Below, piece after piece: positions 1 to 64,000 of a stretch of 64,000 bases of DNA (position 1 is its first letter; every line of letters begins with the position of its first letter). A model generated the notes under the pieces. The model had not been told where the DNA came from. It saw only the letters and a program-made list of their open reading frames with translations, and did not search any database. The stretch is from Bacteroidota bacterium (GTDB taxonomy: Bacteria > Bacteroidota > Bacteroidia > UBA8524). Location: contig WGMZ01000018.1 of NCBI GenBank assembly GCA_016124735.1, forward strand, positions 1 to 64,000, read 5' to 3'. The position numbers were made by a program, and so were the translations under genes.

Positions 1-50
1 CTTACGTGAGCTTCGGTATACAAGTTTATGGGAATAAGAAAGCTAAGTCT

Positions 51-88
51 CTGACACATGTCAGCGATAAACCTGATATTAATCAGGT
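51..88. repeat. Two adjacent short inverted repeats
   Basis: Two perfect small hairpins follow each other. The first pairs CTGACA (51-56) with TGTCAG (59-64) across two bases. The second pairs ACCTGAT (71-77) with ATCAGGT (82-88) across four bases. No T-run follows either on the plus strand, so a simple intrinsic terminator is not indicated. They may be part of a structured RNA or a repeat cluster with the larger palindrome at 178-203. Confidence 0.45.
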
Positions 89-177
89 AATGGGATTCAT
101 GAGTGTGGTTTTGGCATCTGAAGTACGGGAACATTGCAGGCACTCCAATCGTTTATTGTCCGTACGCATTCGGTTGT

Positions 178-203
178 TAGCGACGTATAATTATGCGTCG
201 CTA
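178..203. repeat. REP-like near-perfect 26-bp palindrome
   Basis: TAGCGACG (178-185) pairs with CGTCGCTA (196-203), and the pairing continues through the AT-rich centre with a single T/G wobble. Read on the minus strand the unit begins GTAG (204-201), the tetranucleotide that typically opens REP elements mobilised by Y1 (TnpA-REP) transposases. GTAG-headed palindromes ending in CTAC are familiar in bacterial intergenic DNA. Only one copy was seen in this window, so the family assignment is an inference. Confidence 0.45.
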
Positions 204-390
204 CAAAGAATCGTTGGATGTAAATTTCGGCTGGCAGCCATTGGACCGGACAATCGCTTTTCCAGAGAATCAGCCGCAATAAATCGCTACGTTACTCCAA
301 AGCAGAGGCCGGTGTATTTCGATGTTGTAAGGTCGTCGATTTATCGTGACCTGTTAGGCTGAAGCTTGATTTATTGAGCAATGCGACCCG

Positions 391-741
391 TCAGGCCTTC
401 TTCACAAACTCACTTTTCAGGGCCATGGACCCGAACCCGTCAATCTTGCAGTCGATATTATGGTCGCCATCCACCAGACGGATGTTTTTGACTTTGGTCC
501 CCGCCTTTACTGGTTTGGGAGCGCCTTTAACCGGAAGGTCTTTGATAACAATTACCGAATCGCCGTCTTGGAGAATATTCCCGTTGGAGTCTTTTACTAA
601 AGTCTCCTCGCTCTCCGCTCCCCGCTCTCTTTGCTCCTCTTCCGGGTTCCATTCGTAGGCGCATTCCGGACAAATCAAGAGATGATCCATCTGATAGGTA
701 TAGGGAGAATGGCATTTCGGACAGGCGGGAAATTCAGACAT
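391..741 (-). CDS. PhnA/YjdM-family zinc-ribbon protein
   Basis: This 116-residue protein has an N-terminal zinc ribbon with cysteine pairs at CPKC (about residues 8-11) and CPEC (about 24-27). A compact C-terminal domain follows with the family motif [13 protein letters not shown] and a run ending in a Lys-rich tail. This matches the PhnA/YjdM family. Despite the old name, the family is not part of the carbon-phosphorus lyase, and its cellular role is not established. It is monocistronic. A promoter-like TATCTTCG lies on the minus strand at 764-771, 24 bases before the ATG, one base off the Bacteroidota -7 consensus. Length and motif order are normal. I am confident about the family and have no evidence for a specific substrate. 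Confidence 0.85.
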
Positions 742-783
742 GGTGCGGATTATTTATTGCCGCGAAGATAGCTTTTCCCAGCG

Positions 784-1473
784 CTAACGTCGTGTCTTAA
801 TCACAGAATGCAGGATAAAGTCACCTGAATCTGTATGCTGATAACGGGCTTCTTTCATTACAGCCAGGCCAAAACCTCTTTCGTAAAAGTAATCTTCCGT
901 TATGTATTCATAGGGAGCTGATGTGCCTGGAATCGCGCTGGAATCTCTCGCCGCATGATGTGTCAGAATTCCCTTTCCGTTCAGGAGAACCTGAACCAGT
1001 CCCCGATAGGTGCGGGTACAAATGTACTTATTCAAACCATGGCTTGAGTCGGCAAAGCATGCGTTGGAAATTGGGTCTTCAGGGTAATAATGATCGTTGC
1101 GGGCATCCATAAACTCTGGGTACAGATATTTGTTTAAAGTAGAATCAAAAACTACGAGGTAATATAGTTCGTTGTGATTGGCTATAGTTATTGTTCCGCC
1201 TGAAGAGTCATAGGGAAAGCCCCGATTAACAGAATAAGTGTAGTAATGATAATTGTTAATCTGATATCCATCTTTATACTCCCAGATTTCTTTTCCTACA
1301 GTTAATCCGCTGTTATAGTCTTTTACATCGAACTCCATATGCGCATCCCGGACGCTATCAATCAAGGGCAATTGAAGTGCCGGAACGGACGAATACAAGG
1401 TCTCTTCTTTGAATTGGCAGGAAGGAGCTATACAATAGAGAATCAGTAGGGTGAAGGTGAGTTTAAAATTCAT
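784..1473 (-). CDS. Hypothetical lipoprotein, downstream partner of the double-barrel protein
   Basis: This 229-residue protein begins with a hydrophobic leader ending in APSC at residues 16-19, a plausible lipobox that would anchor it to a membrane through Cys19. The rest is rich in Tyr, Asp and aromatic residues, with beta-strand-like stretches and no family I recognise. Its start overlaps the end of the upstream outer-membrane protein gene by 11 bases, so the two are almost certainly co-transcribed and translationally coupled. An envelope role linked to that barrel protein is an inference from this arrangement only. Confidence 0.65.
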   Translation of the reverse strand: MNFKLTFTLLILYCIAPSCQFKEETLYSSVPALQLPLIDSVRDAHMEFDVKDYNSGLTVGKEIWEYKDGYQINNYHYYTYSVNRGFPYDSSGGTITIANHNELYYLVVFDSTLNKYLYPEFMDARNDHYYPEDPISNACFADSSHGLNKYICTRTYRGLVQVLLNGKGILTHHAARDSSAIPGTSAPYEYITEDYFYERGFGLAVMKEARYQHTDSGDFILHSVIKTRR

Positions 1474-2938
1474 ATTTATAGCTTAATCCAAAACTGATTG
1501 AGGTGAATCTGTTAATAAGTTGATAGACATATTTCTCCCCGTTTAATTCCACCATTAAATCAACAGGGACTAAATCGCTGGAAGGATGTTTCCAAGATTT
1601 CAAACTATAGCTGTATGCTGCGGTTATTCCGATATAATGTTGAGGCTTAATCTGATAATCCAGTCCGGCGAACGCGCGGGTATAATTGCCGTAGCGATAC
1701 TTACTGATCAAAGTAGCACTCACTTGCAAATCAGAACCTAAGGGATTGTTGGAGGGATAGTTTGCTGTATAACTAAACTTGGGTACAGACGTCCAAAGCA
1801 TTCCCGTACCCGCACCTAGGTTTAACCTTAACTTTTTACCGAGGTGAGGTCTCCAAACGATTTCAGGCACATAAAAAAAGGTGTTTTGCCTTGTTTTTAA
1901 GGCAACTGCAGGAACACTCTCTTTGTCGGGATTATTATCTGCAAAGTCCGGATGAATAGTCATGCTACAGGTTTGAATGCCAGCAGCTTGTCCAAAATAA
2001 AAAGATGATTTTTTGATTTGGATGAGGTAGCTAAAGATTCCCTGATAAGCGAGCGGGTAATCAAGTATGTTTTGTTGCTTGCGCAAAATGCTAACCTTCT
2101 TTGAGTAACGAATAGCGGAATTAGAAAACTCAGCGATGCGCTGGCTTCTCGGTTTTCCTTTGGTAGAGGGAACGGAAAATCCAAGTTTTATATAGGCACT
2201 TGCAGCACTTAATTCACTGTTAAAACGATAGGTATAAGTCTGGTCGTTATATAAGAGAGTTTCGTGGATAGGCATAAGGAAAGAGTTTTTTTGGAGTGGA
2301 ATCATCTGCATATAGCGGAATCCAGCACTTAGTGCCAACGTCTTTCCAATTTTCCGCCCTATTCCAATATCCAATGTGGATAAAGCGCTTATTCGATGTG
2401 TTTTTTCGAGGTTCACATTCCCGCTTAATTCCGGAGTTTTTACCCAAAAGTTTGGTTGAATGATTTCTGTAGCCTCAGCGGAAACGTAGGGTTTCCTCTG
2501 AATCAGGATTCCAAGTGCCAATGAGGATTCGAGAAACCAATGCGAATTCAGAGGTTGGGAGTACTTTAACTTGCCTTGGATTGAATAAAGTTTTTGGAGA
2601 AAAGTAATAGAATAATTGGGATACACGGTTTCTTTGTCCGGATTGTTTAGAATGAAATGAGGATGCGCCGTGGTCCCAAAATTCATCTTACCTATATCCA
2701 CTCCGAATTTTAAATTCTTGCGAATAGTCCAAAAATACGCTGTTAGATTCAGGTTGTTTCCGGGTTTATAGGAGTAAGAAGCAAAATCATTGGATGATTT
2801 GCTAGCCAAATTCTTATACCTGCCATAGCTTAATTCAAAACTTAGTTTACGATCGTTTTGATCTTGAGAATACGTGTATTCTGAAAGAATGAACAAAGAG
2901 AAGAATAACAGCAGAATCTTGACAGTCGAATTTCGCAT
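1463..2938 (-). CDS. Outer-membrane protein made of two tandem, duplicated beta-barrel units
   Basis: This 491-residue protein has a signal peptide (cleavage near YSQD, residue 24), alternating hydrophobic strands, and a C-terminal Phe, typical of an outer-membrane beta-barrel. It contains an internal duplication. A segment near residues 92-105 (HPHF then NNPDKE) is echoed near 329-341 (HPDF then NNPDKE). The end of the first half (LMPIHETL, YRFN, then SAYIKLGFSV) is echoed at the C terminus (LVPVDLMV, YQLI, then SISFGLSYKY). Each unit is about 235 residues. Whether it folds as one large barrel or two small ones cannot be told from sequence. The lipoprotein gene downstream overlaps it. No specific family was recognised. 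Confidence 0.7.
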   Translation of the reverse strand: MRNSTVKILLLFFSLFILSEYTYSQDQNDRKLSFELSYGRYKNLASKSSNDFASYSYKPGNNLNLTAYFWTIRKNLKFGVDIGKMNFGTTAHPHFILNNPDKETVYPNYSITFLQKLYSIQGKLKYSQPLNSHWFLESSLALGILIQRKPYVSAEATEIIQPNFWVKTPELSGNVNLEKTHRISALSTLDIGIGRKIGKTLALSAGFRYMQMIPLQKNSFLMPIHETLLYNDQTYTYRFNSELSAASAYIKLGFSVPSTKGKPRSQRIAEFSNSAIRYSKKVSILRKQQNILDYPLAYQGIFSYLIQIKKSSFYFGQAAGIQTCSMTIHPDFADNNPDKESVPAVALKTRQNTFFYVPEIVWRPHLGKKLRLNLGAGTGMLWTSVPKFSYTANYPSNNPLGSDLQVSATLISKYRYGNYTRAFAGLDYQIKPQHYIGITAAYSYSLKSWKHPSSDLVPVDLMVELNGEKYVYQLINRFTSISFGLSYKYEF

Positions 2939-3017
2939 GGAGAGAACGAATGTAGCTTTTGTCTACGAAAAACTCGTTAGTATTCCCGGAAAATATCTGG
3001 ATGGAGGAAGCAGAGTT

Positions 3018-3470
3018 CTAAACCCCAAATTGGCTAAGATGATGGTCGTTGTGTTTGGAAAACATCACATTCCATTGCCGGGCACTGAGTTTTCCAAATG
3101 ACAAAGACTCCTTGCCTTCGAAATAGGATTCGCCGGCTTCTTGTGCTTTTTGAATGTACCCAATCAAACGCTTTTTTTCTTCTTCAAAATTCTTTGGACT
3201 ATCCATCCTGAAGGCGGGAGCAGTCGGACTGTTCCTTTTATACGGTTTGTTGCCAATAACAGTATCTCTAACAAATAGATGAAGGAAGAACCGGGCAATT
3301 CTGCCAGGTTTGGGATACTTGTCGGAAAAAGCCATGTCGTATTGCACGCAGAGGTGTGCAAGCATTTGTGCCGCATTCATCTTTCCCCATAATGCTGTAC
3401 TGTCATTCGTGAGTCTCTCAATGCGTTGAATACAGGCCTCAGCCTCTTCCTCGTTAAATAAGTTTTTAAT
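3018..3470 (-). CDS. DUF1569-family protein with non-AUG (ATT) start or nonsense lesion
   Basis: The conserved frame encodes about 150 residues of the DUF1569 family, which resembles the DinB fold. Family signatures are LWGKMNAAQMLAHL and a C-terminal ARQWNVMFSKHNDHHLSQFG carrying the usual histidines. The first in-frame ATG (3380) would discard the conserved N-terminal helix. Family members commonly begin with a Met-Lys-like start followed by LF and an acidic helix, and here that position is ATT (3468-3470), giving IKNLFNEE. Directly upstream in the same frame is ATG ACT CAG TGA (3482-3471). So either ATT initiates translation or the original start was lost. A small non-overlapping reading from 3380 would give a truncated 120-residue protein. 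The family call is solid, the start is not. Confidence 0.6.
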   Translation of the reverse strand: MKNLFNEEEAEACIQRIERLTNDSTALWGKMNAAQMLAHLCVQYDMAFSDKYPKPGRIARFFLHLFVRDTVIGNKPYKRNSPTAPAFRMDSPKNFEEEKKRLIGYIQKAQEAGESYFEGKESLSFGKLSARQWNVMFSKHNDHHLSQFGV

Positions 3471-3510
3471 TCACTGAGTCATGAAACGAAGCTAATGCAA
3501 AATAGGTATA

Positions 3511-3538
3511 AAAAAGCCCCGCAATCACGGGACTTTTA
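3511..3538 (-). terminator. Intrinsic terminator of the T9SS-cargo gene
   Basis: On the minus strand AAAAGTCCCGTGATTGCGGG forms a stem of GTCCCG/CGGGGC type around a short loop and is followed by a run of T. It lies immediately after the stop codon of the gene at 3541-4470, so it ends that transcript. The A-run on the other side could let it act in both directions. Confidence 0.75.
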
Positions 3539-3540
3539 TA

Positions 3541-4470
3541 TCACTGAACAATGAATCGAATGACCTGGTTATTATCTTTTTCCTCTACGCAAAGGAGGTA
3601 TATGCCCGGAGCAAGTTCATCGACCTGAACCTGGGCCTTATTTTCCTGAATCGTATAGGCCACGTGTTGAACCTGGCCATTCATGTTCCGTATGCGAAGT
3701 GATTGAATAATTCCATTAGCCACACGAACCTGAAGTTTGTCCGTGGCCGGATTTGGATAGGTGCTTGTCTGAACAGGTTCGGGATGGTGAACGGAATTAA
3801 TCATCTGGGTAAATTCATAGGTTGTTCCTTCTGCAGGCAGGCCATTCAAATGGGGGAAGGGCATTTTCCATGTTCTGTTTGTAGTGGGATTGGCGGGGTC
3901 TGCCGACAAAAAGAGGTAGGAATTACTTGGCTCATCCCAAATGGCACAAGTTGGCCCGTTATCGCTGCCAAAAGCCCCGGCACTGGCCGTGCAACTTCCA
4001 AAGACGAAGGTTACTTTGTTTGCATCTTTGTCGAGCCAAATCTGAAAATTGGCGACATCGTTTGCGGCGCCGTTTTTAAAGCGGGCATTTTTCCATTCAA
4101 TTATCTTAATCTTATTGGACCCGAAGATTGCAGTGGCCACCGTGATAATTGCCGTATCCTGATCATTGGGGTTGTCATACAAATCGACCCCGAAGACATC
4201 AATGACGGATTTTGCAGGATCCGCTCCGAAGTAAATGTTTCCATTCGGATTGATATGGAATTCTGAATAGGTTTTACCGTGAAAATTAAAATCAAATCCG
4301 AGTTGCTGGTTGGTGATGGGAGCATCGTCCCAGCCTGGACTGCTCACAATGTAAAAGTTGGTGGATGAATAGTAGGTCTCATTGCCCACATTCAAATTAA
4401 AAAGAGTTCGGTCCTGAGCTTGCAATGCACTGGCAAGCAAAAGACAACCAAGAGTGTAAAGTATTTTCAT
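3541..4470 (-). CDS. Secreted protein with T9SS type A C-terminal sorting domain
   Basis: This 309-residue protein has a signal peptide (cleavage after ALQAQ, about residue 19). A beta-rich central domain of about 200 residues is rich in Asn, Asp, Gly and Thr. The C-terminal type IX secretion sorting domain starts at TYPNPATDKLQV and includes RIRNMNGQVQ and ELAPGIYLLCVE. The family as a whole is exported through the Sec system and then the T9SS to the cell surface or medium. The central domain is not recognised. The gene is monocistronic, with a TATCTTCG promoter-like element at 4495-4502 (minus strand), 25 bases upstream of the ATG, and a strong terminator after it. Confidence 0.8.
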   Translation of the reverse strand: MKILYTLGCLLLASALQAQDRTLFNLNVGNETYYSSTNFYIVSSPGWDDAPITNQQLGFDFNFHGKTYSEFHINPNGNIYFGADPAKSVIDVFGVDLYDNPNDQDTAIITVATAIFGSNKIKIIEWKNARFKNGAANDVANFQIWLDKDANKVTFVFGSCTASAGAFGSDNGPTCAIWDEPSNSYLFLSADPANPTTNRTWKMPFPHLNGLPAEGTTYEFTQMINSVHHPEPVQTSTYPNPATDKLQVRVANGIIQSLRIRNMNGQVQHVAYTIQENKAQVQVDELAPGIYLLCVEEKDNNQVIRFIVQ

Positions 4471-4835
4471 AATTCTATTTTGAAGCAGAGACTTCGAAGA
4501 TATATGCTCTGTTGCCCAGCGACTTAGTGACTTTGATATATGGTATTCATTCTGTGACGAACGACCGGATACGCAAGAATCCTGGAATTATTGAATCTGA
4601 AATTTTGGGCTGTGGCGGGTCAAACTTTTATAATTATGGAGAAGATAGATTCCAGGAGGGTAGGTGGAAGATAAATCGATTTTCATTTTATTCTTTCATC
4701 TGAATTTCGAAATACCAAGGCTCACCCACTTTTCATTGGTCCTCTGGAATGCGTACTCAGTAACCTGCCTCACTTTTCTCCGATTAATTTTTCGTGATAC
4801 TCGCATTTACATAACTTTGGAGTACCCGAACGAAA
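4471..4835. other. Divergent intergenic region, two promoters, no gene
   Basis: This 365-base stretch separates the minus-strand T9SS cargo gene from the plus-strand peroxidase gene. It contains a promoter-like element for each gene at its two ends. Short open frames occur in the middle (for example 4512-4703), but they have no recognisable motif and no plausible ribosome-binding context. Confidence 0.5.
4812..4819 (+). promoter_or_regulatory. Promoter -7 element for the peroxidase-azurin unit
   Basis: TAACTTTG matches the Bacteroidota TAnnTTTG consensus, 17 bases before the ATG of the peroxidase gene. A clear TTG at the -33 position is not seen. Confidence 0.5.
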
Positions 4836-5891
4836 ATGAACAAGACCTTATTTACTATGGCTGCGATTTCAGGAGCCATGTTATCAATCTATTCCTGTGG
4901 AGAATCCAAGGAAGACAAAGACACAGAAGTAATTCATGTGGATTCCACAGACGTTCAAAGACAGGAACGCGCAGCGGCCATTTTTCAAACTTTGCCGCAA
5001 CCTGAAGACCCAGGTACACCCATTGCTCGCCTGGGAAAAAAGCTTTATTACGAGAAGGCTTTGAGTATCAATAGAGAACTCAGCTGCAATTCATGTCACA
5101 TGTTGGACAAACATGGCGTAGACAATTTGCCAACTTCTCCCGGACACGAAGGTAAGACGGGCGACAGAAACAGTCCGACGGTCTATAATGCGGCACTTCA
5201 TTTCGCCCAATTTTGGGATGGAAGAGCAGCAAACTTGACCGAACAGGCCAAAGGACCTATTCTGAACCCAATAGAAATGGGTTTGCCGGATGAAAAAACA
5301 GCAGAGAAACGCATTCAGGAAATACCTGAATATACAGCCCTGTTTGCTGAAGCATTCCCAGACCAGAAAAACCCTATCACCTATGATAATATTGCAGGAT
5401 CCATAGCAGCATTCGAAAAATGCCTCATAATTCCATCTCCTTTTGATCGATACCTCGCGGGTAATTTGGATGCGATAAGTCCGGAAGAGAAAAAAGGACT
5501 GGATTTATTTATGGATAAAAACTGTATTTCCTGCCATATGGGACCGGCTGTAGGTGGAATGATATACCAAAAATTCGGTTTGGTAAACGGACCTTATTGG
5601 GATTTTACCAACTCAACTAATCACGATAAAGGAAGAGCGATGGTAACCAATAATGAGATGGATGCCTACTTCTTTAAAGTGCCATCTTTGCGCAATGTGG
5701 CCATGACCGCTCCTTATTTTCACGATGGTTCGGTGACAGATTTGAAAGAGGCGGTGAAAATAATGGGACAAACGCAGCTCGGACAGGTGCTTAAACCGGA
5801 TGAAGTTGATGCGATAGTCTCGTTTTTGGGCGCATTGACCGGAGTGGCTCCTGCCTTTGCTTTGGAGGATAACACGCATAATACCAAATAG
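4836..5891 (+). CDS. Di-heme cytochrome c peroxidase (CcpA/MauG family), lipoprotein
   Basis: This 351-residue protein reduces hydrogen peroxide to water using electrons from small redox carriers. The leader ends in the lipobox YSC (Cys21), so it is probably a lipid-anchored periplasmic protein. Two heme c sites are visible: CNSCH at 84-88 (high-potential/peroxidatic N-terminal half) and CISCH at 230-234. Further family signatures are FWDGRA (about 126-131), NPIEMG, and the C-terminal KVPSLRNVAMTAPYFHDGS segment. Length is normal. The azurin gene starts 20 bases downstream, and a blue copper protein is a natural electron donor for this family. Peroxide detoxification is the likely role, but MauG-like enzymes with other substrates share this architecture. 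Confidence 0.9.
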   Translation: MNKTLFTMAAISGAMLSIYSCGESKEDKDTEVIHVDSTDVQRQERAAAIFQTLPQPEDPGTPIARLGKKLYYEKALSINRELSCNSCHMLDKHGVDNLPTSPGHEGKTGDRNSPTVYNAALHFAQFWDGRAANLTEQAKGPILNPIEMGLPDEKTAEKRIQEIPEYTALFAEAFPDQKNPITYDNIAGSIAAFEKCLIIPSPFDRYLAGNLDAISPEEKKGLDLFMDKNCISCHMGPAVGGMIYQKFGLVNGPYWDFTNSTNHDKGRAMVTNNEMDAYFFKVPSLRNVAMTAPYFHDGSVTDLKEAVKIMGQTQLGQVLKPDEVDAIVSFLGALTGVAPAFALEDNTHNTK

Positions 5892-5911
5892 ACAACATAA
5901 ACACGGATACC

Positions 5912-6427
5912 ATGAAAAAATCAATCTTAGCTTTATTCCTTGGTTCTGCATTCCTGATGGCATGCGGTGGAGGAGAAGAGAAAAAATCAGAAGAAACAAA
6001 ACCAGCAGGAGAACAGAAAACGGAAGAACCGGCTGCTCCCGCGGAGAAACAGGTGGTTGAATTAAGCATTGAAGCCAACGATCAAATGCTGTTTGATAAA
6101 AAATCAATGGAGGTTCCCGCTGGCTCACACGTGAAGCTCACACTGAAAAATGTGGGTAAGATGCCAAAAGAATCAATGGGACATAACTGGACCCTGCTCG
6201 ATCAGGGAGTGGATATGGCAAAATATGCGATTGCGGCTGTAGGCGCTAAAGACAATGATTATCAGCCTGCAGATATGTATGCCGATGTGATTGCGAATAC
6301 CCGGACCCTCGGACCAGGTGAAGAACAAACCATCGAGTTCGATGCACCTCCGGCCGGAACCTATCAGTTCCTATGCACCTTTCCGGGCCATTACGGCACC
6401 ATGCACGGTGACTTCATCGTAAAGTAA
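5912..6427 (+). CDS. Azurin-type blue copper lipoprotein
   Basis: This 171-residue protein has a lipoprotein leader (LMAC, Cys18), a charged Glu/Lys/Ala/Pro linker (about 20-47), and an azurin domain. The type 1 copper ligands are all present: His91 in MGHNW, Cys155 in FLCTFPGH, His160, and Met164 in GTMHG. The family shuttles single electrons in the periplasm. It lies directly after the di-heme peroxidase, in the same orientation and with a shared terminator, which suggests that it feeds electrons to that enzyme. It could also serve the cbb3 oxidase encoded 20 kb away. Confidence 0.93.
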   Translation: MKKSILALFLGSAFLMACGGGEEKKSEETKPAGEQKTEEPAAPAEKQVVELSIEANDQMLFDKKSMEVPAGSHVKLTLKNVGKMPKESMGHNWTLLDQGVDMAKYAIAAVGAKDNDYQPADMYADVIANTRTLGPGEEQTIEFDAPPAGTYQFLCTFPGHYGTMHGDFIVK

Positions 6428-6436
6428 AGTGATAAG

Positions 6437-6467
6437 AAAAAGTCGTTTCAATTGAAACGGCTTTTTT
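6437..6467 (+). terminator. Intrinsic terminator after azurin
   Basis: The stem CGTTTCAATTGAAACG (6444-6459) is flanked by A-rich and T-rich arms and followed by seven T. It is placed 10 bases after the azurin stop. Confidence 0.85.
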
Positions 6468-6517
6468 ATTCCAAGCACTCTTGTGCAACTTACTCTTATC
6501 ATTAGGCGCTTTTAAAT

Positions 6518-7396
6518 ATGTCCAACACAGATTTAATCATTGAGGAACGTGCCCGCGATATCGGCGACTTTCTCGTTGGTCGATTGCTTCCATTCCGCAA
6601 GAAACGGATGGTCGGTCCATTTATCTTTGTCGACCATATGGGCCCGGTGGATCTTAAGCCAGGGCATTACGCAGATATTGGTCAACATCCCCATGTGGGG
6701 TTATCAACGCTTACTTTTTTGTTGGAAGGGGAGATGATGCACCAAGACAGCATTGGCTCCAAACAGCGTATTTCACCCGGGTCGGTGAATTGGATGACTG
6801 CAGGAAAGGGGGTAACACATACTGAACGTACGCCCGACGATTTGAAGGAAGGAACTCTTCGAATGCACGGATATCAGATCTGGGTGGCTTTGCCGAAAGA
6901 AAAGGAAGACATGGAGCCGGAGTTTCATCATATTGATGCGAAAGATTTACCCGCATGGAAGGAGAATGGAATGCAACTGCGCTTAATTGCAGGGAAGGCC
7001 TATCACCGTGAATCGCCTTTGCCCGTGCATTCTGAATTGTTCATGGTAGAAGTTATTTCTGCGTTAGGGGGCGACCTGGATACTGCAAACAATCTCTTTG
7101 GAGAAATAGGAATATGTATCGTTGAAGGAGTCATACAGGCTTGTGAACATAGGATTGAAAAGGGGCATATGCTGGTGGCAAAATCAAAAGATACATGCAA
7201 AATCAAGCTTCAACCCAATACCCATCTTTTGATTTTTGGCGGGACACCTTTTCCGGAAGAACGCTATATTGATTGGAACTTTGTTTCCTACGACCGGGCC
7301 AAATTGGAAAAAGCCAGGAAGGACTGGCAGGAAAAACGCTTCCCCATGATTGAAGGGGAGGAAAGCTATATTCCTTATCCTTCCTTAAAAAAATAA
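6518..7396 (+). CDS. Pirin family protein
   Basis: This 292-residue bicupin is of the pirin family. The metal-binding set of the N-terminal cupin is complete: His57 and His59 in QHPHVG, His101 and Glu103 in VTHTERT, matching the human pirin ligands His56, His58, His101 and Glu103. Some bacterial members have quercetinase activity and others bind metabolic enzymes, so the substrate cannot be assigned. It stands alone between the azurin terminator and the TonB receptor. Length is normal. Confidence 0.9.
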   Translation: MSNTDLIIEERARDIGDFLVGRLLPFRKKRMVGPFIFVDHMGPVDLKPGHYADIGQHPHVGLSTLTFLLEGEMMHQDSIGSKQRISPGSVNWMTAGKGVTHTERTPDDLKEGTLRMHGYQIWVALPKEKEDMEPEFHHIDAKDLPAWKENGMQLRLIAGKAYHRESPLPVHSELFMVEVISALGGDLDTANNLFGEIGICIVEGVIQACEHRIEKGHMLVAKSKDTCKIKLQPNTHLLIFGGTPFPEERYIDWNFVSYDRAKLEKARKDWQEKRFPMIEGEESYIPYPSLKK

Positions 7397-7523
7397 AACC
7401 AAAATCCTTCTTAACGGTTAAGCTCATAACTTTACCTTCCAAATGAAGCTATTGGTCCATTGGAATGGTGAGTTCATCTGAATTTGTACTTTTTTGCATG
7501 TTCAGAAATTCACATTTGACTGA

Positions 7524-9890
7524 ATGAAACGACTTTTTTCGCTACTTGGCTTTCTTATCCTGACAGGATTTTCTGTGATTCAGGCCCAGGATGTTACCTT
7601 CAGTGGCAGGGTAACCGATGCCGCCACAGGGGAAGAATTGATTGGGGCCAATATCTATGTAGAGGAGATGAAAAATGGAGCTGTCACCAATCTTTATGGC
7701 TTTTATTCCTACACTTTGCCAAAAGGCACTTACCACATTACCTATACTTATGTGGGATATAGCCAACGCGATACGGTCATTAAGTTGAGTGGGGATCTGG
7801 TATTGAATATCGAGCTTCGGGAAGAACCGAAGACTTTACAGGAAGCAGTTGTTACAGGCGAGAAGTCGGATAAAAACGTATCGGAAAACAAAATGTCGGT
7901 GGTCACCATTGATGTGAAAACCGTTAAAAAAATCCCTTTACTTTTAGGCGAAGCAGATATCATCAAAGCGTTGCAGTTGATGCCCGGAGTTCAATCGGCC
8001 GGTGATGGTAATACCTTATCCATTGTGCGTGGAGGAAATGTAGATCATAACCTTGTTTTATTAGATGAGGCAGTGGTATACAACCCTTCTCACGTAGTTG
8101 GGTTCTTCTCTGTGTTTAATAGCGACGCAGTGAAAGATTTTGAACTGTATAAAGGGGGCATTCCTGCTCAGTATGGGGGTCGACTGGCTTCTGTTTTAGA
8201 TATCCGGATGAAAGATGGAAACGCGAAAAAATATTCCGTGAGTGGAGGGATAGGGGTCCTTTCTTCCCGTCTTACCATTGAAGGTCCGGTGCAGAAAGAT
8301 AAAAGTTCCTTCCTCATCTCCGGAAGAAGAAGCTATTTCGATCTGTTCTTCCCTTTGAGTAGCGCCACAAAAAATGCCATCGCCAATTTTGGTGACCTAA
8401 ACGCAAAAATCAATTATAAACTATCGGAAAAAGATCGCCTTTATATTTCGGCCTATACAGGAAGGGATCGCCTGGGTTTTTCGGGTATCGCCGGGTTCGG
8501 CTGGGGAAATACCACCACCACGGCCCGCTGGAATCATATTTTTAATAAAAAGTTGTTTCTGAATACCAGTGTCATCTACAGCCGGTACAACTATCAGATT
8601 GATTTCAATATTGCGAAAAACCTGAACTTTCAGCGGAAAAATTACATTGAAGACATCAGCATTAAACAGGATTATACCTATTACCTCAATCCAAAGAATA
8701 CCATCAAATTCGGATTTTGGAATACCCATCATACCTTCCTGCCAGGAAGAGTTCAACCCATCACATCTGAATCCATTATTACAGCCGCTGCTTTGCCCAA
8801 GAAGAGGGCATTAAGTCAGGCCTATTATGTTAGCCATGAGTGGAAGCCTGTGGGTCGTTTCGAGATGGAATATGGCTTGCGACTTTCGGTATTTTCCAAT
8901 ATTGGCAATGGAAGAGAATTTGTTTACCAGAACGGGCAAAAAAACTATTTCCAGGATGGGTCGGTACGTGCCGGAAATATTATCGATACAATCAATTATA
9001 GCCGCGGGCAATTCTACCACACCGCGGCGAATTTGGAGCCGCGACTCAATATGGTATATCGCCTGAATTCCAGTAGCTCTCTTAAAGCATCCTACATGAG
9101 GATGGCGCAATACCTTCATCTGATTCAGAATATTGCAGCCAGCACCGGACAGGAATTCTGGACTCCTTCCACACCCGCCATCAAACCGCAAATTTCGGAT
9201 CAGGTGGCAGTGGGCTATTTCCGCAACTTCAAGGACAATTCGATCGAGCTATCTGTGGAAGCCTATTACAAATCCATGAAGAATACAGTGGAGCTGATAG
9301 ACAATGCCGATATATCTTTCAATGAAGCCATTGAATCGCAAGTGGTGGCGGGAAGAGGGCGCGCCTATGGGGTGGAATTCCTGTTGCGCAAAACAAAGGG
9401 CAAAACCACTGGCTGGATTGCTTATACCTTGTCGCGTTCTCAGCGCAAGGCAGACAATATAAACCACAACGATTGGTACAATTTCCGCTACGACCGCCGG
9501 CATTATCTTACCACCGTGGTAACCCACGAGTTCAATAGTAAATTCACTTTAGCCGGGAACTTCATCTTTGCAACGGGAAATGCTTATACGGCGCCCGTCG
9601 GACAATACACACTGAATGGTAAGGTGGTGGCTTTATACAGCGACAGAAACGCGCTTCGTATTCCGGCCTATCACCGCCTCGATCTCAGCCTGACCTACAC
9701 TCCGAAAGTAAAAAAATACAAGCGCTTTCAGAATGAGCGAAACTGGGTCTTTAGCATCTACAACGTATATGGACGCAAGAATTATTATACCCTGGATTTC
9801 CGGGTGGACGAAACAACCGGTCAGAACGCTGCCTATAAAACCTACCTCTTCCGCATGGTTCCATCTGTCACCTATAACTTTAAATTCTAA
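7524..9890 (+). CDS. TonB-dependent receptor with carboxypeptidase-like N-terminal domain
   Basis: This 788-residue outer-membrane receptor has a signal peptide (to about residue 21). A CarboxypepD_reg-like beta-sandwich (about 25-105, with FSGRVTDAATGEELIGANIY) is followed by the plug domain (about 125-235, with MPGVQS, VRGGNVDHNLVLLDE and YKGGIPAQYGGRLASVLDI). A 22-strand-type barrel extends to the C-terminal aromatic residue (NFKF). It imports an unknown ligand with energy from TonB-ExbBD. The DUF4249 lipoprotein gene begins four bases after its stop. This receptor/DUF4249 pairing is common in Bacteroidota. There is no sigma factor/anti-sigma pair nearby, and no substrate enzymes that would identify the ligand. 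Confidence 0.93.
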   Translation: MKRLFSLLGFLILTGFSVIQAQDVTFSGRVTDAATGEELIGANIYVEEMKNGAVTNLYGFYSYTLPKGTYHITYTYVGYSQRDTVIKLSGDLVLNIELREEPKTLQEAVVTGEKSDKNVSENKMSVVTIDVKTVKKIPLLLGEADIIKALQLMPGVQSAGDGNTLSIVRGGNVDHNLVLLDEAVVYNPSHVVGFFSVFNSDAVKDFELYKGGIPAQYGGRLASVLDIRMKDGNAKKYSVSGGIGVLSSRLTIEGPVQKDKSSFLISGRRSYFDLFFPLSSATKNAIANFGDLNAKINYKLSEKDRLYISAYTGRDRLGFSGIAGFGWGNTTTTARWNHIFNKKLFLNTSVIYSRYNYQIDFNIAKNLNFQRKNYIEDISIKQDYTYYLNPKNTIKFGFWNTHHTFLPGRVQPITSESIITAAALPKKRALSQAYYVSHEWKPVGRFEMEYGLRLSVFSNIGNGREFVYQNGQKNYFQDGSVRAGNIIDTINYSRGQFYHTAANLEPRLNMVYRLNSSSSLKASYMRMAQYLHLIQNIAASTGQEFWTPSTPAIKPQISDQVAVGYFRNFKDNSIELSVEAYYKSMKNTVELIDNADISFNEAIESQVVAGRGRAYGVEFLLRKTKGKTTGWIAYTLSRSQRKADNINHNDWYNFRYDRRHYLTTVVTHEFNSKFTLAGNFIFATGNAYTAPVGQYTLNGKVVALYSDRNALRIPAYHRLDLSLTYTPKVKKYKRFQNERNWVFSIYNVYGRKNYYTLDFRVDETTGQNAAYKTYLFRMVPSVTYNFKF

Positions 9891-9893
9891 GCC

Positions 9894-10697
9894 ATGAGAC
9901 TCCTGAAATACTTCATCTATCTCCTGATTTTCGGGCTTTTTACGTCGTGCACCGAAAAAGTGGATGTGCAATTGGGTAAAACGGCTCCCGTGGTTGTGAT
10001 TGAAGGATACATCGCTACCGAAGTCGATTCCTCTTATGTACGTTTAAGCCTCACACAAGATTATTTCAATCCAACCACCCCTGTCTATATCGACAATGGC
10101 ACCGTAGAAATTACAGATGATAAAGGTAATAGTCTGGTATTTACCTATGCCGGAGAAGGAAAATACAAAGGTCCGGCGGGATATATTCCCGATACCTCAA
10201 CCGAATATTCGCTTCGTGTCGTAGTTGATGGAAAAGAGTACACGGCTAAAAGCATGCTTTACCCAATGTTTGACGTAGACCCTATATTGGAATTTAAGTA
10301 CCAGCCAGCCAGCGGGTTTCTGTCTGAAGGGTATTCAGTAACTTATTACTCAACCGATAACCGTCCGGGTGAAATCTATACACGTTTTAATTTTGGTCAG
10401 AACGATACCATTTTCGATCAGGAAATTTTATTCTCCAGCAAGGATATCAAGAAAAACCAACGAGTTCCTTTTGAATTGCCTTTTTATCGTCCGCAATCCG
10501 GAGACTCTGTGATCATGCAATTTCGCAGCATTGATATTCCTGTTGCGCGATATCTGGAGGCATTGTCGAACCTGAATAGCGGAGCGCCGGGTCCTTTCCA
10601 GACGCCTCCGGCAAACCCGCCTACCAATATTTCCGGTGGAGCAGTAGGATATTTTATGTGTACCGATGTGGTTCGGATTGGGCAAAAGATCCCTTGA
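9894..10697 (+). CDS. DUF4249 lipoprotein
   Basis: This 267-residue protein has a lipobox FTSC (Cys19) and a beta-rich body of the DUF4249 family. Signatures are VVIEGYI near residue 38, the VEITDDKGN strand pair, and the C-terminal GAVGYFMCTD. It follows the TonB-dependent receptor by three intergenic bases and is surely co-transcribed. Members of this family are thought to be surface or periplasmic accessory lipoproteins of such receptors, but their biochemical function is not established. Confidence 0.85.
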   Translation: MRLLKYFIYLLIFGLFTSCTEKVDVQLGKTAPVVVIEGYIATEVDSSYVRLSLTQDYFNPTTPVYIDNGTVEITDDKGNSLVFTYAGEGKYKGPAGYIPDTSTEYSLRVVVDGKEYTAKSMLYPMFDVDPILEFKYQPASGFLSEGYSVTYYSTDNRPGEIYTRFNFGQNDTIFDQEILFSSKDIKKNQRVPFELPFYRPQSGDSVIMQFRSIDIPVARYLEALSNLNSGAPGPFQTPPANPPTNISGGAVGYFMCTDVVRIGQKIP

Positions 10698-10752
10698 TTT
10701 TCTGACCAAGGTCATTTTAATGCCCTGATGGAAAAACGTATTTTCGCTGTCG

Positions 10753-12096
10753 ATGAATAAAATTACGCTGATAGGTGGCGGACTCAGTGGTTCGCTCATG
10801 GCTGTTTACCTTGCCAAACGGGGCTTTGAGGTAAATGTATACGAAAGAAGACCCGACATGCGGAGCAACCGTATCTCGGCAGGCAGGTCCATCAACCTGG
10901 CTCTTTCAGTCCGTGGATTGCGTGCACTGGAAAAAGTGGGACTCGATAAAGAAATTCTGAAAGAAGCGATACCCATGTACGGCCGCACTTTGCATCCTGT
11001 TGAAGGAGAATTGGCCTATCAGCCTTATGGTAAAGAAGGGCAGGCGATATATTCTGTTTCCCGCGGATTATTGAATATTCAACTCCTTGAACTTGCAGAT
11101 GAATACCCCAATATCCATCTTCATTTCGACCACAAATGCGTGGATGTGAATCTGGAAACTGCTTCTGCTACTTTCGTGAATGCGCAGGGAGTAGAGGTTC
11201 AGGTGGAAGGCGACCGGATCATTGGAACGGATGGTGCTTTTGCCGCGACACGGGGTCGTATGCAGATCTCCGACCGTTTTAATTATTCTCAATCCTATCT
11301 GAACCACGGCTACAAGGAATTGCTTATCCCGCCAGGCGCAAATGGGCAACACCTGATGCATAAAGAAAGTCTGCATATCTGGCCCCGTGGCCATTATATG
11401 ATGATTGCTTTGCCAAACCCTCCGGGCGATTTCACCTGTACCCTTTTCTTTCCTTTTGAAGGAGAAGAAAGCTTCGCTTCTCTGCAAACAGAGGAACAGG
11501 TGGAGAAATTTTTTAAGAAGAGATTCCCCGATGCTGTTCCCCTGATGCCGACATTGTTGGAGGATTATTTCAGTAATCCAACGTCTTCTCTGGTCACAGT
11601 AAAATGCTATCCATGGGTCAAAGACGATAAGTTGGCGCTGATGGGTGATGCCGCACATGCCATTGTGCCTTTCTTTGGACAAGGAATGAACTGTGCATTT
11701 GAAGATTGCGTGGTAATGGACGAGTGCATTGAAAAGCATGGAAATGATTGGGGTGCAGCATTTGCTGAATACCAGGATTTGCGAAAAGTGAATGCCGATG
11801 CCATTGCCGATCTTGCCGTACAGAATTTTGTGGAGATGAGAGACCGCGTCGGCGACAGGCAATTCCTCCATATGAAGGAAGTGGAACATGAACTCTGCGA
11901 AATGTATCCGGAAAGCTATATGTCGCAATACGAAATGGTGACATTTAGCAATATTCCCTATGCAGATGCTTTGGCCATGGGATCAGTAAACGAAACGATT
12001 TTGAACCGGATTATCCGGGATAAAATGGACCTGAACAACGAGATATTGATCAAGTCCTTGATTGACGAAGAAAAGAAAAGAGCCCATGGCGGGTAA
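10753..12096 (+). CDS. kmo: Kynurenine 3-monooxygenase
   Basis: This 447-residue FAD monooxygenase hydroxylates L-kynurenine to 3-hydroxykynurenine with NADPH and O2, in tryptophan catabolism or de novo NAD synthesis. The FAD-binding GGGLSGSLMA motif is at the N terminus (about 8-17). The family segment GRSINLALSVRGLRAL is at about 47-62, and the second FAD motif MGDAAHAIVPFFGQGMNCAF begins at residue 297. The C-terminal region is shorter than the membrane-anchored eukaryotic enzyme, consistent with a soluble bacterial form. No kynureninase or 3-hydroxyanthranilate dioxygenase gene is in the window. The next gene starts inside its last codons, opening a run of five overlapping genes. Confidence 0.93.
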   Translation: MNKITLIGGGLSGSLMAVYLAKRGFEVNVYERRPDMRSNRISAGRSINLALSVRGLRALEKVGLDKEILKEAIPMYGRTLHPVEGELAYQPYGKEGQAIYSVSRGLLNIQLLELADEYPNIHLHFDHKCVDVNLETASATFVNAQGVEVQVEGDRIIGTDGAFAATRGRMQISDRFNYSQSYLNHGYKELLIPPGANGQHLMHKESLHIWPRGHYMMIALPNPPGDFTCTLFFPFEGEESFASLQTEEQVEKFFKKRFPDAVPLMPTLLEDYFSNPTSSLVTVKCYPWVKDDKLALMGDAAHAIVPFFGQGMNCAFEDCVVMDECIEKHGNDWGAAFAEYQDLRKVNADAIADLAVQNFVEMRDRVGDRQFLHMKEVEHELCEMYPESYMSQYEMVTFSNIPYADALAMGSVNETILNRIIRDKMDLNNEILIKSLIDEEKKRAHGG

Positions 12097-12832
12097 TATT
12101 GGAAAACTGGTAGGTGGTGGATTGGGATGGGCTGTTGGAGGCCCAATAGGTGCCTTATTGGGCGTCGTGTTGGGATCTTTGTACGATACGGCCAGCGATT
12201 CGGATGAAACCCGGCAACTGGGAGGAGATTTCGGACAGGCCCAAAACAGGGTTCAGAATGACTTTTTTATGAGTCTTTTGGTGCTTTCTGCTGCGGTAAT
12301 GAAAGCAGATGGCCGTAGGTTGAAATCAGAACTGGATTACATAAAAAATTTCCTCATCGGAAACTTTGGTGAAGAACGAACCAGGCTTGCATTGCCAACT
12401 TTGAAGAATTTGCTCGAAACGGATATATCCATTCGTCAGGTTTGTTTACAGGTAACGCAGTTTGTCAGCCATTCCGGCCGCTTACAATTGATGCACTACC
12501 TCTTCGGAATTGCCGCAGCCGATGGAAAGGTAGACCAGAAAGAAGAGAACCTTTTGGCCCAAATTGCCGCCTATTTTAACATATCACAGGCCGATTTTCT
12601 ATCCATCAAAGCCATGTTCGTCAAATCTGTGAATTGGGCGTATGAAGTGCTGGAAGTGGAAGAAAATATCAGCAACGATGAGCTGAAAAAAGCCTACCGC
12701 AGAATGGCGACCCGTTTCCATCCAGACAAGGTGGCGAACCTGGGAGAAGATGCCGTGGAAGCTGCACAGAAGAAATTCCAGAAAGTGCAGGAAGCATACG
12801 AGGAAATCAAAAAAGAGAGGGGGATAAAATGA
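12086..12832 (+). CDS. TerB-like/DnaJ-domain protein (DjlA-like)
   Basis: I chose the start MAGNIGK at 12086, which overlaps the kmo stop by 11 bases. An alternative start further upstream would sit deeper inside kmo. The protein of about 248 residues opens with a Gly-rich hydrophobic segment (about 5-30) that could span or dip into the membrane. An all-helical TerB-like domain follows (about 55-165, with LLVLSAAVMKADGRRLKSEL and FGIAAADGKVDQKE). A C-terminal J domain has the HPDK signature (RFHPDKV, about 214-220). The architecture matches DjlA-type co-chaperones, which stimulate DnaK ATPase. It ends in an ATGA overlap with the next gene. Confidence 0.85.
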   Translation: MAGNIGKLVGGGLGWAVGGPIGALLGVVLGSLYDTASDSDETRQLGGDFGQAQNRVQNDFFMSLLVLSAAVMKADGRRLKSELDYIKNFLIGNFGEERTRLALPTLKNLLETDISIRQVCLQVTQFVSHSGRLQLMHYLFGIAAADGKVDQKEENLLAQIAAYFNISQADFLSIKAMFVKSVNWAYEVLEVEENISNDELKKAYRRMATRFHPDKVANLGEDAVEAAQKKFQKVQEAYEEIKKERGIK

Positions 12833-13263
12833 AAAGACTGATCCTTATCTCTTTTTTATGTTTGATTGCATGCTCATCAGAGGTCACACCAGATAAAGAG
12901 GCCATCCGTGAAGAAATTGTTGCGGTCATGCAGGCTCAGGAAACCGCCTGGAACAAGGGAGATATCAGAGGATTTATGCAGGGTTACCTCCAAAGCGATT
13001 CGACAATTTTTGTTGGAAAGAAACGAGTGAATTATGGATGGGAGAATGTCCTGGCTGCTTACCTGAAAGGCTATCCGGATGAAGCGACAATGGGAAAACT
13101 TCATTTTGACCTGATTCGGATAGAAGCCATGGATGCAACTCATGCTTATGTGATTGGAAAATGGACATTGAGTGAGAATGCGGAACCGGCTTCCGGGCAC
13201 TTTGTCCTCATCTTCGAAAAAGGCGCTGCCGGATGGCGCATAACCGTAGACGGAACATCGTGA
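12829..13263 (+). CDS. Small lipoprotein with SnoaL/DUF4440-like fold
   Basis: This 144-residue protein has a lipobox IACS (Cys15) followed by a cone-shaped NTF2-like domain. Signatures are QETAWNKGDIRGFMQGY and the closing GHFVLIFEKGAAGWRITVDGTS. Proteins of this group bind small molecules or act as accessory domains, and no catalytic set can be assigned. It overlaps the preceding gene by ATGA and the next (truA) by GTGA, so it is translationally coupled on both sides. Confidence 0.8.
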   Translation: MKRLILISFLCLIACSSEVTPDKEAIREEIVAVMQAQETAWNKGDIRGFMQGYLQSDSTIFVGKKRVNYGWENVLAAYLKGYPDEATMGKLHFDLIRIEAMDATHAYVIGKWTLSENAEPASGHFVLIFEKGAAGWRITVDGTS

Positions 13264-14009
13264 GATATGCGCTCGAACTGGCCTACGAGGGCACCCGATA
13301 CTATGGATGGCAATCGCAAAGCGTAGGAAATACCGTTCAGCAGGCAATCGAAGAGGCGCTTGAGAAAGTAACCCGCCAGTATCTTCCGGTTATGGGATGC
13401 GGACGAACGGATACCGGCGTCCATGCGAAAAACTATTTTTTACATTTCGACTGGGATGCTCAACCCGATGAACGTTTCATCTTTCGCTTGAACAATGCCT
13501 TGCCGAGAGACATTGCCGTGTATCGAATCTTTCCGGTAACAGATAAGTTTCATGCGCGCTTCAGCGCAGTTTCCAGGAAATATGAATACCATATCATTAC
13601 TCAACCGGATCCTTTTAGCCGCGATTGGGCTTATTTTCGGTACGGGGAACTTAATCTGGAAAAGATGGACGAAGCCTGCCAATACCTGCTGACCTGCAGG
13701 GATTTTAAAAGTTTTAGCAAGTCGAGAACCGACGTAAAAACCTACAACTGCGATTTGATGGAATGCCGTTGGGAGAAATCATCTGACAGATTGATCTTTC
13801 ATGTCAGGGCGGACCGCTTTTTGCGGAATATGGTGCGCGCCATGGTAGGCACAATGCTCGATATCGGTTCAGGTAAATTGACTTTGTCTGAACTTCCGGA
13901 ACTTATGCAGGCGGGGGATCGCAGTAATGCAGGAACCTCGGTTCCTGCAAAAGGTTTGTATCTTACCGAAGTGAACTATCCATGGGATAAATTTTTACGG
14001 GATGAGTAA
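13260..14009 (+). CDS. truA: tRNA pseudouridine(38-40) synthase TruA
   Basis: This enzyme of about 249 residues isomerises U38-U40 in tRNA anticodon stems. I start at GTG 13260, which overlaps the preceding TGA (GTGA) and gives the usual TruA opening RYALELAYEGTRYYGWQ. A longer start at 13233 would add nine residues not typical of the family. The catalytic aspartate is Asp51 in GCGRTDTGVHA. Other family segments are FHARFSAVSRKYEYHI, SFSKSRTD and FLRNMVRAMVGTM. It overlaps the following ABC transporter gene by eight bases. Confidence 0.93.
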   Translation: MRYALELAYEGTRYYGWQSQSVGNTVQQAIEEALEKVTRQYLPVMGCGRTDTGVHAKNYFLHFDWDAQPDERFIFRLNNALPRDIAVYRIFPVTDKFHARFSAVSRKYEYHIITQPDPFSRDWAYFRYGELNLEKMDEACQYLLTCRDFKSFSKSRTDVKTYNCDLMECRWEKSSDRLIFHVRADRFLRNMVRAMVGTMLDIGSGKLTLSELPELMQAGDRSNAGTSVPAKGLYLTEVNYPWDKFLRDE

Positions 14010-15795
14010 TAACAAAAGTAACCGGTCTTCTGAAGGGAAAGCCATGGATCTTAAACTGATGCTCCGCATTTATAAGCTGGCATCTCCTTACCGTGGATAT
14101 CTCATTGCTTCTGTGATTCTGACCCTGGGTTATGCCTACACGGGGCCTTTGGTACCCGAGTTAATCAAGAATGCCCTGAACAATGATGTGATGACTGGAG
14201 ACAAGTCGGGACTGACGAAAGCGGTGCTCATGGTGTTTTCTGTTTCCTTGCTCAATACCTTGATGATGCTAAGCCGCTCCTGGTTTTCTGCCTTTCTGGC
14301 GCAAAATGTTGTGTACGATTTAAGGAACAAGGTATATAAGTACATTACACGACTCAAACTGAAATACATTGACAAAACTCCGGTGGGAACCTTGATAACC
14401 CGGAATGTATCGGATATTCAAACTATCTCCGACTTTTTCACCGATGGCGCTGTGACTATTTCGGGAGATATATTGATGATTTTGGTAATAGTTTACAATA
14501 TGTTTCATGCGGACTGGCGATTGGCGCTAATCACATTGTCCGTAGTTCCCTTTTTACTCATTGCAGCCTATATATTCAAAGAAAAGGTGCGTGTGTCTTT
14601 TCAGGATGTGCGCATGCAGGTGCAAAGGCTCAATGCATTTGTGCAGGAACATATTACCGGAATGCAGATTGTTCAGATTTTTAATCGGGAACAAGTGGAA
14701 GAGCAAAAGTTTGAACGAATCAATGCCATGCACCGCAATGCAAATATCCGTTCGGTAATGGCCTATTCTATCTTCTTTCCTGTTGTTGAAATATTGACTG
14801 CCGTAGCCATTGGTTTGATTGTATGGTACGGGGTGAATACGGCGATTCGGGGGGTAGCAGGTGGCGAGCCTGCCGACTTCGGAACCATCGTCGCTTTCAT
14901 TATGTATGTCAATATGTTCTTTCGTCCAATACGCCAAATAGCCGACCGTTTCAATGCCATGCAAATGGGGATTGTTGCCGGAGAGCGTGTTTTTAAGCTG
15001 ATTGATGCCAGCGAAAACGAGGAAGAGAGTGGAACGCTGAAACCTGAAATTAAAGGGCATATTGAATTTGATTCTGTTTGGTTTGCTTACAAGGATGATG
15101 ATTGGATATTAAAAGATTTGTCATTTGATATCCGTGAAGGCAAAACATTGGCGCTGGTTGGAGCAACGGGTGCAGGTAAGTCATCTATCGTCAATTTGAT
15201 TTCCAGATTCTATGAATTTTCCAAAGGAGATATTCGGGTAGATGGCAATTCCATTCGCGATATCGATTTGGTATATCTCAGGAAACATACTTCGGTTGTA
15301 TTGCAGGATGTCTTTCTGTTCAGTGGTAGCATTCTCGAAAATGTGAAGCTCTTCAATCCCAATATGAAGGATGAAGAAGTAATCGCAGCATGCAAAGCGG
15401 TTGGCGCCGATACCTTTATTCAGCGTCTTCCTGGAAAATACGATTATAAAGTGATGGAAAGAGGAGCTACCCTGAGTGTTGGTCAGAGGCAATTGATTTC
15501 TTTTGCACGTGCCCTGGCATTCAATCCGAAGATTCTCATTCTGGATGAAGCAACCTCAAGTGTGGATACAGAAACAGAGGAGCTGATTCAAAAAGCCATC
15601 GCATTATTGATGAAAGGAAGGACCAGCATCGTCATTGCGCACAGGCTTTCAACTATTCAGCACGCAGACGAAATAATAGTGCTCGACAAGGGAAAAATTC
15701 TGGAACAGGGCGCTCATGCCGATTTAATAGCAAAAGATGCGGCATATGCAGCAATGTATCGCAGTCAGTTTGAAATGAATCAGATGGAATCCTGA
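14002..15795 (+). CDS. MsbA-like ABC exporter (fused permease and ATPase)
   Basis: This 597-residue half-transporter has about six transmembrane helices in the first 320 residues, then a nucleotide-binding domain. Walker A is GATGAGKSS (about 387-395), the signature LSVGQRQ (about 491-497), Walker B ILILDEAT (about 512-519), and the H-loop IAHRLS (about 545-550). It would work as a homodimer in the inner membrane, exporting a lipid or hydrophobic compound. MsbA-type lipid A flipping is possible but not provable. The start overlaps truA by eight bases, and it is the last gene of the kmo-to-ABC run. An internal ATG at 14044 is an alternative start. Confidence 0.9.
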   Translation: MSNNKSNRSSEGKAMDLKLMLRIYKLASPYRGYLIASVILTLGYAYTGPLVPELIKNALNNDVMTGDKSGLTKAVLMVFSVSLLNTLMMLSRSWFSAFLAQNVVYDLRNKVYKYITRLKLKYIDKTPVGTLITRNVSDIQTISDFFTDGAVTISGDILMILVIVYNMFHADWRLALITLSVVPFLLIAAYIFKEKVRVSFQDVRMQVQRLNAFVQEHITGMQIVQIFNREQVEEQKFERINAMHRNANIRSVMAYSIFFPVVEILTAVAIGLIVWYGVNTAIRGVAGGEPADFGTIVAFIMYVNMFFRPIRQIADRFNAMQMGIVAGERVFKLIDASENEEESGTLKPEIKGHIEFDSVWFAYKDDDWILKDLSFDIREGKTLALVGATGAGKSSIVNLISRFYEFSKGDIRVDGNSIRDIDLVYLRKHTSVVLQDVFLFSGSILENVKLFNPNMKDEEVIAACKAVGADTFIQRLPGKYDYKVMERGATLSVGQRQLISFARALAFNPKILILDEATSSVDTETEELIQKAIALLMKGRTSIVIAHRLSTIQHADEIIVLDKGKILEQGAHADLIAKDAAYAAMYRSQFEMNQMES

Positions 15796-15870
15796 TTTTC
15801 ATTCCTAATATCTTAAAGTAATATACGCATCTATAAATAGCCCTGAGCAGCATGATTCGTAAATTACGCT

Positions 15871-16308
15871 GTGAATATGGGGAATGCTATAGTTGAGGAG
15901 GTAATGTTGATTGATGACGAACCGATAGATTTGTTTATCAATGAGAAGTTGTTGACGGCATACGGATTCTCAAAGAAATATGTCTCCTTTCAGGATGCAC
16001 GTCAAGCCTTGAATGAATTAGAAAAGAGAGCTGAGTCTGGAAAAGCCTTTCCGGGCATCATCTTTCTCGATTACTTTATGCCTTTGGTTGATGGTTTTGA
16101 TTTTTTGGTCAAGTTGAAAGAAATTGAGGCCAGAACACCCGAATCCTTTCGTTCAACCAACGTTATCATGCTCACAACGATGAAGGCTCCGGAAAAAAGA
16201 AAGAAGCTGGAGGAATTCGAAAGGATTCTCACGGTGATGAACAAACCTCTGACAGAAAAGGCAGTCGCAGAATTAGGTAAGTTGCTCGGTCAGAAGGGAC
16301 TCAACTAA
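15871..16308 (+). CDS. Single-domain response regulator
   Basis: This 145-residue receiver domain has no output domain. The acidic pocket Asp15-Asp16 (LIDDE), phosphoacceptor Asp67 (IIFLDYFMP), Thr102/Thr103 (MLTT) and Lys125 (MNKPL) are all present, so it should be phosphorylatable. No histidine kinase is encoded in the window. The start is GTG at 15871 or ATG at 15877. Its 3' end overlaps the convergent gene by 36 bases. It probably acts as a phosphorelay intermediate or by protein interaction. Confidence 0.88.
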   Translation: MNMGNAIVEEVMLIDDEPIDLFINEKLLTAYGFSKKYVSFQDARQALNELEKRAESGKAFPGIIFLDYFMPLVDGFDFLVKLKEIEARTPESFRSTNVIMLTTMKAPEKRKKLEEFERILTVMNKPLTEKAVAELGKLLGQKGLN

Positions 16309-17727
16309 TTCGAACTGGAGGTGCATAAAGCCAAGAAGCCCTGCGGGGTTCCCTTCCTCTGAATCGAATCGTTCCCAATACTTTTTTAATTTATCACTGC
16401 TCACGTGATTGTGTCGTCCTTTATTAAGCAGGAACAACACTTTGGTAAAATTCTTTACACTGATGGCCATGTCTTGAAATTCAGCGGCCTTGCGTTTGGC
16501 ACTGGCGCTGAGTTTTAAATAGAGCTCCTCATCGCCCTGTTGCGCATACATAAATGCCTGGAATAGGCGGAATTCAATAGACAGGCGGGGTAAGGTTTTA
16601 AAGTTGGCTATGTTCAGGAGATTGTTGATGTCAAGTGCCGCCTGACTATAATTTTTCTTGTAGAAAGATTGCAGCGCTTTGTATCGGAAAAAAATGACCA
16701 AATGGCTAATCTCGTTTTGTTCAACGAAATAGCCCATTCTGAATTTCTCAGCCGGTTTGAAAAAACTCTCGAGATTTCCATCAATCTTAAGCTTGTAAAT
16801 TAACGATAATAAAAACTGGGTGATAAAGAATCCCCATAAGTGCGCTTTAAACTGAAATTCGATCTGAATGCTGATTTCTTCTAAATAATAGTCTGCTTTG
16901 ATTTGATTATGGATGCGCACATAGTACTCGAAATTTAAAAAGGGGATAAGGTTGTGAATCACCGCATAAAAAGGATCCAGGTCATAAAGGGAAAAAATAT
17001 CATCAAGCTTTCGCATCATTTCTTCCACTTCCAACTCAAGTTTCTTTAATTCTTCCGTGCTGAGAAATGTGCAACGGTGGTAATGCCTGACTATTTGAAA
17101 GATGGTATACAGTCGATGAGATTCATAAAGGTTGAATGTGTTCTCCAATTCCTCCAGCAAATCATCCAATTGTTCCCTGTAGGTCTTTTCTCCGGTAATA
17201 TGATAATAGCCAAGCAGATAAATGTATTCGTACAAAAGGTCCTCCGCCTTGCTTACTGCCAGAGAAAAGGCAATATGCTTCTGATAGGCTCTTTCATATT
17301 CTTCGTAGGAGTCGTCGAATCGATTCAGGCGGACAAGTTGTTTATATACCACCGCTAATTCGGAAGACATGTCGTAAGCAATTAACTTTTTCTCCAGTTC
17401 CTTAAGAAAAGAAACGGAAATCATCCTCTCATTATTAAGAACCACAAATGAGATCCGCGCCGCCTCTTCACGCAATAAACGGATTCGGTTCTCGTTCAAA
17501 GTGGTGTAATACTGAACCAGTTTGGGTGTCAACCTCGATTTTAGCGTGTAAAAAGCTCCTGGTGTCATGTCTAATTTTTGGAGAAGCTCTTTTTCGCCGA
17601 CATCCTGTACTTTCAGTATTTCTAGCATCATTCTCCCTTTCGAATCTTTTTGCGGGGTCACATTTTTTAGCAACTCCGAAAAACCATCTCTGGAAAGATC
17701 TCGTATAATGTTATGAATAATCTGCAT
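16273..17727 (-). CDS. Uncharacterised all-helical (TPR-like) protein
   Basis: This 484-residue cytosolic protein has no signal peptide or membrane segment. It is almost wholly alpha-helical, with long Glu/Lys/Leu-rich amphipathic stretches and repeated Tyr-Lys-Lys-Asn-Tyr-Ser-like turns (FYKKNYSQAALDINNLL near 375) that resemble tetratricopeptide helices. A short N-terminal region with TPGAFYTLKSRL may be a helix-turn-helix. Proteins of this type are frequent in Bacteroidota without assigned function. It converges on and overlaps the response-regulator gene, which may be coincidence. Confidence 0.7.
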   Translation of the reverse strand: MQIIHNIIRDLSRDGFSELLKNVTPQKDSKGRMMLEILKVQDVGEKELLQKLDMTPGAFYTLKSRLTPKLVQYYTTLNENRIRLLREEAARISFVVLNNERMISVSFLKELEKKLIAYDMSSELAVVYKQLVRLNRFDDSYEEYERAYQKHIAFSLAVSKAEDLLYEYIYLLGYYHITGEKTYREQLDDLLEELENTFNLYESHRLYTIFQIVRHYHRCTFLSTEELKKLELEVEEMMRKLDDIFSLYDLDPFYAVIHNLIPFLNFEYYVRIHNQIKADYYLEEISIQIEFQFKAHLWGFFITQFLLSLIYKLKIDGNLESFFKPAEKFRMGYFVEQNEISHLVIFFRYKALQSFYKKNYSQAALDINNLLNIANFKTLPRLSIEFRLFQAFMYAQQGDEELYLKLSASAKRKAAEFQDMAISVKNFTKVLFLLNKGRHNHVSSDKLKKYWERFDSEEGNPAGLLGFMHLQFELVESLLTEQLT

Positions 17728-17962
17728 CTCGTATTCTGCGCGTACCCTTGTGGATTATTTCAAATAAACGTAATTAATCGCCAAATAAAACTTTAAAATA
17801 TGAGAAAATATTGCACACTATTTATTTGTAAATAAATGGATATTACTTGAGAAGTAAGCTGCAAAACCCGTAAAACAACAAATTAAAATATTAAAAAATG
17901 AAAAAATCTTACATCTGTCAAAAAGCAGAAAACTTAAAAAATTTCACCCACTTTGGCTCACA

Positions 17963-17970
17963 TACCTTTG
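17963..17970 (+). promoter_or_regulatory. Promoter -7 element for the secreted PKD gene trio
   Basis: TACCTTTG matches TAnnTTTG, 29 bases upstream of the first ATG. The surrounding 200 bases are AT-rich, which fits a strong promoter region, but a matching -33 TTG is not clear. Confidence 0.5.
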
Positions 17971-17998
17971 ACTTATCAAACTCGCTAACTCTAAAAAT

Positions 17999-18619
17999 AT
18001 GACCAATATGAAACTCGCTAAAAGACTACTAATTCTCGCCGTTATTATGTTCGGCCTTAATGTTTTTATTACACATGCCCAATCCACAGGAACAGATACA
18101 GTCTGTGCCGGAACAACTGGCAAGTCCTATTATGTAACTGCCACAACCGGGTCAACCTACAATTGGACCATCAATGGAGGTACGCAGGCCTCCGGCGGTA
18201 GTACAAATAGTATTACTGTCGATTGGAACAATAGTACCGGTACAGACACCATATCTGTTGTAGAAACCGATTCCAATGGTTGTACCGCTGATCCTGTTTA
18301 CGTCGCTGTTGTCCGCATGCCTAATCCTACCGCAACTATTTCCGGAACAACAACCCTGTGCTACAACGACTCAGCAACGGTTAGTTTTTCGCTTTCCGGA
18401 ACGTATCCGCTTTCGCTCGTCTATAATGATGGCAGCAGCAATGTAACGGTAAACAACATTAGTTCATCCACTTACTCTTTCAACACGGGAGTACTTTCAT
18501 CCAGCACTGCGTATTCTCTGGTGTCTATCTCCGATGTATTAGGGTGTAGTACAAGTGCTTCAGGTTCTGCAAACGTAACCGTTTTGGCTAAGCCTGTGAC
18601 CTCTCAAATTTACCACTAA
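17999..18619 (+). CDS. Secreted PKD-like domain protein without a T9SS sorting domain
   Basis: This 206-residue protein has a signal peptide (cleavage near THAQS) and two PKD-like immunoglobulin-fold units. The first (about 30-105) carries CAGTTGKSYYV and STYNWTINGG, and the second (about 106-200) starts ATISGTTTLC. It is very rich in Thr, Ser, Asn and Gly and lacks Lys/Glu, as surface adhesin-type proteins are. It stops at KPVTSQIYH with no C-terminal sorting domain, and the longer neighbour at 19729 ends in the nearly identical KPVTSSIYHY. A second ATG at 18008 is an equally good start. It probably forms a surface structure with the next two genes (inference). Confidence 0.75.
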   Translation: MTNMKLAKRLLILAVIMFGLNVFITHAQSTGTDTVCAGTTGKSYYVTATTGSTYNWTINGGTQASGGSTNSITVDWNNSTGTDTISVVETDSNGCTADPVYVAVVRMPNPTATISGTTTLCYNDSATVSFSLSGTYPLSLVYNDGSSNVTVNNISSSTYSFNTGVLSSSTAYSLVSISDVLGCSTSASGSANVTVLAKPVTSQIYH

Positions 18620-18679
18620 TCCTTTCCCGTTCGGGTAGTTTAACTCATTCATAATCAGTCCTTATTAATTCCAATCATT

Positions 18680-19732
18680 ATGTTGGCCAGGATTGTATTG
18701 TCCATATTAATCAGCTTAGGTTTTGGTTTTCTGACCCAACCACTCCAGGCACAGACCGTACTAGACACGGTTTGTGCTGGAGCACGGGGGGTACATTACC
18801 AGGTGGACAATGTTCAAGGCTCGACATTTAATTGGAAAATAGAAGGAGGAGAGATTGCAAATGGAAACGGGACTAATCAGGTTTTCATAGATTGGGGGAA
18901 GGACACCGGGATATTTCCAATTGAAGTAGTTCAATACAATGCACAAGGTTGCCCTGGCGAATCAGTCAGGGCTTTTGTGTGGATTAGAGGGGGTATTGAA
19001 GTGAGTATTAACGGTCCGCAGACTATCTGCGAAGGTGATTTGATTTCATTGAAAGCCACCGGAGCAAAAAGCTTCAAATGGTCTACTGGCTACCCTGGCA
19101 ATGAAATTCTCATTCGCCCGAGCGTAACGAAAGAATATATTGTGACTGGCTATTCCGATAAATGTGGGATGGATACAGCCAGTTTTGTGGTAGAAGTTAA
19201 CAAAAAACCACATGCAGATATTCTCATCAATCCGGATGATCCGAAACTCAATGAATGGGTGCGCTTTGCAAATGCGGGAAAATCAGGCAATTCGGGTGCT
19301 CAATCTCAATGGTCTTTTAATGATGGAACAAGCGTCGATCAGGGAGATGATGTGAATCGCCGTTATACTCAATCTGGAAATTATAAAGTCCGTTTGATTG
19401 TTATTGATCCAAACGGCTGTGCCGATACGGCGTTTGCAGCATTCTCTATCAAAGCAGATCCTCAGGTGTTTATTCCGGATGCTTTTTCTCCAAACGGAGA
19501 TGGATTGAATGATGTATTTGAACCGGTAACAAGTGATGTTAACTTTGTCAAGCTTCAAATTTTTAATCGTTGGGGCGAAAAAGTTTATTCCGGAGAAAAT
19601 TATTATGCAAAATGGGATGGATCCTTCGGCGGACAAATTGTGCCGGAAGGGGTTTATGTATACACTGTTGAGGCCATCGGAGTGGATGGTAAATTATATA
19701 CCTACAATGGTACTTTGACTGTTATTAAATGA
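18680..19732 (+). CDS. PKD-domain protein with gliding-motility type (CHU_C) C-terminal domain
   Basis: This 350-residue protein has a signal peptide (to about residue 25) and a PKD-like unit opening with DTVCAGARGVHYQV, very similar to the opening of the preceding protein. An Ig-like unit (GPQTICEGDLISLKATG) and a PKD domain with the WSFNDG core (about 213-218) follow. The C-terminal CHU_C domain (about 265-350) includes VFIPDAFSPNGDGLNDVFEP, IFNRWGEKVY and GVYVYTVEA. This last domain is the type B T9SS sorting signal that delivers proteins to the cell surface. Its stop overlaps the next start by ATGA. Confidence 0.88.
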   Translation: MLARIVLSILISLGFGFLTQPLQAQTVLDTVCAGARGVHYQVDNVQGSTFNWKIEGGEIANGNGTNQVFIDWGKDTGIFPIEVVQYNAQGCPGESVRAFVWIRGGIEVSINGPQTICEGDLISLKATGAKSFKWSTGYPGNEILIRPSVTKEYIVTGYSDKCGMDTASFVVEVNKKPHADILINPDDPKLNEWVRFANAGKSGNSGAQSQWSFNDGTSVDQGDDVNRRYTQSGNYKVRLIVIDPNGCADTAFAAFSIKADPQVFIPDAFSPNGDGLNDVFEPVTSDVNFVKLQIFNRWGEKVYSGENYYAKWDGSFGGQIVPEGVYVYTVEAIGVDGKLYTYNGTLTVIK

Positions 19733-21669
19733 GAAACGGACTGAGAAAATACGGATCTTACTTCTTGCTCCTCATCCTCTGGATGATGGGGGGAGAAAGT
19801 TATGCGCAATGTCCGGGCTCAGTTTATGCCGGGGAAGACACGATCATCTGCTATAGCAATAATATCGTCTATCTGGATGGGAAGGTGATTCGGCCAAATG
19901 GCTCTCTTTCCTCCGGGATGTGGTACAATGGTTCCGGACGTTTTATTCCGGATTCCACTACCCTAAATGCGCAGTATGTTCCCTCCCAGGCAGAAGCAGA
20001 TCAGGGCTATGTAGATTTGATTTTGATACCTGCCCAGAATTGTAACCCCTCTAAATCGGACACCGTTCATATTACCATCCGAACCCTGCCTCAGGAAACT
20101 GTGACTGGCCCAATGGGAATTTGCGAATACTCCGGTGGGAATTCCTATTCAGTACCTTCAGCGTCCAATATTACTTACGATTGGCATGTGGTGGGCGGAT
20201 ATGTTACATCGGGTTCCAGTACCAACAGTATCAGCGTTACATGGGGGAACCGGGGTCCGGGATATATTTACCTGATTCGCACCGATACATTGGGTTGCTA
20301 TGACGTGTCAAGTCTGGATCCTATTTCAAGATTCCACTTTAACACGGAGGATTTTGCCGTGGCTGCCATTGGGTCGGATGCAACATCCTGGGACAGCGAC
20401 GCCCATTCAGATGGTACCGCTTTTACCATTGATGCGAATTGTGGAGGTAGCAAAGGAATCGATTTGGAAATTCCTGGTTCTACCTTTGACCGGGGTAAAT
20501 TAAGCATGACCTTCAGTTGGCAAAGACACGAGTCGGAAGCAGTGTTTTTTGAACGGGGAAACACCAAGTTTTATATTGACGGTGGATACCTGAAAATACA
20601 GCTGGAGCAGTACGATACTTCGGGAAATGCCCAAACGGTGGGCCCGATTAATTCCGGATATTCTCCTCCCAGCGACGACGTATTCCGTTATTTTACCTTC
20701 TGCTATGATTCGGCTTCCGGTGTGGCCAGGATGCTGGTAAACGATTCCATCGTTTGGGATTATGAAACCGGAACGCAAAGCTCGCTTTACTGGACGGGTG
20801 CCGGTAACTTATTTGTTGGAAAAAGAATGGATGGAAACTGTAGTGGCAAGCCCTTACTCGACTGGTTAAATATTTCCATTCCGGTAAGTATTTATAGTAA
20901 ACCGACAACTTCATTAAGTGGTACAGACCCGGTATGCTACCTGAAAACCGAGGCCTACTATTGCGATACACCGTCTTATGTTTCTTATAACTGGACTGCC
21001 ACGGGAGGAAGCGTTTTAAGCGGACAAAACAGCGCCTATTCAACCATTCAATGGACAAGTGCTGGAAATGATTCGGCAAATCTTTTTCTTACCGACACCC
21101 GCACTGGTTGCGATAGTTCTTTTTCTTTTGCGGTGAACGTAAATAGTCTGCCAACAACTTCTATCAGCGGAAACGATTCGCTCTGTGCAGGCGATACTCT
21201 GAATATCAGTGAAAGTAGCAATGCCACGGGGTATTCCTGGACTTCATCTTATTCCGGAGGAGCTTCCACCTCCCAGAGTTTTAGCTTCGTAGCCGATTCT
21301 TCTGGCAGTTATTCGGCCTATGTTCAGTTGAGCGATAGTACCACGGGTTGCGTGAATAATGACACCTTTGATTTTTGGGTTCAGTCCTATCCGGTTCCGG
21401 TTATCAGTGCACCCGCGGCATCGTGTTTTGGAGAACCTGTAGTGGTAAATGTCAACCTTTCCGGCGGAGTCTCTTATGCATGGCAGGCAAGCGGAGGAAG
21501 TATACAGTCCGGACAGGGTACCAATGAGATAATAATTGATTATTCATCCGCTGGCCCTTATACCATCAATCTCAGCGTGGAAGATGTATTGTTTGGATGC
21601 AGTGCAGACGACTCATCTGCCATTGTAGTAAGACAAAAGCCGGTTACAAGTTCTATCTATCATTACTGA
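19729..21669 (+). CDS. Large secreted PKD/LamG protein without sorting domain
   Basis: This 646-residue protein has a signal peptide (cleavage near SYAQC, residue 26). The domains in order are an N-terminal Ig-like unit, a PKD-like unit (about 120-195), and a concanavalin/LamG-like domain (about 200-388, with the WDYETG, LFVGKRMDG and LLDWLNIS strands). Three further PKD-like repeats follow, each beginning with an SGxDxxC-type segment. It ends KPVTSSIYHY, matching the end of the 206-residue protein two genes upstream. It has no T9SS sorting domain and is translationally coupled to the CHU_C protein, which may act as its carrier or anchor (inference). It overlaps the convergent gene by seven bases. 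Confidence 0.78.
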   Translation: MRNGLRKYGSYFLLLILWMMGGESYAQCPGSVYAGEDTIICYSNNIVYLDGKVIRPNGSLSSGMWYNGSGRFIPDSTTLNAQYVPSQAEADQGYVDLILIPAQNCNPSKSDTVHITIRTLPQETVTGPMGICEYSGGNSYSVPSASNITYDWHVVGGYVTSGSSTNSISVTWGNRGPGYIYLIRTDTLGCYDVSSLDPISRFHFNTEDFAVAAIGSDATSWDSDAHSDGTAFTIDANCGGSKGIDLEIPGSTFDRGKLSMTFSWQRHESEAVFFERGNTKFYIDGGYLKIQLEQYDTSGNAQTVGPINSGYSPPSDDVFRYFTFCYDSASGVARMLVNDSIVWDYETGTQSSLYWTGAGNLFVGKRMDGNCSGKPLLDWLNISIPVSIYSKPTTSLSGTDPVCYLKTEAYYCDTPSYVSYNWTATGGSVLSGQNSAYSTIQWTSAGNDSANLFLTDTRTGCDSSFSFAVNVNSLPTTSISGNDSLCAGDTLNISESSNATGYSWTSSYSGGASTSQSFSFVADSSGSYSAYVQLSDSTTGCVNNDTFDFWVQSYPVPVISAPAASCFGEPVVVNVNLSGGVSYAWQASGGSIQSGQGTNEIIIDYSSAGPYTINLSVEDVLFGCSADDSSAIVVRQKPVTSSIYHY

Positions 21670-22655
21670 CGGCCAATTCGGTAGCCGATGAATGCACGGA
21701 TGTTCCCGAGTGAGTAGCTGGGTGTATTGGAATTATCGAGAATGGTGAACTGATCAAAAATTGCATTCAATCCGAAGAAATATTTATTGGCATTGTAACC
21801 CACCGAAGCTCTGGCAGCCATTCGTAGCAAAGGATGAATACCCTGAAAATGGGTGTTGTTTTCATTTGTGTAGCGCCAGTAGGCAATACCTGTTCCGCCG
21901 CTAAGAGAAATACTTGCGTACGCATATTTTTTCCAAACCCAGATATAAGAATATCCCCCATTAAGTCCTATTAGTGATGCTTTTCCTGCCTTTACCCCTA
22001 TGGTAATGGCCGATTTTTCATCCAAGGGAATAAGAGAACTGTCGGCACGGAATGAAACACCGGAATAGCCTCCTCCGATGCTCCAGCTTCCTGCATCCTT
22101 TTTTTGATGTTCAGATTGGATGAAGGCCGCACGAATGGAGAATTTTTTCCAGTTGAAATAGTAATTCGTATTGGCTCCATAACAATTGGTGATGACATCA
22201 TTCCGGTAGCTACCGGGAAGCGAATTCAAATAGCGTTTGAAAACATCCGTATTCTCCAGGTAAAGGCCCTGATAGCGCTGTAAATAAAAATCGTTGGAGA
22301 ACTTTTTGCCAAATTGATTCAATTGCAAATCAAGCCGGTACTGGTCCTTGTTTTTTGATTTACCAAAAGTATGAAGCCCCAGAAAGAAACCAATTGAACG
22401 GTAATAACTTCCAATTCCGATACCGATTTTTTCGTGTGGATTGTACCGGGCAGATGGAATACTGTCTTCTTGTCCCCTCAGGTTTAATTCCATGAATTTG
22501 GTAACTCCATACAAACGGAAATTGATGGGGAGGCGGTGTATAGCAATAAATGAGGTGTCCCGGTTATCCGGCTTACGTGCCAGCAAATCGAATGCCTGAG
22601 CTCTTGAGCCGACAAGCAGGAAAAGCAGACAGAGTATTCCGGATTTTTTCATCAA
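21663..22655 (-). CDS. DUF4421-like outer-membrane protein
   Basis: This 330-residue protein has a signal peptide (to about RAQA, residue 21). Alternating beta strands rich in Tyr, Gly and Phe follow, consistent with an outer-membrane barrel. It has DUF4421-like features: LPINFRLYGVTKFMELNL, NPHEKIGIGIGSYYRSIG, and a C-terminal barrel ending in GYRIGRQ. The family has no established function. Its start overlaps the stop of sucA by ATGA, so it is co-transcribed with a TCA-cycle enzyme, an odd partnership that is probably positional. Confidence 0.65.
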   Translation of the reverse strand: MMKKSGILCLLFLLVGSRAQAFDLLARKPDNRDTSFIAIHRLPINFRLYGVTKFMELNLRGQEDSIPSARYNPHEKIGIGIGSYYRSIGFFLGLHTFGKSKNKDQYRLDLQLNQFGKKFSNDFYLQRYQGLYLENTDVFKRYLNSLPGSYRNDVITNCYGANTNYYFNWKKFSIRAAFIQSEHQKKDAGSWSIGGGYSGVSFRADSSLIPLDEKSAITIGVKAGKASLIGLNGGYSYIWVWKKYAYASISLSGGTGIAYWRYTNENNTHFQGIHPLLRMAARASVGYNANKYFFGLNAIFDQFTILDNSNTPSYSLGNIRAFIGYRIGRQ

Positions 22656-25363
22656 ATTTTGAATGCCTGATCGACAATTTCTTGCTGTTCTTTTGCATGA
22701 ACCTTAGCAAATCCTGTGGCAGGGGAGGCAGCAGAGTTTCTGGAAATGAGCTTCAGTTTGAAGTTTTCTTCCCATCTTAAAAGGAAGGTCCAGGCACCCA
22801 TATTTTTCGGTTCTTCCTGAGCCCAGACCAATTCTGCTTTGCTGTATTTTTTGCGAATAGCCGCAAGTTGTTTCTCCGGATAAGGGAATAACTGTTCTAC
22901 GCGCACGATGGCAACATCTTTTCTCTCATCTTCCTGCTGTTTGCTGAACAAGTCGTAGTACAATTTGCCTGAACAGAATACAACTCTTTTCACACCGGAT
23001 GCAGTCACATAGTTGTCGTCAATCACTTCCTGGAATCCTCCATTGGTAAAATCTGATTTGCTGCTAACGCAGAGCGGATGACGCAAGAGACTTTTTGGAG
23101 TCATAACAACCAATGGAATGCGGAAATTGCGCATCATCTGGCGACGCAGTAAATGGAACAGGTTCGCCGGAGTGCTTACGTTCGCCACCTGCATATTAAC
23201 ATGAGCACACAATTGAAGGTAACGTTCCAGTCTGGCAGAAGAATGCTCGGGGCCTTGTCCTTCGTAACCGTGAGGAAGGAATAATGTGAGCCCGCTAAAA
23301 GTTTTCCATTTGGCTTCTGCCGCGCTGAGAAACTGATCGATGATGATCTGGGCTCCATTACTGAAGTCGCCGAACTGGGCTTCCCAAATACTCAGTGTCT
23401 CAGGAGAGGCAAGGGAGTACCCGTATTCAAATCCCATCACAGCATATTCCGACAAAAGTGAATTGTAGATTTCAAAATTGCCTTGTCCGTCGCGGATATG
23501 TGAAACCGGAGCATACTCCTGTTCATTGTCTACACTCTTAATAATGGCATGGCGATGAGAGAAAGTGCCTCTTTCGACATCCTGTCCACTCATGCGCACA
23601 TTAAATTCTTTATCAACCAGCGTGGCGTAGGCCAGTAATTCACCCATTCCCCAGTCGAGCTTGTCACTCTCTATCATGGAAGCACGGTCACTAAAAAGTT
23701 TTTCAATTTTTCGAAACGCGTTGAAATCGTTCGGGAGTTCCGCGATTTTCTTGGCAAGTCGATCGTATTCCTTGACAGTAATCGCGGTTTTAGGGCTGCT
23801 TTCCACTGCTTTTTCAGTAACGGCTTTATAAGATGACCAGATATCGCCGACAAAGTTGGTGGCGCGTTTCGGGCCATCAAGCTTTGACATTTCCAGCTTT
23901 TCCTGTAGTTCGGAGCGGAATTTTTTCTCCATCTCCTTGGCAAGATCTGCTTCGATTTTGCCTTGCGACTGAAGTTCTTGGCTGTAAATTTCTCTTGGGT
24001 TCTGGTGTTTTTCTATGGCTTTATAAAGCAGGGGTTGTGTAAAGCGTGGCTCATCTCCCTCATTATGTCCGTATTTACGGTATCCCAGGAGATCAATAAA
24101 AATGTCGGATTGAAATTTCTGACGGTATTCCATGGCTAGCTTTACGGTGTATATAACCGCTTCCACATCATCTGCATTTACATGGAATACCGGACAAAGA
24201 GTCGTTTTTGCCACGTCTGTGCAGTAGGTAGAAGAACGTCCGTCTGTGTAATTGGTGGTGAAGCCAATCTGATTATTGGTTGCAATATGAATGGTACCGC
24301 CTACACGGTAGGCATCCAGCAAGGCCATTTGCACCACTTCGTACACAACACCCTGACCGGCAAGAGCGGCATCGCCATGCAGCATAATTGGAACCACCCG
24401 GGAAGCATCTCCTTTGTGTTTATGATCGATGAGTGCACGGGCCATCCCCTGAACCACCGGATCTACTGCTTCCAAATGCGAAGGGTTCGGCAGGAGGGAA
24501 ATGGAAACTTCTTTCCCTACTTCAGATTTGTATTTTGATGAATAGCCCAGATGGTATTTCACATCTCCTTCAAACAATCCTTCTTCGAAAGCTTTTCCTT
24601 CAAATTCCTTGAAAATGTCTTCATAGGATTTCCCTAAAATATTCGCCAACACATTCAGTCGCCCGCGATGCGCCATTCCCAATACAAACTCGTTCACATC
24701 ATGTTCGGATCCGAATTGAATCACCGCATCCAGGGCCGGGATGAGTGTTTCCAGTCCTTCCAGTGAAAAGCGTTTCTGACCGACAAATTTGGTATGCAGG
24801 AAGTTTTCAAAAACAACGGCTTTATTTAGTTTATCGAGGAAGTGGCGTTTTTCATTCAAACTTAATTGAGGGGTATTTCTACCCTGTTCCATTTTATCCT
24901 GAAGCCATTTCAAACGCTCCGGGCTGCGCATATACATATATTCAGCCCCGATCGAACGGCAATAGGTATCTTCCAATAATTGGATGATGTCTTTCAACTT
25001 GGATGGTCCGATTCCCACCTCATGTCCGGCATTGAATGTTTTTTCCAGGTCAGCTTTCTCCAGGCCAAAATTCTCAATGGCCATGTTTGGGCTGTATTGC
25101 CGACGCTCACGCACCGGATTGGTATGGGTAAATAGATGTCCCCGGGTACGGTACCCATGAATCAGGTTCAGTACGTTGATTTCTTTTAATGCATCTTCTG
25201 AGATGGCTTCACCGGCGCTTCCATTCTTCTGGCTTCCCAGTTCAAAACCTTCGAAGAACTTCTTCCATCCAAAATCTACCGATTCCGGATCGCTTGCGTA
25301 TTGTTGATATAGATCGTCTATTGCCGCTACATCGGCATTGCTCAGGTAAGAATGTGCATCCAT
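22652..25363 (-). CDS. sucA: 2-oxoglutarate dehydrogenase E1 component
   Basis: This 903-residue thiamine-diphosphate enzyme decarboxylates 2-oxoglutarate and transfers the succinyl group to the lipoyl arm of E2 in the TCA cycle. Family signatures are the N-terminal E2-binding helix (SYLSNADVAAIDDLYQQYA), GMAHRGRLNVLANILGK (about 230-246), and HGDAALAGQGVVYEVVQMA. The ThDP-binding segment is around ATNNQIGFTTNY, and the C-terminal QEEPKNMGAW is also present. Length is normal. No sucB is adjacent. The E2 encoded at 35961-37181 looks like the pyruvate dehydrogenase type. A TAACTTTG promoter element sits 26 bases before the ATG. Confidence 0.95.
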   Translation of the reverse strand: MDAHSYLSNADVAAIDDLYQQYASDPESVDFGWKKFFEGFELGSQKNGSAGEAISEDALKEINVLNLIHGYRTRGHLFTHTNPVRERRQYSPNMAIENFGLEKADLEKTFNAGHEVGIGPSKLKDIIQLLEDTYCRSIGAEYMYMRSPERLKWLQDKMEQGRNTPQLSLNEKRHFLDKLNKAVVFENFLHTKFVGQKRFSLEGLETLIPALDAVIQFGSEHDVNEFVLGMAHRGRLNVLANILGKSYEDIFKEFEGKAFEEGLFEGDVKYHLGYSSKYKSEVGKEVSISLLPNPSHLEAVDPVVQGMARALIDHKHKGDASRVVPIMLHGDAALAGQGVVYEVVQMALLDAYRVGGTIHIATNNQIGFTTNYTDGRSSTYCTDVAKTTLCPVFHVNADDVEAVIYTVKLAMEYRQKFQSDIFIDLLGYRKYGHNEGDEPRFTQPLLYKAIEKHQNPREIYSQELQSQGKIEADLAKEMEKKFRSELQEKLEMSKLDGPKRATNFVGDIWSSYKAVTEKAVESSPKTAITVKEYDRLAKKIAELPNDFNAFRKIEKLFSDRASMIESDKLDWGMGELLAYATLVDKEFNVRMSGQDVERGTFSHRHAIIKSVDNEQEYAPVSHIRDGQGNFEIYNSLLSEYAVMGFEYGYSLASPETLSIWEAQFGDFSNGAQIIIDQFLSAAEAKWKTFSGLTLFLPHGYEGQGPEHSSARLERYLQLCAHVNMQVANVSTPANLFHLLRRQMMRNFRIPLVVMTPKSLLRHPLCVSSKSDFTNGGFQEVIDDNYVTASGVKRVVFCSGKLYYDLFSKQQEDERKDVAIVRVEQLFPYPEKQLAAIRKKYSKAELVWAQEEPKNMGAWTFLLRWEENFKLKLISRNSAASPATGFAKVHAKEQQEIVDQAFKI

Positions 25364-25388
25364 GTTTGATTTCAGGCTTAAAAGCGCG

Positions 25389-25396
25389 CAAAGTTA
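25389..25396 (-). promoter_or_regulatory. Promoter -7 element of sucA
   Basis: The minus strand reads TAACTTTG, a perfect TAnnTTTG match, 26 bases before the ATG. Confidence 0.6.
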
Positions 25397-25511
25397 AGGA
25401 ATTTTTACAGGCTTAATGTTAGGTTCTGCGGATTATCTAAGTGGTGTATTCCCGCTTTGTTTTTTACTTTATTCTCTTCAGGACAATTCATGATATTAAT
25501 CAGGTTTTGGC

Positions 25512-25555
25512 TTGAGTAGGGTCATTTTTTACCCTTATCTTTAGGAAAATCTTTG
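25512..25555 (+). promoter_or_regulatory. Possible CRP/FNR-type site and promoter for the cbb3 operon
   Basis: TTGAG-TAGG-GTCAT (25512-25525) matches the FNR-type TTGAT-N4-ATCAA dyad at seven of ten positions. Two -7-like elements follow, TATCTTTA (25536-25543) and AATCTTTG (25548-25555). With the second one, the dyad centre would lie near -41, the usual activator position. The match is weak, so treat this as a candidate only. Confidence 0.25.
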
Positions 25556-25577
25556 TACATCAAAAACCTTTACGCAC

Positions 25578-27734
25578 ATGACGCAGATCGAGAAGTTCAG
25601 TTATGACAATAAGATTGTCAGGAATTTCGGGGTTGCTACCGTTATTTGGGGCGTTGTCGGAATGTTGGTTGGCCTCCTTGCGGCCATTCAGCTGTATGAA
25701 CCAGCAGCGAACCTGAGTAATCCCTACACAACCTTCGGGCGAATACGTCCTCTACACACCAATGCAGTAATCTTTGCTTTTGTAGGAAATGCCATTTTTA
25801 TGGGCGTTTATTATTCCTTACAAAGGCTCTGCAAAACAAGAATGTTTTCGGATGTACTGAGCCGCATCCATTTTTGGGCCTGGCAGCTGATTATTGTGGC
25901 AGCCGCCATCACATTGCCACTCGGTATGACCACATCGCATGAATATGCAGAGTTGGAATGGCCGATTGACATCGCCATTACCTTGATCTGGGTGGTATTT
26001 GGATGGAACATGTTCGGTACTATTCTGCGACGCAGGGAAAAACACCTTTATGTGGCTATTTGGTTTTACATCGCCACCTTCGTTACCGTGGCAGTGCTGC
26101 ATATCGTGAACTCTTTCGAACTTCCGGTTGGATTCATGAAAAGTTATTACTGGTACTCCGGAGTGCAGGATGCGCTGGTTCAATGGTGGTACGGCCACAA
26201 TGCGGTGGCATTTTTCCTGACTACCCCATTTCTGGGTCTCATGTATTACTATCTTCCAAAAGCGGCGAACAGGCCGATATACTCGTATAAATTATCCATC
26301 CTCCACTTTTGGACATTAATTTTCATCTATATATGGGCAGGTCCTCACCACTTGCTATACACATCACTGCCTAACTGGGCACAGTCGTTAGGTACTGTTT
26401 TTTCCATCATGTTGATTGCTCCTTCCTGGGGTGGTATGATCAATGGATTGTTGACTTTGCGGGGTGCCTGGGATCGGGTGCGGGAAGATGCCATTCTGAA
26501 GTTTTTTGTGGTGGGCATTACCGCTTATGGTATGGCTACCTTCGAAGGTCCGATGCTTTCCCTGAAAAACGTAAATGCAATTGCGCATTTTACCGACTGG
26601 ATCGTTGCGCACGTACACGTTGGGGCATTGGGATGGAACGGACTCCTTACTTTTGCTATCCTTTATTGGCTGGCTCCTCGTATTTATAATACCACACTTT
26701 ACAGCAAGAAACTTGCAAATACTCACTTCTGGCTGGCCACTCTGGGAATCATCTTCTACGCCGTTCCAATGTATTGGTCTGGCTGGACACAAGGTCAGAT
26801 GTGGAAGGAGTTTGGTCCGGATGGCGGCCTGGTATATCCGGAGTTCATCAAAACCACTGTATCCATCCTGCCACTTCATATTATGCGATCCATTGGCGGA
26901 GCTATTTACCTCACCGGTGTATTTCTGATGGTTTATAATCTGTATAAAACAGTGAAGAGCGGCCACCTCGTGGCGAACGAAGAGGCCGAAGCACCAGCGA
27001 TGGTAAAAGCGAACCCTCAAAAAGAATACTGGCATCGTGTGATAGAAAGAAAGCCTACCATGCTTTTAATCCTGTCGCTGATTGTGATTCTCATCGGAGG
27101 GGTAGTAGAAATGGTGCCCACCTTCCTGATCAAGGAAAATGTGCCCACAATCGCAGCTGTGAAGCCATATACACCGCTGGAACTGGAAGGCCGGGATATA
27201 TATATCCGGGAGGGCTGTGTGAACTGCCACAGCCAAATGGTGCGACCGTTCCGTTCAGAAACAGAACGCTATGGCGAATATTCCAAGGCGGGAGAGTTCG
27301 TTTACGACCATCCATTCTTGTGGGGATCCAAACGTACCGGACCGGATTTGGCCCGGGAAGGTGCCGGGCACTTGCATAAATCGGACGGCTGGCATTACAG
27401 TCACCTGGTCAAACCCAGTGACATGACAGAAAACTCCATAATGCCTGAGTATGTATTTCTTACCAGGTCAACCCTCAATACAAACAAAACCGCAGATAAG
27501 ATTGTAGCCATGCGTACCCTGGGTGTTCCTTATCCTGATGGTTATGAGAACCAGGCTGTCAAGGACCTCGAATCTCAGGCAAAGGGAATAGCCGATAACC
27601 TGAATAAGGAGGGAATTTGGCTCGATGAGGAAAACGAAGTGAAAGTTCCGGCAGATGCGGAGGTAATCGCTCTGATCGCCTACCTGCAGCGTCTTGGAAC
27701 TGATATAACCAAATCAGAAACCGCTAATAAATAA
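25578..27734 (+). CDS. ccoNO: cbb3-type cytochrome c oxidase, fused CcoN-CcoO subunit
   Basis: This 718-residue fusion is the core of a high-affinity terminal oxidase that reduces O2 to water and pumps protons. The CcoN part (about 1-480) has some twelve transmembrane helices and the heme/copper histidines: RPLHTNAVIF, WWYGHNAVAFF, GPHHLLYTSLPNW and AHVHVGALGWNG. The CcoO part (about 505-718) starts with a membrane anchor and carries one heme c site, CVNCH at 547-551, with its Met ligand region downstream. The fusion is typical of Bacteroidota, where separate N and O genes are the proteobacterial form. It heads an operon with ccoQ-like, ccoP, ccoG and ccoH genes. Confidence 0.95.
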   Translation: MTQIEKFSYDNKIVRNFGVATVIWGVVGMLVGLLAAIQLYEPAANLSNPYTTFGRIRPLHTNAVIFAFVGNAIFMGVYYSLQRLCKTRMFSDVLSRIHFWAWQLIIVAAAITLPLGMTTSHEYAELEWPIDIAITLIWVVFGWNMFGTILRRREKHLYVAIWFYIATFVTVAVLHIVNSFELPVGFMKSYYWYSGVQDALVQWWYGHNAVAFFLTTPFLGLMYYYLPKAANRPIYSYKLSILHFWTLIFIYIWAGPHHLLYTSLPNWAQSLGTVFSIMLIAPSWGGMINGLLTLRGAWDRVREDAILKFFVVGITAYGMATFEGPMLSLKNVNAIAHFTDWIVAHVHVGALGWNGLLTFAILYWLAPRIYNTTLYSKKLANTHFWLATLGIIFYAVPMYWSGWTQGQMWKEFGPDGGLVYPEFIKTTVSILPLHIMRSIGGAIYLTGVFLMVYNLYKTVKSGHLVANEEAEAPAMVKANPQKEYWHRVIERKPTMLLILSLIVILIGGVVEMVPTFLIKENVPTIAAVKPYTPLELEGRDIYIREGCVNCHSQMVRPFRSETERYGEYSKAGEFVYDHPFLWGSKRTGPDLAREGAGHLHKSDGWHYSHLVKPSDMTENSIMPEYVFLTRSTLNTNKTADKIVAMRTLGVPYPDGYENQAVKDLESQAKGIADNLNKEGIWLDEENEVKVPADAEVIALIAYLQRLGTDITKSETANK

Positions 27735-27738
27735 GACC

Positions 27739-27915
27739 ATGTTTAAACAATTTTTAAGCGGGGTAGATGGAATGGAGCAGTACCTGATCTTTTCCATGAT
27801 AATTTTCATTCTCTTTTTTACCGGTGTGCTCATCTATGTATGGCGCATGAAAAAGGAGGACGTGAAAGAGCTATCCAATATTCCTTTAACCGACCAAGAA
27901 ACCGAATTACCATGA
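27739..27915 (+). CDS. ccoQ: Small CcoQ-like membrane subunit of cbb3 oxidase
   Basis: This 58-residue protein starts four bases after the ccoNO stop and ends in an ATGA overlap with ccoP. It has one transmembrane helix (about residues 14-36, YLIFSMIIFILFFTGVLIYV) followed by a charged cytoplasmic tail (WRMKKEDVKEL). Size, topology and position between ccoO and ccoP match CcoQ/FixQ, a small factor that stabilises the complex. Sequence conservation in this family is low, so the call rests mainly on context. Confidence 0.75.
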   Translation: MFKQFLSGVDGMEQYLIFSMIIFILFFTGVLIYVWRMKKEDVKELSNIPLTDQETELP

Positions 27916-28808
27916 AGACGAATCCGGTAAATAAACGAATTTTCGCTCTGGGTCTCCTGATAGTTTCGGGAGTCTCTGCCGGAGCCCAAACCATCGCGGA
28001 AACCGTTCCCTTTGGTATGAATGAATTGCTTTGGACGGTCACGATTCTGATGGGTGGACTGCTTTTGTTCCTCATTGGGGTGATGTACCGCCTACTGAGC
28101 ATTCTGAAAGATAAAGAATCCCCAACGCCAAAAGAAGAAAAGCTGAGTACCTGGGAAAAACTACTCTCTTTACGCCCTATGAAAGACGAGGCGTCTCTAA
28201 CTATGGATCACTCCTACGATGGGATTTATGAGTTGGATAACCCAACACCTCCCTGGTTTAACTTCCTGTTTTACGGGACCATTATTATTGGTATTATCTA
28301 CCTGATTCGTTACCACGTAGTTGGCGATGGTCGGGTGCAAGAGAATGAATACCAGGCGGAATTGGCCATGTGGGATGCAAAAAAAGCTTCTTACGAAGCG
28401 AAGCATACGGAGAGTATCAACGAGAATACTGTGACTCTGGTAACCGACCCGGCTAAACTGCAAAAATCAGCGGAGCTTTTTACCTCCAAATGTTCCCCTT
28501 GTCATGGAAAAAAAGGAGAGGGAATCAGTGGACCGAATTTAACAGACCAATATTGGCTTCACGGGGGTAAGTTGAGCCAGGTGTTTAATACCATTACCAA
28601 CGGGGTACCTTTAAAAGGAATGATTCCCTGGAAAGGAATCTTAAAGCCAGAGCAAATTCAGGATATGGCAAGCTATATTTTGTCTTTGCAGGGAACCGTG
28701 CCCGAGGGAGCGGGTAAAGAACCACAGGGTGAAAAAATGGTGGCTGAGCCCGCCGAGCAAGCGCAGGACACTGCGTCGAATGAAACAGTTAGTTTGCTAG
28801 TTAAATAG
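27912..28808 (+). CDS. ccoP: cbb3 oxidase subunit CcoP, mono-heme form
   Basis: I start at ATG 27912, which overlaps the ccoQ-like stop, giving 298 residues. An upstream in-frame start at 27840 would sit inside ccoQ. There is a signal/anchor segment (about 8-24), a transmembrane helix (about 38-58), the CcoP-N motif region DGIYELDNPTPPWFN (about 98-112), and a second membrane helix. One C-terminal cytochrome c domain with heme site CSPCH at 194-198 follows. The subunit passes electrons to CcoO and the catalytic site. Proteobacterial CcoP has two heme c groups, and only one CxxCH is present here. The tail is Glu/Pro-rich. Confidence 0.93.
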   Translation: MKTNPVNKRIFALGLLIVSGVSAGAQTIAETVPFGMNELLWTVTILMGGLLLFLIGVMYRLLSILKDKESPTPKEEKLSTWEKLLSLRPMKDEASLTMDHSYDGIYELDNPTPPWFNFLFYGTIIIGIIYLIRYHVVGDGRVQENEYQAELAMWDAKKASYEAKHTESINENTVTLVTDPAKLQKSAELFTSKCSPCHGKKGEGISGPNLTDQYWLHGGKLSQVFNTITNGVPLKGMIPWKGILKPEQIQDMASYILSLQGTVPEGAGKEPQGEKMVAEPAEQAQDTASNETVSLLVK

Positions 28809-28813
28809 GAAAG

Positions 28814-30226
28814 ATGGAAGCTGCGAAAGCCTTAGACGACAAGCATTACCGCGACAGTTTATCCAATGTAAATAAGAAAGGAAAGCGACTTTGGATATTC
28901 CCAAAAAAACCTAGCGGAGGTTATTACAAGGCGCGCAGCATCGTATCCTGGGCACTCATGGCACTGATGTTTTCCGGCCCTTTTCTTAAATGGCACGGTC
29001 ATCCTTTGATGTTGTTCAATGTACTGGAAAGGAAATTCATTCTGTTTGGGTTTCCTTTCTGGCCCCAGGATTTTAAAATTTTTGCCGTGGCCATGCTTAC
29101 GGGCATCGTCTTTATCATTTTATTTACAGTGGTCTGGGGAAGGGTGTTTTGTGGATGGGTTTGTCCGCAAACCATTTTTATGGAAATGCTCTTTCGCAAG
29201 ATTGAATATTGGATTGATGGCGACTGGAAACAGCAGCAGAGGCTTAATGCCATGCCCTGGAACAGCGAGAAGATTCGAAAAAGAACGCTGAAACATATTC
29301 TGTTCTTCATATTGTCCTTTATTATTTCCAACACTTTCCTGGCGTACATTATTGGAATTGACGAACTGAAGCTGATGATGGTGGATGGTCCGCTGGATCA
29401 CTTGGGCTCCTTCATTTCACTGCTCATTTTTACCGGAGTCTTTTATTTTGTCTTTGCCTGGTTCCGTGAGTTGGTTTGCATCATTGTGTGCCCATACGGC
29501 CGACTGCAGGGTGTAATGCTCGATAAAAAATCGGTGGTGGTGACCTATGATCAGGTTCGCGGAGAACCAAGGGGGAAGATTAGTAAGAAGGAGGATACTT
29601 CGCATTTAGGAGATTGCATTGATTGCAACCTCTGCGTCAATGTATGCCCAACGGGAATAGATATTCGCAATGGTATTCAGCTCGAGTGCATAAACTGTAC
29701 TGCCTGTATCGATGCCTGCAACGAAGTAATGACTAAGATTGATCGCCCGACCGGACTGATTCGCTACGACACAGTGGAAGGGGTGGAAAAAGGAGAAAAA
29801 TGGAAACTCTCCGGACGCGCTATTGCTTATAGTGCAGTCCTGGTACTGTTGCTGGGAATTCTCACGGCATTCATGATAATGCGGGATGATGTGGAGGCAG
29901 TGCTGGTTCGTACCTATGGAACGACTTACCAGTATCAGGGAAACGATACAATCAGCAACCTGTACAATGTAGAATTTATCAATAAAACATTTACGGAAAA
30001 GAAGATTGAGCTTCGTATGGAAGATAAAAAGCATGCAAATCTGTTGATCATTGGCGGAGATAGTTATGCAGCGGCTCCCGGTGAACTGGTCGACGGAACT
30101 ATCATGGTGAAAGTTCCTGTGAGTCAAATTCGATCATCACACTTTAAGCTGCCTATTGGAGTCTATGTGGAGGGAGAAAAAATTAAAACATTCGAAGCGG
30201 GTTTTGTAGCCCCGGTAAAGCATTGA
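28814..30226 (+). CDS. ccoG: cbb3 oxidase accessory protein CcoG (RdxA/FixG family)
   Basis: This 470-residue membrane iron-sulfur protein has about five transmembrane helices. Signatures are CGWVCPQTIFMEM (about 113-125) and two 4Fe-4S clusters formed by CIDCNLCVNVCPTG and CINCTACIDAC (about 272-305). A C-terminal immunoglobulin-like periplasmic domain follows the last helix. CcoG reduces copper(II) to copper(I) for assembly of the CuB site in cbb3 oxidases. It lies five bases after ccoP and one base before ccoH, in the order usual for the operon. Confidence 0.93.
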   Translation: MEAAKALDDKHYRDSLSNVNKKGKRLWIFPKKPSGGYYKARSIVSWALMALMFSGPFLKWHGHPLMLFNVLERKFILFGFPFWPQDFKIFAVAMLTGIVFIILFTVVWGRVFCGWVCPQTIFMEMLFRKIEYWIDGDWKQQQRLNAMPWNSEKIRKRTLKHILFFILSFIISNTFLAYIIGIDELKLMMVDGPLDHLGSFISLLIFTGVFYFVFAWFRELVCIIVCPYGRLQGVMLDKKSVVVTYDQVRGEPRGKISKKEDTSHLGDCIDCNLCVNVCPTGIDIRNGIQLECINCTACIDACNEVMTKIDRPTGLIRYDTVEGVEKGEKWKLSGRAIAYSAVLVLLLGILTAFMIMRDDVEAVLVRTYGTTYQYQGNDTISNLYNVEFINKTFTEKKIELRMEDKKHANLLIIGGDSYAAAPGELVDGTIMVKVPVSQIRSSHFKLPIGVYVEGEKIKTFEAGFVAPVKH

Positions 30227-30227
30227 T

Positions 30228-30656
30228 ATGAAATTTCATTTTGGACATGGGTTGGTGTTAATGGCCCTCATTTTTATGGGCTTCATCGTTTATCTGGTAA
30301 GCCAGATGATTGGGCAGAAGATTGATTTGGTTGAAGATGATTATTACGAGAAAGGACTCGAGTATCAGCAGGTAATCGACGAGAAAAAACACGAACGAAA
30401 TTGTTTTAAACTGGAGCAGGACGGAAATTCCCTGGTATTAAAAACCACCGAAGAAGGAATTTCAAAAAAAGTGGCTTTGGAACTTTATCGTCCATCCAAC
30501 TCTTCATTGGATACCCTTGTAAATCCTACCCTGAATACATCGGGAGAAAGTCGCATCGACGCCTCCGGATGGGCCAAAGGGCAATGGCATTATACTCTGC
30601 ATTTTGAAGAAGCAGGTTTTTGGTATTTTCAAAAAGGAGATTTGAACTTACAATGA
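30228..30656 (+). CDS. ccoH: cbb3 oxidase assembly protein CcoH/FixH
   Basis: This 142-residue protein has one N-terminal transmembrane helix (about 8-28) followed by the FixH segment VEDDYYEKGLEYQQVIDEK and a beta-rich periplasmic domain ending GFWYFQKGDL. It acts in assembly or stability of the oxidase. It overlaps the next gene by ATGA. Confidence 0.88.
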   Translation: MKFHFGHGLVLMALIFMGFIVYLVSQMIGQKIDLVEDDYYEKGLEYQQVIDEKKHERNCFKLEQDGNSLVLKTTEEGISKKVALELYRPSNSSLDTLVNPTLNTSGESRIDASGWAKGQWHYTLHFEEAGFWYFQKGDLNLQ

Positions 30657-31312
30657 TTTGGACGGCCTTTGTCATTGGCCTGTTTGGAAGCCTGCATTGT
30701 CTCGGGATGTGCGGGCCTCTTGTCATTGCATTGCCTCAAAGCAGTGGATGGAAAGCCATGCTTTACCATAGTGGACGTATCCTCGCCTATGCGGGAATAG
30801 GGATGCTCATTGGCTTGTTTGGAAAAGGCATTAATCTGGCAGGCTTTCAACAGAGTATCAGTATCCTTAGCGGCATTCTGGTGATACTATTTGGAATGGG
30901 TCTGTTGCGAAAAAGAACTTCCTGGCCTCCTTTTTTTATAAAGCTATACCAACGCTGGTCGCAAAGCACCGATTTGTTGTCTGTTTTTCTCCTTGGATTT
31001 TTAAATGGATTGCTTCCCTGCGGCATGGTTTACGTAGCTATGGCCGGAGCCTTGATTGAACAAGATTTGCTCCGGGGAGCCCTCTACATGATGGCCTTTG
31101 GAGCAGGAACCCTGCCAATGATGCTCGGAATCAGCTGGAGCAAACACCTTTGGAAAGGTAATTTGCGGCGGAAATTAAATCGCCTGGTACCTGTTTTTAC
31201 CATCTGCATTGGCATTTTATTTTTACTGAGAGGAATGAATCTCGGAATTCCCTATGTTAGCCCTAAAATTCAAAACCAGTCGGTGATGGATTGCTGTGCT
31301 CCTGGTGAGTAA
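30653..31312 (+). CDS. Sulfite exporter TauE/SafE-type membrane protein
   Basis: I start at ATG 30653, which overlaps ccoH by ATGA, giving about 219 residues. An upstream in-frame start at 30620 lies inside ccoH. Six or so transmembrane helices carry the family motifs GSLHCLGMCGP near the N terminus and NGLLPCGMVY in the middle, both cysteine/methionine-rich and compatible with metal or thiol handling. In Bacteroidota this gene regularly closes ccoNOP-GH clusters, so a part in copper supply for the oxidase is likely, by inference from context. It ends in DCCAPGE and overlaps a convergent T9SS-domain remnant. Confidence 0.85.
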   Translation: MIWTAFVIGLFGSLHCLGMCGPLVIALPQSSGWKAMLYHSGRILAYAGIGMLIGLFGKGINLAGFQQSISILSGILVILFGMGLLRKRTSWPPFFIKLYQRWSQSTDLLSVFLLGFLNGLLPCGMVYVAMAGALIEQDLLRGALYMMAFGAGTLPMMLGISWSKHLWKGNLRRKLNRLVPVFTICIGILFLLRGMNLGIPYVSPKIQNQSVMDCCAPGE

Positions 31313-31556
31313 AAAGCAATTTGATTCGTCCTTTCCGGCTTCCGTTTTCCACTTCAAGAAAGACGACCTGCTGTTCTTTAATAAAGGAGCAATCAATCTC
31401 CAAAAGCTCTGTGCCTGCTGAAGTATTATACTGACCTCTGTACATCTCTTTCCCTTGAAGGGAGAACATTCGTACACTGCTGGTTCCTCTTGTTTCTGAT
31501 TTAAATTGCAGGGTACATGGATTCATAGCTGCAGGATCATCGGCCTGAACAGAATG
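31263..31556 (-). pseudogene. Orphan T9SS C-terminal sorting-domain fragment
   Basis: The minus strand encodes a stretch of about 97 residues opening right after a stop codon (31557-31559). It matches the core of a type A T9SS sorting domain: CTLQFKSETRGTSSVRMFSL, QGKEMYRGQ, LLEIDCSF and FLEVENGSRKGRIKLLF. There is no signal peptide and no cargo domain, and the usual PNP motif is reduced to MNPC. The only in-frame ATG (31526) gives 87 residues. The most economical reading is the 3' remnant of a deleted secreted-protein gene that now overlaps the end of the SafE-type gene by 50 bases. A functional short protein is less likely without a secretion signal. Confidence 0.55.
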
Positions 31557-31570
31557 TCAAGTGATTTGTG

Positions 31571-32293
31571 TCACATTGGAAGATGAACAGATTCTGGATT
31601 CGACCAAAAGTTCAAAAGCAGGATTAAAACGATAGCCGCAAGCAAAACAAGAATTTCCAGGAGGATGTGAATGAAAATGCTTTTTCTGTTGCCATGAGCA
31701 TGTACTCTTGCGTCACCAATAATGAACAGAAAAAGGAATACTACACCAACCAGCGGACCGGCATCCCAGTGAAACAGCCATTGCATCAAATCGTCCAGAA
31801 TAGTCAGTAAGATGAGGTATGCCGAGGAAAGGTAAATGGTGGAGATCCAATGTATAAGGTAGCCCGGCACCTTCTTTAAAAAGGCAAGTTTCGAAATGGT
31901 AGCCAACAAGGGGATAAAAAAGAGAAAGAAGGCAATTTGGCTGCTCTTATGCTCTTCCTGAAGCGTGAGCCCGAGCAAAAAGTGGTTAACGAAAGCGAGA
32001 TGCAGTCCTGCTACACTCAATGCAACAAAAAGTACCTTACCCGGACTCGGATAATAGCTTCTGAATCCGTTTTGATAATTCCTGACGACCATGGCCGGGT
32101 TGATAAGCAATTTGAGGCAGGTGGCACCTAACGACTTTTCGAGATTGAAAAGATTGACGACCAGGTCGTTCATCATGGTCCAAAAACTTAAATTTTTGGA
32201 TTGATAGCGTTGGCCGCAGTTTGGGCAATATTTTTCTTCTATTATATGCTGGCAGTTAGAACAAGTAACCGCTTCTTTTTCAGAGGATCTCAT
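31571..32293 (-). CDS. DUF3667-family membrane protein with N-terminal zinc ribbon
   Basis: This 240-residue protein begins with a zinc ribbon (CSNCQ at about 11-15 and YCPNCGQ at about 22-28). A conserved amphipathic segment (SFWTMMNDLVVNLFNLEKS) and about four transmembrane helices follow. The family is common in Bacteroidota and uncharacterised. It stands alone, divergent from tex, with a promoter-like TATCTTAG at 32310-32317 (minus strand). Confidence 0.8.
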   Translation of the reverse strand: MRSSEKEAVTCSNCQHIIEEKYCPNCGQRYQSKNLSFWTMMNDLVVNLFNLEKSLGATCLKLLINPAMVVRNYQNGFRSYYPSPGKVLFVALSVAGLHLAFVNHFLLGLTLQEEHKSSQIAFFLFFIPLLATISKLAFLKKVPGYLIHWISTIYLSSAYLILLTILDDLMQWLFHWDAGPLVGVVFLFLFIIGDARVHAHGNRKSIFIHILLEILVLLAAIVLILLLNFWSNPESVHLPM

Positions 32294-32348
32294 AAAACAA
32301 ATGGTAAGCTAAGATATTCTTTCAAAAAAAAATCGCTTCTTCGCCCGT

Positions 32349-34475
32349 ATGAGGCTATCCTATGCTCAAAACATTGGTCAGGAGATCAATCTCTCCGAGA
32401 AACAAGTGAATGCTGTTTTGAATCTATTGGAAGAAGGTTCCAGTATACCTTTCATTGCCCGTTACCGCAAAGAAATGACCGGGAGTTTGGATGAGGTGAA
32501 AATTACCCAAATTGAAGAGGCTTGGAAAAAGATGATGGAGCTGGATAAAAGAAGGGAATCCATCTTGAAGTCCATCGAAGAACAAGGCAAACTGACGGAG
32601 GAACTGGAGCAAAAAATTCGAAACGCAAAGGACATGACCCAGTTGGAAGACCTCTACCTTCCATACAAACAGAAAAGAAAAACACGAGCAAGTATTGCAA
32701 GAGACCGTGGTTTGGAACCTCTTGCGAAAATATTGATGAGTCAGAAAGACCCGGCACCCGAGTTGACAGCCCGGCGATTTATAAACAAGGAGGTTCCGAA
32801 GGCCGAAGATGCATTGGCCGGAGCCCGGGATATCATTGCCGAATGGGTAAGTGAACATTTGGGTGCGAGAGCAGGGCTCAGAAACCTGTATGAAAAATCG
32901 GCCATCCTGGAGACCAAACTGGTGAAAGGGAAAGAAGAGGAAGGTCAGAACTACCGCGACTATTTTTCCTTTCATGAGCCGCTCAAAAGAGCCGCTTCCC
33001 ATCGAATCCTTGCCATAGACCGGGCGGAAAAGGAAGAAATTTTGCGGGTCGGACTCAGTGTGGATTCCGAACAAGTATTGGAACGAATGGACCGCTATTT
33101 TGTAAAGGGCGACAATGCCTCCACAGATCAGGTGGAGCTGGCGGTGGAAGATGCCTATAAACGCCTTCTTGCGCCCTCCATCCAAAATGAATTTCGCAAA
33201 GCGGCAAGGGAAAAAGCGGAAGAGGAGTCGATCGCTGTTTTTGGAGAGAACTTACGTCAGTTATTAATGGAAGCACCGCTGGGAAAGAAAAGAATTCTGG
33301 CGATTGATCCCGGCTTTCGAACCGGTTGCAAAGTGGTATTCCTGGATGAGTCGGGAGAATTATTGCATCACACGACCATTTTTCCACACGAACCACAGAG
33401 GCAAAAAGCAGCCGCTCTCGATGCGCTCAGGTCACTGGGGGAGAAATTTAAAATACAGGCAGTGGCAGTTGGAAACGGAACGGCAGGAAGAGAAACAGAA
33501 GAGCTGGTGAGAGATGCCTTTCCTTCTGTCTCCGGGATTCAAATATTCATGGTTAGTGAGGCGGGTGCATCCATCTATTCGGCTTCCGAAATTGCCAGGG
33601 AAGAATTTCCCGACTTGGATCTTACTATTCGCGGGGCTGTTTCCATTGGAAGGAGATTATTGGACCCGATGGCCGAATTGGTTAAAATAGATCCTAAGAG
33701 TATTGGTGTGGGGCAGTATCAGCATGATGTGAACCAGGAGCGTCTGCGCCAGGTCCTGGAGCGTGTAGTGGTGAGTGCGGTTAATCAGGTGGGAGTCAAT
33801 TTGAATACGGCTTCCCCCTGGCTGTTGCGTTTTGTTTCGGGCATTGGTCCGCAACTCTCACAGAAAATTGTAAAATACCGTGCGGAAAAAGGAGCTTTTC
33901 GTTCGAGAAAGGACCTCCTGAAAGTTCCGGGACTTGGTCCGAAGGCATTTGAACAGGCTGCAGGATTTCTCAGAATTCCGGAGGCAAAAAACCCATTGGA
34001 CAGTTCAGCCGTTCACCCGGAGGCATATAGCGTGGTAGAGAAAATGGCCAGGTCGCTTGGTAAGTCTATTCCTGATTTGATGAAAGAAAAGGACCTGCAG
34101 AAGCACTTGCGCCTCGAGGATTTTGTAGAAGGTGGTATTGGCTTGCCGACCCTGGAAGATATTTTAAAAGAGCTGGTCAAGCCCGGTTTGGATCCACGGG
34201 GTGAAGCGCAGGAATTCTCTTTCGACCAAAGGGTTCGCAGCATTGGTGATCTTGAAGTTGGAATGTGGCTGCCGGGCATAGTAATGAACATGGCCAAGTT
34301 TGGAGCCTTTGTAGATATTGGAATCAAAGAAAATGGCCTGCTGCACATCTCTCAGATAGCCGACAAATTCATTCGCGATCCCGCCGAAGTGTTGCATCTG
34401 AACCAGAAAGTGCAGGTTAGGGTGGTGGAAATTGATGTCGCCAGAAAAAGGATCGGGCTCAGCATGAAGCCCTGA
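32349..34475 (+). CDS. tex: Tex family S1 RNA-binding transcription accessory protein
   Basis: This 708-residue protein shows the Tex domain order. It has an N-terminal helical domain (about 1-190), a YqgF/RuvC-like domain (from RILAIDPGFRTGCKVV near 315 to VSEAGASIYSASE near 400), and helix-hairpin-helix modules (VSGIGPQLSQKIV and VPGLGPKAFEQ, about 495-545). The C-terminal S1 domain (about 635-705) begins GMWLPGIVMNMAKFGAFVDI. It acts in the cytosol on nucleic acids or transcription complexes. Its exact role outside toxin-gene regulation is unclear. Length is slightly below the usual 720-780. It is monocistronic. Confidence 0.93.
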   Translation: MRLSYAQNIGQEINLSEKQVNAVLNLLEEGSSIPFIARYRKEMTGSLDEVKITQIEEAWKKMMELDKRRESILKSIEEQGKLTEELEQKIRNAKDMTQLEDLYLPYKQKRKTRASIARDRGLEPLAKILMSQKDPAPELTARRFINKEVPKAEDALAGARDIIAEWVSEHLGARAGLRNLYEKSAILETKLVKGKEEEGQNYRDYFSFHEPLKRAASHRILAIDRAEKEEILRVGLSVDSEQVLERMDRYFVKGDNASTDQVELAVEDAYKRLLAPSIQNEFRKAAREKAEEESIAVFGENLRQLLMEAPLGKKRILAIDPGFRTGCKVVFLDESGELLHHTTIFPHEPQRQKAAALDALRSLGEKFKIQAVAVGNGTAGRETEELVRDAFPSVSGIQIFMVSEAGASIYSASEIAREEFPDLDLTIRGAVSIGRRLLDPMAELVKIDPKSIGVGQYQHDVNQERLRQVLERVVVSAVNQVGVNLNTASPWLLRFVSGIGPQLSQKIVKYRAEKGAFRSRKDLLKVPGLGPKAFEQAAGFLRIPEAKNPLDSSAVHPEAYSVVEKMARSLGKSIPDLMKEKDLQKHLRLEDFVEGGIGLPTLEDILKELVKPGLDPRGEAQEFSFDQRVRSIGDLEVGMWLPGIVMNMAKFGAFVDIGIKENGLLHISQIADKFIRDPAEVLHLNQKVQVRVVEIDVARKRIGLSMKP

Positions 34476-34483
34476 AACCGGGA

Positions 34484-34585
34484 TTAATTGTCCCGGTCTT
34501 CGAAATCATCCTTTTTATCGTAACGGCTAATCGCAAGGACGATGATAATTATAATGCAGACCAGAATGATGAAACCCACCAGCAT
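34484..34585 (-). CDS. Possible 33-residue membrane peptide
   Basis: The reading frame encodes one hydrophobic helix (MLVGFIILVCIIIIIVLAIS) followed by a strongly charged tail (RYDKKDDFEDRDN). This single-span layout is like many small bacterial membrane peptides. It lies between tex and a YbjQ gene. There is no homology I recognise, so it may be a chance frame. The composition is unusually clean for a random reading. Confidence 0.4.
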   Translation of the reverse strand: MLVGFIILVCIIIIIVLAISRYDKKDDFEDRDN

Positions 34586-34608
34586 AAATTTGAAATATCA
34601 GGTATTAA

Positions 34609-34923
34609 TTATTTCAGTTTAACTGCAGTTCCGAAGGCCAGTATCTCGGCGCAGCCCTGCATAATCATTGCCGTTGTGAATCGCACATTGACAATTGCAT
34701 CTGCTCCTAATTTTTGTGCGTCGTCGGTCATTCTTTTCAACGCTTGTTCCCGGGCATCTGCCTGCAGTTTGGTGTATTCCTCAATCTCACCGCCTACAAT
34801 GTTCTTTAACGATGCGAATATATCACGGCCAATGTTCCTGGCACGAACGGTGCTTCCTCTGACGAGCCCGAGCGATTCACTGATCTCTCTTCCTGCTATT
34901 TTTTCTGTGTTGACTATTATCAT
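34609..34923 (-). CDS. YbjQ/UPF0145 family protein
   Basis: This 104-residue protein is of the YbjQ (heavy-metal-binding/YjfJ-like) family. Signatures are GLVRGSTVRARNIGRDIFASL near 19-39, GGEIEEYTKL, the helix AREQALKRMTDDAQKLGADAIV, and the closing AEILAFGTAVKL. It probably forms a pentamer-like barrel. Function is unknown despite the historical metal-binding name. It runs opposite to its right-hand neighbour and is probably monocistronic. Confidence 0.85.
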   Translation of the reverse strand: MIIVNTEKIAGREISESLGLVRGSTVRARNIGRDIFASLKNIVGGEIEEYTKLQADAREQALKRMTDDAQKLGADAIVNVRFTTAMIMQGCAEILAFGTAVKLK

Positions 34924-35074
34924 AATCCTAAGTTACAGAGTTTAAAGAAATACTATTGAAAATTCCGATAATCGTTGAAGATTATACGGCGAGAGGGCTA
35001 TCGGCGTTCATAGATTTTCATTTGAAATTTTCAGGAAATTTTTTTATATCTTTAGCATTCAAACCCTTTTAATC

Positions 35075-35533
35075 ATGAATAATCTCGCGTGTCAGTTGCT
35101 TGATTCCATTGAGTATCGTTTCAACACTGCTGTGTTGGAATCGCAACCGGAGTTTGCAAATTTTAGCCCGGGCAATGGGTCCCGAACCCCACTTGAAATC
35201 GTCAGTCATCTGGTAAATGTGATGGCAAAGGCAGAGGCTACATTAACAGAAAGAGAGGCCGTGGCCTGGCGAACGAATAATCTTGAAGCGGGGGTAAATC
35301 AGTTTCGTTTTATTTTGCATCAATTAAAGGATTTCATCGAAGACAATGAGGTGGATTCGGAACTTCTTGAAATTCTTATACACGGGCCCATCAGTGATGT
35401 TTTCGGACATATCGGGCAATTGGTTTTGATGCGCGTAATGAGCGGAAAACCAATGAAACGAATCAATTACATGAAGGCGCCGGTGAATCTCCGTCTTGAT
35501 ATTTATCAGCCGGCAGAAAGAGTATCCGGGTAG
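35075..35533 (+). CDS. DinB-like four-helix protein
   Basis: This 152-residue all-helical protein is reminiscent of the DinB/YfiT superfamily: RTPLEIVSHLVNVMAKAEA (near the usual H-x3-H helix) and GPISDVFGHIGQLVLMRVMSGKPMKRINY, a typical DinB closing segment with His and Arg. The family includes thiol-transferases and metal-dependent enzymes, and only some of the metal ligands are visible (His46, His113 approximately), so catalytic activity is uncertain. A TATCTTTA promoter-like element lies upstream near 35050. Confidence 0.65.
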   Translation: MNNLACQLLDSIEYRFNTAVLESQPEFANFSPGNGSRTPLEIVSHLVNVMAKAEATLTEREAVAWRTNNLEAGVNQFRFILHQLKDFIEDNEVDSELLEILIHGPISDVFGHIGQLVLMRVMSGKPMKRINYMKAPVNLRLDIYQPAERVSG

Positions 35534-35568
35534 TTTTTTTTCCCTTTACTTTTTCTCTCCTTTGTAAT

Positions 35569-35964
35569 GTGAAAGATCTCAAGAAATATGCAATTCTTCC
35601 GGTGGAACCGGATATAGTATATGCTGCCTTAACCCGGGAAGCAACAGTTCAACTATGGACCGGTTCCTATGCCGAAATGGAGGCGAAGCCCGGAGCTGAA
35701 TTTTCGATGTGGGATGATGACATCGTGGGGAAATTTTTGGAACTGGATCCGGGTAAAAAGATTGTTCAGCAATGGTATTTCGGAGATGACCAGGAAGATT
35801 CTATAGTGACCATCGTTCTTCATCCACATAAAAAAGGTACTTCAATGGAAATTCGTCATACGGGTATTCCGGATGATTTTTTTGAAAATATTGAAGAAGG
35901 CTGGGACGATGTGTACATCGCAGCCTTGGCTGATTTTTTTGACGAAGAAAGCGAAGCCGATTAA
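35569..35964 (+). CDS. SRPBCC/AHSA1-like protein
   Basis: This 131-residue protein begins with GTG and has the START-like fold common to Aha1-type and polyketide-cyclase-like proteins. Motifs are PDIVYAALTREATVQLWTG, FSMWDDDIVGKFLELDPGKK, IVQQWYFGD, and the C-terminal helix EGWDDVYIAALADFF. Family members bind hydrophobic ligands, and no ligand can be predicted. It ends in a very acidic tail and overlaps the convergent aceF by four bases. Confidence 0.8.
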   Translation: MKDLKKYAILPVEPDIVYAALTREATVQLWTGSYAEMEAKPGAEFSMWDDDIVGKFLELDPGKKIVQQWYFGDDQEDSIVTIVLHPHKKGTSMEIRHTGIPDDFFENIEEGWDDVYIAALADFFDEESEAD

Positions 35965-37181
35965 ACGAGGATTTTAACCGGTTCTTCCAGAAGTTCCTTC
36001 AGGGTAAGGAGGAATTTGGATCCAACTACCCCATCCACAACACGGTGATCACAGCTCAGGGTTACTTTCATAACCTGTCCCGGACGCATTTCGCCGTTTT
36101 TAACGAGCACTGTTTCTTTCACAGAGCCTACCGCAAGGATGCAGGCGTCGGGTGGGTTGATAATGGCAGTAAATTCTTCGATACCAAACATTCCCAGGTT
36201 GGAAATAGTGAAGGTATTTCCTTCCCAGTCAGAAGGTTGCAATTTCTTATTCCTGGATTTTTCTGAATAATCCTTAACCTCTTTGCTAATATCGCTTAGC
36301 GATTTATTATCGGCAAACTTAACTACAGGTACCAGCAAACCCTCATCCACTGCCATAGCGACGCCAACATGGATATGGTGATTGAATCGGATTTTGTCTC
36401 CGAGCCAGCTGCTGTTGACTTGGGGGTGTTTTCTCAATGCAATGGCTGCAGCTTTAATGATTAAATCGTTCATGGAAACTTTCACATCTGCATATTCATT
36501 GATAGAGGCACGGGCAGCCACGGCGCGTTCCATCTCAATCTCCATGGTAAGGTAGAAGTGTGGCGCGGTGAATTTACTTTCCGCCAATCGACGCGCAATG
36601 GTTTTACGCATCTGAGAAACATTTACTTCATCGTAGCTTTCATGTCCTGTAGCCATGCTGGCCCCTGCAGATGGAGTATAATTTTCAATATCTCTTTTTA
36701 CAATGCGGCCAAAATCGCCTGTGCCCTGAATGAGGCTCAGGTCGATGCCTTTTTCCTCCGCCATTTTTTTAGCCAGAGGACTAGCCTTTACGCGGCCGTC
36801 GTTGTTGCTGCTTTCACTGGCTACCGGAGTGGCCGCAGGAGCTGAATCAGGAGAGGGTACTACTGATTCTCCTTCTGCTTTTTCTTCCTGTGCTGCAGGT
36901 TTTACTTCTGCCGCCTCCTTTAAAAGTGCTTCGATATCCTCGCCTTTTTGCCCAACTATGGCAATGACTGCATTTACCGGAACTGCATCGCCTTCGGCAA
37001 TACCGATATGGAGCAATGTGCCTTTGACATAGTTTTCCAACTCCATGGTTGCTTTGTCGGTTTCTACTTCAGCCAGGATATCTCCTGGAGCTACCGTGTC
37101 ACCAACTTTTTTATTCCAGGCAACGATAACACCTTCTGTCATGGTGTCGCTCATCTTCGGCATGCGGATTACTTCGGCCAT
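35961..37181 (-). CDS. aceF: Dihydrolipoamide acetyltransferase (pyruvate dehydrogenase E2)
   Basis: This 406-residue protein has one lipoyl domain with the modifiable Lys43 in EVETDKATMELEN and an Ala/Pro/Glu-rich linker (about 85-130). An E3/E1-binding domain begins KASPLAKKMAEEKG (about 131), and a catalytic domain follows with the C-terminal active-site segment SCDHRVVDGVVGS. It transfers acetyl groups from lipoyl to CoA. Annotation as pyruvate rather than 2-oxoglutarate dehydrogenase E2 rests on the METDKATMELENY-type lipoyl segment and general similarity, so a branched-chain assignment is not excluded. E1 and E3 genes are not adjacent. The promoter element is at 37207-37214. Confidence 0.88.
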   Translation of the reverse strand: MAEVIRMPKMSDTMTEGVIVAWNKKVGDTVAPGDILAEVETDKATMELENYVKGTLLHIGIAEGDAVPVNAVIAIVGQKGEDIEALLKEAAEVKPAAQEEKAEGESVVPSPDSAPAATPVASESSNNDGRVKASPLAKKMAEEKGIDLSLIQGTGDFGRIVKRDIENYTPSAGASMATGHESYDEVNVSQMRKTIARRLAESKFTAPHFYLTMEIEMERAVAARASINEYADVKVSMNDLIIKAAAIALRKHPQVNSSWLGDKIRFNHHIHVGVAMAVDEGLLVPVVKFADNKSLSDISKEVKDYSEKSRNKKLQPSDWEGNTFTISNLGMFGIEEFTAIINPPDACILAVGSVKETVLVKNGEMRPGQVMKVTLSCDHRVVDGVVGSKFLLTLKELLEEPVKILV

Positions 37182-37206
37182 CTTCTAATCTCTCTTTAAG
37201 GTTGTG

Positions 37207-37214
37207 CAAAATTA
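37207..37214 (-). promoter_or_regulatory. Promoter -7 element of aceF
   Basis: The minus strand reads TAATTTTG, a perfect TAnnTTTG match, 26 bases before the ATG, the same distance as in sucA and pckA. Confidence 0.6.
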
Positions 37215-37303
37215 AATCTTTGAAGCACATTTACCACCTGCCGGGAAAGAATGTATGGTTTTCGGGGCTTCGATTAGTAATTTGAATGATTCATTGTACC
37301 TTG

Positions 37304-37346
37304 GTGCAAGTCCTGCACGCCGTAAGAAGAGTAAATTTTGCAGGAC
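37304..37346 (+). promoter_or_regulatory. Two mutually exclusive hairpins just before a start codon
   Basis: GTGCA (37304-37308) can pair with TGCAC (37314-37318). Alternatively GTCCTGCA (37310-37317) can pair perfectly with TGCAGGAC (37339-37346), whose end abuts the ATG at 37347. The two pairings share bases and cannot coexist, as in translational switches. There is no known family match. Confidence 0.3.
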
Positions 37347-38567
37347 ATGAGTTATTACTTTAAAAGAAGAAAGTCATTGGCCTCCAAAGAAGGGAATCCA
37401 GGTTTAAACTTTGACCGAAATGAGCGTTTCCTCTATACGAAACTGCCTATGTGCGTTCCGTTGTGCCAGAGTTTTCAAGATGAATTTATCGAACAAATGT
37501 CGCGTGGATTAACAACCACAGACTTGAGTATTCCTCAGTTGAAGGATCGCTGGCTGAAAAGCATTGAATTACATAACCCGGGGAAACGAAGTACTTTTTT
37601 TGGCTGTTCATTTGAAAATTTTCTTCGTGCATTTATTATCGGACGAAACGAACATTTGCTTCTTGGAGCCCCCGTGCTGCAGATTGAATTTCCCCTGTCT
37701 CTTCTGAACGATTCTCATGTACATTTTATACAATCGGATGATAAGAATTCGGCACACCTGAATCTTGAACAAATCAAAGAATGGTGCAATAAAAATGAGC
37801 ACTTGAAAAGTCAGCTCTGGTTTCTGTTGCAGGAAAGCGACGCCGAAACTTATTGGAATGCCTCCAAACTTCATCAGGTAAAGGAGTTACAGTCGACCTG
37901 TGGATTTAAAATTATTCGTTCGGAAAGTCGGGTTGCTCCAGAAGATAGCCTGCTGACTATTCTGCCCGATAATAGTTTTATCTACAAAGATCCTTTTGCC
38001 TGTACGGTGGGAGCGGAATGGGGATTGAACTATTGGTCGGTGCCTGGCACCTGGATTGCCGGTCTTGAAGATCAATTGAGCGAATTGCTTTATGAAATGG
38101 AAGCGCCACATTCTTTGGAAAGATTGGCTTTGCATGCTTTGTGGAAACACCGGGATGAACAGGAGTCTCTTATTCAGAAATGGCTGGTCGTAACCAAATT
38201 GCTTCAGGGAGCTGTTTCTGAGTTAATTGGAAGTACGAATGTGCGGATAAAATTACAGAAAAACCCCTTGCTCCTTGTGATGGACCTTGATGCGTACCGT
38301 GTGCAGTTCGGGAGGAAAAATGCATTCACGAATGAGGAGGTGTTTGAACTGATTCGTAAAGAGAGCGCTGTGGAATTGGTCCCGGCAAGAAAAATGGGTG
38401 TATTATCCACTTCGATGATTTTTGCTATGCACCTGACCAATTTCAAGCATCCTGAATGGATTCGCGAAGCGAATCTGGAGCAGATCGATGAGTCATTTTT
38501 GTACAAACATTTTTGGGACACCATCGATGGAGCTCAGAAATTGATGCGGTTCCTTAATGGTTTATAG
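37347..38567 (+). CDS. Uncharacterised protein, possibly a degenerate aminotransferase-like fold
   Basis: I start at ATG 37347 rather than at an in-frame TTG three codons earlier, giving about 406 residues. No family is recognised with confidence. The order of elements recalls fold-type I PLP enzymes: FFGCSFENFLRAFIIGR and HLLLGAPVLQIEFP could be the Gly-rich helix and the following strand. A middle segment LTILPDNSFIYKDPFACTVG sits where the PLP lysine region would be. No clear catalytic lysine motif or aspartate partner is seen, so activity is doubtful. It is cytosolic, with no signal or membrane segment. A possible hairpin switch precedes the start, and a 9-bp periodic region follows the stop. 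Confidence 0.55.
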   Translation: MSYYFKRRKSLASKEGNPGLNFDRNERFLYTKLPMCVPLCQSFQDEFIEQMSRGLTTTDLSIPQLKDRWLKSIELHNPGKRSTFFGCSFENFLRAFIIGRNEHLLLGAPVLQIEFPLSLLNDSHVHFIQSDDKNSAHLNLEQIKEWCNKNEHLKSQLWFLLQESDAETYWNASKLHQVKELQSTCGFKIIRSESRVAPEDSLLTILPDNSFIYKDPFACTVGAEWGLNYWSVPGTWIAGLEDQLSELLYEMEAPHSLERLALHALWKHRDEQESLIQKWLVVTKLLQGAVSELIGSTNVRIKLQKNPLLLVMDLDAYRVQFGRKNAFTNEEVFELIRKESAVELVPARKMGVLSTSMIFAMHLTNFKHPEWIREANLEQIDESFLYKHFWDTIDGAQKLMRFLNGL

Positions 38568-38776
38568 TTTATTGTTTATGGTTTAGAGTGGAGAGTGTAG
38601 AGTTGGTTTAGGGTATTTTCGGGTTAAAAGAGTGCAAATCTTTTGAATAGCGAATAAACTCTAATCCATCTAGAATCTCTTTCTTATTAAAAAAATCTAA
38701 AGAGTCCAAATCGTCTAACTAGTCTAAGAAGTCCAAATTCTATAACAACTCAAAACACTCTAACTCCTCTATAACA
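38568..38776. repeat. Degenerate 9-bp periodic region before thyA
   Basis: From 38660 to 38776 the sequence follows a strict 9-base register. Units of the form T-C/T-T/C-A-A plus four variable bases start at 38660, 38669, 38678, 38687, 38696, 38705, 38714, 38723, 38732, 38741, 38750, 38759 and 38768, mostly TCTAA or TCCAA. The 5' flank (38568-38640) is the opposite in strand bias, rich in GTTTAGAG- and GAGTT-like words, resembling the reverse complement of the repeat. No open frame is conserved through it. Confidence 0.65.
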
Positions 38777-38817
38777 CCCTGTTGAAAACCCGCGAATAAG
38801 ATTTCATCCAGTCAGCT

Positions 38818-38825
38818 TAATTTTG
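38818..38825 (+). promoter_or_regulatory. Promoter -7 element of thyA, five bases from ATG
   Basis: TAATTTTG matches TAnnTTTG. Only four bases separate it from the thyA ATG, which predicts a transcript starting at or within the start codon. Confidence 0.5.
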
Positions 38826-38829
38826 AGTC

Positions 38830-39624
38830 ATGGATCAGTATGAAAAACTTCTTCGTTACGTTTACGAGAATGGAGTTACCAAGTCAGACCGTACAGGAAC
38901 CGGCACTCGTTCCGTATTCGGCTATCAGATGCGTTTTAACTTGCAGGAAGGATTTCCATTGGTCACAACGAAGAAGGTTCATCTGCGATCCATCATCCAT
39001 GAATTATTGTGGTTTTTAAAAGGAGATACCAATGTGCAATACCTGCATGATCACAATGTGACAATATGGGACGAATGGGCAGATAAAGATGGAAACCTGG
39101 GTCCGGTATATGGATACCAATGGAGAAGTTGGCCCAAAGCGGATGGCTCCCATGTGGATCAAATCACTCAGGTTTTACAGCAGCTGAAAAATACACCGGA
39201 TTCCCGCAGAATGATTGTCAGCGCCTGGAATGTAGCCGATCTCGATAAAATGGCCTTGATGCCTTGCCACGCCTTTTTTCAATTTTACGTAGCCGACAAT
39301 AAATTAAGTTGTCAGCTTTACCAGCGAAGTGCAGATCTGTTCCTGGGGGTACCATTTAATATTGCTTCGTATGCATTATTGACGATGATGATAGCGCAAG
39401 AATGTGGTTATGAATACGGCGATTTTGTTCATACCCTCGGAGATGCCCATATCTACTCGAACCATTTTGAACAAGTGGAACTGCAACTGAGCCGCACTCC
39501 CAAAGCCTATCCAAGCATGCTTCTCAATCCGGATAAAAAGTCGGTATTCGATTTTGAATTTGAAGATTTTACTCTCGAAAATTACGATCCATACCCGGCC
39601 ATAAAAGCTCCCGTGGCAGTATAA
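38830..39624 (+). CDS. thyA: Thymidylate synthase ThyA
   Basis: This 264-residue enzyme, the same length as the E. coli protein, methylates dUMP to dTMP with methylene-tetrahydrofolate. The catalytic cysteine is Cys146 in [11 protein letters not shown]. Folate- and dUMP-binding segments are [49 protein letters not shown] and HIYSNHFEQ. The gene follows the 9-bp periodic region and has a promoter element very close to its ATG. No dihydrofolate reductase gene follows, unlike many thyA-folA pairs. Confidence 0.97.
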
Positions 39625-39657
39625 CACGAAAAGAAGATTTCCTTTCGTTCTATCAAT

Positions 39658-40764
39658 GTGAACCGCCTGATTACTTTCTTCTTTATATTTTTAATTTCTC
39701 TGCCTTCCCGGTCTCAGGTTAGTGTGGATACCGCAGTGCTCAAAGAGCGGCTGGCAGAAATGTTTTTGGGTGAGGGAGTGCGGATTTTCAATGTCAAAGT
39801 GCACGGTAATCCTTCTTCTTTGGGATTATTCCAGGCCTATCGTTCCAACTTTCCCATGGAAGAGGGGATAGTGCTTTCTACAGGCAGGGCGAGTGCTGTT
39901 CAAAGGCAAAATGAATCTGGAAAGACCACCACGTCGATGCGCGAAAGTATGGGCGGCGATTATGATTTGGGCAAAATGGTTACACGCCAGGTTTTCAACT
40001 GTACCGTTCTGGAATTCGATTTTATTCCCATGTTCGATAGCCTCTATTTCGACTACGTGTTTGGGTCGGAAGAATACCCGGAATATGTAGGGAGTCCTTA
40101 CAACGATGTTTTCTGCCTGCTTATTTACGGCCCCAATTTTAAAAAACCGCTTAACCTTGCCCGCGTAGGAAATCCGGCTCGCACTGTGATGATCAATTCG
40201 GTAAACCATAAAAAGAATGCCGAATATTTTTTGCCCAATTATCGTTTTATTCCATCGGAAGAAATACCATATACCATAGAATACGATGGATTTACAAAGC
40301 TCCTTACCGCATCTTGTCGGGTTACACGGGGAAAAATTCATCATCTGAAAATTGCCATTGGGAATGTGAATGACTTCAGCTACGACTCCGGAGTGTTTTT
40401 GAGAGCAGGTTCGTTTGGAAGTCGCGGCGGACAAATGCCCAAACAGTTGCCTTTTGATTTCGATGCAAGAAATCCGGAACCTGGTTTTGAAAGGACATTG
40501 GACAGCATTGCCGACCTGATGAAGTCAAATCCCAACTGGAAGATTGCCGTATTGGGACATACCGATTCCATTGGAAGCCACGAATACAATTTGAAATTGA
40601 GTCGGGAACGAGCTCAACATATTGCCGACGAATTGATCAAACGAGGGGTGAGTCAATCCCGGATCTTTGTCAAAGGGTATGCGGAAACAAAACCGCTCCG
40701 AAGCAATTCGGAAGAAGAGGGGAGAAAGAGGAACAGAAGGGTAGAGATTATTATTCGAGAATAA
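39658..40764 (+). CDS. Secreted choice-of-anchor-L domain fused to OmpA
   Basis: This protein of about 368 residues begins with GTG and has a signal peptide (cleavage near SRSQV). The N-terminal beta-sandwich of the choice-of-anchor-L type (about 30-245) carries EEGIVLSTGRASAV, FDYVFGSEEYPEYVGSPYND and a C-terminal VRLKIAIGNVNDFSYDSGVFL-like segment. A complete OmpA peptidoglycan-binding domain follows (about 262-368) with AVLGHTDSIGSHEYNLKLS and GYAETKPLRSN. The fusion would tie an extracellular or periplasmic adhesive domain to peptidoglycan. It follows thyA by 33 bases, may be co-transcribed, and has no relation to thymidylate synthesis that I can see. Confidence 0.82.
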   Translation: MNRLITFFFIFLISLPSRSQVSVDTAVLKERLAEMFLGEGVRIFNVKVHGNPSSLGLFQAYRSNFPMEEGIVLSTGRASAVQRQNESGKTTTSMRESMGGDYDLGKMVTRQVFNCTVLEFDFIPMFDSLYFDYVFGSEEYPEYVGSPYNDVFCLLIYGPNFKKPLNLARVGNPARTVMINSVNHKKNAEYFLPNYRFIPSEEIPYTIEYDGFTKLLTASCRVTRGKIHHLKIAIGNVNDFSYDSGVFLRAGSFGSRGGQMPKQLPFDFDARNPEPGFERTLDSIADLMKSNPNWKIAVLGHTDSIGSHEYNLKLSRERAQHIADELIKRGVSQSRIFVKGYAETKPLRSNSEEEGRKRNRRVEIIIRE

Positions 40765-40840
40765 AAGGATGAGAGAAACTGTTGAATGAATCATCCCAAT
40801 AGATAACAGAGCTGCGGTTTTCCATGACGCCCGGTTGGCA

Positions 40841-40873
40841 TCAAAAAAAAACCACTCCGTTTCCAGAGTGGTT
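40841..40873 (-). terminator. Intrinsic terminator of pckA
   Basis: AACCACTC (40850-40857) pairs with GAGTGGTT (40866-40873). On the minus strand the stem is followed by nine T, 24 bases after the pckA stop. Confidence 0.85.
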
Positions 40874-40896
40874 TCAATTTATTCAATCTTATCAGC

Positions 40897-42486
40897 TTAG
40901 TTAGCTGAGCGGGTTGCTTTTGGAGCAGCCGCTTTGATTTCGTCGGTCACGCCATCTTCGAATTGCGCGAAGTTTTTCACGAACAATTCTGCCAGATGAG
41001 CTGCTTTTGCATCGTAAGCTGAAGCGTCGGTCCAGGTATTTCTGGGATTCAATACCTCAGAAGGCACATCCGGGCAACTTACAGGTATTTCCAGACCAAA
41101 TACAGGAAGTTTTTCAAATTGTGCATTGTCGAGTTTTCCTTCAAGAGCAGCAGTAATCATAGCGCGTGTATAGCTCAGTTTCATGCGGCTGCCAACACCG
41201 TAAGGACCGCCGGTCCAGCCAGTGTTAATCAACCAAACTTTTGCTCCGCTTTCTCTCAGTTTATCGCCCAGCATTGCAGCGTACTTGCCAGGATGCAATG
41301 GAAGAAATGCTTTTCCGAAACATGCGGAGAAGGTAGCCTGAGGCTCGGTTACTCCTGCTTCTGTGCCAGCAACTTTTGCGGTATAACCACTGATGAAGTG
41401 ATACATTGCCTGCTCTGGAGTCAGGCGGGAAATTGGAGGCAACACGCCAAAGGCGTCAGCTGTGAGGAAGAAAATATTTTTAGGAGTATCTCCAACGGAA
41501 GGCATGGCGATATTGTCTACCAAATCAATCGGGTAGGCAGCGCGGGTGTTTTCGGTAACACTTACGTTGGTGTAATCTACGTCGCGGGTTCCGGGAACCA
41601 TCCGAACGTTTTCTACCAGTGCGCCGAAACGAATGGCATTGTAAATCTGAGGTTCTTTTTCCTGAGTCAGGTCAATGCATTTCGCATAGCAACCCCCTTC
41701 AAAGTTAAACACAGAACCGTCGGCCCATCCGTGCTCATCATCTCCGATTAATTTACGCGATGGATCGGCGGAAAGGGTTGTTTTTCCGGTTCCTGAAAGA
41801 CCAAAGAATATAGCGGTATCACCGTCTTTCCCAATATTGGCAGAACAGTGCATGCTCAATGTGTTGCGTTCGTGTGGGAGCACATAGTTCAACACTGAGA
41901 AAATTCCTTTTTTGATTTCGCCTGTATATCCGGTTCCTCCAATCAGGATGATTTTTTTGGTGAAATTAATGATTGCGAAATTGTGCTGACGTGTTCCGTC
42001 AACTTCCGGATTTGCACGGAAATTTGGTGCAGCCAGAATTAACCAGTCGTGTTGTTGGGTTTTGAGTTCCTCTGCAGTTGGACGGAGGAAAAGGTTATTG
42101 GAGAACAGGTTCTGATAGGCTGTTTCATTAATCACTTTGATGTTCAGTCTGAAGTTAGGATCTGCACATGCATAAGCGTCGCGAACGAATACTTCTTTGC
42201 CTTCGTAATGAGCAATTACTTTGTCCAGCAATTGATCAAACTTTTCACTTTCAAAACGGTTGTTAATGTCGCCCCACCAAACAGAATCTTTGGTGTTTTC
42301 GTCGTATACAACAAATTTGTCTTTTGGCGAGCGACCGGTAAATTCTCCCGTGTCCGCAGCCAAAGCTCCCGTATTGGTCAACTCACCTTCTCCGCGGAGA
42401 ATAGCTTGTTCAACCAGTTCGGCCGGAGATAAATTCAAGTGCGTTTTTGACGCGTTACTGATGATTTTTTCTACGATTGAATTCAT
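40897..42486 (-). CDS. pckA: Phosphoenolpyruvate carboxykinase (ATP)
   Basis: This 529-residue enzyme interconverts oxaloacetate plus ATP with PEP, CO2 and ADP at the branch between TCA cycle and gluconeogenesis. It shows the ATP-type family motifs: TGEFTGRSPKDKFVV, FFGLSGTGKTTLSAD (kinase P-loop, about residues 238-252), GDDEHGWADGSVFNFEGGCYAKCIDL, and FGALVENVRMVPGTRDVDY. The gene starts 26 bases after a TATTTTTG promoter element and ends in a strong terminator, so it is monocistronic. It lies next to the inorganic-carbon island and releases or fixes CO2, a possible metabolic link. Confidence 0.96.
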   Translation of the reverse strand: MNSIVEKIISNASKTHLNLSPAELVEQAILRGEGELTNTGALAADTGEFTGRSPKDKFVVYDENTKDSVWWGDINNRFESEKFDQLLDKVIAHYEGKEVFVRDAYACADPNFRLNIKVINETAYQNLFSNNLFLRPTAEELKTQQHDWLILAAPNFRANPEVDGTRQHNFAIINFTKKIILIGGTGYTGEIKKGIFSVLNYVLPHERNTLSMHCSANIGKDGDTAIFFGLSGTGKTTLSADPSRKLIGDDEHGWADGSVFNFEGGCYAKCIDLTQEKEPQIYNAIRFGALVENVRMVPGTRDVDYTNVSVTENTRAAYPIDLVDNIAMPSVGDTPKNIFFLTADAFGVLPPISRLTPEQAMYHFISGYTAKVAGTEAGVTEPQATFSACFGKAFLPLHPGKYAAMLGDKLRESGAKVWLINTGWTGGPYGVGSRMKLSYTRAMITAALEGKLDNAQFEKLPVFGLEIPVSCPDVPSEVLNPRNTWTDASAYDAKAAHLAELFVKNFAQFEDGVTDEIKAAAPKATRSAN

Positions 42487-42511
42487 TACTTAGAGTAATT
42501 ATTGAAAGGGG

Positions 42512-42519
42512 CAAAAATA
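42512..42519 (-). promoter_or_regulatory. Promoter -7 element of pckA
   Basis: The minus strand reads TATTTTTG, a perfect TAnnTTTG, 26 bases before the ATG. Confidence 0.6.
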
Positions 42520-42600
42520 GGGATAAATGGGCTATTATTCTATACTTAATGCATGAGATAAAGAGTTTTTACTATCGAGTAAAAATGCATCGAATTGAAT

Positions 42601-42628
42601 TTTGAATCTATTGTATTTTGTAAATTTG
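42601..42628 (+). promoter_or_regulatory. Promoter of the SulP-carbonic anhydrase operon
   Basis: TTTG (42601-42604) and TAAATTTG (42621-42628) fit the Bacteroidota -33/-7 pair with 16 bases between. The start codon at 42652 lies 24 bases after the -7 element. The element excludes the longer in-frame start at 42595, which would be upstream of the transcript. Confidence 0.55.
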
Positions 42629-42651
42629 GTATACACGCAAGCACATTCGCT

Positions 42652-42933
42652 ATGGAACCACTATTTATCAACAAAGAGGAGATTATGGGCAAAGTTCATT
42701 TCCCTCAATCCGACGTCCTAATCCGGCCGGAAGACATGCTTGAACGATTTAAAAGACTGGAAAGAGCCATGCTTCTCGGAAATGCTTACAAAGGAAAAAC
42801 CAGAATTATCTTCAATACAGATGACGGTGACCGTGTGGTGGAAACCACCGTATGGGCAACCACTGAAAGATCGATTCAATTAAAGGGGGGCGTTTCTATC
42901 CCGGTCCGCGCAATTAGAGAAGTGATTCTCTGA
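42652..42933 (+). CDS. Small conserved cytosolic protein heading the SulP operon
   Basis: I start at ATG 42652, downstream of the promoter element, giving 93 residues. The protein has an amphipathic helix (DMLERFKRLERAMLLGNAYK, about 27-46) and a C-terminal beta-rich part (TRIIFNTDDGDRVVETTVWA, then KGGVSIPVRAIREVIL). Similar short proteins are widespread in Bacteroidota but I know of no function. It ends in an overlap (TGATG-type) with the phospholipase D-like gene, so it is coupled to the SulP-carbonic anhydrase unit. Confidence 0.7.
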   Translation: MEPLFINKEEIMGKVHFPQSDVLIRPEDMLERFKRLERAMLLGNAYKGKTRIIFNTDDGDRVVETTVWATTERSIQLKGGVSIPVRAIREVIL

Positions 42934-44075
42934 TGATGGAGAGAGAACCGGGCCATTATTCGTCAGGTAATTCCATTGAGATTTATCGGGGTGGGAAGGC
43001 CTACTTTGATGTTCTTTTGGAAAGGCTGAATAAAGCCCGCGTTTTCATTCATATACAAGTTTATATTCTAGGCAAGGACCGTACTGGGTATGCAGTACTC
43101 GAAACGCTGTTTGCCGCTGCCAAACGGGGTGTTCCGGTATATCTAATGCTCGATGCTTATGGTAGCAGCTGGGTGAAGGCCCAGCACCTCATCCAATGGA
43201 AAAAGCAGGGCCTCAACGTGAAACTCTTTTCCCGTCGTCTGCGATTTAAACGATTGGTACTGGGAAGAAGACAGCATTCCAAACTTGTTGTAATCGACAA
43301 CGAATGGATGAGTGTTGGAGGATTGAATTTCGCAGATCGATACAGTGGTTTCGACGGAGCCGTACCTTGGTTGGATGCTGCTTGCTGGGTAAAAGGCCCG
43401 GCGGCCGCCCTGTTGAGTCAAACGGCCGCCGTTTATTGGCGGTCGAGGAAAGAACGCTTTTTGAGAAGTCAGCAGCCGCTTCCCGAATTGCCGGATGGAG
43501 AAGGGATTTGGGTTTTTACCAACGACTGGCTGAGAAGGAAGTTTGAGATCAGAAAAGCGTATCAGGACGCTATTGACGGGGCGAAAAATGAAATTATTCT
43601 AATTGCTGCCTATTTTTTTCCATCCAGAAAAATGCTGCGATTGCTTTTGCAGAAAGCATCGGAAGGAGTTAGGATTACGCTGCTTTTTAGCGCAGTAAGC
43701 GATGTGCCATTGGTGAAACCTGCAACGGAATATTTCTATCACAAGCTCCGAACCGCTGGGATTGAAATACGCGAATGGGATGAAAGTGTACTCCACGCAA
43801 AAATTGCCTGTATAGATCAGGAATGGGTAACCTTTGGCTCCTACAACCTCAACCAACTTAGCGATTTCGGAAGTTTGGAAACCAATATCGCCTTCGAATC
43901 CAAAGAAATGGCCAAACCATTCTATCAGCAGTTGATACAAACCATTTACCCAAGAACAAGGCAAATTGACACTGTTTCTCATCGAATGGGGAGCAGGCTA
44001 AAGAGATACTTTTCGTATCTTGCCCTGAGGATTGCGCTCAGAATTCTCTTTCTGACCAATCACCCCCCTCGCTGA
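42933..44075 (+). CDS. Phospholipase D/cardiolipin synthase-like enzyme
   Basis: This 380-residue protein has two HKD phosphatidyl-transfer motifs: His115-Lys117-Asp122 in HSKLVVIDNEWMSVGGLNF and His288-Lys290-Asp295 in HAKIACIDQEWVTFGSYNL. It resembles ClsB-type cardiolipin synthases, which lack N-terminal membrane helices. Here a hydrophobic C-terminal stretch (FSYLALRIALRILFL) may dip into the membrane. It would condense or exchange phosphatidyl groups in inner-membrane lipids. It is coupled on both sides: TGATG from the preceding gene, and TGATG into the SulP gene. This genetic link between lipid synthesis and an anion transporter is unusual. Confidence 0.88.
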   Translation: MMEREPGHYSSGNSIEIYRGGKAYFDVLLERLNKARVFIHIQVYILGKDRTGYAVLETLFAAAKRGVPVYLMLDAYGSSWVKAQHLIQWKKQGLNVKLFSRRLRFKRLVLGRRQHSKLVVIDNEWMSVGGLNFADRYSGFDGAVPWLDAACWVKGPAAALLSQTAAVYWRSRKERFLRSQQPLPELPDGEGIWVFTNDWLRRKFEIRKAYQDAIDGAKNEIILIAAYFFPSRKMLRLLLQKASEGVRITLLFSAVSDVPLVKPATEYFYHKLRTAGIEIREWDESVLHAKIACIDQEWVTFGSYNLNQLSDFGSLETNIAFESKEMAKPFYQQLIQTIYPRTRQIDTVSHRMGSRLKRYFSYLALRIALRILFLTNHPPR

Positions 44076-45688
44076 TGTTTAAAACATTAAAAGAAGATTT
44101 ACCCGCCTCTCTGGTCGTTTATCTTGTTGCGCTTCCTCTCTGCTTAGGAATCGCTATTGCCTCGGATGCACCTTTGTTTTCCGGGATGATAGCCGGAATA
44201 GTGGGCGGCATCATTGTCGGTTCTTTGAGCGGCAGCCATCTCAGTGTAAGCGGCCCGGCTGCTGGCCTTGCAGTAGTGGTGGTGAGCTCTTTGAAGCGGT
44301 TTGGAAAGATCGTGGAAGATGACAGGCTTCTGGCAGAACCCATTGGCTACGAAGGGGAATTTGAACTGTTTCTGTTGAGTGTGCTCCTTGCAGGCATGCT
44401 TCAATTAATATTTGGATTGATTCGGGCGGGAGGAATTAGCAATTACATCCCCAGCTCGGTCATCAAAGGGATGCTGGCAGCTATTGGCCTCATCTTAATT
44501 TTTAAGCAAATTCCTCATGCACTGGGAATCGATACCGATTTTGAAGGAGATGAATCTTTTGAGCAGGCAGACGGAGAAAATACCCTTTCCGAACTATGGC
44601 ATTCCGTTCTGGATTTTGAACCCGGAGCATTAATGATTTCATTGCTTGCCGGTGTCATCATCTTGTTCTGGGCAAAAAAGTCTTTAAAGAAATACAGCTT
44701 CATTAAATTGGTACCTGGTGCCTTGATTGCAGTTTTGTCAGGAACCCTGATTAATCTGGCATTGCGGGAATGGTATCCTGAATGGGCATTACAAGGATCG
44801 CACCTGGTTGATCTTCCCTTGGATTCGGTCAGGGGGAACCCACTGAACCTGATAACTCTTCCAGATTGGAATGGCTTGAGGCTTCCGATAACCTATGAGA
44901 TCGCCTTTCTCATTGCGGTTATAGCTTCGATTGAGTCCTTATTGAGTTTGGAAGCAGTAGATAAGCTCGACCCTCAAAGAAGAATTTCTCCTCCGAATAG
45001 GGAATTAAAAGCGCAGGGCATCGGAAACATAGTCAGCGGATTAATTGGCGGCCTGCCATTAACTGCTGTAATCGTGAGGAGCTCGGCCAATACTGTTGCA
45101 GGCGCAAAATCGCGCTTATCTGCCATCGTACATGGAATTTTACTATTGCTTTCTGTCTTGTTTATCCCGCATGTACTCAACCTGATTCCAAAGGCAGCTT
45201 TGGCTGCTGTGCTGATCCTTGTAGGATATAAATTGGTGAGTTGGGAAGTGGTTCAGGCCAATTACCGGAAAGGGATCAATCAGTTTATTCCGTTCGTGGT
45301 AACCATCGTTGCCATTTTGATGACCGACCTTCTGAAAGGCATTGGAATCGGTATTCTGGTCGGGATCTTCTTTGTGATCCGTTCCAATTTTAATAAGGGG
45401 ATTACCTATGTAGTAGATGAAGGCCGACATATGATTCGACTGCGGAGCAGCGTGAATTATCTGAATAAAGGGGTGCTCAGTAAGATTTTCGAACAGATGC
45501 CGAAAGGAGCTGAAGTGTGGATTGATGGAGCGGATGCCCAGTTTATCGATCCGGATATTTATGAATTATTGGATGACTTTATTCGCTCCGCTTCAGAAAA
45601 AGACATCCAAATCGAAATCATCCGCAAAAAAAACAGTTACAACAAGTATTTTAAGGCGGAAGGTGTCAAATTTGCAAGCGAACTATGA
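44075..45688 (+). CDS. SulP-family anion transporter, probable bicarbonate transporter
   Basis: This 537-residue inner-membrane protein of the SLC26/SulP family has about twelve to fourteen transmembrane segments. Signatures are the Pro-rich opening ALPLCLGIAIASDAPLFSGM, GSLSGSHLSVSGPAAGLAV, and IESLLSLEAVDKLDPQRRISPPNRELKAQG. A C-terminal STAS-like domain (about 450-537) carries VWIDGADAQFIDPD. The family moves sulfate, bicarbonate and other anions. Bicarbonate is inferred because a beta-carbonic anhydrase gene overlaps its stop by ATGA and dabAB follows. The proteobacterial and cyanobacterial BicA clade has the same context logic but sequence alone does not prove substrate. Confidence 0.88.
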   Translation: MFKTLKEDLPASLVVYLVALPLCLGIAIASDAPLFSGMIAGIVGGIIVGSLSGSHLSVSGPAAGLAVVVVSSLKRFGKIVEDDRLLAEPIGYEGEFELFLLSVLLAGMLQLIFGLIRAGGISNYIPSSVIKGMLAAIGLILIFKQIPHALGIDTDFEGDESFEQADGENTLSELWHSVLDFEPGALMISLLAGVIILFWAKKSLKKYSFIKLVPGALIAVLSGTLINLALREWYPEWALQGSHLVDLPLDSVRGNPLNLITLPDWNGLRLPITYEIAFLIAVIASIESLLSLEAVDKLDPQRRISPPNRELKAQGIGNIVSGLIGGLPLTAVIVRSSANTVAGAKSRLSAIVHGILLLLSVLFIPHVLNLIPKAALAAVLILVGYKLVSWEVVQANYRKGINQFIPFVVTIVAILMTDLLKGIGIGILVGIFFVIRSNFNKGITYVVDEGRHMIRLRSSVNYLNKGVLSKIFEQMPKGAEVWIDGADAQFIDPDIYELLDDFIRSASEKDIQIEIIRKKNSYNKYFKAEGVKFASEL

Positions 45689-46314
45689 AGTCATACGAAC
45701 AATTACTGCTGGCCAACAAGGCCTGGGCAAAAGAAAAGACAGAAACTAATCCTGACTTTTTCCCAAATCTGGCGAAAGGGCAAAGCCCGCGTTTCTTATG
45801 GATCGGCTGCAGCGACAGTCGGGTTCCGGCCGACATGATTACCGGTACGGAACCGGGAGAAATCTTTGTACATCGGAATGTGGCGAATATGGTTGTTCAT
45901 ACCGACCTGAACCTGTTATCCGTGCTGCAATATGCAGTAGAGGTGTTGAAAGTAAATCATGTGATGGTGGTGGGGCACTACGGCTGTGGCGGTGTGCGCG
46001 CTTCCATGCAAAAGAGTCATCTCGGGTTGATCGATAAATGGCTTTTAAATATCAGAGAGGTCTACCGCATGAACCGTGCTGAGTTGGATGGAATGGAGAG
46101 CGAAGACAGTCGCGCCGACCGACTCGTGGAACTCAATGTAAAAGAGCAGGTATTTAATCTCGCGAAAACATCCATCATCCAAAAAGCCTGGGCCGAAAGG
46201 CAGGCGCCGCTGATCCATGGCTGGGTATATGGAATGGAAGATGGCGTGTTAAAAGACTTGGTGCGCTTCGACCACACAACCGAGCTGGATCCGGTTTTCA
46301 GCTACGGCTTCTAA
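45685..46314 (+). CDS. Beta-class carbonic anhydrase, SulP-coupled
   Basis: This 209-residue zinc enzyme interconverts CO2 and bicarbonate. The zinc and catalytic residues are Cys42, Asp44 and Arg46 in CSDSR, then His98 and Cys101 in GHYGCGG. The substrate-side segment FVHRNVANMV is standard. No signal peptide is visible, so it is cytosolic. It overlaps the SulP stop by ATGA, so both are made in fixed proportion, an arrangement seen for SulP-anhydrase bicarbonate pairs in other bacteria. Compare the second enzyme at 51583. Confidence 0.95.
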   Translation: MKSYEQLLLANKAWAKEKTETNPDFFPNLAKGQSPRFLWIGCSDSRVPADMITGTEPGEIFVHRNVANMVVHTDLNLLSVLQYAVEVLKVNHVMVVGHYGCGGVRASMQKSHLGLIDKWLLNIREVYRMNRAELDGMESEDSRADRLVELNVKEQVFNLAKTSIIQKAWAERQAPLIHGWVYGMEDGVLKDLVRFDHTTELDPVFSYGF

Positions 46315-46495
46315 GCAAAAACACGTTGTTTCATTCGTGGGTTGGCCGAACCTTTTCTTGCCTCTGCGTGAATAATTCACCTGCGACCATAAAATGGATC
46401 AGAGTTTCCAGAAAGGAACTTGTTTGAAAACGGAAAGTCTTGTAAATATATTTTTCAGGAACTGTCTTACAGTGTTTAAACTCCTTCCAAAGAGG

Positions 46496-46503
46496 TAAAT
46501 TTG
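46496..46503 (+). promoter_or_regulatory. Promoter -7 element of dabAB
   Basis: TAAATTTG is a perfect TAnnTTTG match. It overlaps the in-frame TTG at 46501, so that TTG cannot be the real start. The ATG at 46522 is 19 bases after the element. Confidence 0.55.
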
Positions 46504-46521
46504 TCACCTTATCATCCATGC

Positions 46522-49008
46522 ATGGGAAGCGGCATTTTTAACGAAGAATCTACCCTTGGATTGCTTCGAAAATATCTTCCGGAGCAATTGCCTCTGAAAG
46601 ATTTTGTCCATCATAATACATTACACGCTTTTCAGGATCTTTCCTTTTTTGAGGCAATGAAAGAGTCCGCGGAAATGTTTGGCTATCAGACATTGCCAGG
46701 ACTGCATGAATACCGAGGTTGGTTTAAATCCGGTAAAATCAAGGAACAGAACCTGGACAAGGTATTGGCCAATAGTGGGGAGCAGGAAGAAATTAATTCC
46801 CTGAAAAGCCGCCTGCTGAATGAGAATCTTACACAGGAATTTGTCGGTAAAACAGGAGCTTTGAGGCAAGGCTGGAAAAAGCTGGCTAAGGTGAATTTGG
46901 ACAGGCAGGTACATCCGGCGTTATTCCGGGTTCTTGGGGCCTATTTGGACCAGGGCATATCAATCTGGAAATTTCCCGACAGACATCTTTCTTTTCTTGA
47001 GGCCATTCGTAAACTGGAGCATGATGCCCATTGGGGCCTGTTCAGAAGTCCGCGTGTTAAAAACATGCTCGCCGAAAACAAATTCAGCATGGAAGGCCTG
47101 TTGGATATTTTGGTGGCAGATCCCACCTTGTACGAGGATTATCTAATGGATATACTCTTTTCGCATCCGGGTTGGAGCGGCATGGTGAGTGTTTTGGAGG
47201 AGAAACCCCATTCTTTGCTTTATCCCAGAAGAATTTCTTTGAAGGAACTCATTCTTTTCGAATTGTTATTGGAGATTGATGCGTTGGACAGAAAGGGTGG
47301 AACGAATTGGAAGCCCCTGGGCACCTGGATTAAGGAAAAGGATTATCAGGTTCCGGAGCCGAAAGATCAAGGCGGCTTATTTAAGCAGCTCAGCTATTTC
47401 CAGGAAGCTATGGAATGGTCGTTTTTTGATGAAGTACTTTCAGGGATTTTGGTTACCCACAATAAGCAGGAGGTTCAGAAATCGACTCGATCTTTTCAGG
47501 CATTATTTTGTATCGATGATCGGGAATGTTCCTTGCGTCGTCATCTGGAAAATATAGAAACAGAGGCCAGTACCTATGGTACTGCAGGACATTTTAATCT
47601 AGACATGTATTTTCTGCCTGAAGGGGCTAAATACCTTACCAAGGTTTGTCCGGTTCCGGTCGAACCGAAACATATTATTCGCGAACATGCCCGGGTAAAT
47701 AAGAAACAGAAGGATGTGTTCCTTGAATCTGCTTCTCATGGGGCAGTTGGAGGCTGGGTCGCCGCTTCATTATTAGGTTTATGGTCGGGAGTGAAGATGA
47801 TGAAAAGTGTATTTGTCCCGTCGGAAAGTCCGGTGATGGTCAGCTCCTTCGAACACATGCATCCGGATGGCGAGATTGAGATTGATTTTCGGGGAGAGAC
47901 GGATAAAGCCGGCAACCGAATAGGCTTTACCTGGGATGAAATGGCAGATCGAATGGAAGCCTTATTGCTTGGTGTTGGAATCCGAACCCGTTTTGACTCC
48001 ATCATCTACCTGATTGCCCATGGATCGAGCAGCATCAATAACCCTTATTATTCTGGCTACGATTGCGGGGCCTGCAGTGGTCGACCTGGTTCTGCAAACA
48101 GCCGCGCAGCAGCGCAAATGCTGAATCATCCCGAAGTAAGAAACAGACTGAAGGCTCGCGGTATTCAGATTCCGGAAATCACCTGGTTCATTGCCGGATT
48201 ACATGATACCACCCGGGACGAAATCCATTTTTACGACACAGCTTGTATACCGGCTGCGCTGCAGGGAAGACATCAGGAAATTGAGGGTTCATTCCAAAAG
48301 GCGTTACTTAAAAATTCCAGGGAAAGGGCCCGTCGTTTCCGCAATGTGAAGCTTTCCTGGTCCGACAAAAGGATCCATCAAAAGGTTAAAACCCGCTCCT
48401 ATTCTTTGTTTGAGCCCAGGCCGGAATGGAACCATGCGAACAATGCTTTATGCCTGATTGGAAATCGGGGTAGCTTTAACCATTTGTTTCTCGACAGGAG
48501 GGCTTTCATGCATTCGTACGCTGCAGAAAAAGACCCTGACGCGAGTGTGCTGGCCAAAATATTGGAAACAGCTATTCCCGTATGCGGTGGGATAAATCTG
48601 GAATATTATTTTTCTACAGTAGACAATAACAGGCATGGCGCCGGATCTAAGTTGTCGCATAATATTGCCGGGCTAATCGGGGTGGTGAATGGCATCGATG
48701 GAGATCTGAGAACCGGACTGCCTGCTCAAATGGTCAATATTCATGAGCCACTTCGTATGCTGTTTGTTGTGGAGCAAAATCCGGATTTGGTTCTGAAAGC
48801 CCTTCAGTTAAAACCCCGGGTATTTCAGTGGGTCAGGAAAAATTGGGTTCATTGCGTGGCCTTTGATCGCAGAGAAGGTAAATTTTACCGAATAACGGAA
48901 GACGGATATAACCAGTATATCCCCGATGCCTCTTCCAGAACAATTCCGGCTAATAAAGACGTTTGGTACCAAATGGACGATTCATTGCCTATTCACCCTG
49001 TAAAGTAG
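46522..49008 (+). CDS. dabA: DabA, inorganic-carbon concentrating subunit (DUF2309)
   Basis: I start at ATG 46522 (MGSGIFNEE, about 828 residues), because the longer TTG start at 46501 lies inside the promoter element. DabA is a peripheral carbonic-anhydrase-like protein that, with the DabB proton channel, hydrates CO2 in one direction and builds up bicarbonate using the proton gradient. The zinc-site residues of the family are present. Counted from the TTG frame they are Cys337 and Asp339 in CIDDREC, His507 in AHGSSS and Cys522 in YDCGACSG. The spacing is nearly that of the characterised Halothiobacillus enzyme (Cys351, Asp353, His524, Cys539). The C-terminal NWVHCVAFDRREGKFYRIT is also typical. 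dabB follows by four bases. Confidence 0.95.
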   Translation: MGSGIFNEESTLGLLRKYLPEQLPLKDFVHHNTLHAFQDLSFFEAMKESAEMFGYQTLPGLHEYRGWFKSGKIKEQNLDKVLANSGEQEEINSLKSRLLNENLTQEFVGKTGALRQGWKKLAKVNLDRQVHPALFRVLGAYLDQGISIWKFPDRHLSFLEAIRKLEHDAHWGLFRSPRVKNMLAENKFSMEGLLDILVADPTLYEDYLMDILFSHPGWSGMVSVLEEKPHSLLYPRRISLKELILFELLLEIDALDRKGGTNWKPLGTWIKEKDYQVPEPKDQGGLFKQLSYFQEAMEWSFFDEVLSGILVTHNKQEVQKSTRSFQALFCIDDRECSLRRHLENIETEASTYGTAGHFNLDMYFLPEGAKYLTKVCPVPVEPKHIIREHARVNKKQKDVFLESASHGAVGGWVAASLLGLWSGVKMMKSVFVPSESPVMVSSFEHMHPDGEIEIDFRGETDKAGNRIGFTWDEMADRMEALLLGVGIRTRFDSIIYLIAHGSSSINNPYYSGYDCGACSGRPGSANSRAAAQMLNHPEVRNRLKARGIQIPEITWFIAGLHDTTRDEIHFYDTACIPAALQGRHQEIEGSFQKALLKNSRERARRFRNVKLSWSDKRIHQKVKTRSYSLFEPRPEWNHANNALCLIGNRGSFNHLFLDRRAFMHSYAAEKDPDASVLAKILETAIPVCGGINLEYYFSTVDNNRHGAGSKLSHNIAGLIGVVNGIDGDLRTGLPAQMVNIHEPLRMLFVVEQNPDLVLKALQLKPRVFQWVRKNWVHCVAFDRREGKFYRITEDGYNQYIPDASSRTIPANKDVWYQMDDSLPIHPVK

Positions 49009-49012
49009 AACC

Positions 49013-50887
49013 ATGAACAGCAATAGTTTTATCATCGCTTTTGTTCTGATTCCACTTCTAAGCTTTGTGCTTTCGCTGGTTCTTCCGGCACGAAAAGAAA
49101 ATCTTATTTGGAAGTTCAGTTTTGCTTCGGTACTCATTCAGGGAATTGCTTTAGTGTCCTTCACGTTTTATTGGGGAGGGAATGGTTTTGTTCCCATGAA
49201 TTTTTCAGAATGGACGCTCTATCAATCCACTGAATACAAATTTGTCATCGATTTTTATTTTGATGCAATTACTGTGGTATATCTCCTGGTCGGGGCAATG
49301 GTAAGTTTACTGGTTATCAAATTCAGCGGGTATTATCTGCATCGGGAAGCAGGGTTTAAAAGATTTTTTAATACCATTCTCTTTTTTGAACTTGCCTATC
49401 AGTTTACGGTGCTTTCCGGGAATTTTGAAACCCTCATTATGGGTTGGGAAATGCTGGGGATTTCATCTTTCATCTTGATTGCATTCTACCGGGACAGATA
49501 CCTTCCGGTTCGGAATTCAATTAAGGTGTTTTCTATCTATAGAATCGGAGATATTGGATTGATACTGGCTCTTTGGGGAATGCATCATCTATGGCATCAA
49601 AATGTATTTTTTCTTGAATTGAGAGGGTTTGGTGAGGTGGAACATCATATTGCAAATCAACCGGCATTTTCCTATTTCGTTGCGTTAAGCATTTTGATGG
49701 CGGCATCGGCTAAATCGGCCATTCTTCCATTTTCTTCCTGGTTACCCAGAGCGATGGAAGGTCCAACCTCTTCATCTGCCATTTTTTATGGCGCTTTATC
49801 TGTTCATTTCGGTATTTTTCTGCTGCTGCGCACTTCAATATTCTGGTTTCATTTGGATGGAATTCGTTGGCTTTTGGCAGCATTGGGAACAGCTAGCGCT
49901 GCAATAGCCTTCCTCATTTCCAGGGTGCAGTTTACCATCAAGGCAAAAGTGGCCTATGCATCCATCACCCAGATTGGAATCATGTGCGTGGAATTAGCTC
50001 TTGGATGGAATACTTTAGTTTTAATTCACTTCGTGGGGAATGCTTTTCTTCGAACTTATCAGCTATTGGTGTCTCCATCGATTGTCAATTACATGGTAAG
50101 GCAACAAACCTATTCAGAGGGAAAAGCAACGCGCCCTTCCTTTTTTAATTATGGCCATTTGGCGAATTCATTTTACCTGCTGGCACTGAAGGAATGGAAT
50201 CTGGATGCATTTTTTAACCGGCTTATATTTAGAAATGTTAAACAATTTGGAAAAAGGCTGGATTTCTTCACCCCTTTTAATGTGGTGTTTATCTTACTGC
50301 CTTTTTATCTTATAGCCCTTCTTCTCTATTATTATCGTGCAACACTTCCCGACACTTTGGTTTCATGGATGCCCGAAATACTGGGCGTGGTAGCTTTGTT
50401 AATGGTGTTCAAGGCATTTTCTGAGCGGATCTATCCACGTTTGGCTTTTGGTATGGTTCTGTTGGCGCACTTCTGGACTTATCTGTCCATTTCTTTTAAT
50501 CATGAATTGAGTGCGTTGCAAATGCAGTTTTATTTTGGAGGGGTTCTTTTTGGTGGGGCAATCGGACTGCTTGTCTTAAATCGTTTGCGAATGAAAGAAA
50601 GGGCCTTTTTTGACCTGAACAATTATTATGGGCATGTCGACGAATATCCAGGCTTGGCCCGTTGGTACTTGATTTCGGTGCTTTGTGTGATGGGATTCCC
50701 AATTACCAGCACTTTTATTGGAGAAGATTTATTGTTCAGTAACATTTACAGGAATCAATTTGTGTTGGCCGTTATACATTCGCTGATTTATATCTTCGGT
50801 GGTATAGCTTTAATAAGGTCCTTTGCCAGACTATTCTGGGGTCCCAATTTGAAGCCGTATTTTTCCAAAGCATTGAAATCAGCCTGA
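49013..50887 (+). CDS. dabB: DabB, NuoL-like proton-conducting membrane subunit
   Basis: This 624-residue protein has about fourteen transmembrane helices of the NuoL/MrpA-type antiporter family. GWEMLGISSFILIAFYRDR (about 143-161) carries the conserved glutamate, and SAKSAILPFSSWLPRAMEGP (about 231-250) carries conserved lysine. It is often misannotated as a NADH dehydrogenase subunit. Here no other nuo gene is nearby and dabA precedes it by four bases, so it is the membrane half of the Dab system. Its role is to let protons flow inward to drive CO2 hydration by DabA. Confidence 0.93.
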   Translation: MNSNSFIIAFVLIPLLSFVLSLVLPARKENLIWKFSFASVLIQGIALVSFTFYWGGNGFVPMNFSEWTLYQSTEYKFVIDFYFDAITVVYLLVGAMVSLLVIKFSGYYLHREAGFKRFFNTILFFELAYQFTVLSGNFETLIMGWEMLGISSFILIAFYRDRYLPVRNSIKVFSIYRIGDIGLILALWGMHHLWHQNVFFLELRGFGEVEHHIANQPAFSYFVALSILMAASAKSAILPFSSWLPRAMEGPTSSSAIFYGALSVHFGIFLLLRTSIFWFHLDGIRWLLAALGTASAAIAFLISRVQFTIKAKVAYASITQIGIMCVELALGWNTLVLIHFVGNAFLRTYQLLVSPSIVNYMVRQQTYSEGKATRPSFFNYGHLANSFYLLALKEWNLDAFFNRLIFRNVKQFGKRLDFFTPFNVVFILLPFYLIALLLYYYRATLPDTLVSWMPEILGVVALLMVFKAFSERIYPRLAFGMVLLAHFWTYLSISFNHELSALQMQFYFGGVLFGGAIGLLVLNRLRMKERAFFDLNNYYGHVDEYPGLARWYLISVLCVMGFPITSTFIGEDLLFSNIYRNQFVLAVIHSLIYIFGGIALIRSFARLFWGPNLKPYFSKALKSA

Positions 50888-50916
50888 TTTTGGTCCGACT
50901 CATTTTTTTGAAATGC

Positions 50917-50924
50917 TATATTTG
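50917..50924 (+). promoter_or_regulatory. Promoter -7 element of gpmA
   Basis: TATATTTG matches TAnnTTTG, 18 bases before the gpmA ATG. A TTTG lies 24 bases further upstream (50889-50892). Confidence 0.5.
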
Positions 50925-50941
50925 CGGCATAGTAGAAAATT

Positions 50942-51547
50942 ATGGCACAGTTAACTATTGTACGTCACGGACAGTCTGAGTGGAATTTGCAAAATCGATT
51001 CACCGGTTGGGAGGATGTTGCTTTAACAGAAAAAGGAATCGAAGAAGCGAAAGGAGCCGGCGTTCAATTGAAAGGCATGCATTTCGATGAAGCGTATACT
51101 TCCGATTTAAAGCGAGCGCAGGACACTCTGCAAATTATCCTGAAAGAATGCGGCATGGAAGGGATTCCGGTTACGCGCAATGAGGCCTTGAATGAACGTC
51201 ATTATGGTGATTTGCAAGGCTTGAATAAATCCGAAACAGCTGCCCAATACGGCGACGAGCAAGTGCATATTTGGAGAAGAAGTTACGATGTGGCTCCTCC
51301 CAATGGAGAGAGTTTGAAAGATACCGCCGCCAGGGTGCTTCCCTATTATGAGAAAGAAATAGAACCGAAGTTAAAGGCCGGCGAAAATATAATTATCGCG
51401 GCACATGGAAACAGCCTTCGTGCCTTAATCATGCACATAGAAAAGCTGAGTCCGGAGCAAATATTAAAAAGAGAGATTGGCACGGCCAAACCTATCACAT
51501 ACACGTTCGATTCGGAATTGAATGTTCTTGAAACCAAAGAATGGTAA
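50942..51547 (+). CDS. gpmA: 2,3-bisphosphoglycerate-dependent phosphoglycerate mutase
   Basis: This 201-residue protein has catalytic His9 in VRHGQSEWN, the glutamate in [13 protein letters not shown], and the second histidine in AAHGNSLRA. The length is between the usual 230-250-residue GpmA and shorter phosphoglycerate-mutase-like phosphatases. The [10 protein letters not shown] and substrate-binding segments are those of true GpmA, and some Bacteroidota versions are short. It interconverts 3- and 2-phosphoglycerate in glycolysis and gluconeogenesis. It lies between the dab and sbt units with its own promoter and terminator, so it may be an insertion in the island rather than a functional part. 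Confidence 0.92.
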
Positions 51548-51549
51548 AA

Positions 51550-51579
51550 GAAAAGGAGGTGAATTTCACCTCCTTTTTT
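51550..51579. terminator. Bidirectional terminator between gpmA and the second carbonic anhydrase
   Basis: AAAAGGAGGTGAA/TTTCACCTCCTTTTTT is a near-perfect inverted repeat with A-runs on one side and T-runs on the other. It lies directly between two convergent stop codons, so it can end both transcripts. Confidence 0.85.
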
Positions 51580-51582
51580 GTT

Positions 51583-52173
51583 TTATCCGGGGTATTTCAT
51601 GTCTTTCAATAGTCCATGCTTTAGGTCATAGACCCATCCGTGAACACTCGGCCGTATTTTCAGTTCATTGAAATCAGCACAATCGAGCAGTAACTCAACT
51701 TGCCGGCATTGTTCCATGACATTCCATTCAACCATTTTGTCCCAGCGCTCATTGAAATCTACAATGTGTACTAATTCACTTTCATGGGAATGAGCCACAT
51801 CTTTTATTCTTTTAAGCCAGGGATCCATGCATCCGAACGATTCTTCAGACAAAGCGGCTTTGATGCCTCCGCAGCGGTAATGGCCGCATACCACGATGTA
51901 TTTTACATTCAAATGCACGGCAGCGAAATACACCACTGATTTAATTCCTAATTCTTCGGGAACCACCTGGTTGGCAATATTCTTATACATAAAAACATGA
52001 CCCGGATCTAAGACCAAAAAATTATTGGGATGGACACGGCTATCTGAACAACCGATATAAAGGAATTCCGGATTTTGCTCAACCGATAAGCGCTGAAAAT
52101 ATTCAGGATCAGCTCCAGTTTTAAGAGCAGCCCAATGGGCGTTGTTTTCAAAAACCTGATTGTAAATTTCCAT
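51583..52173 (-). CDS. Beta-class carbonic anhydrase, sbt-linked
   Basis: This 196-residue enzyme has the catalytic set at the same positions as the first one: Cys42, Asp44, Arg46 (CSDSR) and His98, Cys101 (GHYRCGG). It differs around the substrate entrance (FMYKNIANQV instead of FVHRNVANMV) and in the C-terminal half, so the two are not a recent duplication. No signal peptide is visible, so it should be cytosolic. It is the last gene of the sbtA-sbtB-porin unit (62 bases after the porin stop). Having a separate enzyme for each transporter unit suggests distinct regulation. Confidence 0.95.
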   Translation of the reverse strand: MEIYNQVFENNAHWAALKTGADPEYFQRLSVEQNPEFLYIGCSDSRVHPNNFLVLDPGHVFMYKNIANQVVPEELGIKSVVYFAAVHLNVKYIVVCGHYRCGGIKAALSEESFGCMDPWLKRIKDVAHSHESELVHIVDFNERWDKMVEWNVMEQCRQVELLLDCADFNELKIRPSVHGWVYDLKHGLLKDMKYPG

Positions 52174-52235
52174 GTTGGAAGATGTTAAAGAAGCTCCCCG
52201 GTTCCAGGGAGCCTGAAGCGTTCAAACCGAGTGGA

Positions 52236-53567
52236 TCAGAAGCTGATTTGGTATTGTAAAACGGCCATAGATTTGCGTCCCTGATTGGTGATCTTACCAT
52301 TGCCGTCCGGATTAAATACCGGTCGGTTTTGGTAATTGAGAGAGAGCTTGGACCCATGACCGGCGATGAGCCAGTTAAGCCCTGCGTTGTAAACCATCAT
52401 GCTGCTGTTCAAACGATCATAATTTGCAAGAGTGATGTCTGCATACGGTTGTAAGGTCCCCTGCTTGCCAAGTAAATCATCTTTGCACTTATAGCCGGCC
52501 TGGGCATATATGATATTTCCGGTACCAATCATAGGAAAGGCATTGCCCTGGTTTCCTTTTTGAAACATTCCGGCAGCCACACCTGTTGCCGGGTTGTTTA
52601 CGCCTATATAGTGCAAATATCCAGGACCGAAATTATAGCTAAAAAAGCCTCCATAGAGAGTAATGGCTGTCTTCTTGTCCTTATTGAGAGGTGCATCGTA
52701 AAATACGTCTATGCCAATCAGAAGCATGTCGTGGTTGCTCACCCCACTGCTGTCTCCGCTGCGGGTTGCTCCTTTTTGATAGATGACACCGGCTCCGATA
52801 TTGAAAACGGTTTTATTGCCCAGATAGGTTCCCTGCGTGTATGGCGTGAGGTTGCTTTCCTCCTCTTTGAACTGGTACATGAAATAAGCCTGCTGCTGCA
52901 AATTCGGTTTACCGGGACGGAAGCTTGCGTATTGACTCAATGTGGTATCAACTCCGCCTACCAGACCACCGTTGATGGAAGTGTAAGAAGTATTCACGGG
53001 CATGGGATTGGTCAGTGCAATCCGGTAGTCCAGTTTGCCAAGTTTACCCTTCCCATACACACTGAATTTCCGAAGGAACTGATCGCTCACATCGTTCGTG
53101 GCCTGCAAAAAAAGCGGAGCATCCATGCACATAATCGTGCCAATCGAAGGAGAGGCATAACGCCCCAAGCCGCTCCATCCGGTAAGGCCGCCGCCAATGC
53201 TCAGGTTTCGCTTAATCACACTGTATTCTGTAATCGCATCATGAATAAACAAGCCCACCTTTCGGGCAGAAAGATAATTCAGGTTGTTTTGTCCGATTTG
53301 CGTATAAACAAAAACCCGGTCGTTGATTTGTCCGAATGCCTGAAAACGCAACCTTCGAATGCTCACGTCAAAAGTATTTGGGGCCGCATCTCCATAAACG
53401 GTAGTTCCCGGATTGCTTTGATTGTAGCGCAACCACACCTGGCTCATTCCGGTGAATTTTACATAATGAGTCCCATTTTCATTGAGATTGATGCGCAGGT
53501 CTTTGTTTTGAGCCATCAACCCGGCAGGCAGTGCAAAGAAGAATGCAAGGATTGCCAGGAGCCTCAT
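52236..53567 (-). CDS. Outer-membrane porin in the bicarbonate-uptake operon
   Basis: This 443-residue protein has a signal peptide (cleavage near LMAQN, residue 20) and a beta-barrel of the phosphate-selective porin O/P-like family. Signatures are FTGMSQVWLRYNQSNPG, the SIRRLRFQAFGQINDRVFVYTQIG segment and a closing MAVLQYQISF with terminal Phe. Its start overlaps the sbtB stop by ATGA, so it is translationally coupled to a bicarbonate regulator. The porin would give anions a path through the outer membrane. Bicarbonate is the obvious candidate, but substrate selectivity cannot be read from sequence. Confidence 0.82.
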   Translation of the reverse strand: MRLLAILAFFFALPAGLMAQNKDLRINLNENGTHYVKFTGMSQVWLRYNQSNPGTTVYGDAAPNTFDVSIRRLRFQAFGQINDRVFVYTQIGQNNLNYLSARKVGLFIHDAITEYSVIKRNLSIGGGLTGWSGLGRYASPSIGTIMCMDAPLFLQATNDVSDQFLRKFSVYGKGKLGKLDYRIALTNPMPVNTSYTSINGGLVGGVDTTLSQYASFRPGKPNLQQQAYFMYQFKEEESNLTPYTQGTYLGNKTVFNIGAGVIYQKGATRSGDSSGVSNHDMLLIGIDVFYDAPLNKDKKTAITLYGGFFSYNFGPGYLHYIGVNNPATGVAAGMFQKGNQGNAFPMIGTGNIIYAQAGYKCKDDLLGKQGTLQPYADITLANYDRLNSSMMVYNAGLNWLIAGHGSKLSLNYQNRPVFNPDGNGKITNQGRKSMAVLQYQISF

Positions 53568-53902
53568 TTTTGATCCTCCTCTCCATGGACATCAACATTG
53601 GTGGTTTCCAATACTTCGGTTATGATCATTGCACCACCACGGGTATTTAAAAATTTACTGAGGGCCGGTTTAAAATCGTCGAGCAGATTGGAAGAGAGGA
53701 TGGAAAACAAGTAAATGTTCTTGTTGGCAGGCATAAAGCTTTCTGCCCTTTGCTCTCCATGCCGCACTCCTTTGCTGCTGGTAATTTCCATTCCGGTATA
53801 ACCATGGATGCCGTGTTTTTCCATCAGTTCGACCAGGTCAATCATATAGATATAAGCCAAAATAATTTCCAGCTTGAGAATATTCGTTTTCATGTTTTTC
53901 AT
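53564..53902 (-). CDS. sbtB: SbtB-like PII-family regulator
   Basis: I take the start at 53902 (MKNMKTNI), with 53893 a close alternative. The longer upstream frame begins inside sbtA. The protein has about 112 residues with the PII fold: a T-loop region (HGYTGMEITSSKGVRHGEQR, about 38-57) and a C-terminal strand (AMIITEVLETTNVDV). SbtB binds adenine nucleotides, including cAMP, and modulates SbtA. The C-terminal CGPxGC redox loop of many cyanobacterial SbtB proteins is missing, so thiol control is unlikely. It starts 11 bases after the sbtA stop and overlaps the porin start. Confidence 0.85.
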   Translation of the reverse strand: MKNMKTNILKLEIILAYIYMIDLVELMEKHGIHGYTGMEITSSKGVRHGEQRAESFMPANKNIYLFSILSSNLLDDFKPALSKFLNTRGGAMIITEVLETTNVDVHGEEDQK

Positions 53903-53912
53903 TTTAATAAAA

Positions 53913-54893
53913 TTACCAAATAGCGTGTATGATTGCGTTGAACAGCGGAATTCCGAAGGCGATGTTGAAGGTGAAGGTGATGCCAAGCGACATGGGTAAA
54001 AGCAAACTCATATTTGCCTGCGGAACAGCCAATCGCATGGCTGCAGGCACAGCAATGTAAGAAGCGCTGGCAATAAGGATGGTTTGCAACAAAGCATCGC
54101 CGGGTTGTAAACCAACCGCATAACTGATCGCAATGCCAATCATGCCGGCGATAATAGGATAGCAAAGGGCAAAAACGGTAAGGAAAATACCTGAATTCCG
54201 AAGCTCTCTTAAACGACGACCTGCAAGGAGTCCCATATCGAGCATATACAGCGAAAGCATTCCTTTAAAAATATCGCTGATAAATGGTTTCAACTCCGCT
54301 TCTCCCGTATTACCGGTTAGCAGGCCAATGACCAGGCTACCCACGAGCAGAAGAACAGAGCCGTTGAATAATGCTTCTTTGAGAATCGGTCCCCATTTCA
54401 CTTTCGAATCTTCCTCTGCTTCACTTTCTTTGGCTATTTTACTGCGAATCAGGGTTAATCCGGATATAATCGCTGGCGATTCCATCAAAGCCATACCGGC
54501 TACCATGTAGCCACCAAAATTGATTTTATTGGCTTCAAGAAAAGAAGTCGCCGTTGCAAAAGTTACGGCGCTTATCGATCCATAAGTTCCTGCGATTGCA
54601 CCGGAATTGTAAACATCCAGTTTTCGGCGGAGAATGGGAAAAACAATAAATGGTATCAATGCAGAAGCGGAGATACAAACAATCACAACGGTGATTACCG
54701 TGCTGTTAAAACCGCTATGGAAGAGTTCATCTCCGCCTTTGAAGCCAATATCAAAGAGGAGATAGATACTTAAAAATTTAGCAATCTGAGGAGGAATTTC
54801 CAGATCAGATTTGACAAATACGGCAAGAATGCCGAGAAAGAAGAACAACACGGGTGGGTGCATAAAGTTCTCCAGAATCGCATGAAGATTCAT
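53913..54893 (-). CDS. sbtA: SbtA, sodium-dependent bicarbonate transporter
   Basis: This 326-residue inner-membrane protein of about ten transmembrane helices is of the DUF897/SbtA family. The signature is in the substrate site: NSGAIAGTYGSISAVTFATA (about 96-115) and MVAGMALMESPAIISGLTLI (about 129-148). The C-terminal half starts FISDIFKGMLSLYMLDMGLLAG. It takes up bicarbonate with sodium at high affinity. Although a classical cyanobacterial protein, relatives occur in many bacteria including Bacteroidota. It is the first gene of the operon sbtA-sbtB-porin-carbonic anhydrase. Confidence 0.93.
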   Translation of the reverse strand: MNLHAILENFMHPPVLFFFLGILAVFVKSDLEIPPQIAKFLSIYLLFDIGFKGGDELFHSGFNSTVITVVIVCISASALIPFIVFPILRRKLDVYNSGAIAGTYGSISAVTFATATSFLEANKINFGGYMVAGMALMESPAIISGLTLIRSKIAKESEAEEDSKVKWGPILKEALFNGSVLLLVGSLVIGLLTGNTGEAELKPFISDIFKGMLSLYMLDMGLLAGRRLRELRNSGIFLTVFALCYPIIAGMIGIAISYAVGLQPGDALLQTILIASASYIAVPAAMRLAVPQANMSLLLPMSLGITFTFNIAFGIPLFNAIIHAIW

Positions 54894-55013
54894 GATATCT
54901 TATTAAAAATAAATGGTTTAGATTAAAAATTGGATTGGATTTTTACACAGGAATCCGGCCTGAAAATTTTGAGCCTGTTATGACAGGCATTTTAAGTACT
55001 TGCTGGAAGAATA

Positions 55014-55394
55014 TTAGCAAAGCATGCCTGCTTTATCCAGGAGGCGGAGGGAATGAAACGACAGGATTCGTTTCGTGCAAAGAAAAGGAATGGAGCTTTT
55101 CCCAATGAATCGAAGAAGCTTACTGTTACAGGTCACATGCATGTTGAATCCCACAATTAAGTCGGGTTCGGCAAAAAGGTAACCACAAAGAAAAACGGGC
55201 CCATCGCCTTCTGCGCTTTCGTTGAGTTCATAGATGCTTTCCAGCTCTATTTCATCGCAATAAGATTTTTGTTTTTTAAACCCGTTGGCTTGTCCACTGG
55301 CAATGACCAGCGCCACGACCAAAAACAGCATGAGCAAGGCTTGCCGTTTGCGGATAACCAGGTATCTGCGCTTCGTTGGATTCAACTTGCTCAT
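55014..55394 (-). CDS. Hypothetical membrane-anchored protein
   Basis: This 126-residue protein has a Lys/Arg-rich N terminus, one transmembrane helix (about 19-36, ALLMLFLVVALVIASG), then an extracytoplasmic domain with cysteines. There is no family I recognise. It runs the same way as sbtA but 120 bases upstream of it and looks separate. Its composition is plausible for a real gene, but the absence of homology leaves it uncertain. Confidence 0.45.
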   Translation of the reverse strand: MSKLNPTKRRYLVIRKRQALLMLFLVVALVIASGQANGFKKQKSYCDEIELESIYELNESAEGDGPVFLCGYLFAEPDLIVGFNMHVTCNSKLLRFIGKSSIPFLCTKRILSFHSLRLLDKAGMLC

Positions 55395-55487
55395 GGGTTC
55401 TTTTATACGGAAAATTCCTATGCAAATGTACAGTCAGATTTCACATAAGCAAGCGGTATATAATAAATATAATTGACTGTTTATCAG

Positions 55488-56054
55488 TTAATCACGCCAG
55501 GTCAGGTTTTCCTCAACCGCTTTGCGAATCGAAGGGGGGATAGGGTCGTTTGTTTGTCCGGCAAGAAAATATCCCAGAGCCTTTTCGTTTTCCTGCAGTC
55601 CGAAATATTGGTGCATGGATTCCGTGAATATTCCGTTGCCGGTACTCCAGTACCCATAATATCCCTGGTCGTGTAAACTGAGCCAAAAGTTTTGAACGGC
55701 TGCCGCGGTTGCACAGGTTTCTTCAATCTCCGGAACCAGACCGGTATAGTGGCAGGCAATCACAATGACATGACTGCTATTTCGCATATACGAGTATTTC
55801 GTTTCTGCAGCCTCGCTCCAGGTTTCCCTTTTGGCTTCCAGATTAGCTTTGGCCATAAGAATCCATTGGTCAATCAACAGATTCATCGCATCTCCTGAAT
55901 AGATGATAAATCTCCAGGGTTGTGTTCTTTTATGGGTTGGAGCCCAGTTGGCCGCTTCGAAGGCCTGTAGCAAAGCTTCTTTTGGTATTGTCTGCCCATT
56001 AAATTGGCGGGGATATACTGAACGTCTTTTAAGTAGTAATTCCTGAGTTTCCAT
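55488..56054 (-). CDS. Nitroreductase-family FMN oxidoreductase
   Basis: This protein has 188 residues from ATG 56054, which overlaps the stop of the upstream SUI1 gene by one base. The apparent extra N-terminal residue is a TTG codon. Signatures are RRSVYPRQFNGQTIPKEALL, AANWAPTHKRTQPWRFIIY, HVIVIACHY and a C-terminal GYFLAGQTNDP, which form the FMN-binding frame. Substrate is unknown. Such enzymes reduce nitro compounds, quinones or flavins. Confidence 0.88.
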   Translation of the reverse strand: METQELLLKRRSVYPRQFNGQTIPKEALLQAFEAANWAPTHKRTQPWRFIIYSGDAMNLLIDQWILMAKANLEAKRETWSEAAETKYSYMRNSSHVIVIACHYTGLVPEIEETCATAAAVQNFWLSLHDQGYYGYWSTGNGIFTESMHQYFGLQENEKALGYFLAGQTNDPIPPSIRKAVEENLTWRD

Positions 56055-56398
56055 CAATTTCCTCTCTTGCTGTTTTTATATCCTTTATCCAACAAATACT
56101 TCACCACCTTATCCCGCTGATCTCCCTGTATGACAATTTCGCCGTCTTTGGCAGTGCCGCCTGTTCCGCAATAGGTCTTCAGGCTTTTTGTCAGGGCATC
56201 CTTGTCGTCCTGACTTCCAATGAAATTATGGACAATGGTGACGTCTTTGCCGCCTCTCCCTTTGCGTTCGAGCATCACACGCAGTTTCTGGTCGGAAGGG
56301 TTCAGGGTGTCTTCATCTTGTTCTTCAAAACCCTGGTATTCAAAATCAGGGTCGGTAGAAAACACCACTCCGTCGCGCTTTTTGTTCTTGTTGCTCAT
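56054..56398 (-). CDS. SUI1/eIF1-family translation initiation factor homologue
   Basis: This 114-residue protein carries the SUI1 domain (about 45-108): LRVMLERKGRGGKDVTIVHN, LKTYCGTGGTAKDGEIVIQG and VVKYLLDKGYK. In eukaryotes eIF1 enforces start-codon fidelity. The role of bacterial YciH-type proteins is still open. A TATCTTTG promoter element ends only five bases before the ATG, so the mRNA is probably leaderless. The next gene overlaps its stop by one base. Confidence 0.9.
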   Translation of the reverse strand: MSNKNKKRDGVVFSTDPDFEYQGFEEQDEDTLNPSDQKLRVMLERKGRGGKDVTIVHNFIGSQDDKDALTKSLKTYCGTGGTAKDGEIVIQGDQRDKVVKYLLDKGYKNSKRGN

Positions 56399-56402
56399 GA
56401 TG

Positions 56403-56410
56403 CAAAGATA
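56403..56410 (-). promoter_or_regulatory. Promoter -7 element of the SUI1 gene, five bases from ATG
   Basis: The minus strand reads TATCTTTG, a perfect TAnnTTTG match. Only four bases lie between it and the ATG, as for thyA and purD. Confidence 0.5.
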
Positions 56411-56505
56411 ATTAGAGTATGGATTACGAGGGAATAATGCACAATGGATAAAAATTCAGCAGTGTGTGTTTCGTATCCGTGCGTGGCGTTCTCCCTGAGG
56501 AGCAC

Positions 56506-56536
56506 TTGTTCTTTGTGTTTCAGTCCTGTATTTTTG
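56506..56536 (+). promoter_or_regulatory. Promoter of trhO
   Basis: TTG (56506-56508) and TATTTTTG (56529-56536), with 20 bases between, fit the Bacteroidota -33/-7 promoter. The element is 31 bases before the ATG. Confidence 0.5.
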
Positions 56537-56566
56537 CGGCGCCCAACTTGAAATTGGGACTGTTTT

Positions 56567-57601
56567 ATGAAATTGCACAATAAGGAAAACCGCGAGGTCC
56601 TGAAGGAAAGGATTTTGCAGTCGAAGGAACACCGCATGACGGTTTCTTTCTACAACTATTATCATCTGAAAAATCCGGCATTCGTCCGTGATTATCTCTT
56701 CATCGAATTTGACAAACTGGGAGTTTTGGGACGTATTTACGTTGCCAGGGAAGGAATCAATGCACAAGCATCTGTGCCGACAAGGAACTGGGATGCATTT
56801 GTTGACTTCATGAACAGCGTAGATTACCTGCGCGGCTTGCGACTGAACACCGCGGTAGAAAACGATGATAAATCCTTCTTTAAGCTTATTGTGCGTTTGA
56901 AAGATAAAATCGTTTCCGACGGACTAAATGACGAGACCTTTGATGTAACAGACAAAGGAACCCACCTCAGTGCCGCCGATTTTAATCAACTCACGGATGA
57001 TCCGGAAACCATTCTGGTGGATATGCGAAACCACTACGAAAGCGAAGTGGGGCATTTTGAAGGTGCCTGGTGCCCGGATGTGGATACTTTCCGGGAGCAA
57101 TTGCCCCTTGTTGTAGATGAATTGGCAGATAAAAAGGACAAAAAGGTGGTGATGTATTGCACCGGTGGAATTCGCTGCGAGAAAGCTTCTGCCTGGTTGA
57201 AACATAACGGCTTCCAGAATGTCTATCAGCTGGAGGGAGGGATCATCAAATATGCCCGCGACGCCAAAGAACAGGGACTTCCAATCAAATTCAGAGGCAA
57301 AAACTTCGTGTTCGATGAGCGTTTGGCAGAAAGCATCAACGGTGAAATAATTGCACATTGCCATCAATGCGGCAAGCCGGCTGATACCCATGTAAACTGC
57401 AAGAACAAAGCCTGTAATCTGCTCTTTATCCAATGCGATGCATGTGCCGAGAAGATGGATGGAACCTGCTCACCGGAATGCCAGCATGAGATTCATCTGC
57501 CGGAGGAAGAACAAGTTGAAAGGCGCAAAAACAAAGATTCCGGGATACGAATATTCTCTAAGGGAAGATTTAAAAGTGGAATCAGTGCTCCTTCCAGCTA
57601 A
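56567..57601 (+). CDS. trhO: tRNA uridine(34) hydroxylase TrhO (rhodanese-related)
   Basis: This 344-residue protein of the TrhO/YceA family hydroxylates U34 of tRNA on the way to 5-methoxyuridine. It has an N-terminal UPF0176 domain (about 20-115, with REGINAQASVP) and a rhodanese domain (about 130-235) with active-site motif YCTGGIRCEKASAWL and QLEGGI. A C-terminal cysteine-rich region (HCHQCGKPAD, CKNKACNLLFIQCDACAEKM, CSPECQHEI) probably binds zinc. Length is normal. The 3' end overlaps the convergent DUF1684 gene by 20 bases. Confidence 0.93.
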   Translation: MKLHNKENREVLKERILQSKEHRMTVSFYNYYHLKNPAFVRDYLFIEFDKLGVLGRIYVAREGINAQASVPTRNWDAFVDFMNSVDYLRGLRLNTAVENDDKSFFKLIVRLKDKIVSDGLNDETFDVTDKGTHLSAADFNQLTDDPETILVDMRNHYESEVGHFEGAWCPDVDTFREQLPLVVDELADKKDKKVVMYCTGGIRCEKASAWLKHNGFQNVYQLEGGIIKYARDAKEQGLPIKFRGKNFVFDERLAESINGEIIAHCHQCGKPADTHVNCKNKACNLLFIQCDACAEKMDGTCSPECQHEIHLPEEEQVERRKNKDSGIRIFSKGRFKSGISAPSS

Positions 57602-58193
57602 GCACACCAGCCTCAATTCGAAGGGGTAAATTATTTTCCTGTGGAGGAATAGGGCAGGAATAACGGGAGTTGTAGGCACAATAGGGATTATAGGCTCTGT
57701 TGAAGTCTATGATTACGGTGTCGCCCAGAGGTCCCTGTATATCCAGATAACGGCCGCCTCCATAGGATTCAAATCCATTGGTGGAATCGTTGAAGGGGAT
57801 GAACAGGTAATTTTCATAACCTGCTCGTTGAATCAGATCCAGATTTTGGTAGACGGAAAGACGGAGTTCTTTTCCCTCCAGTGTAAAATGTAAAACTCCA
57901 TATTTTACGTAGCGGGGGAGTCTCTCGGTTGTTGTCTGCATCTGAAATGGCCTTCCATCCGGGGTACGTTCAAATTTTGCAACGACCAAATAATCTGTGT
58001 CGTAGGCAAAGTAACGAAGCCCCTCAAAATGTTTGCGGTCTGACGGGCTCAGAGGCGAATGATCTTTGTTCCTAAACTCATGGTCTGTGGCCAGACGGAT
58101 GGAGTCGCTTTCAAGTCGGTAATAACGGGTGTCTACCTGAGAAAATGCTGTCGAGCAGCTAAGAACCAGCAAGGGAATCAGGAGTTTCTTCAT
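57582..58193 (-). CDS. DUF1684 protein, secreted
   Basis: This 203-residue protein has a signal peptide (to about residue 18, cleavage near AFSQV) and the DUF1684 core: FRNKDHSPLSPSDRKHFEGL (about 41-60), YLFIPFNDSTNGFESYGGGRY (short segments YLFIPF and GGGRYLDI), and the closing NPYCAYNSRYSCPIPP with cysteines. The family is widespread, and its enzymatic function is not established. Its start overlaps the DUF502 gene by 35 bases, and purD lies further upstream in the same unit. Confidence 0.85.
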   Translation of the reverse strand: MKKLLIPLLVLSCSTAFSQVDTRYYRLESDSIRLATDHEFRNKDHSPLSPSDRKHFEGLRYFAYDTDYLVVAKFERTPDGRPFQMQTTTERLPRYVKYGVLHFTLEGKELRLSVYQNLDLIQRAGYENYLFIPFNDSTNGFESYGGGRYLDIQGPLGDTVIIDFNRAYNPYCAYNSRYSCPIPPQENNLPLRIEAGVLSWKEH

Positions 58194-58794
58194 TTTTATT
58201 GAATTTTCTGATTGCTTCTACATCGGTAACACCTCCGGATACGATGAATTTCATCAATTCCGAGGAATTTCCTTTTAAGGTTTTAATCCGTTCTTTAGGC
58301 ACAAGGAATAAGTTTCCGGAGAACGCATAGGAATGCGGGAAATAAACAGCAACAAAGCCGTCCATCTCAATGGCTTTCAAATCGTGACTGGTAACAAAAC
58401 CCAGGCGAAACAATCCATTGGTGAGTTCTACAGCTACTCCTTCTGTAAATTTTCTTTTATCGCCAACGAAGGCTTCCATGAAATCTTTGATCATCGAATA
58501 GATGACTTTAATCCCCGGGGTACGTTCAATCAAATGCTCAAAGAAATCAAGGATGGGCTTGGTAAGAATTCCTTCTCCTACAAATCCGACGATGGTTATG
58601 AACACCAGGATGAGCAGAATGCCTAACCCGGGAACTGTATTGCCAAACAATGTTTTGGTATCAATCAGGTTGTCGATTGTTACAAAGGAGGCGTAAATAA
58701 CGTAGGCCGTTCCTACGATGGGAAGCGTAATCAATAATCCGCCAAGGAAGTAATTAAATAAGCGGCGAAAGGTAACGGGTCTTTTTATGCTCAT
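58159..58794 (-). CDS. DUF502 inner-membrane protein
   Basis: This 211-residue protein of the DUF502 family has two transmembrane helices (about 14-36 and 54-74), the latter preceding GILTKPILDFFEHLIERTPG. A conserved soluble domain includes KVIYSMIKDFMEAFVGD, GFVTSHDLKAIEMDGFVAVY and FPHSYAFSGNLFLVPKERI. Function is unknown. It overlaps purD by ATGA and the downstream gene by 35 bases. Confidence 0.85.
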   Translation of the reverse strand: MSIKRPVTFRRLFNYFLGGLLITLPIVGTAYVIYASFVTIDNLIDTKTLFGNTVPGLGILLILVFITIVGFVGEGILTKPILDFFEHLIERTPGIKVIYSMIKDFMEAFVGDKRKFTEGVAVELTNGLFRLGFVTSHDLKAIEMDGFVAVYFPHSYAFSGNLFLVPKERIKTLKGNSSELMKFIVSGGVTDVEAIRKFNKNEETPDSLAGS

Positions 58795-60077
58795 GATTGG
58801 CTGATTTTTAGCAGATCCTGTCCGATATCACGACGCAGGTATTTCCCTTCAAAGTTAATTTCTGCAGCTTTATTGTACGACATATTTAATGCCTCAGGCA
58901 AGGTGTCGGCTAAGGAGCTAACGGCAAATACTCTTCCTCCGTTTGTCAAACAATTTTCTCCATCTGATTTGGTGCCGGCGTGAAACACCAGGCTTTTTCC
59001 GCCTTCCAACCCGCTCACTACTTTTCCTTTCTCGTAGGATTCCGGGTAACCGCCGGAAACCAAAACGACAGTTGCTGCGGTTTGTGGGGTGATGGAGATT
59101 GATTTGGTTCCGAGTTGTTGCAGGCAAACTGCCTGCAGCAGGTCGAGTAAATCGTTTTGAACACGAGGAAGCACAGCTTCTGTTTCCGGATCGCCCATGC
59201 GTACATTGTATTCAATCACATAGGGGTCTCCACCAACATTCATCAAGCCAAGGAAGATGAATCCTTTGTAATCAATATTTTCCTTTTGGAGTCCGGAAAT
59301 GGTAGGTTTCACAATGCGATCCTCCACTTTCTTCAGAAAAGAATCATCTACAAAGGGAACGGGTGAAATGGCGCCCATCCCGCCTGTATTCAATCCGGTA
59401 TCGCCTTCTCCAATTCGTTTGTAATCTTTCGCTTCGGGCAACAGGAAATAGTCCTTTCCATCGGTGAGAACAAAGACGGAAACTTCAATTCCTTTTAAAA
59501 ACTCTTCAATAACGACCCGGCTGGAAGCATCGCCAAACTTGGCATCTGCCAGCATTGCATGCAATTCTTTTTTCGCTTCTTCAAGTGTCTCCGGAATTAC
59601 AACTCCTTTTCCTGCAGCAAGCCCGTCGGCTTTAAGCACAAAAGGGGGGTGCAGGGTTTCGAGAAAAGCATAGCCTGCTTCCAGGCTTTCATTGGTAAAG
59701 GTTTTATAGGCTGCCGTTGGGATATCGTTCCTTGCCATGAAAGCTTTGGCAAAATCTTTCGAGCCTTCCAATTGTGCTCCCTCTTTTACGGGACCAGCTA
59801 TCAGAATATTTTGAAGGTCGCTGCGACTTTTGAAATAGTCGACAATTCCATAAACCAGTGGATCTTCACTTCCCGGAAGAAGGAGATCGATTTGATTATT
59901 CAGGCAGAAGTCGGCAATTGCCTCAAAGTCAATAATATTCAAAGGAACATTGGTTCCAATAGATGCGGTTCCTGCATTTCCGGGTGCAATGAACAGTTGC
60001 TGACATAATGGGCTTTGGGCAATTTTCCAGGAAAAGGCATGTTCTCTTCCTCCTGAACCAAGAATCAAAATATTCAT
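58791..60077 (-). CDS. purD: Phosphoribosylamine-glycine ligase
   Basis: This 428-residue ATP-grasp enzyme makes glycinamide ribonucleotide, the second step of purine synthesis. Signatures are NILILGSGGREHAFSWKIAQ at the N terminus, PFVLKADGLAAGKGVVIPE (about 142-160), MGAISPVPFVDD, and EYNVRMGDPETEAVLPR (about 289-305). Length is normal. A promoter element (60082-60089) lies five bases before the ATG, so translation may be leaderless. It is coupled by ATGA to the DUF502 gene, giving a purine enzyme/membrane protein operon with no clear logic. Confidence 0.95.
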   Translation of the reverse strand: MNILILGSGGREHAFSWKIAQSPLCQQLFIAPGNAGTASIGTNVPLNIIDFEAIADFCLNNQIDLLLPGSEDPLVYGIVDYFKSRSDLQNILIAGPVKEGAQLEGSKDFAKAFMARNDIPTAAYKTFTNESLEAGYAFLETLHPPFVLKADGLAAGKGVVIPETLEEAKKELHAMLADAKFGDASSRVVIEEFLKGIEVSVFVLTDGKDYFLLPEAKDYKRIGEGDTGLNTGGMGAISPVPFVDDSFLKKVEDRIVKPTISGLQKENIDYKGFIFLGLMNVGGDPYVIEYNVRMGDPETEAVLPRVQNDLLDLLQAVCLQQLGTKSISITPQTAATVVLVSGGYPESYEKGKVVSGLEGGKSLVFHAGTKSDGENCLTNGGRVFAVSSLADTLPEALNMSYNKAAEINFEGKYLRRDIGQDLLKISQS

Positions 60078-60081
60078 GGCA

Positions 60082-60089
60082 CAAAATTA
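60082..60089 (-). promoter_or_regulatory. Promoter -7 element of purD, five bases from ATG
   Basis: The minus strand reads TAATTTTG, a perfect TAnnTTTG match. Four bases separate it from the ATG. Confidence 0.5.
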
Positions 60090-60134
60090 GCCCAATTGCA
60101 GGGGAATGGGCTACTTATTTCTTAGCCCATTGGC
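60088..60134. repeat. Inverted/direct repeat in the purD-secA divergent region
   Basis: TAGCCCA (60088-60094) pairs with TGGGCTA (60107-60113), and a further direct copy TAGCCCA begins at 60124. The repeats sit between two divergent starts and next to the purD -7 element, so they may be an operator for a dimeric regulator. No known motif matches. Confidence 0.3.
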
Positions 60135-60177
60135 AAATTGTATTATTTTTACGCCCCATTTTTAAGCGCATTAGTGC

Positions 60178-63100
60178 ATGATTGATTCGATAATTAAAGG
60201 GATCTCGAAGGTATTCGGGAACAAATCCGACAGAGATATTAAGGAAGTACTGCCTCGTGTAGAAAAGATTAACGCTCATTACGAGTCGTATAAAAATCTG
60301 ACGCATGATGAGCTGAGAGCCAAGACGGCAGAGTTTAAATCGCGCATTGCTGACTATCTGTCAGACACAGAAGACGAGATAAAAAAATTGAAAGAGCGTC
60401 TGGAAACAGAACTGGATATGGACCTTGGAGTGAAGGAGGATATCTACAACCAGCTCGACAAACTGAAGAAAGACCGGAACGAAAAACTGGAGAAGGTTCT
60501 GGATATGATTCTCGAAGAGGCTTTTGCCGTGGTAAAAGAAACGGCACGACGTTTTAAAGAAAATCCTGAATTACCGGTGACGGCTTCGGACTTTGACCGG
60601 GATCTGGCGGCGCGCAAAGACTTTGTGGAAATTCGCGGCAATAATGCCGTCTGGAAGAATACCTGGGAGGCTGCAGGAAACACTGTTGTTTGGGACATGT
60701 TGCATTACGATGTCCAGCTGATTGGTGGTATGGTTTTACACTCTGGTAAAATTGCCGAGATGGCCACCGGTGAAGGTAAAACGCTTGTTTCCACCTTGCC
60801 TGCATATCTGAATGCCTTGAGTGGACACGGAGTGCATATTGTGACCGTGAACGATTACCTCGCTCGTCGTGACTGTGAATGGAACGGACCACTTTTCCAG
60901 TTTCATGGATTAAGTGTGGATTGCCTGGATTATACCCAGCCGAACTCCCCTGAAAGAAGAAAAGCCTACCAAGCGGATATCACCTACGGTACCAACAATG
61001 AGTTCGGTTTCGATTACCTGCGCGATAACATGGCCCGCGATACGGAAGATCTGGTGCAAAGGGAACATCATTATGCCATGATCGATGAGGTCGATTCTGT
61101 TTTGATTGATGATGCGCGTACACCATTGATTATTTCCGGCCCGGTACCGAGAGGGGATCAACATGAATTTGCCGAATTGAAACCCCGCATTCAACGACTG
61201 GTGGATGCACAGAAAAAATACCTGACCACTGCCCTTGCTGATGCGAAGAAATTAATTGAGGCGGGCGACGATAAGGCCGGCGGACTTCAATTGTATCGGG
61301 TATACCGTGGATTGCCAAAAATGAAGCCTCTGATTAAATACCTGGGCGAGCCGGGAGTTAAGGCAGTAATGCAGAAATCAGAGAATATTTACCTGGCAGA
61401 TAACCAAAAAGAGATGCCGAAAGTGGATGCCGAGCTCTATTTCGTGATTGACGAAAAAAATAACAGCATCGAGCTGACGGAAAAAGGACTTGAGCTCATC
61501 ACCCAGAGCGGGGAGGATAGCAGCTTCTTCGTATTACCCGATTTCGGTAGTGAGATGGCGGAGATTGAAAAATCCACCCTCGACGAAGAAACAAAAAGAA
61601 AAAATAAAGAAGAGCTTATTCAGGAGTTTAGTGAGAAATCAGAACGAATTCACTCCATCAATCAGTTGCTGAAAGCCTATTGCTTGTTTGAATTGGATGT
61701 CGATTACATTATTGCCGAAGGAAAGGTTAAGATCGTCGACGAACAGACAGGCCGGGTATTGGATGGCCGTCGCTACTCAGATGGACTGCACCAGGCCATT
61801 GAGGCCAAGGAAAATGTAAAGGTTGAAGCGGCTACCCAGACATTTGCCACCGTAACCCTTCAGAATTATTTCCGGATGTATCATAAGCTTTCCGGTATGA
61901 CCGGTACGGCGGAAACGGAAGCAGGAGAGTTCTGGGAAATCTATAAACTGGATGTGGTGGTTATTCCAACCAACCGCCCGATTATTCGTCAGGATGATAA
62001 TGACCTGGTATATAAAACCACCCGCGAGAAATTCAATGCAGTAATTGAAGAAGTGGTGCGTTTAAGTGAATTGGGCCGTCCGGTGCTGGTAGGTACCACC
62101 TCGGTTGAAATTTCAGAATTGCTTTCGCGTATGTTAAATATGCGGAAGATTAAGCACAATGTACTGAACGCAAAACAGCACCAGAGAGAAGCGGATGTGG
62201 TTGCGGAAGCTGGACGTTCAGGGGCTGTAACCATAGCCACCAACATGGCGGGACGTGGTACGGATATCAAGCTGGGACCCGGTGTCAAAGATGCCGGTGG
62301 TTTGGCAATTATCGGTACGGAACGTCACGATTCTCGTCGGGTCGACCGTCAGTTAAGAGGTCGTTCCGGTCGCCAGGGAGATCCGGGTTCATCCCAATTC
62401 TTTGTGTCGCTGGAAGATAACCTGATGCGTCTGTTTGGGTCGGAGAGAATATCCAAGGTGATGGATCGATTCGGTCATAAGGAAGGGGAAGTCATCCAAC
62501 ACGGAATGATTTCAAAATCCATCGAAAATGCCCAGAAAAAGGTAGAGCAAAATAACTTCGGCATCCGAAAACGATTGTTGGAATACGACGACGTAATGAA
62601 CAGTCAACGCGAAGTCATCTATTCAAAAAGAAGAAATGCGCTATTTGGCGACAAACTTTCTCTGGATTTAAATGCGATGATGTTTGGAATGTGCCAGTCC
62701 CTGGCATATGAGTTTCATGGAGCAGGAGATCTGGAAGGGTTGCAATTGGAATTGCTGCGTTTACTGGCCTTTGAATTGTCCATGAGTGAAGAACAATTCA
62801 TCGGAATGAAAACAGAAACATTTGCGGAAGAATTGTTCCACCTTGTTTCTGAAGAATATACCCGAAGAAATCAAAGTATTGCAAGACAGGCTCTGCCTGT
62901 ATTCCGGGAGGTATTCCAAACCCGGGGCGATACCGTGACAAATATTTCTGTTCCGTTCACCGATGGCAGAAAAGGCTTGCAGGTGATTGTCAATCTGAAA
63001 AAAGCATACGAAACAGAGGGCAGGGAATTGATTAATGCCTTTCAGCGCTCAGTGACATTGGCTATCATAGATGAAGAATGGAAAGAACATCTGCGCGAAA

Positions 63101-63495
63101 TGGACGATTTGAAACGTTCGGTACAGCAGGCAGTCTATGAGCAAAAAGATCCGCTTTTGATTTATAAACTGGAAGCATTTAAACTGTTCGAGACCCTGGT
63201 AGACCGACTAAACCGTGATACCATCAGCTTGCTGCTCAAGGGGCATATCATGACGAACGAAGGGCAACAGGAAGTGCGCGATGCAGAGGAAATCCGTCCA
63301 AAGCAGGATATGAGTAAATTGCAGATGAGCAGGGAAGATGATCTTGGGCAGACACAACGTCCGGGAGCTGAACCTCAGCAAGCGCAACGTGTGCCACAGG
63401 CTCCCATAAAGGCAGATTTGAAAGTGGGTCGGAATGATCCATGTCCTTGCGGAAGTGGTAAAAAGTATAAAAATTGCCACGGTAAAGAAGCTTAA
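60178..63495 (+). CDS. secA: Preprotein translocase ATPase SecA
   Basis: This 1105-residue motor drives proteins through SecYEG. Walker A is MATGEGKT (about 195-202), the DEAD-like Walker [20 protein letters not shown], the preprotein-crosslinking domain follows, then [20 protein letters not shown]. The C-terminal zinc motif is [14 protein letters not shown]. It is longer than the usual 830-900 residues. The extra length is partly a charged N-terminal region (about 60-120, rich in Lys/Glu) and partly an insertion around 345-500 ([32 protein letters not shown]). Insertions at these places are usual in Bacteroidota. The next gene, deoC, overlaps its stop by one base (TAATG). Confidence 0.97.
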
Positions 63496-64000
63496 TGTCG
63501 GGATTTGCCTCGCATATTGAACTCACCTTGTTAAAACAAACTGCTGTTTGGCAGGATGTGGATGCCCTGCTTTCCACTGCAGCAGAACATCACTATTACG
63601 GGGTTTGTATTTCTCCTTATTTTGTGAAACAGGCGGCGCGCCATATTCGGAAGAAGGGGTGGAAGCAAAAATTGGTTACCGTTATCGGCTTTCCAATGGG
63701 CTATAATTCTGTGAGTGCAAAGGTGGAAGAGATTAAAAAGGCAGTCATGGAAGGTGCGGACGAATTGGACATTGTAGTCAATCTCTCTGCTTTTTTGAGC
63801 AAAGACATGGCAGTCTTGAAAAACGATATTCAAAGCACAATTACTGCGTGTCACCTGCTCAATAAGAAATCGAAGATGATACTGGAAACGGGTGCACTAA
63901 GTGAGAAAGATGTTATAAAACTCGCGGATATCTGTGTAGCGGCAGATACGGATTTTATCAAAACATCGACCGGCTACTATGAAACCGGGGCAGAGTTAAA
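63495..64000 (+). CDS. deoC: Deoxyribose-phosphate aldolase DeoC, partial
   Basis: The first 168 codons are visible and the gene runs off the right edge. It cleaves 2-deoxyribose-5-phosphate to acetaldehyde and glyceraldehyde-3-phosphate. Family segments are HYYGVCISPYFV, VTVIGFPMGYNSVSAKVEE and ADELDIVVNLSAF. The Schiff-base lysine is in DFIKTSTGYYETG, near the visible end. The start overlaps the secA stop by one base (TAATG), so translational coupling is likely. Confidence 0.92.
   Translation, partial: MSGFASHIELTLLKQTAVWQDVDALLSTAAEHHYYGVCISPYFVKQAARHIRKKGWKQKLVTVIGFPMGYNSVSAKVEEIKKAVMEGADELDIVVNLSAFLSKDMAVLKNDIQSTITACHLLNKKSKMILETGALSEKDVIKLADICVAADTDFIKTSTGYYETGAEL

Follow-up and report, generated by a model that had tools for sequence, protein, structure and literature searches.

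In cyanobacteria, the bicarbonate transporter gene sbtA lies beside sbtB, which encodes a PII-like regulator; we know of no dedicated porin or carbonic anhydrase (CA) gene in that operon. For Bacteroidota, a role in the anaplerotic incorporation of carbon has been proposed for CA and bicarbonate transporters (PMC4148732). Here, we analyse a Bacteroidota locus that resembles the cyanobacterial operon in placing an sbtA of the same Sbt_1 fold family next to a PII-like sbtB with the same regulator fold, and that continues into genes for an outer-membrane porin and a β-CA. The unit is probably an inorganic-carbon (Ci) uptake operon, with a small-anion porin that serves bicarbonate import and with SbtA–SbtB standing in for the porin's usual partner, the SulP-family permease SulP2.

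Organization of the sbtA–sbtB–porin–CA unit

The window, a 64,000-nt stretch of contig WGMZ01000018.1 (GenBank GCA_016124735.1) from a Bacteroidota bacterium, carries three Ci uptake sets within about 11 kb. Its open reading frames (ORFs) place sbtA, sbtB, the porin gene and the β-CA gene head to tail on the minus strand (51583–54893), among the following features.

44075–45688, plus strand: SulP-family permease of a subfamily other than SulP2, overlapping the following CA gene (own-genome PF00916 match)
45685–46314, plus strand: second β-CA (CGHYGCGG and CSDSR motifs)
46501–49008, plus strand: DabA, start codon uncertain (PF10070, E = 2e-206)
49013–50887, plus strand: DabB-like proton-translocating subunit (PF00361/PF00662)
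51549–51579, either strand: strong hairpin resembling a bidirectional terminator, between CA and the convergent gpmA (z-scores −4.5 and −5.2)
51583–52173, minus strand: β-CA, 196 aa, without signal peptide (PF00484, E = 4e-38)
52192–52213, minus strand: G+C-rich hairpin inside the 62-base porin–CA gap (RNA folding; region z-score only −1.3)
52236–53567, minus strand: porin, 443 aa, with signal peptide, predicted 16-stranded β-barrel and terminal Phe
53564–53567, minus strand: 4-base ATGA overlap of the sbtB stop and the porin start (sequence)
53564–53905, minus strand: sbtB, PII-like regulator, 113 aa (predicted fold and Foldseek)
53913–54893, minus strand: sbtA, Sbt_1 superfamily Na+-dependent bicarbonate transporter, 326 aa (PF05982, E = 7e-117)
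55014–55394, minus strand: small hypothetical protein, immediately upstream of sbtA (HMM rank 1 of 413 window ORFs, E = 0.24)

The four-gene order, the ATGA overlap and the 62-base gap are as the original prediction had described them, and sbtA and sbtB are separated by 7 bases. The four genes probably share one transcript, which the terminator-like hairpin at 51549–51579 would end; the hairpin in the porin–CA gap is a possible attenuator or processing site and may lower co-transcription of CA with the porin. A promoter scan returned sites no more frequently than shuffled sequences did. The small protein encoded 5′ of sbtA may be related to small acidic proteins found 5′ of SulP2 or DabA elsewhere, although its HMM score is suggestive only.

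SbtA scores 390 bits against a cut-off of 27 for Sbt_1 (PF05982), and among solved structures it is closest to Synechocystis SbtA (7cye, E = 8e-27), which binds bicarbonate through S114, Y140, S324 and S327 (PMC8352866). Two of these four residues are changed: S108 and S278 align with S114 and S324, and M134 and A281 stand at the positions of Y140 and S327. SASYIAVP or SASYIAAP is the standard motif among Bacteroidota SbtA homologues. On the basis of this homology, we propose that SbtA may act as a Na+-coupled bicarbonate importer. The AF2 model of SbtB (pLDDT 81) adopts a PII ferredoxin-like fold, for which Foldseek returned Thiomonas CPII as the best match (1e-6), followed by cyanobacterial SbtB (1e-5). 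The Thiomonas CPII structures bind AMP, ADP or bicarbonate according to their PDB titles; at the sequence level, the match to CPII is insignificant (E = 0.16). The C-terminal CGPxGC motif was not found in this SbtB, whose C terminus has no cysteine, and the motif is not universal among SbtB proteins (PMC8352866). PII-like ORFs also follow sbtA in other Bacteroidota, and SbtB presumably controls SbtA.

The β-CA of the unit matches 1ddz (E = 8e-85) with the Cys-Asp-Arg and His-X2-Cys motifs aligned, and keeps the Cys-His-Cys zinc ligands and the Asp-Arg pair of the Pro_CA domain. The SulP permease at 44075–45688 matches 5da0 and BicA 6ki1 (E = 4e-21, phmmer). Another DabA copy lies elsewhere in the genome (C46), and a PEP carboxykinase gene is found at 40897–42486. 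Autotrophy was rejected because a search of this genome for the RuBisCO large subunit found none and its controls were positive. A proteorhodopsin search, bearing on light-driven use, likewise gave no match here, yet its control genomes gave none either, so the result does not establish absence.

The porin and its genomic partners

The porin is present as a single copy in this genome. The original prediction had identified it at family level only. No Pfam family scores above cut-off, the sole NCBIfam signal is ExtI (NF040900; 26.1 bits against a cut-off of 150), and a PDB sequence search gave chance matches only. The AlphaFold model, built from 103 homologues, is nevertheless a confident β-barrel (pLDDT 92.1, pTM 0.89) with an N-terminal helix, 16 main strands and a 36-residue loop 3 (130–165), and the chain ends in YQISF. 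The signal peptide, β-barrel, terminal aromatic residue and long loop 3 are, as predicted features, the traits of 16-stranded substrate-specific porins, and Foldseek matched the model to OmpM1, OprP, OprO, OmpF and DcaP. Conserved basic residues (K37, R47, R72, R74, K167, K173, R182, K407 and R415) would point inward; here and below, lumen-facing positions are assigned by strand alternation only, not from coordinates.

The genomic distribution of the porin family argues against a specific tie to SbtA. In a phylum sample of 396 genomes, 53 encode the porin family and 90 an Sbt protein, and coordinate comparison found the two adjacent only in this genome. Among 100 relatives, six carry both SbtA and a porin of the Ci branch (defined below), again together only here. 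One further adjacency, with the order SulP2–porin–SbtA, was found at locus L278 (MAG nzgw121). The earlier remark that SbtA does not usually have such a channel beside it was thus correct (one genome among 396), and the emphasis on a coupling of the two was misplaced: almost all relatives have the porin without sbt nearby, an outcome that the original prediction had itself named as refuting, and we rejected specificity for SbtA on the phylum sample.

The porin's regular neighbours are other Ci genes. Among 80 homologue loci in named genomes, 41 have a Ci-uptake gene (SulP, DabAB or Sbt) on the same strand at most three genes away, and the other 39 are orphans with no Ci gene nearby. The 41 linked loci contain SulP2 (36), DabB (24), DabA (20), SulP (5), CA (3) and SbtA (1). 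Across all 51 linked loci, of which four came in twice, SulP2 directly precedes the porin, or is parted from it only by an ORF of 174–178 aa, in 46; we tested two of these ORFs and obtained a clear Pro_CA assignment for one and a weak match for the other. A SulP or Sbt transporter is present at 50 of the 51, and the remaining locus has a masked stretch there. In the 100 relatives, the porin directly follows SulP2 in all eight genomes that have SulP2 and a Ci-branch porin, usually with DabAB, and the Ci-branch porin co-occurs with DabA (9/25 versus 2/75, p = 4e-5). Close homologues in relatives sit in DabA–DabB–SulP2–porin or SulP2–porin–DabA–DabB clusters; the arrangements seen overall are DabAB–SulP2–porin, SulP2–porin–DabAB, SulP2–CA–porin, SulP–CA–porin, porin–SulP–CA and SulP2–porin–SbtA. 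The likelihood that SulP2 and the porin adjoin by chance is negligible.

DabAB was considered as the porin's core partner and rejected, since SulP2 is the immediate neighbour and pairs with the porin also where DabAB is missing. DabAB presumably acts by hydrating CO2, a substrate that can do without a porin; the porin's consistent partner is therefore the anion importer. This points to SulP or Sbt, putative bicarbonate carriers in Bacteroidota, as the meaningful partner. The original interpretation is right in tying the porin to inorganic-carbon uptake and misplaces the emphasis in naming SbtA, the usual neighbour being SulP2, often with DabA–DabB and/or CA. The presence of the porin without sbt in relatives leaves a bicarbonate role standing, since SulP2 belongs to a bicarbonate-type importer set. 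The original idea of a channel dedicated to bicarbonate, on one transcript with CA, has to be weighed against the roughly half of homologues that stand alone, the sister branch in acetate clusters and the hairpin ahead of the CA gene.

Comparison with a congener (G001) illustrates how the partner can change. There, the order is PLD–SulP–CA–DabA–DabB–SulP2–porin, with a 4-base overlap of SulP2 and the porin gene. The window shares the left half of this arrangement; after DabB come gpmA and then the inverted CA–porin–SbtB–SbtA unit. A genome search found no SulP2 in the present species, SbtA was not found in the congener, and the two porins form a sister pair in the phylogeny (100/98); the porin therefore stayed while the importer changed. 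The best reading is that SulP2 was lost in this species and that SbtA–SbtB took its place beside the porin. The porin is likely linked to bicarbonate as a companion of SulP-type Ci import in general, with SbtA as a recent substitute.

Branch-specific residues and candidate anions

A sister branch of homologues, 28–42% identical to the porin, has different neighbours: 37 of 40 entries lie with genes of the types sodium:solute or MFS permease, histidine kinase/response regulator and acetyl-CoA synthetase. The kinase and regulator resemble CrbS/CrbR, described as acetate regulators (PMC5436829 and PMC5715377). We compared 37 Ci-linked with 24 acetate-linked porin sequences. Ci-linked porins have T39, Q76, Q90, Q155, N158 and K167, the last in all 37, whereas acetate-linked porins have I39, L76, H90, W155, I158 and Q, H or M at 167; R72, R74, R136, D149, D162, R166 and K173 (K or R) are common to both branches. 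Loop 3 contains positions 155 and 158; positions 39, 76, 90 and 167 are predicted to face the lumen. These sites are polar in Ci-linked porins and apolar in their acetate-linked counterparts. A natural reading is that an apolar pore would suit the methyl group of acetate and a polar one the hydroxyl group of bicarbonate; shared ancestry also gives rise to such differences. It is possible, if somewhat short of probable, that the family comprises two substrate-tuned branches with specificity set by residues 39, 76, 90, 155, 158 and 167, which would be polar with one more lysine for bicarbonate and apolar for acetate: a bicarbonate-selective one encoded with SulP2, DabAB or SbtAB, and an acetate-selective one encoded with acetate symporters, CrbS-like kinases and acetyl-CoA synthetase.

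The shared basic residues also fit a broader function, in which the porin would be an unselective channel for small monovalent anions (bicarbonate, acetate, formate and chloride), under common control with any carboxylate-type importer that has to be supplied. The sodium:solute or MFS permeases, kinase/regulator pairs and acetyl-CoA synthetase of the sister branch are consistent with this, as are three Emticicia loci (L229, L253 and L268) where a porin of the Ci branch has a Ci set on one side and an acetate set on the other. However, the branch residues at predicted lumen and loop-3 positions follow the type of neighbour, differing cleanly between the 37 and the 24 sequences, and the Emticicia porins beside both sets retain the Ci pattern. 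We consider such a general channel unlikely.

SulP proteins include sulfate carriers, and among solved structures a bacterial SLC26 'sulphate transporter' (5da0) matches SulP2 best, with BicA (6ki1) scoring lower; the porin could accordingly serve another SulP2 oxyanion such as sulfate, its SbtA neighbour here being incidental. Most linked loci also contain DabAB, a CA-like ORF or Sbt, however, which points to inorganic carbon, and the species without SulP2 kept its porin beside SbtA, making this reading quite improbable. That the adjacency in the window is fortuitous and the porin an ordinary housekeeping porin, as the 39 orphans and the near absence of SbtA linkage elsewhere might suggest, is very hard to reconcile with SulP2 adjacency in 8 of 8 relatives and Ci linkage at 41 of 80 named-genome loci, far beyond chance, and with orphans on the Ci side that mostly keep the Ci residue pattern.

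Proposed bicarbonate uptake and comparison with known systems

In the Ci uptake operon that we favour, conserved arginines and lysines in the barrel lumen would guide bicarbonate into the periplasm, and SbtA would import it with Na+. SbtB may gate SbtA in response to adenylate state and possibly to bicarbonate itself, and the cytosolic CA would equilibrate bicarbonate with CO2 for the carboxylases of a heterotroph. Several points weigh against this explanation: the unlinked loci among the homologues, the frequent presence of DabAB with its presumed CO2 substrate, the changed binding residues of SbtA, an SbtA linkage that is near-unique to this species, the hairpin ahead of the CA gene, and the share of common ancestry in the branch differences.

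Recurrent gene order ties an uncharacterised porin family to bicarbonate-type importers, and the inner-membrane importer seems exchangeable while the porin stays. An exchanged importer beside a retained porin supports the substrate as the common thread, and the porin is a strong and testable candidate channel for the passage of bicarbonate across the outer membrane. If the Ci branch is indeed bicarbonate-selective, its porin would be the first outer-membrane channel dedicated to bicarbonate to be identified. The linked genera include named, culturable ones (Algoriphagus, Flavobacterium, Emticicia, Cyclobacterium and Fulvivirga), and the acetate-tied sister branch offers a natural control; the residues that could be swapped are few.

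Unlike the cyanobacterial operon, the locus encodes an SbtB that lacks CGPxGC and is closest to CPII, in a heterotrophic host in which no RuBisCO was found. The carboxysome-associated CPII of Thiomonas is the best structural match of SbtB, whereas no carboxysome or RuBisCO accompanies SbtB in this genome. Pseudomonas OprP and OprO, substrate-specific anion porins for phosphate and pyrophosphate, resemble our porin in its predicted 16 strands and in conserved basic residues that would line its lumen and are among its top Foldseek matches; they differ in sequence (about 10% identity, with no sequence relationship found) and in genomic partners. The ExtI porin of selenite/tellurite reduction operons is the sole named porin model to give a sequence signal and is likewise encoded with metabolic partners, but that signal is far below cut-off and there are no ext genes near the porin. 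Text searches of the literature for a link of DabA or DUF2309 to porins returned nothing relevant, and the published descriptions of the DAB (DabA–DabB) and SulP/BicA sets that we consulted include no porin; in contrast, these same sets are the usual neighbours of the porin family and are present in the window.

Inorganic carbon uptake genes and small upstream proteins

The window of this heterotroph holds three inorganic carbon (Ci) uptake sets in 11 kb (44075-54893), namely SulP-CA (CA, carbonic anhydrase), DabAB and SbtAB-porin-CA, and contig C46 of the same genome carries a second DabA. Directly 5′ of DabA or SulP2, the usual 5′ neighbour of the porin family, proteins of 110-145 aa recur in homologue loci (L050, L278 and about 30 others), with a hydrophobic N terminus, an acidic middle and an aromatic/basic C terminus; none of the three tested has a Pfam family.

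Small proteins and the window ORF
L050:11500-11835, SulP2/DabA-associated type
L278:6854-7204, SulP2/DabA-associated type
window 55014-55394 (-), small ORF 5′ of sbtA

The last ranked first among 413 window ORFs against an HMM of these proteins (E 0.24), and may, judged by sequence, belong with them.

Surroundings of the porin gene

ORFs of 174-178 aa separate SulP2 from the porin in some loci; the two tested match Pro_CA, one of them weakly.

Pro_CA-matching ORFs
L223:8315-8845, E 2e-14
L215:8376-8900, E 0.004

The L215 ORF looks degenerate. In a relative's genome (G065:C14:13892-15688), SulP2 is directly followed by a short porin-like fragment, possibly a porin gene in decay. The porin-CA gap of the window contains a G+C-rich hairpin (52192-52213) that might tune CA expression.

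Acetate-branch operons and mixed loci

Most operons of the sister acetate branch in the class encode, 5′ of the porin, a zinc-ribbon/HTH protein of about 140 aa, a possible regulator.

Zinc-ribbon/HTH protein
L061:8242-8667, about 140 aa, with equivalents in other loci

In three Emticicia loci (L229, L253, L268), a Ci-branch porin is followed on the same strand by an acetate-type cluster (ZnHTH, MFS, DUF6814 and synthetase).
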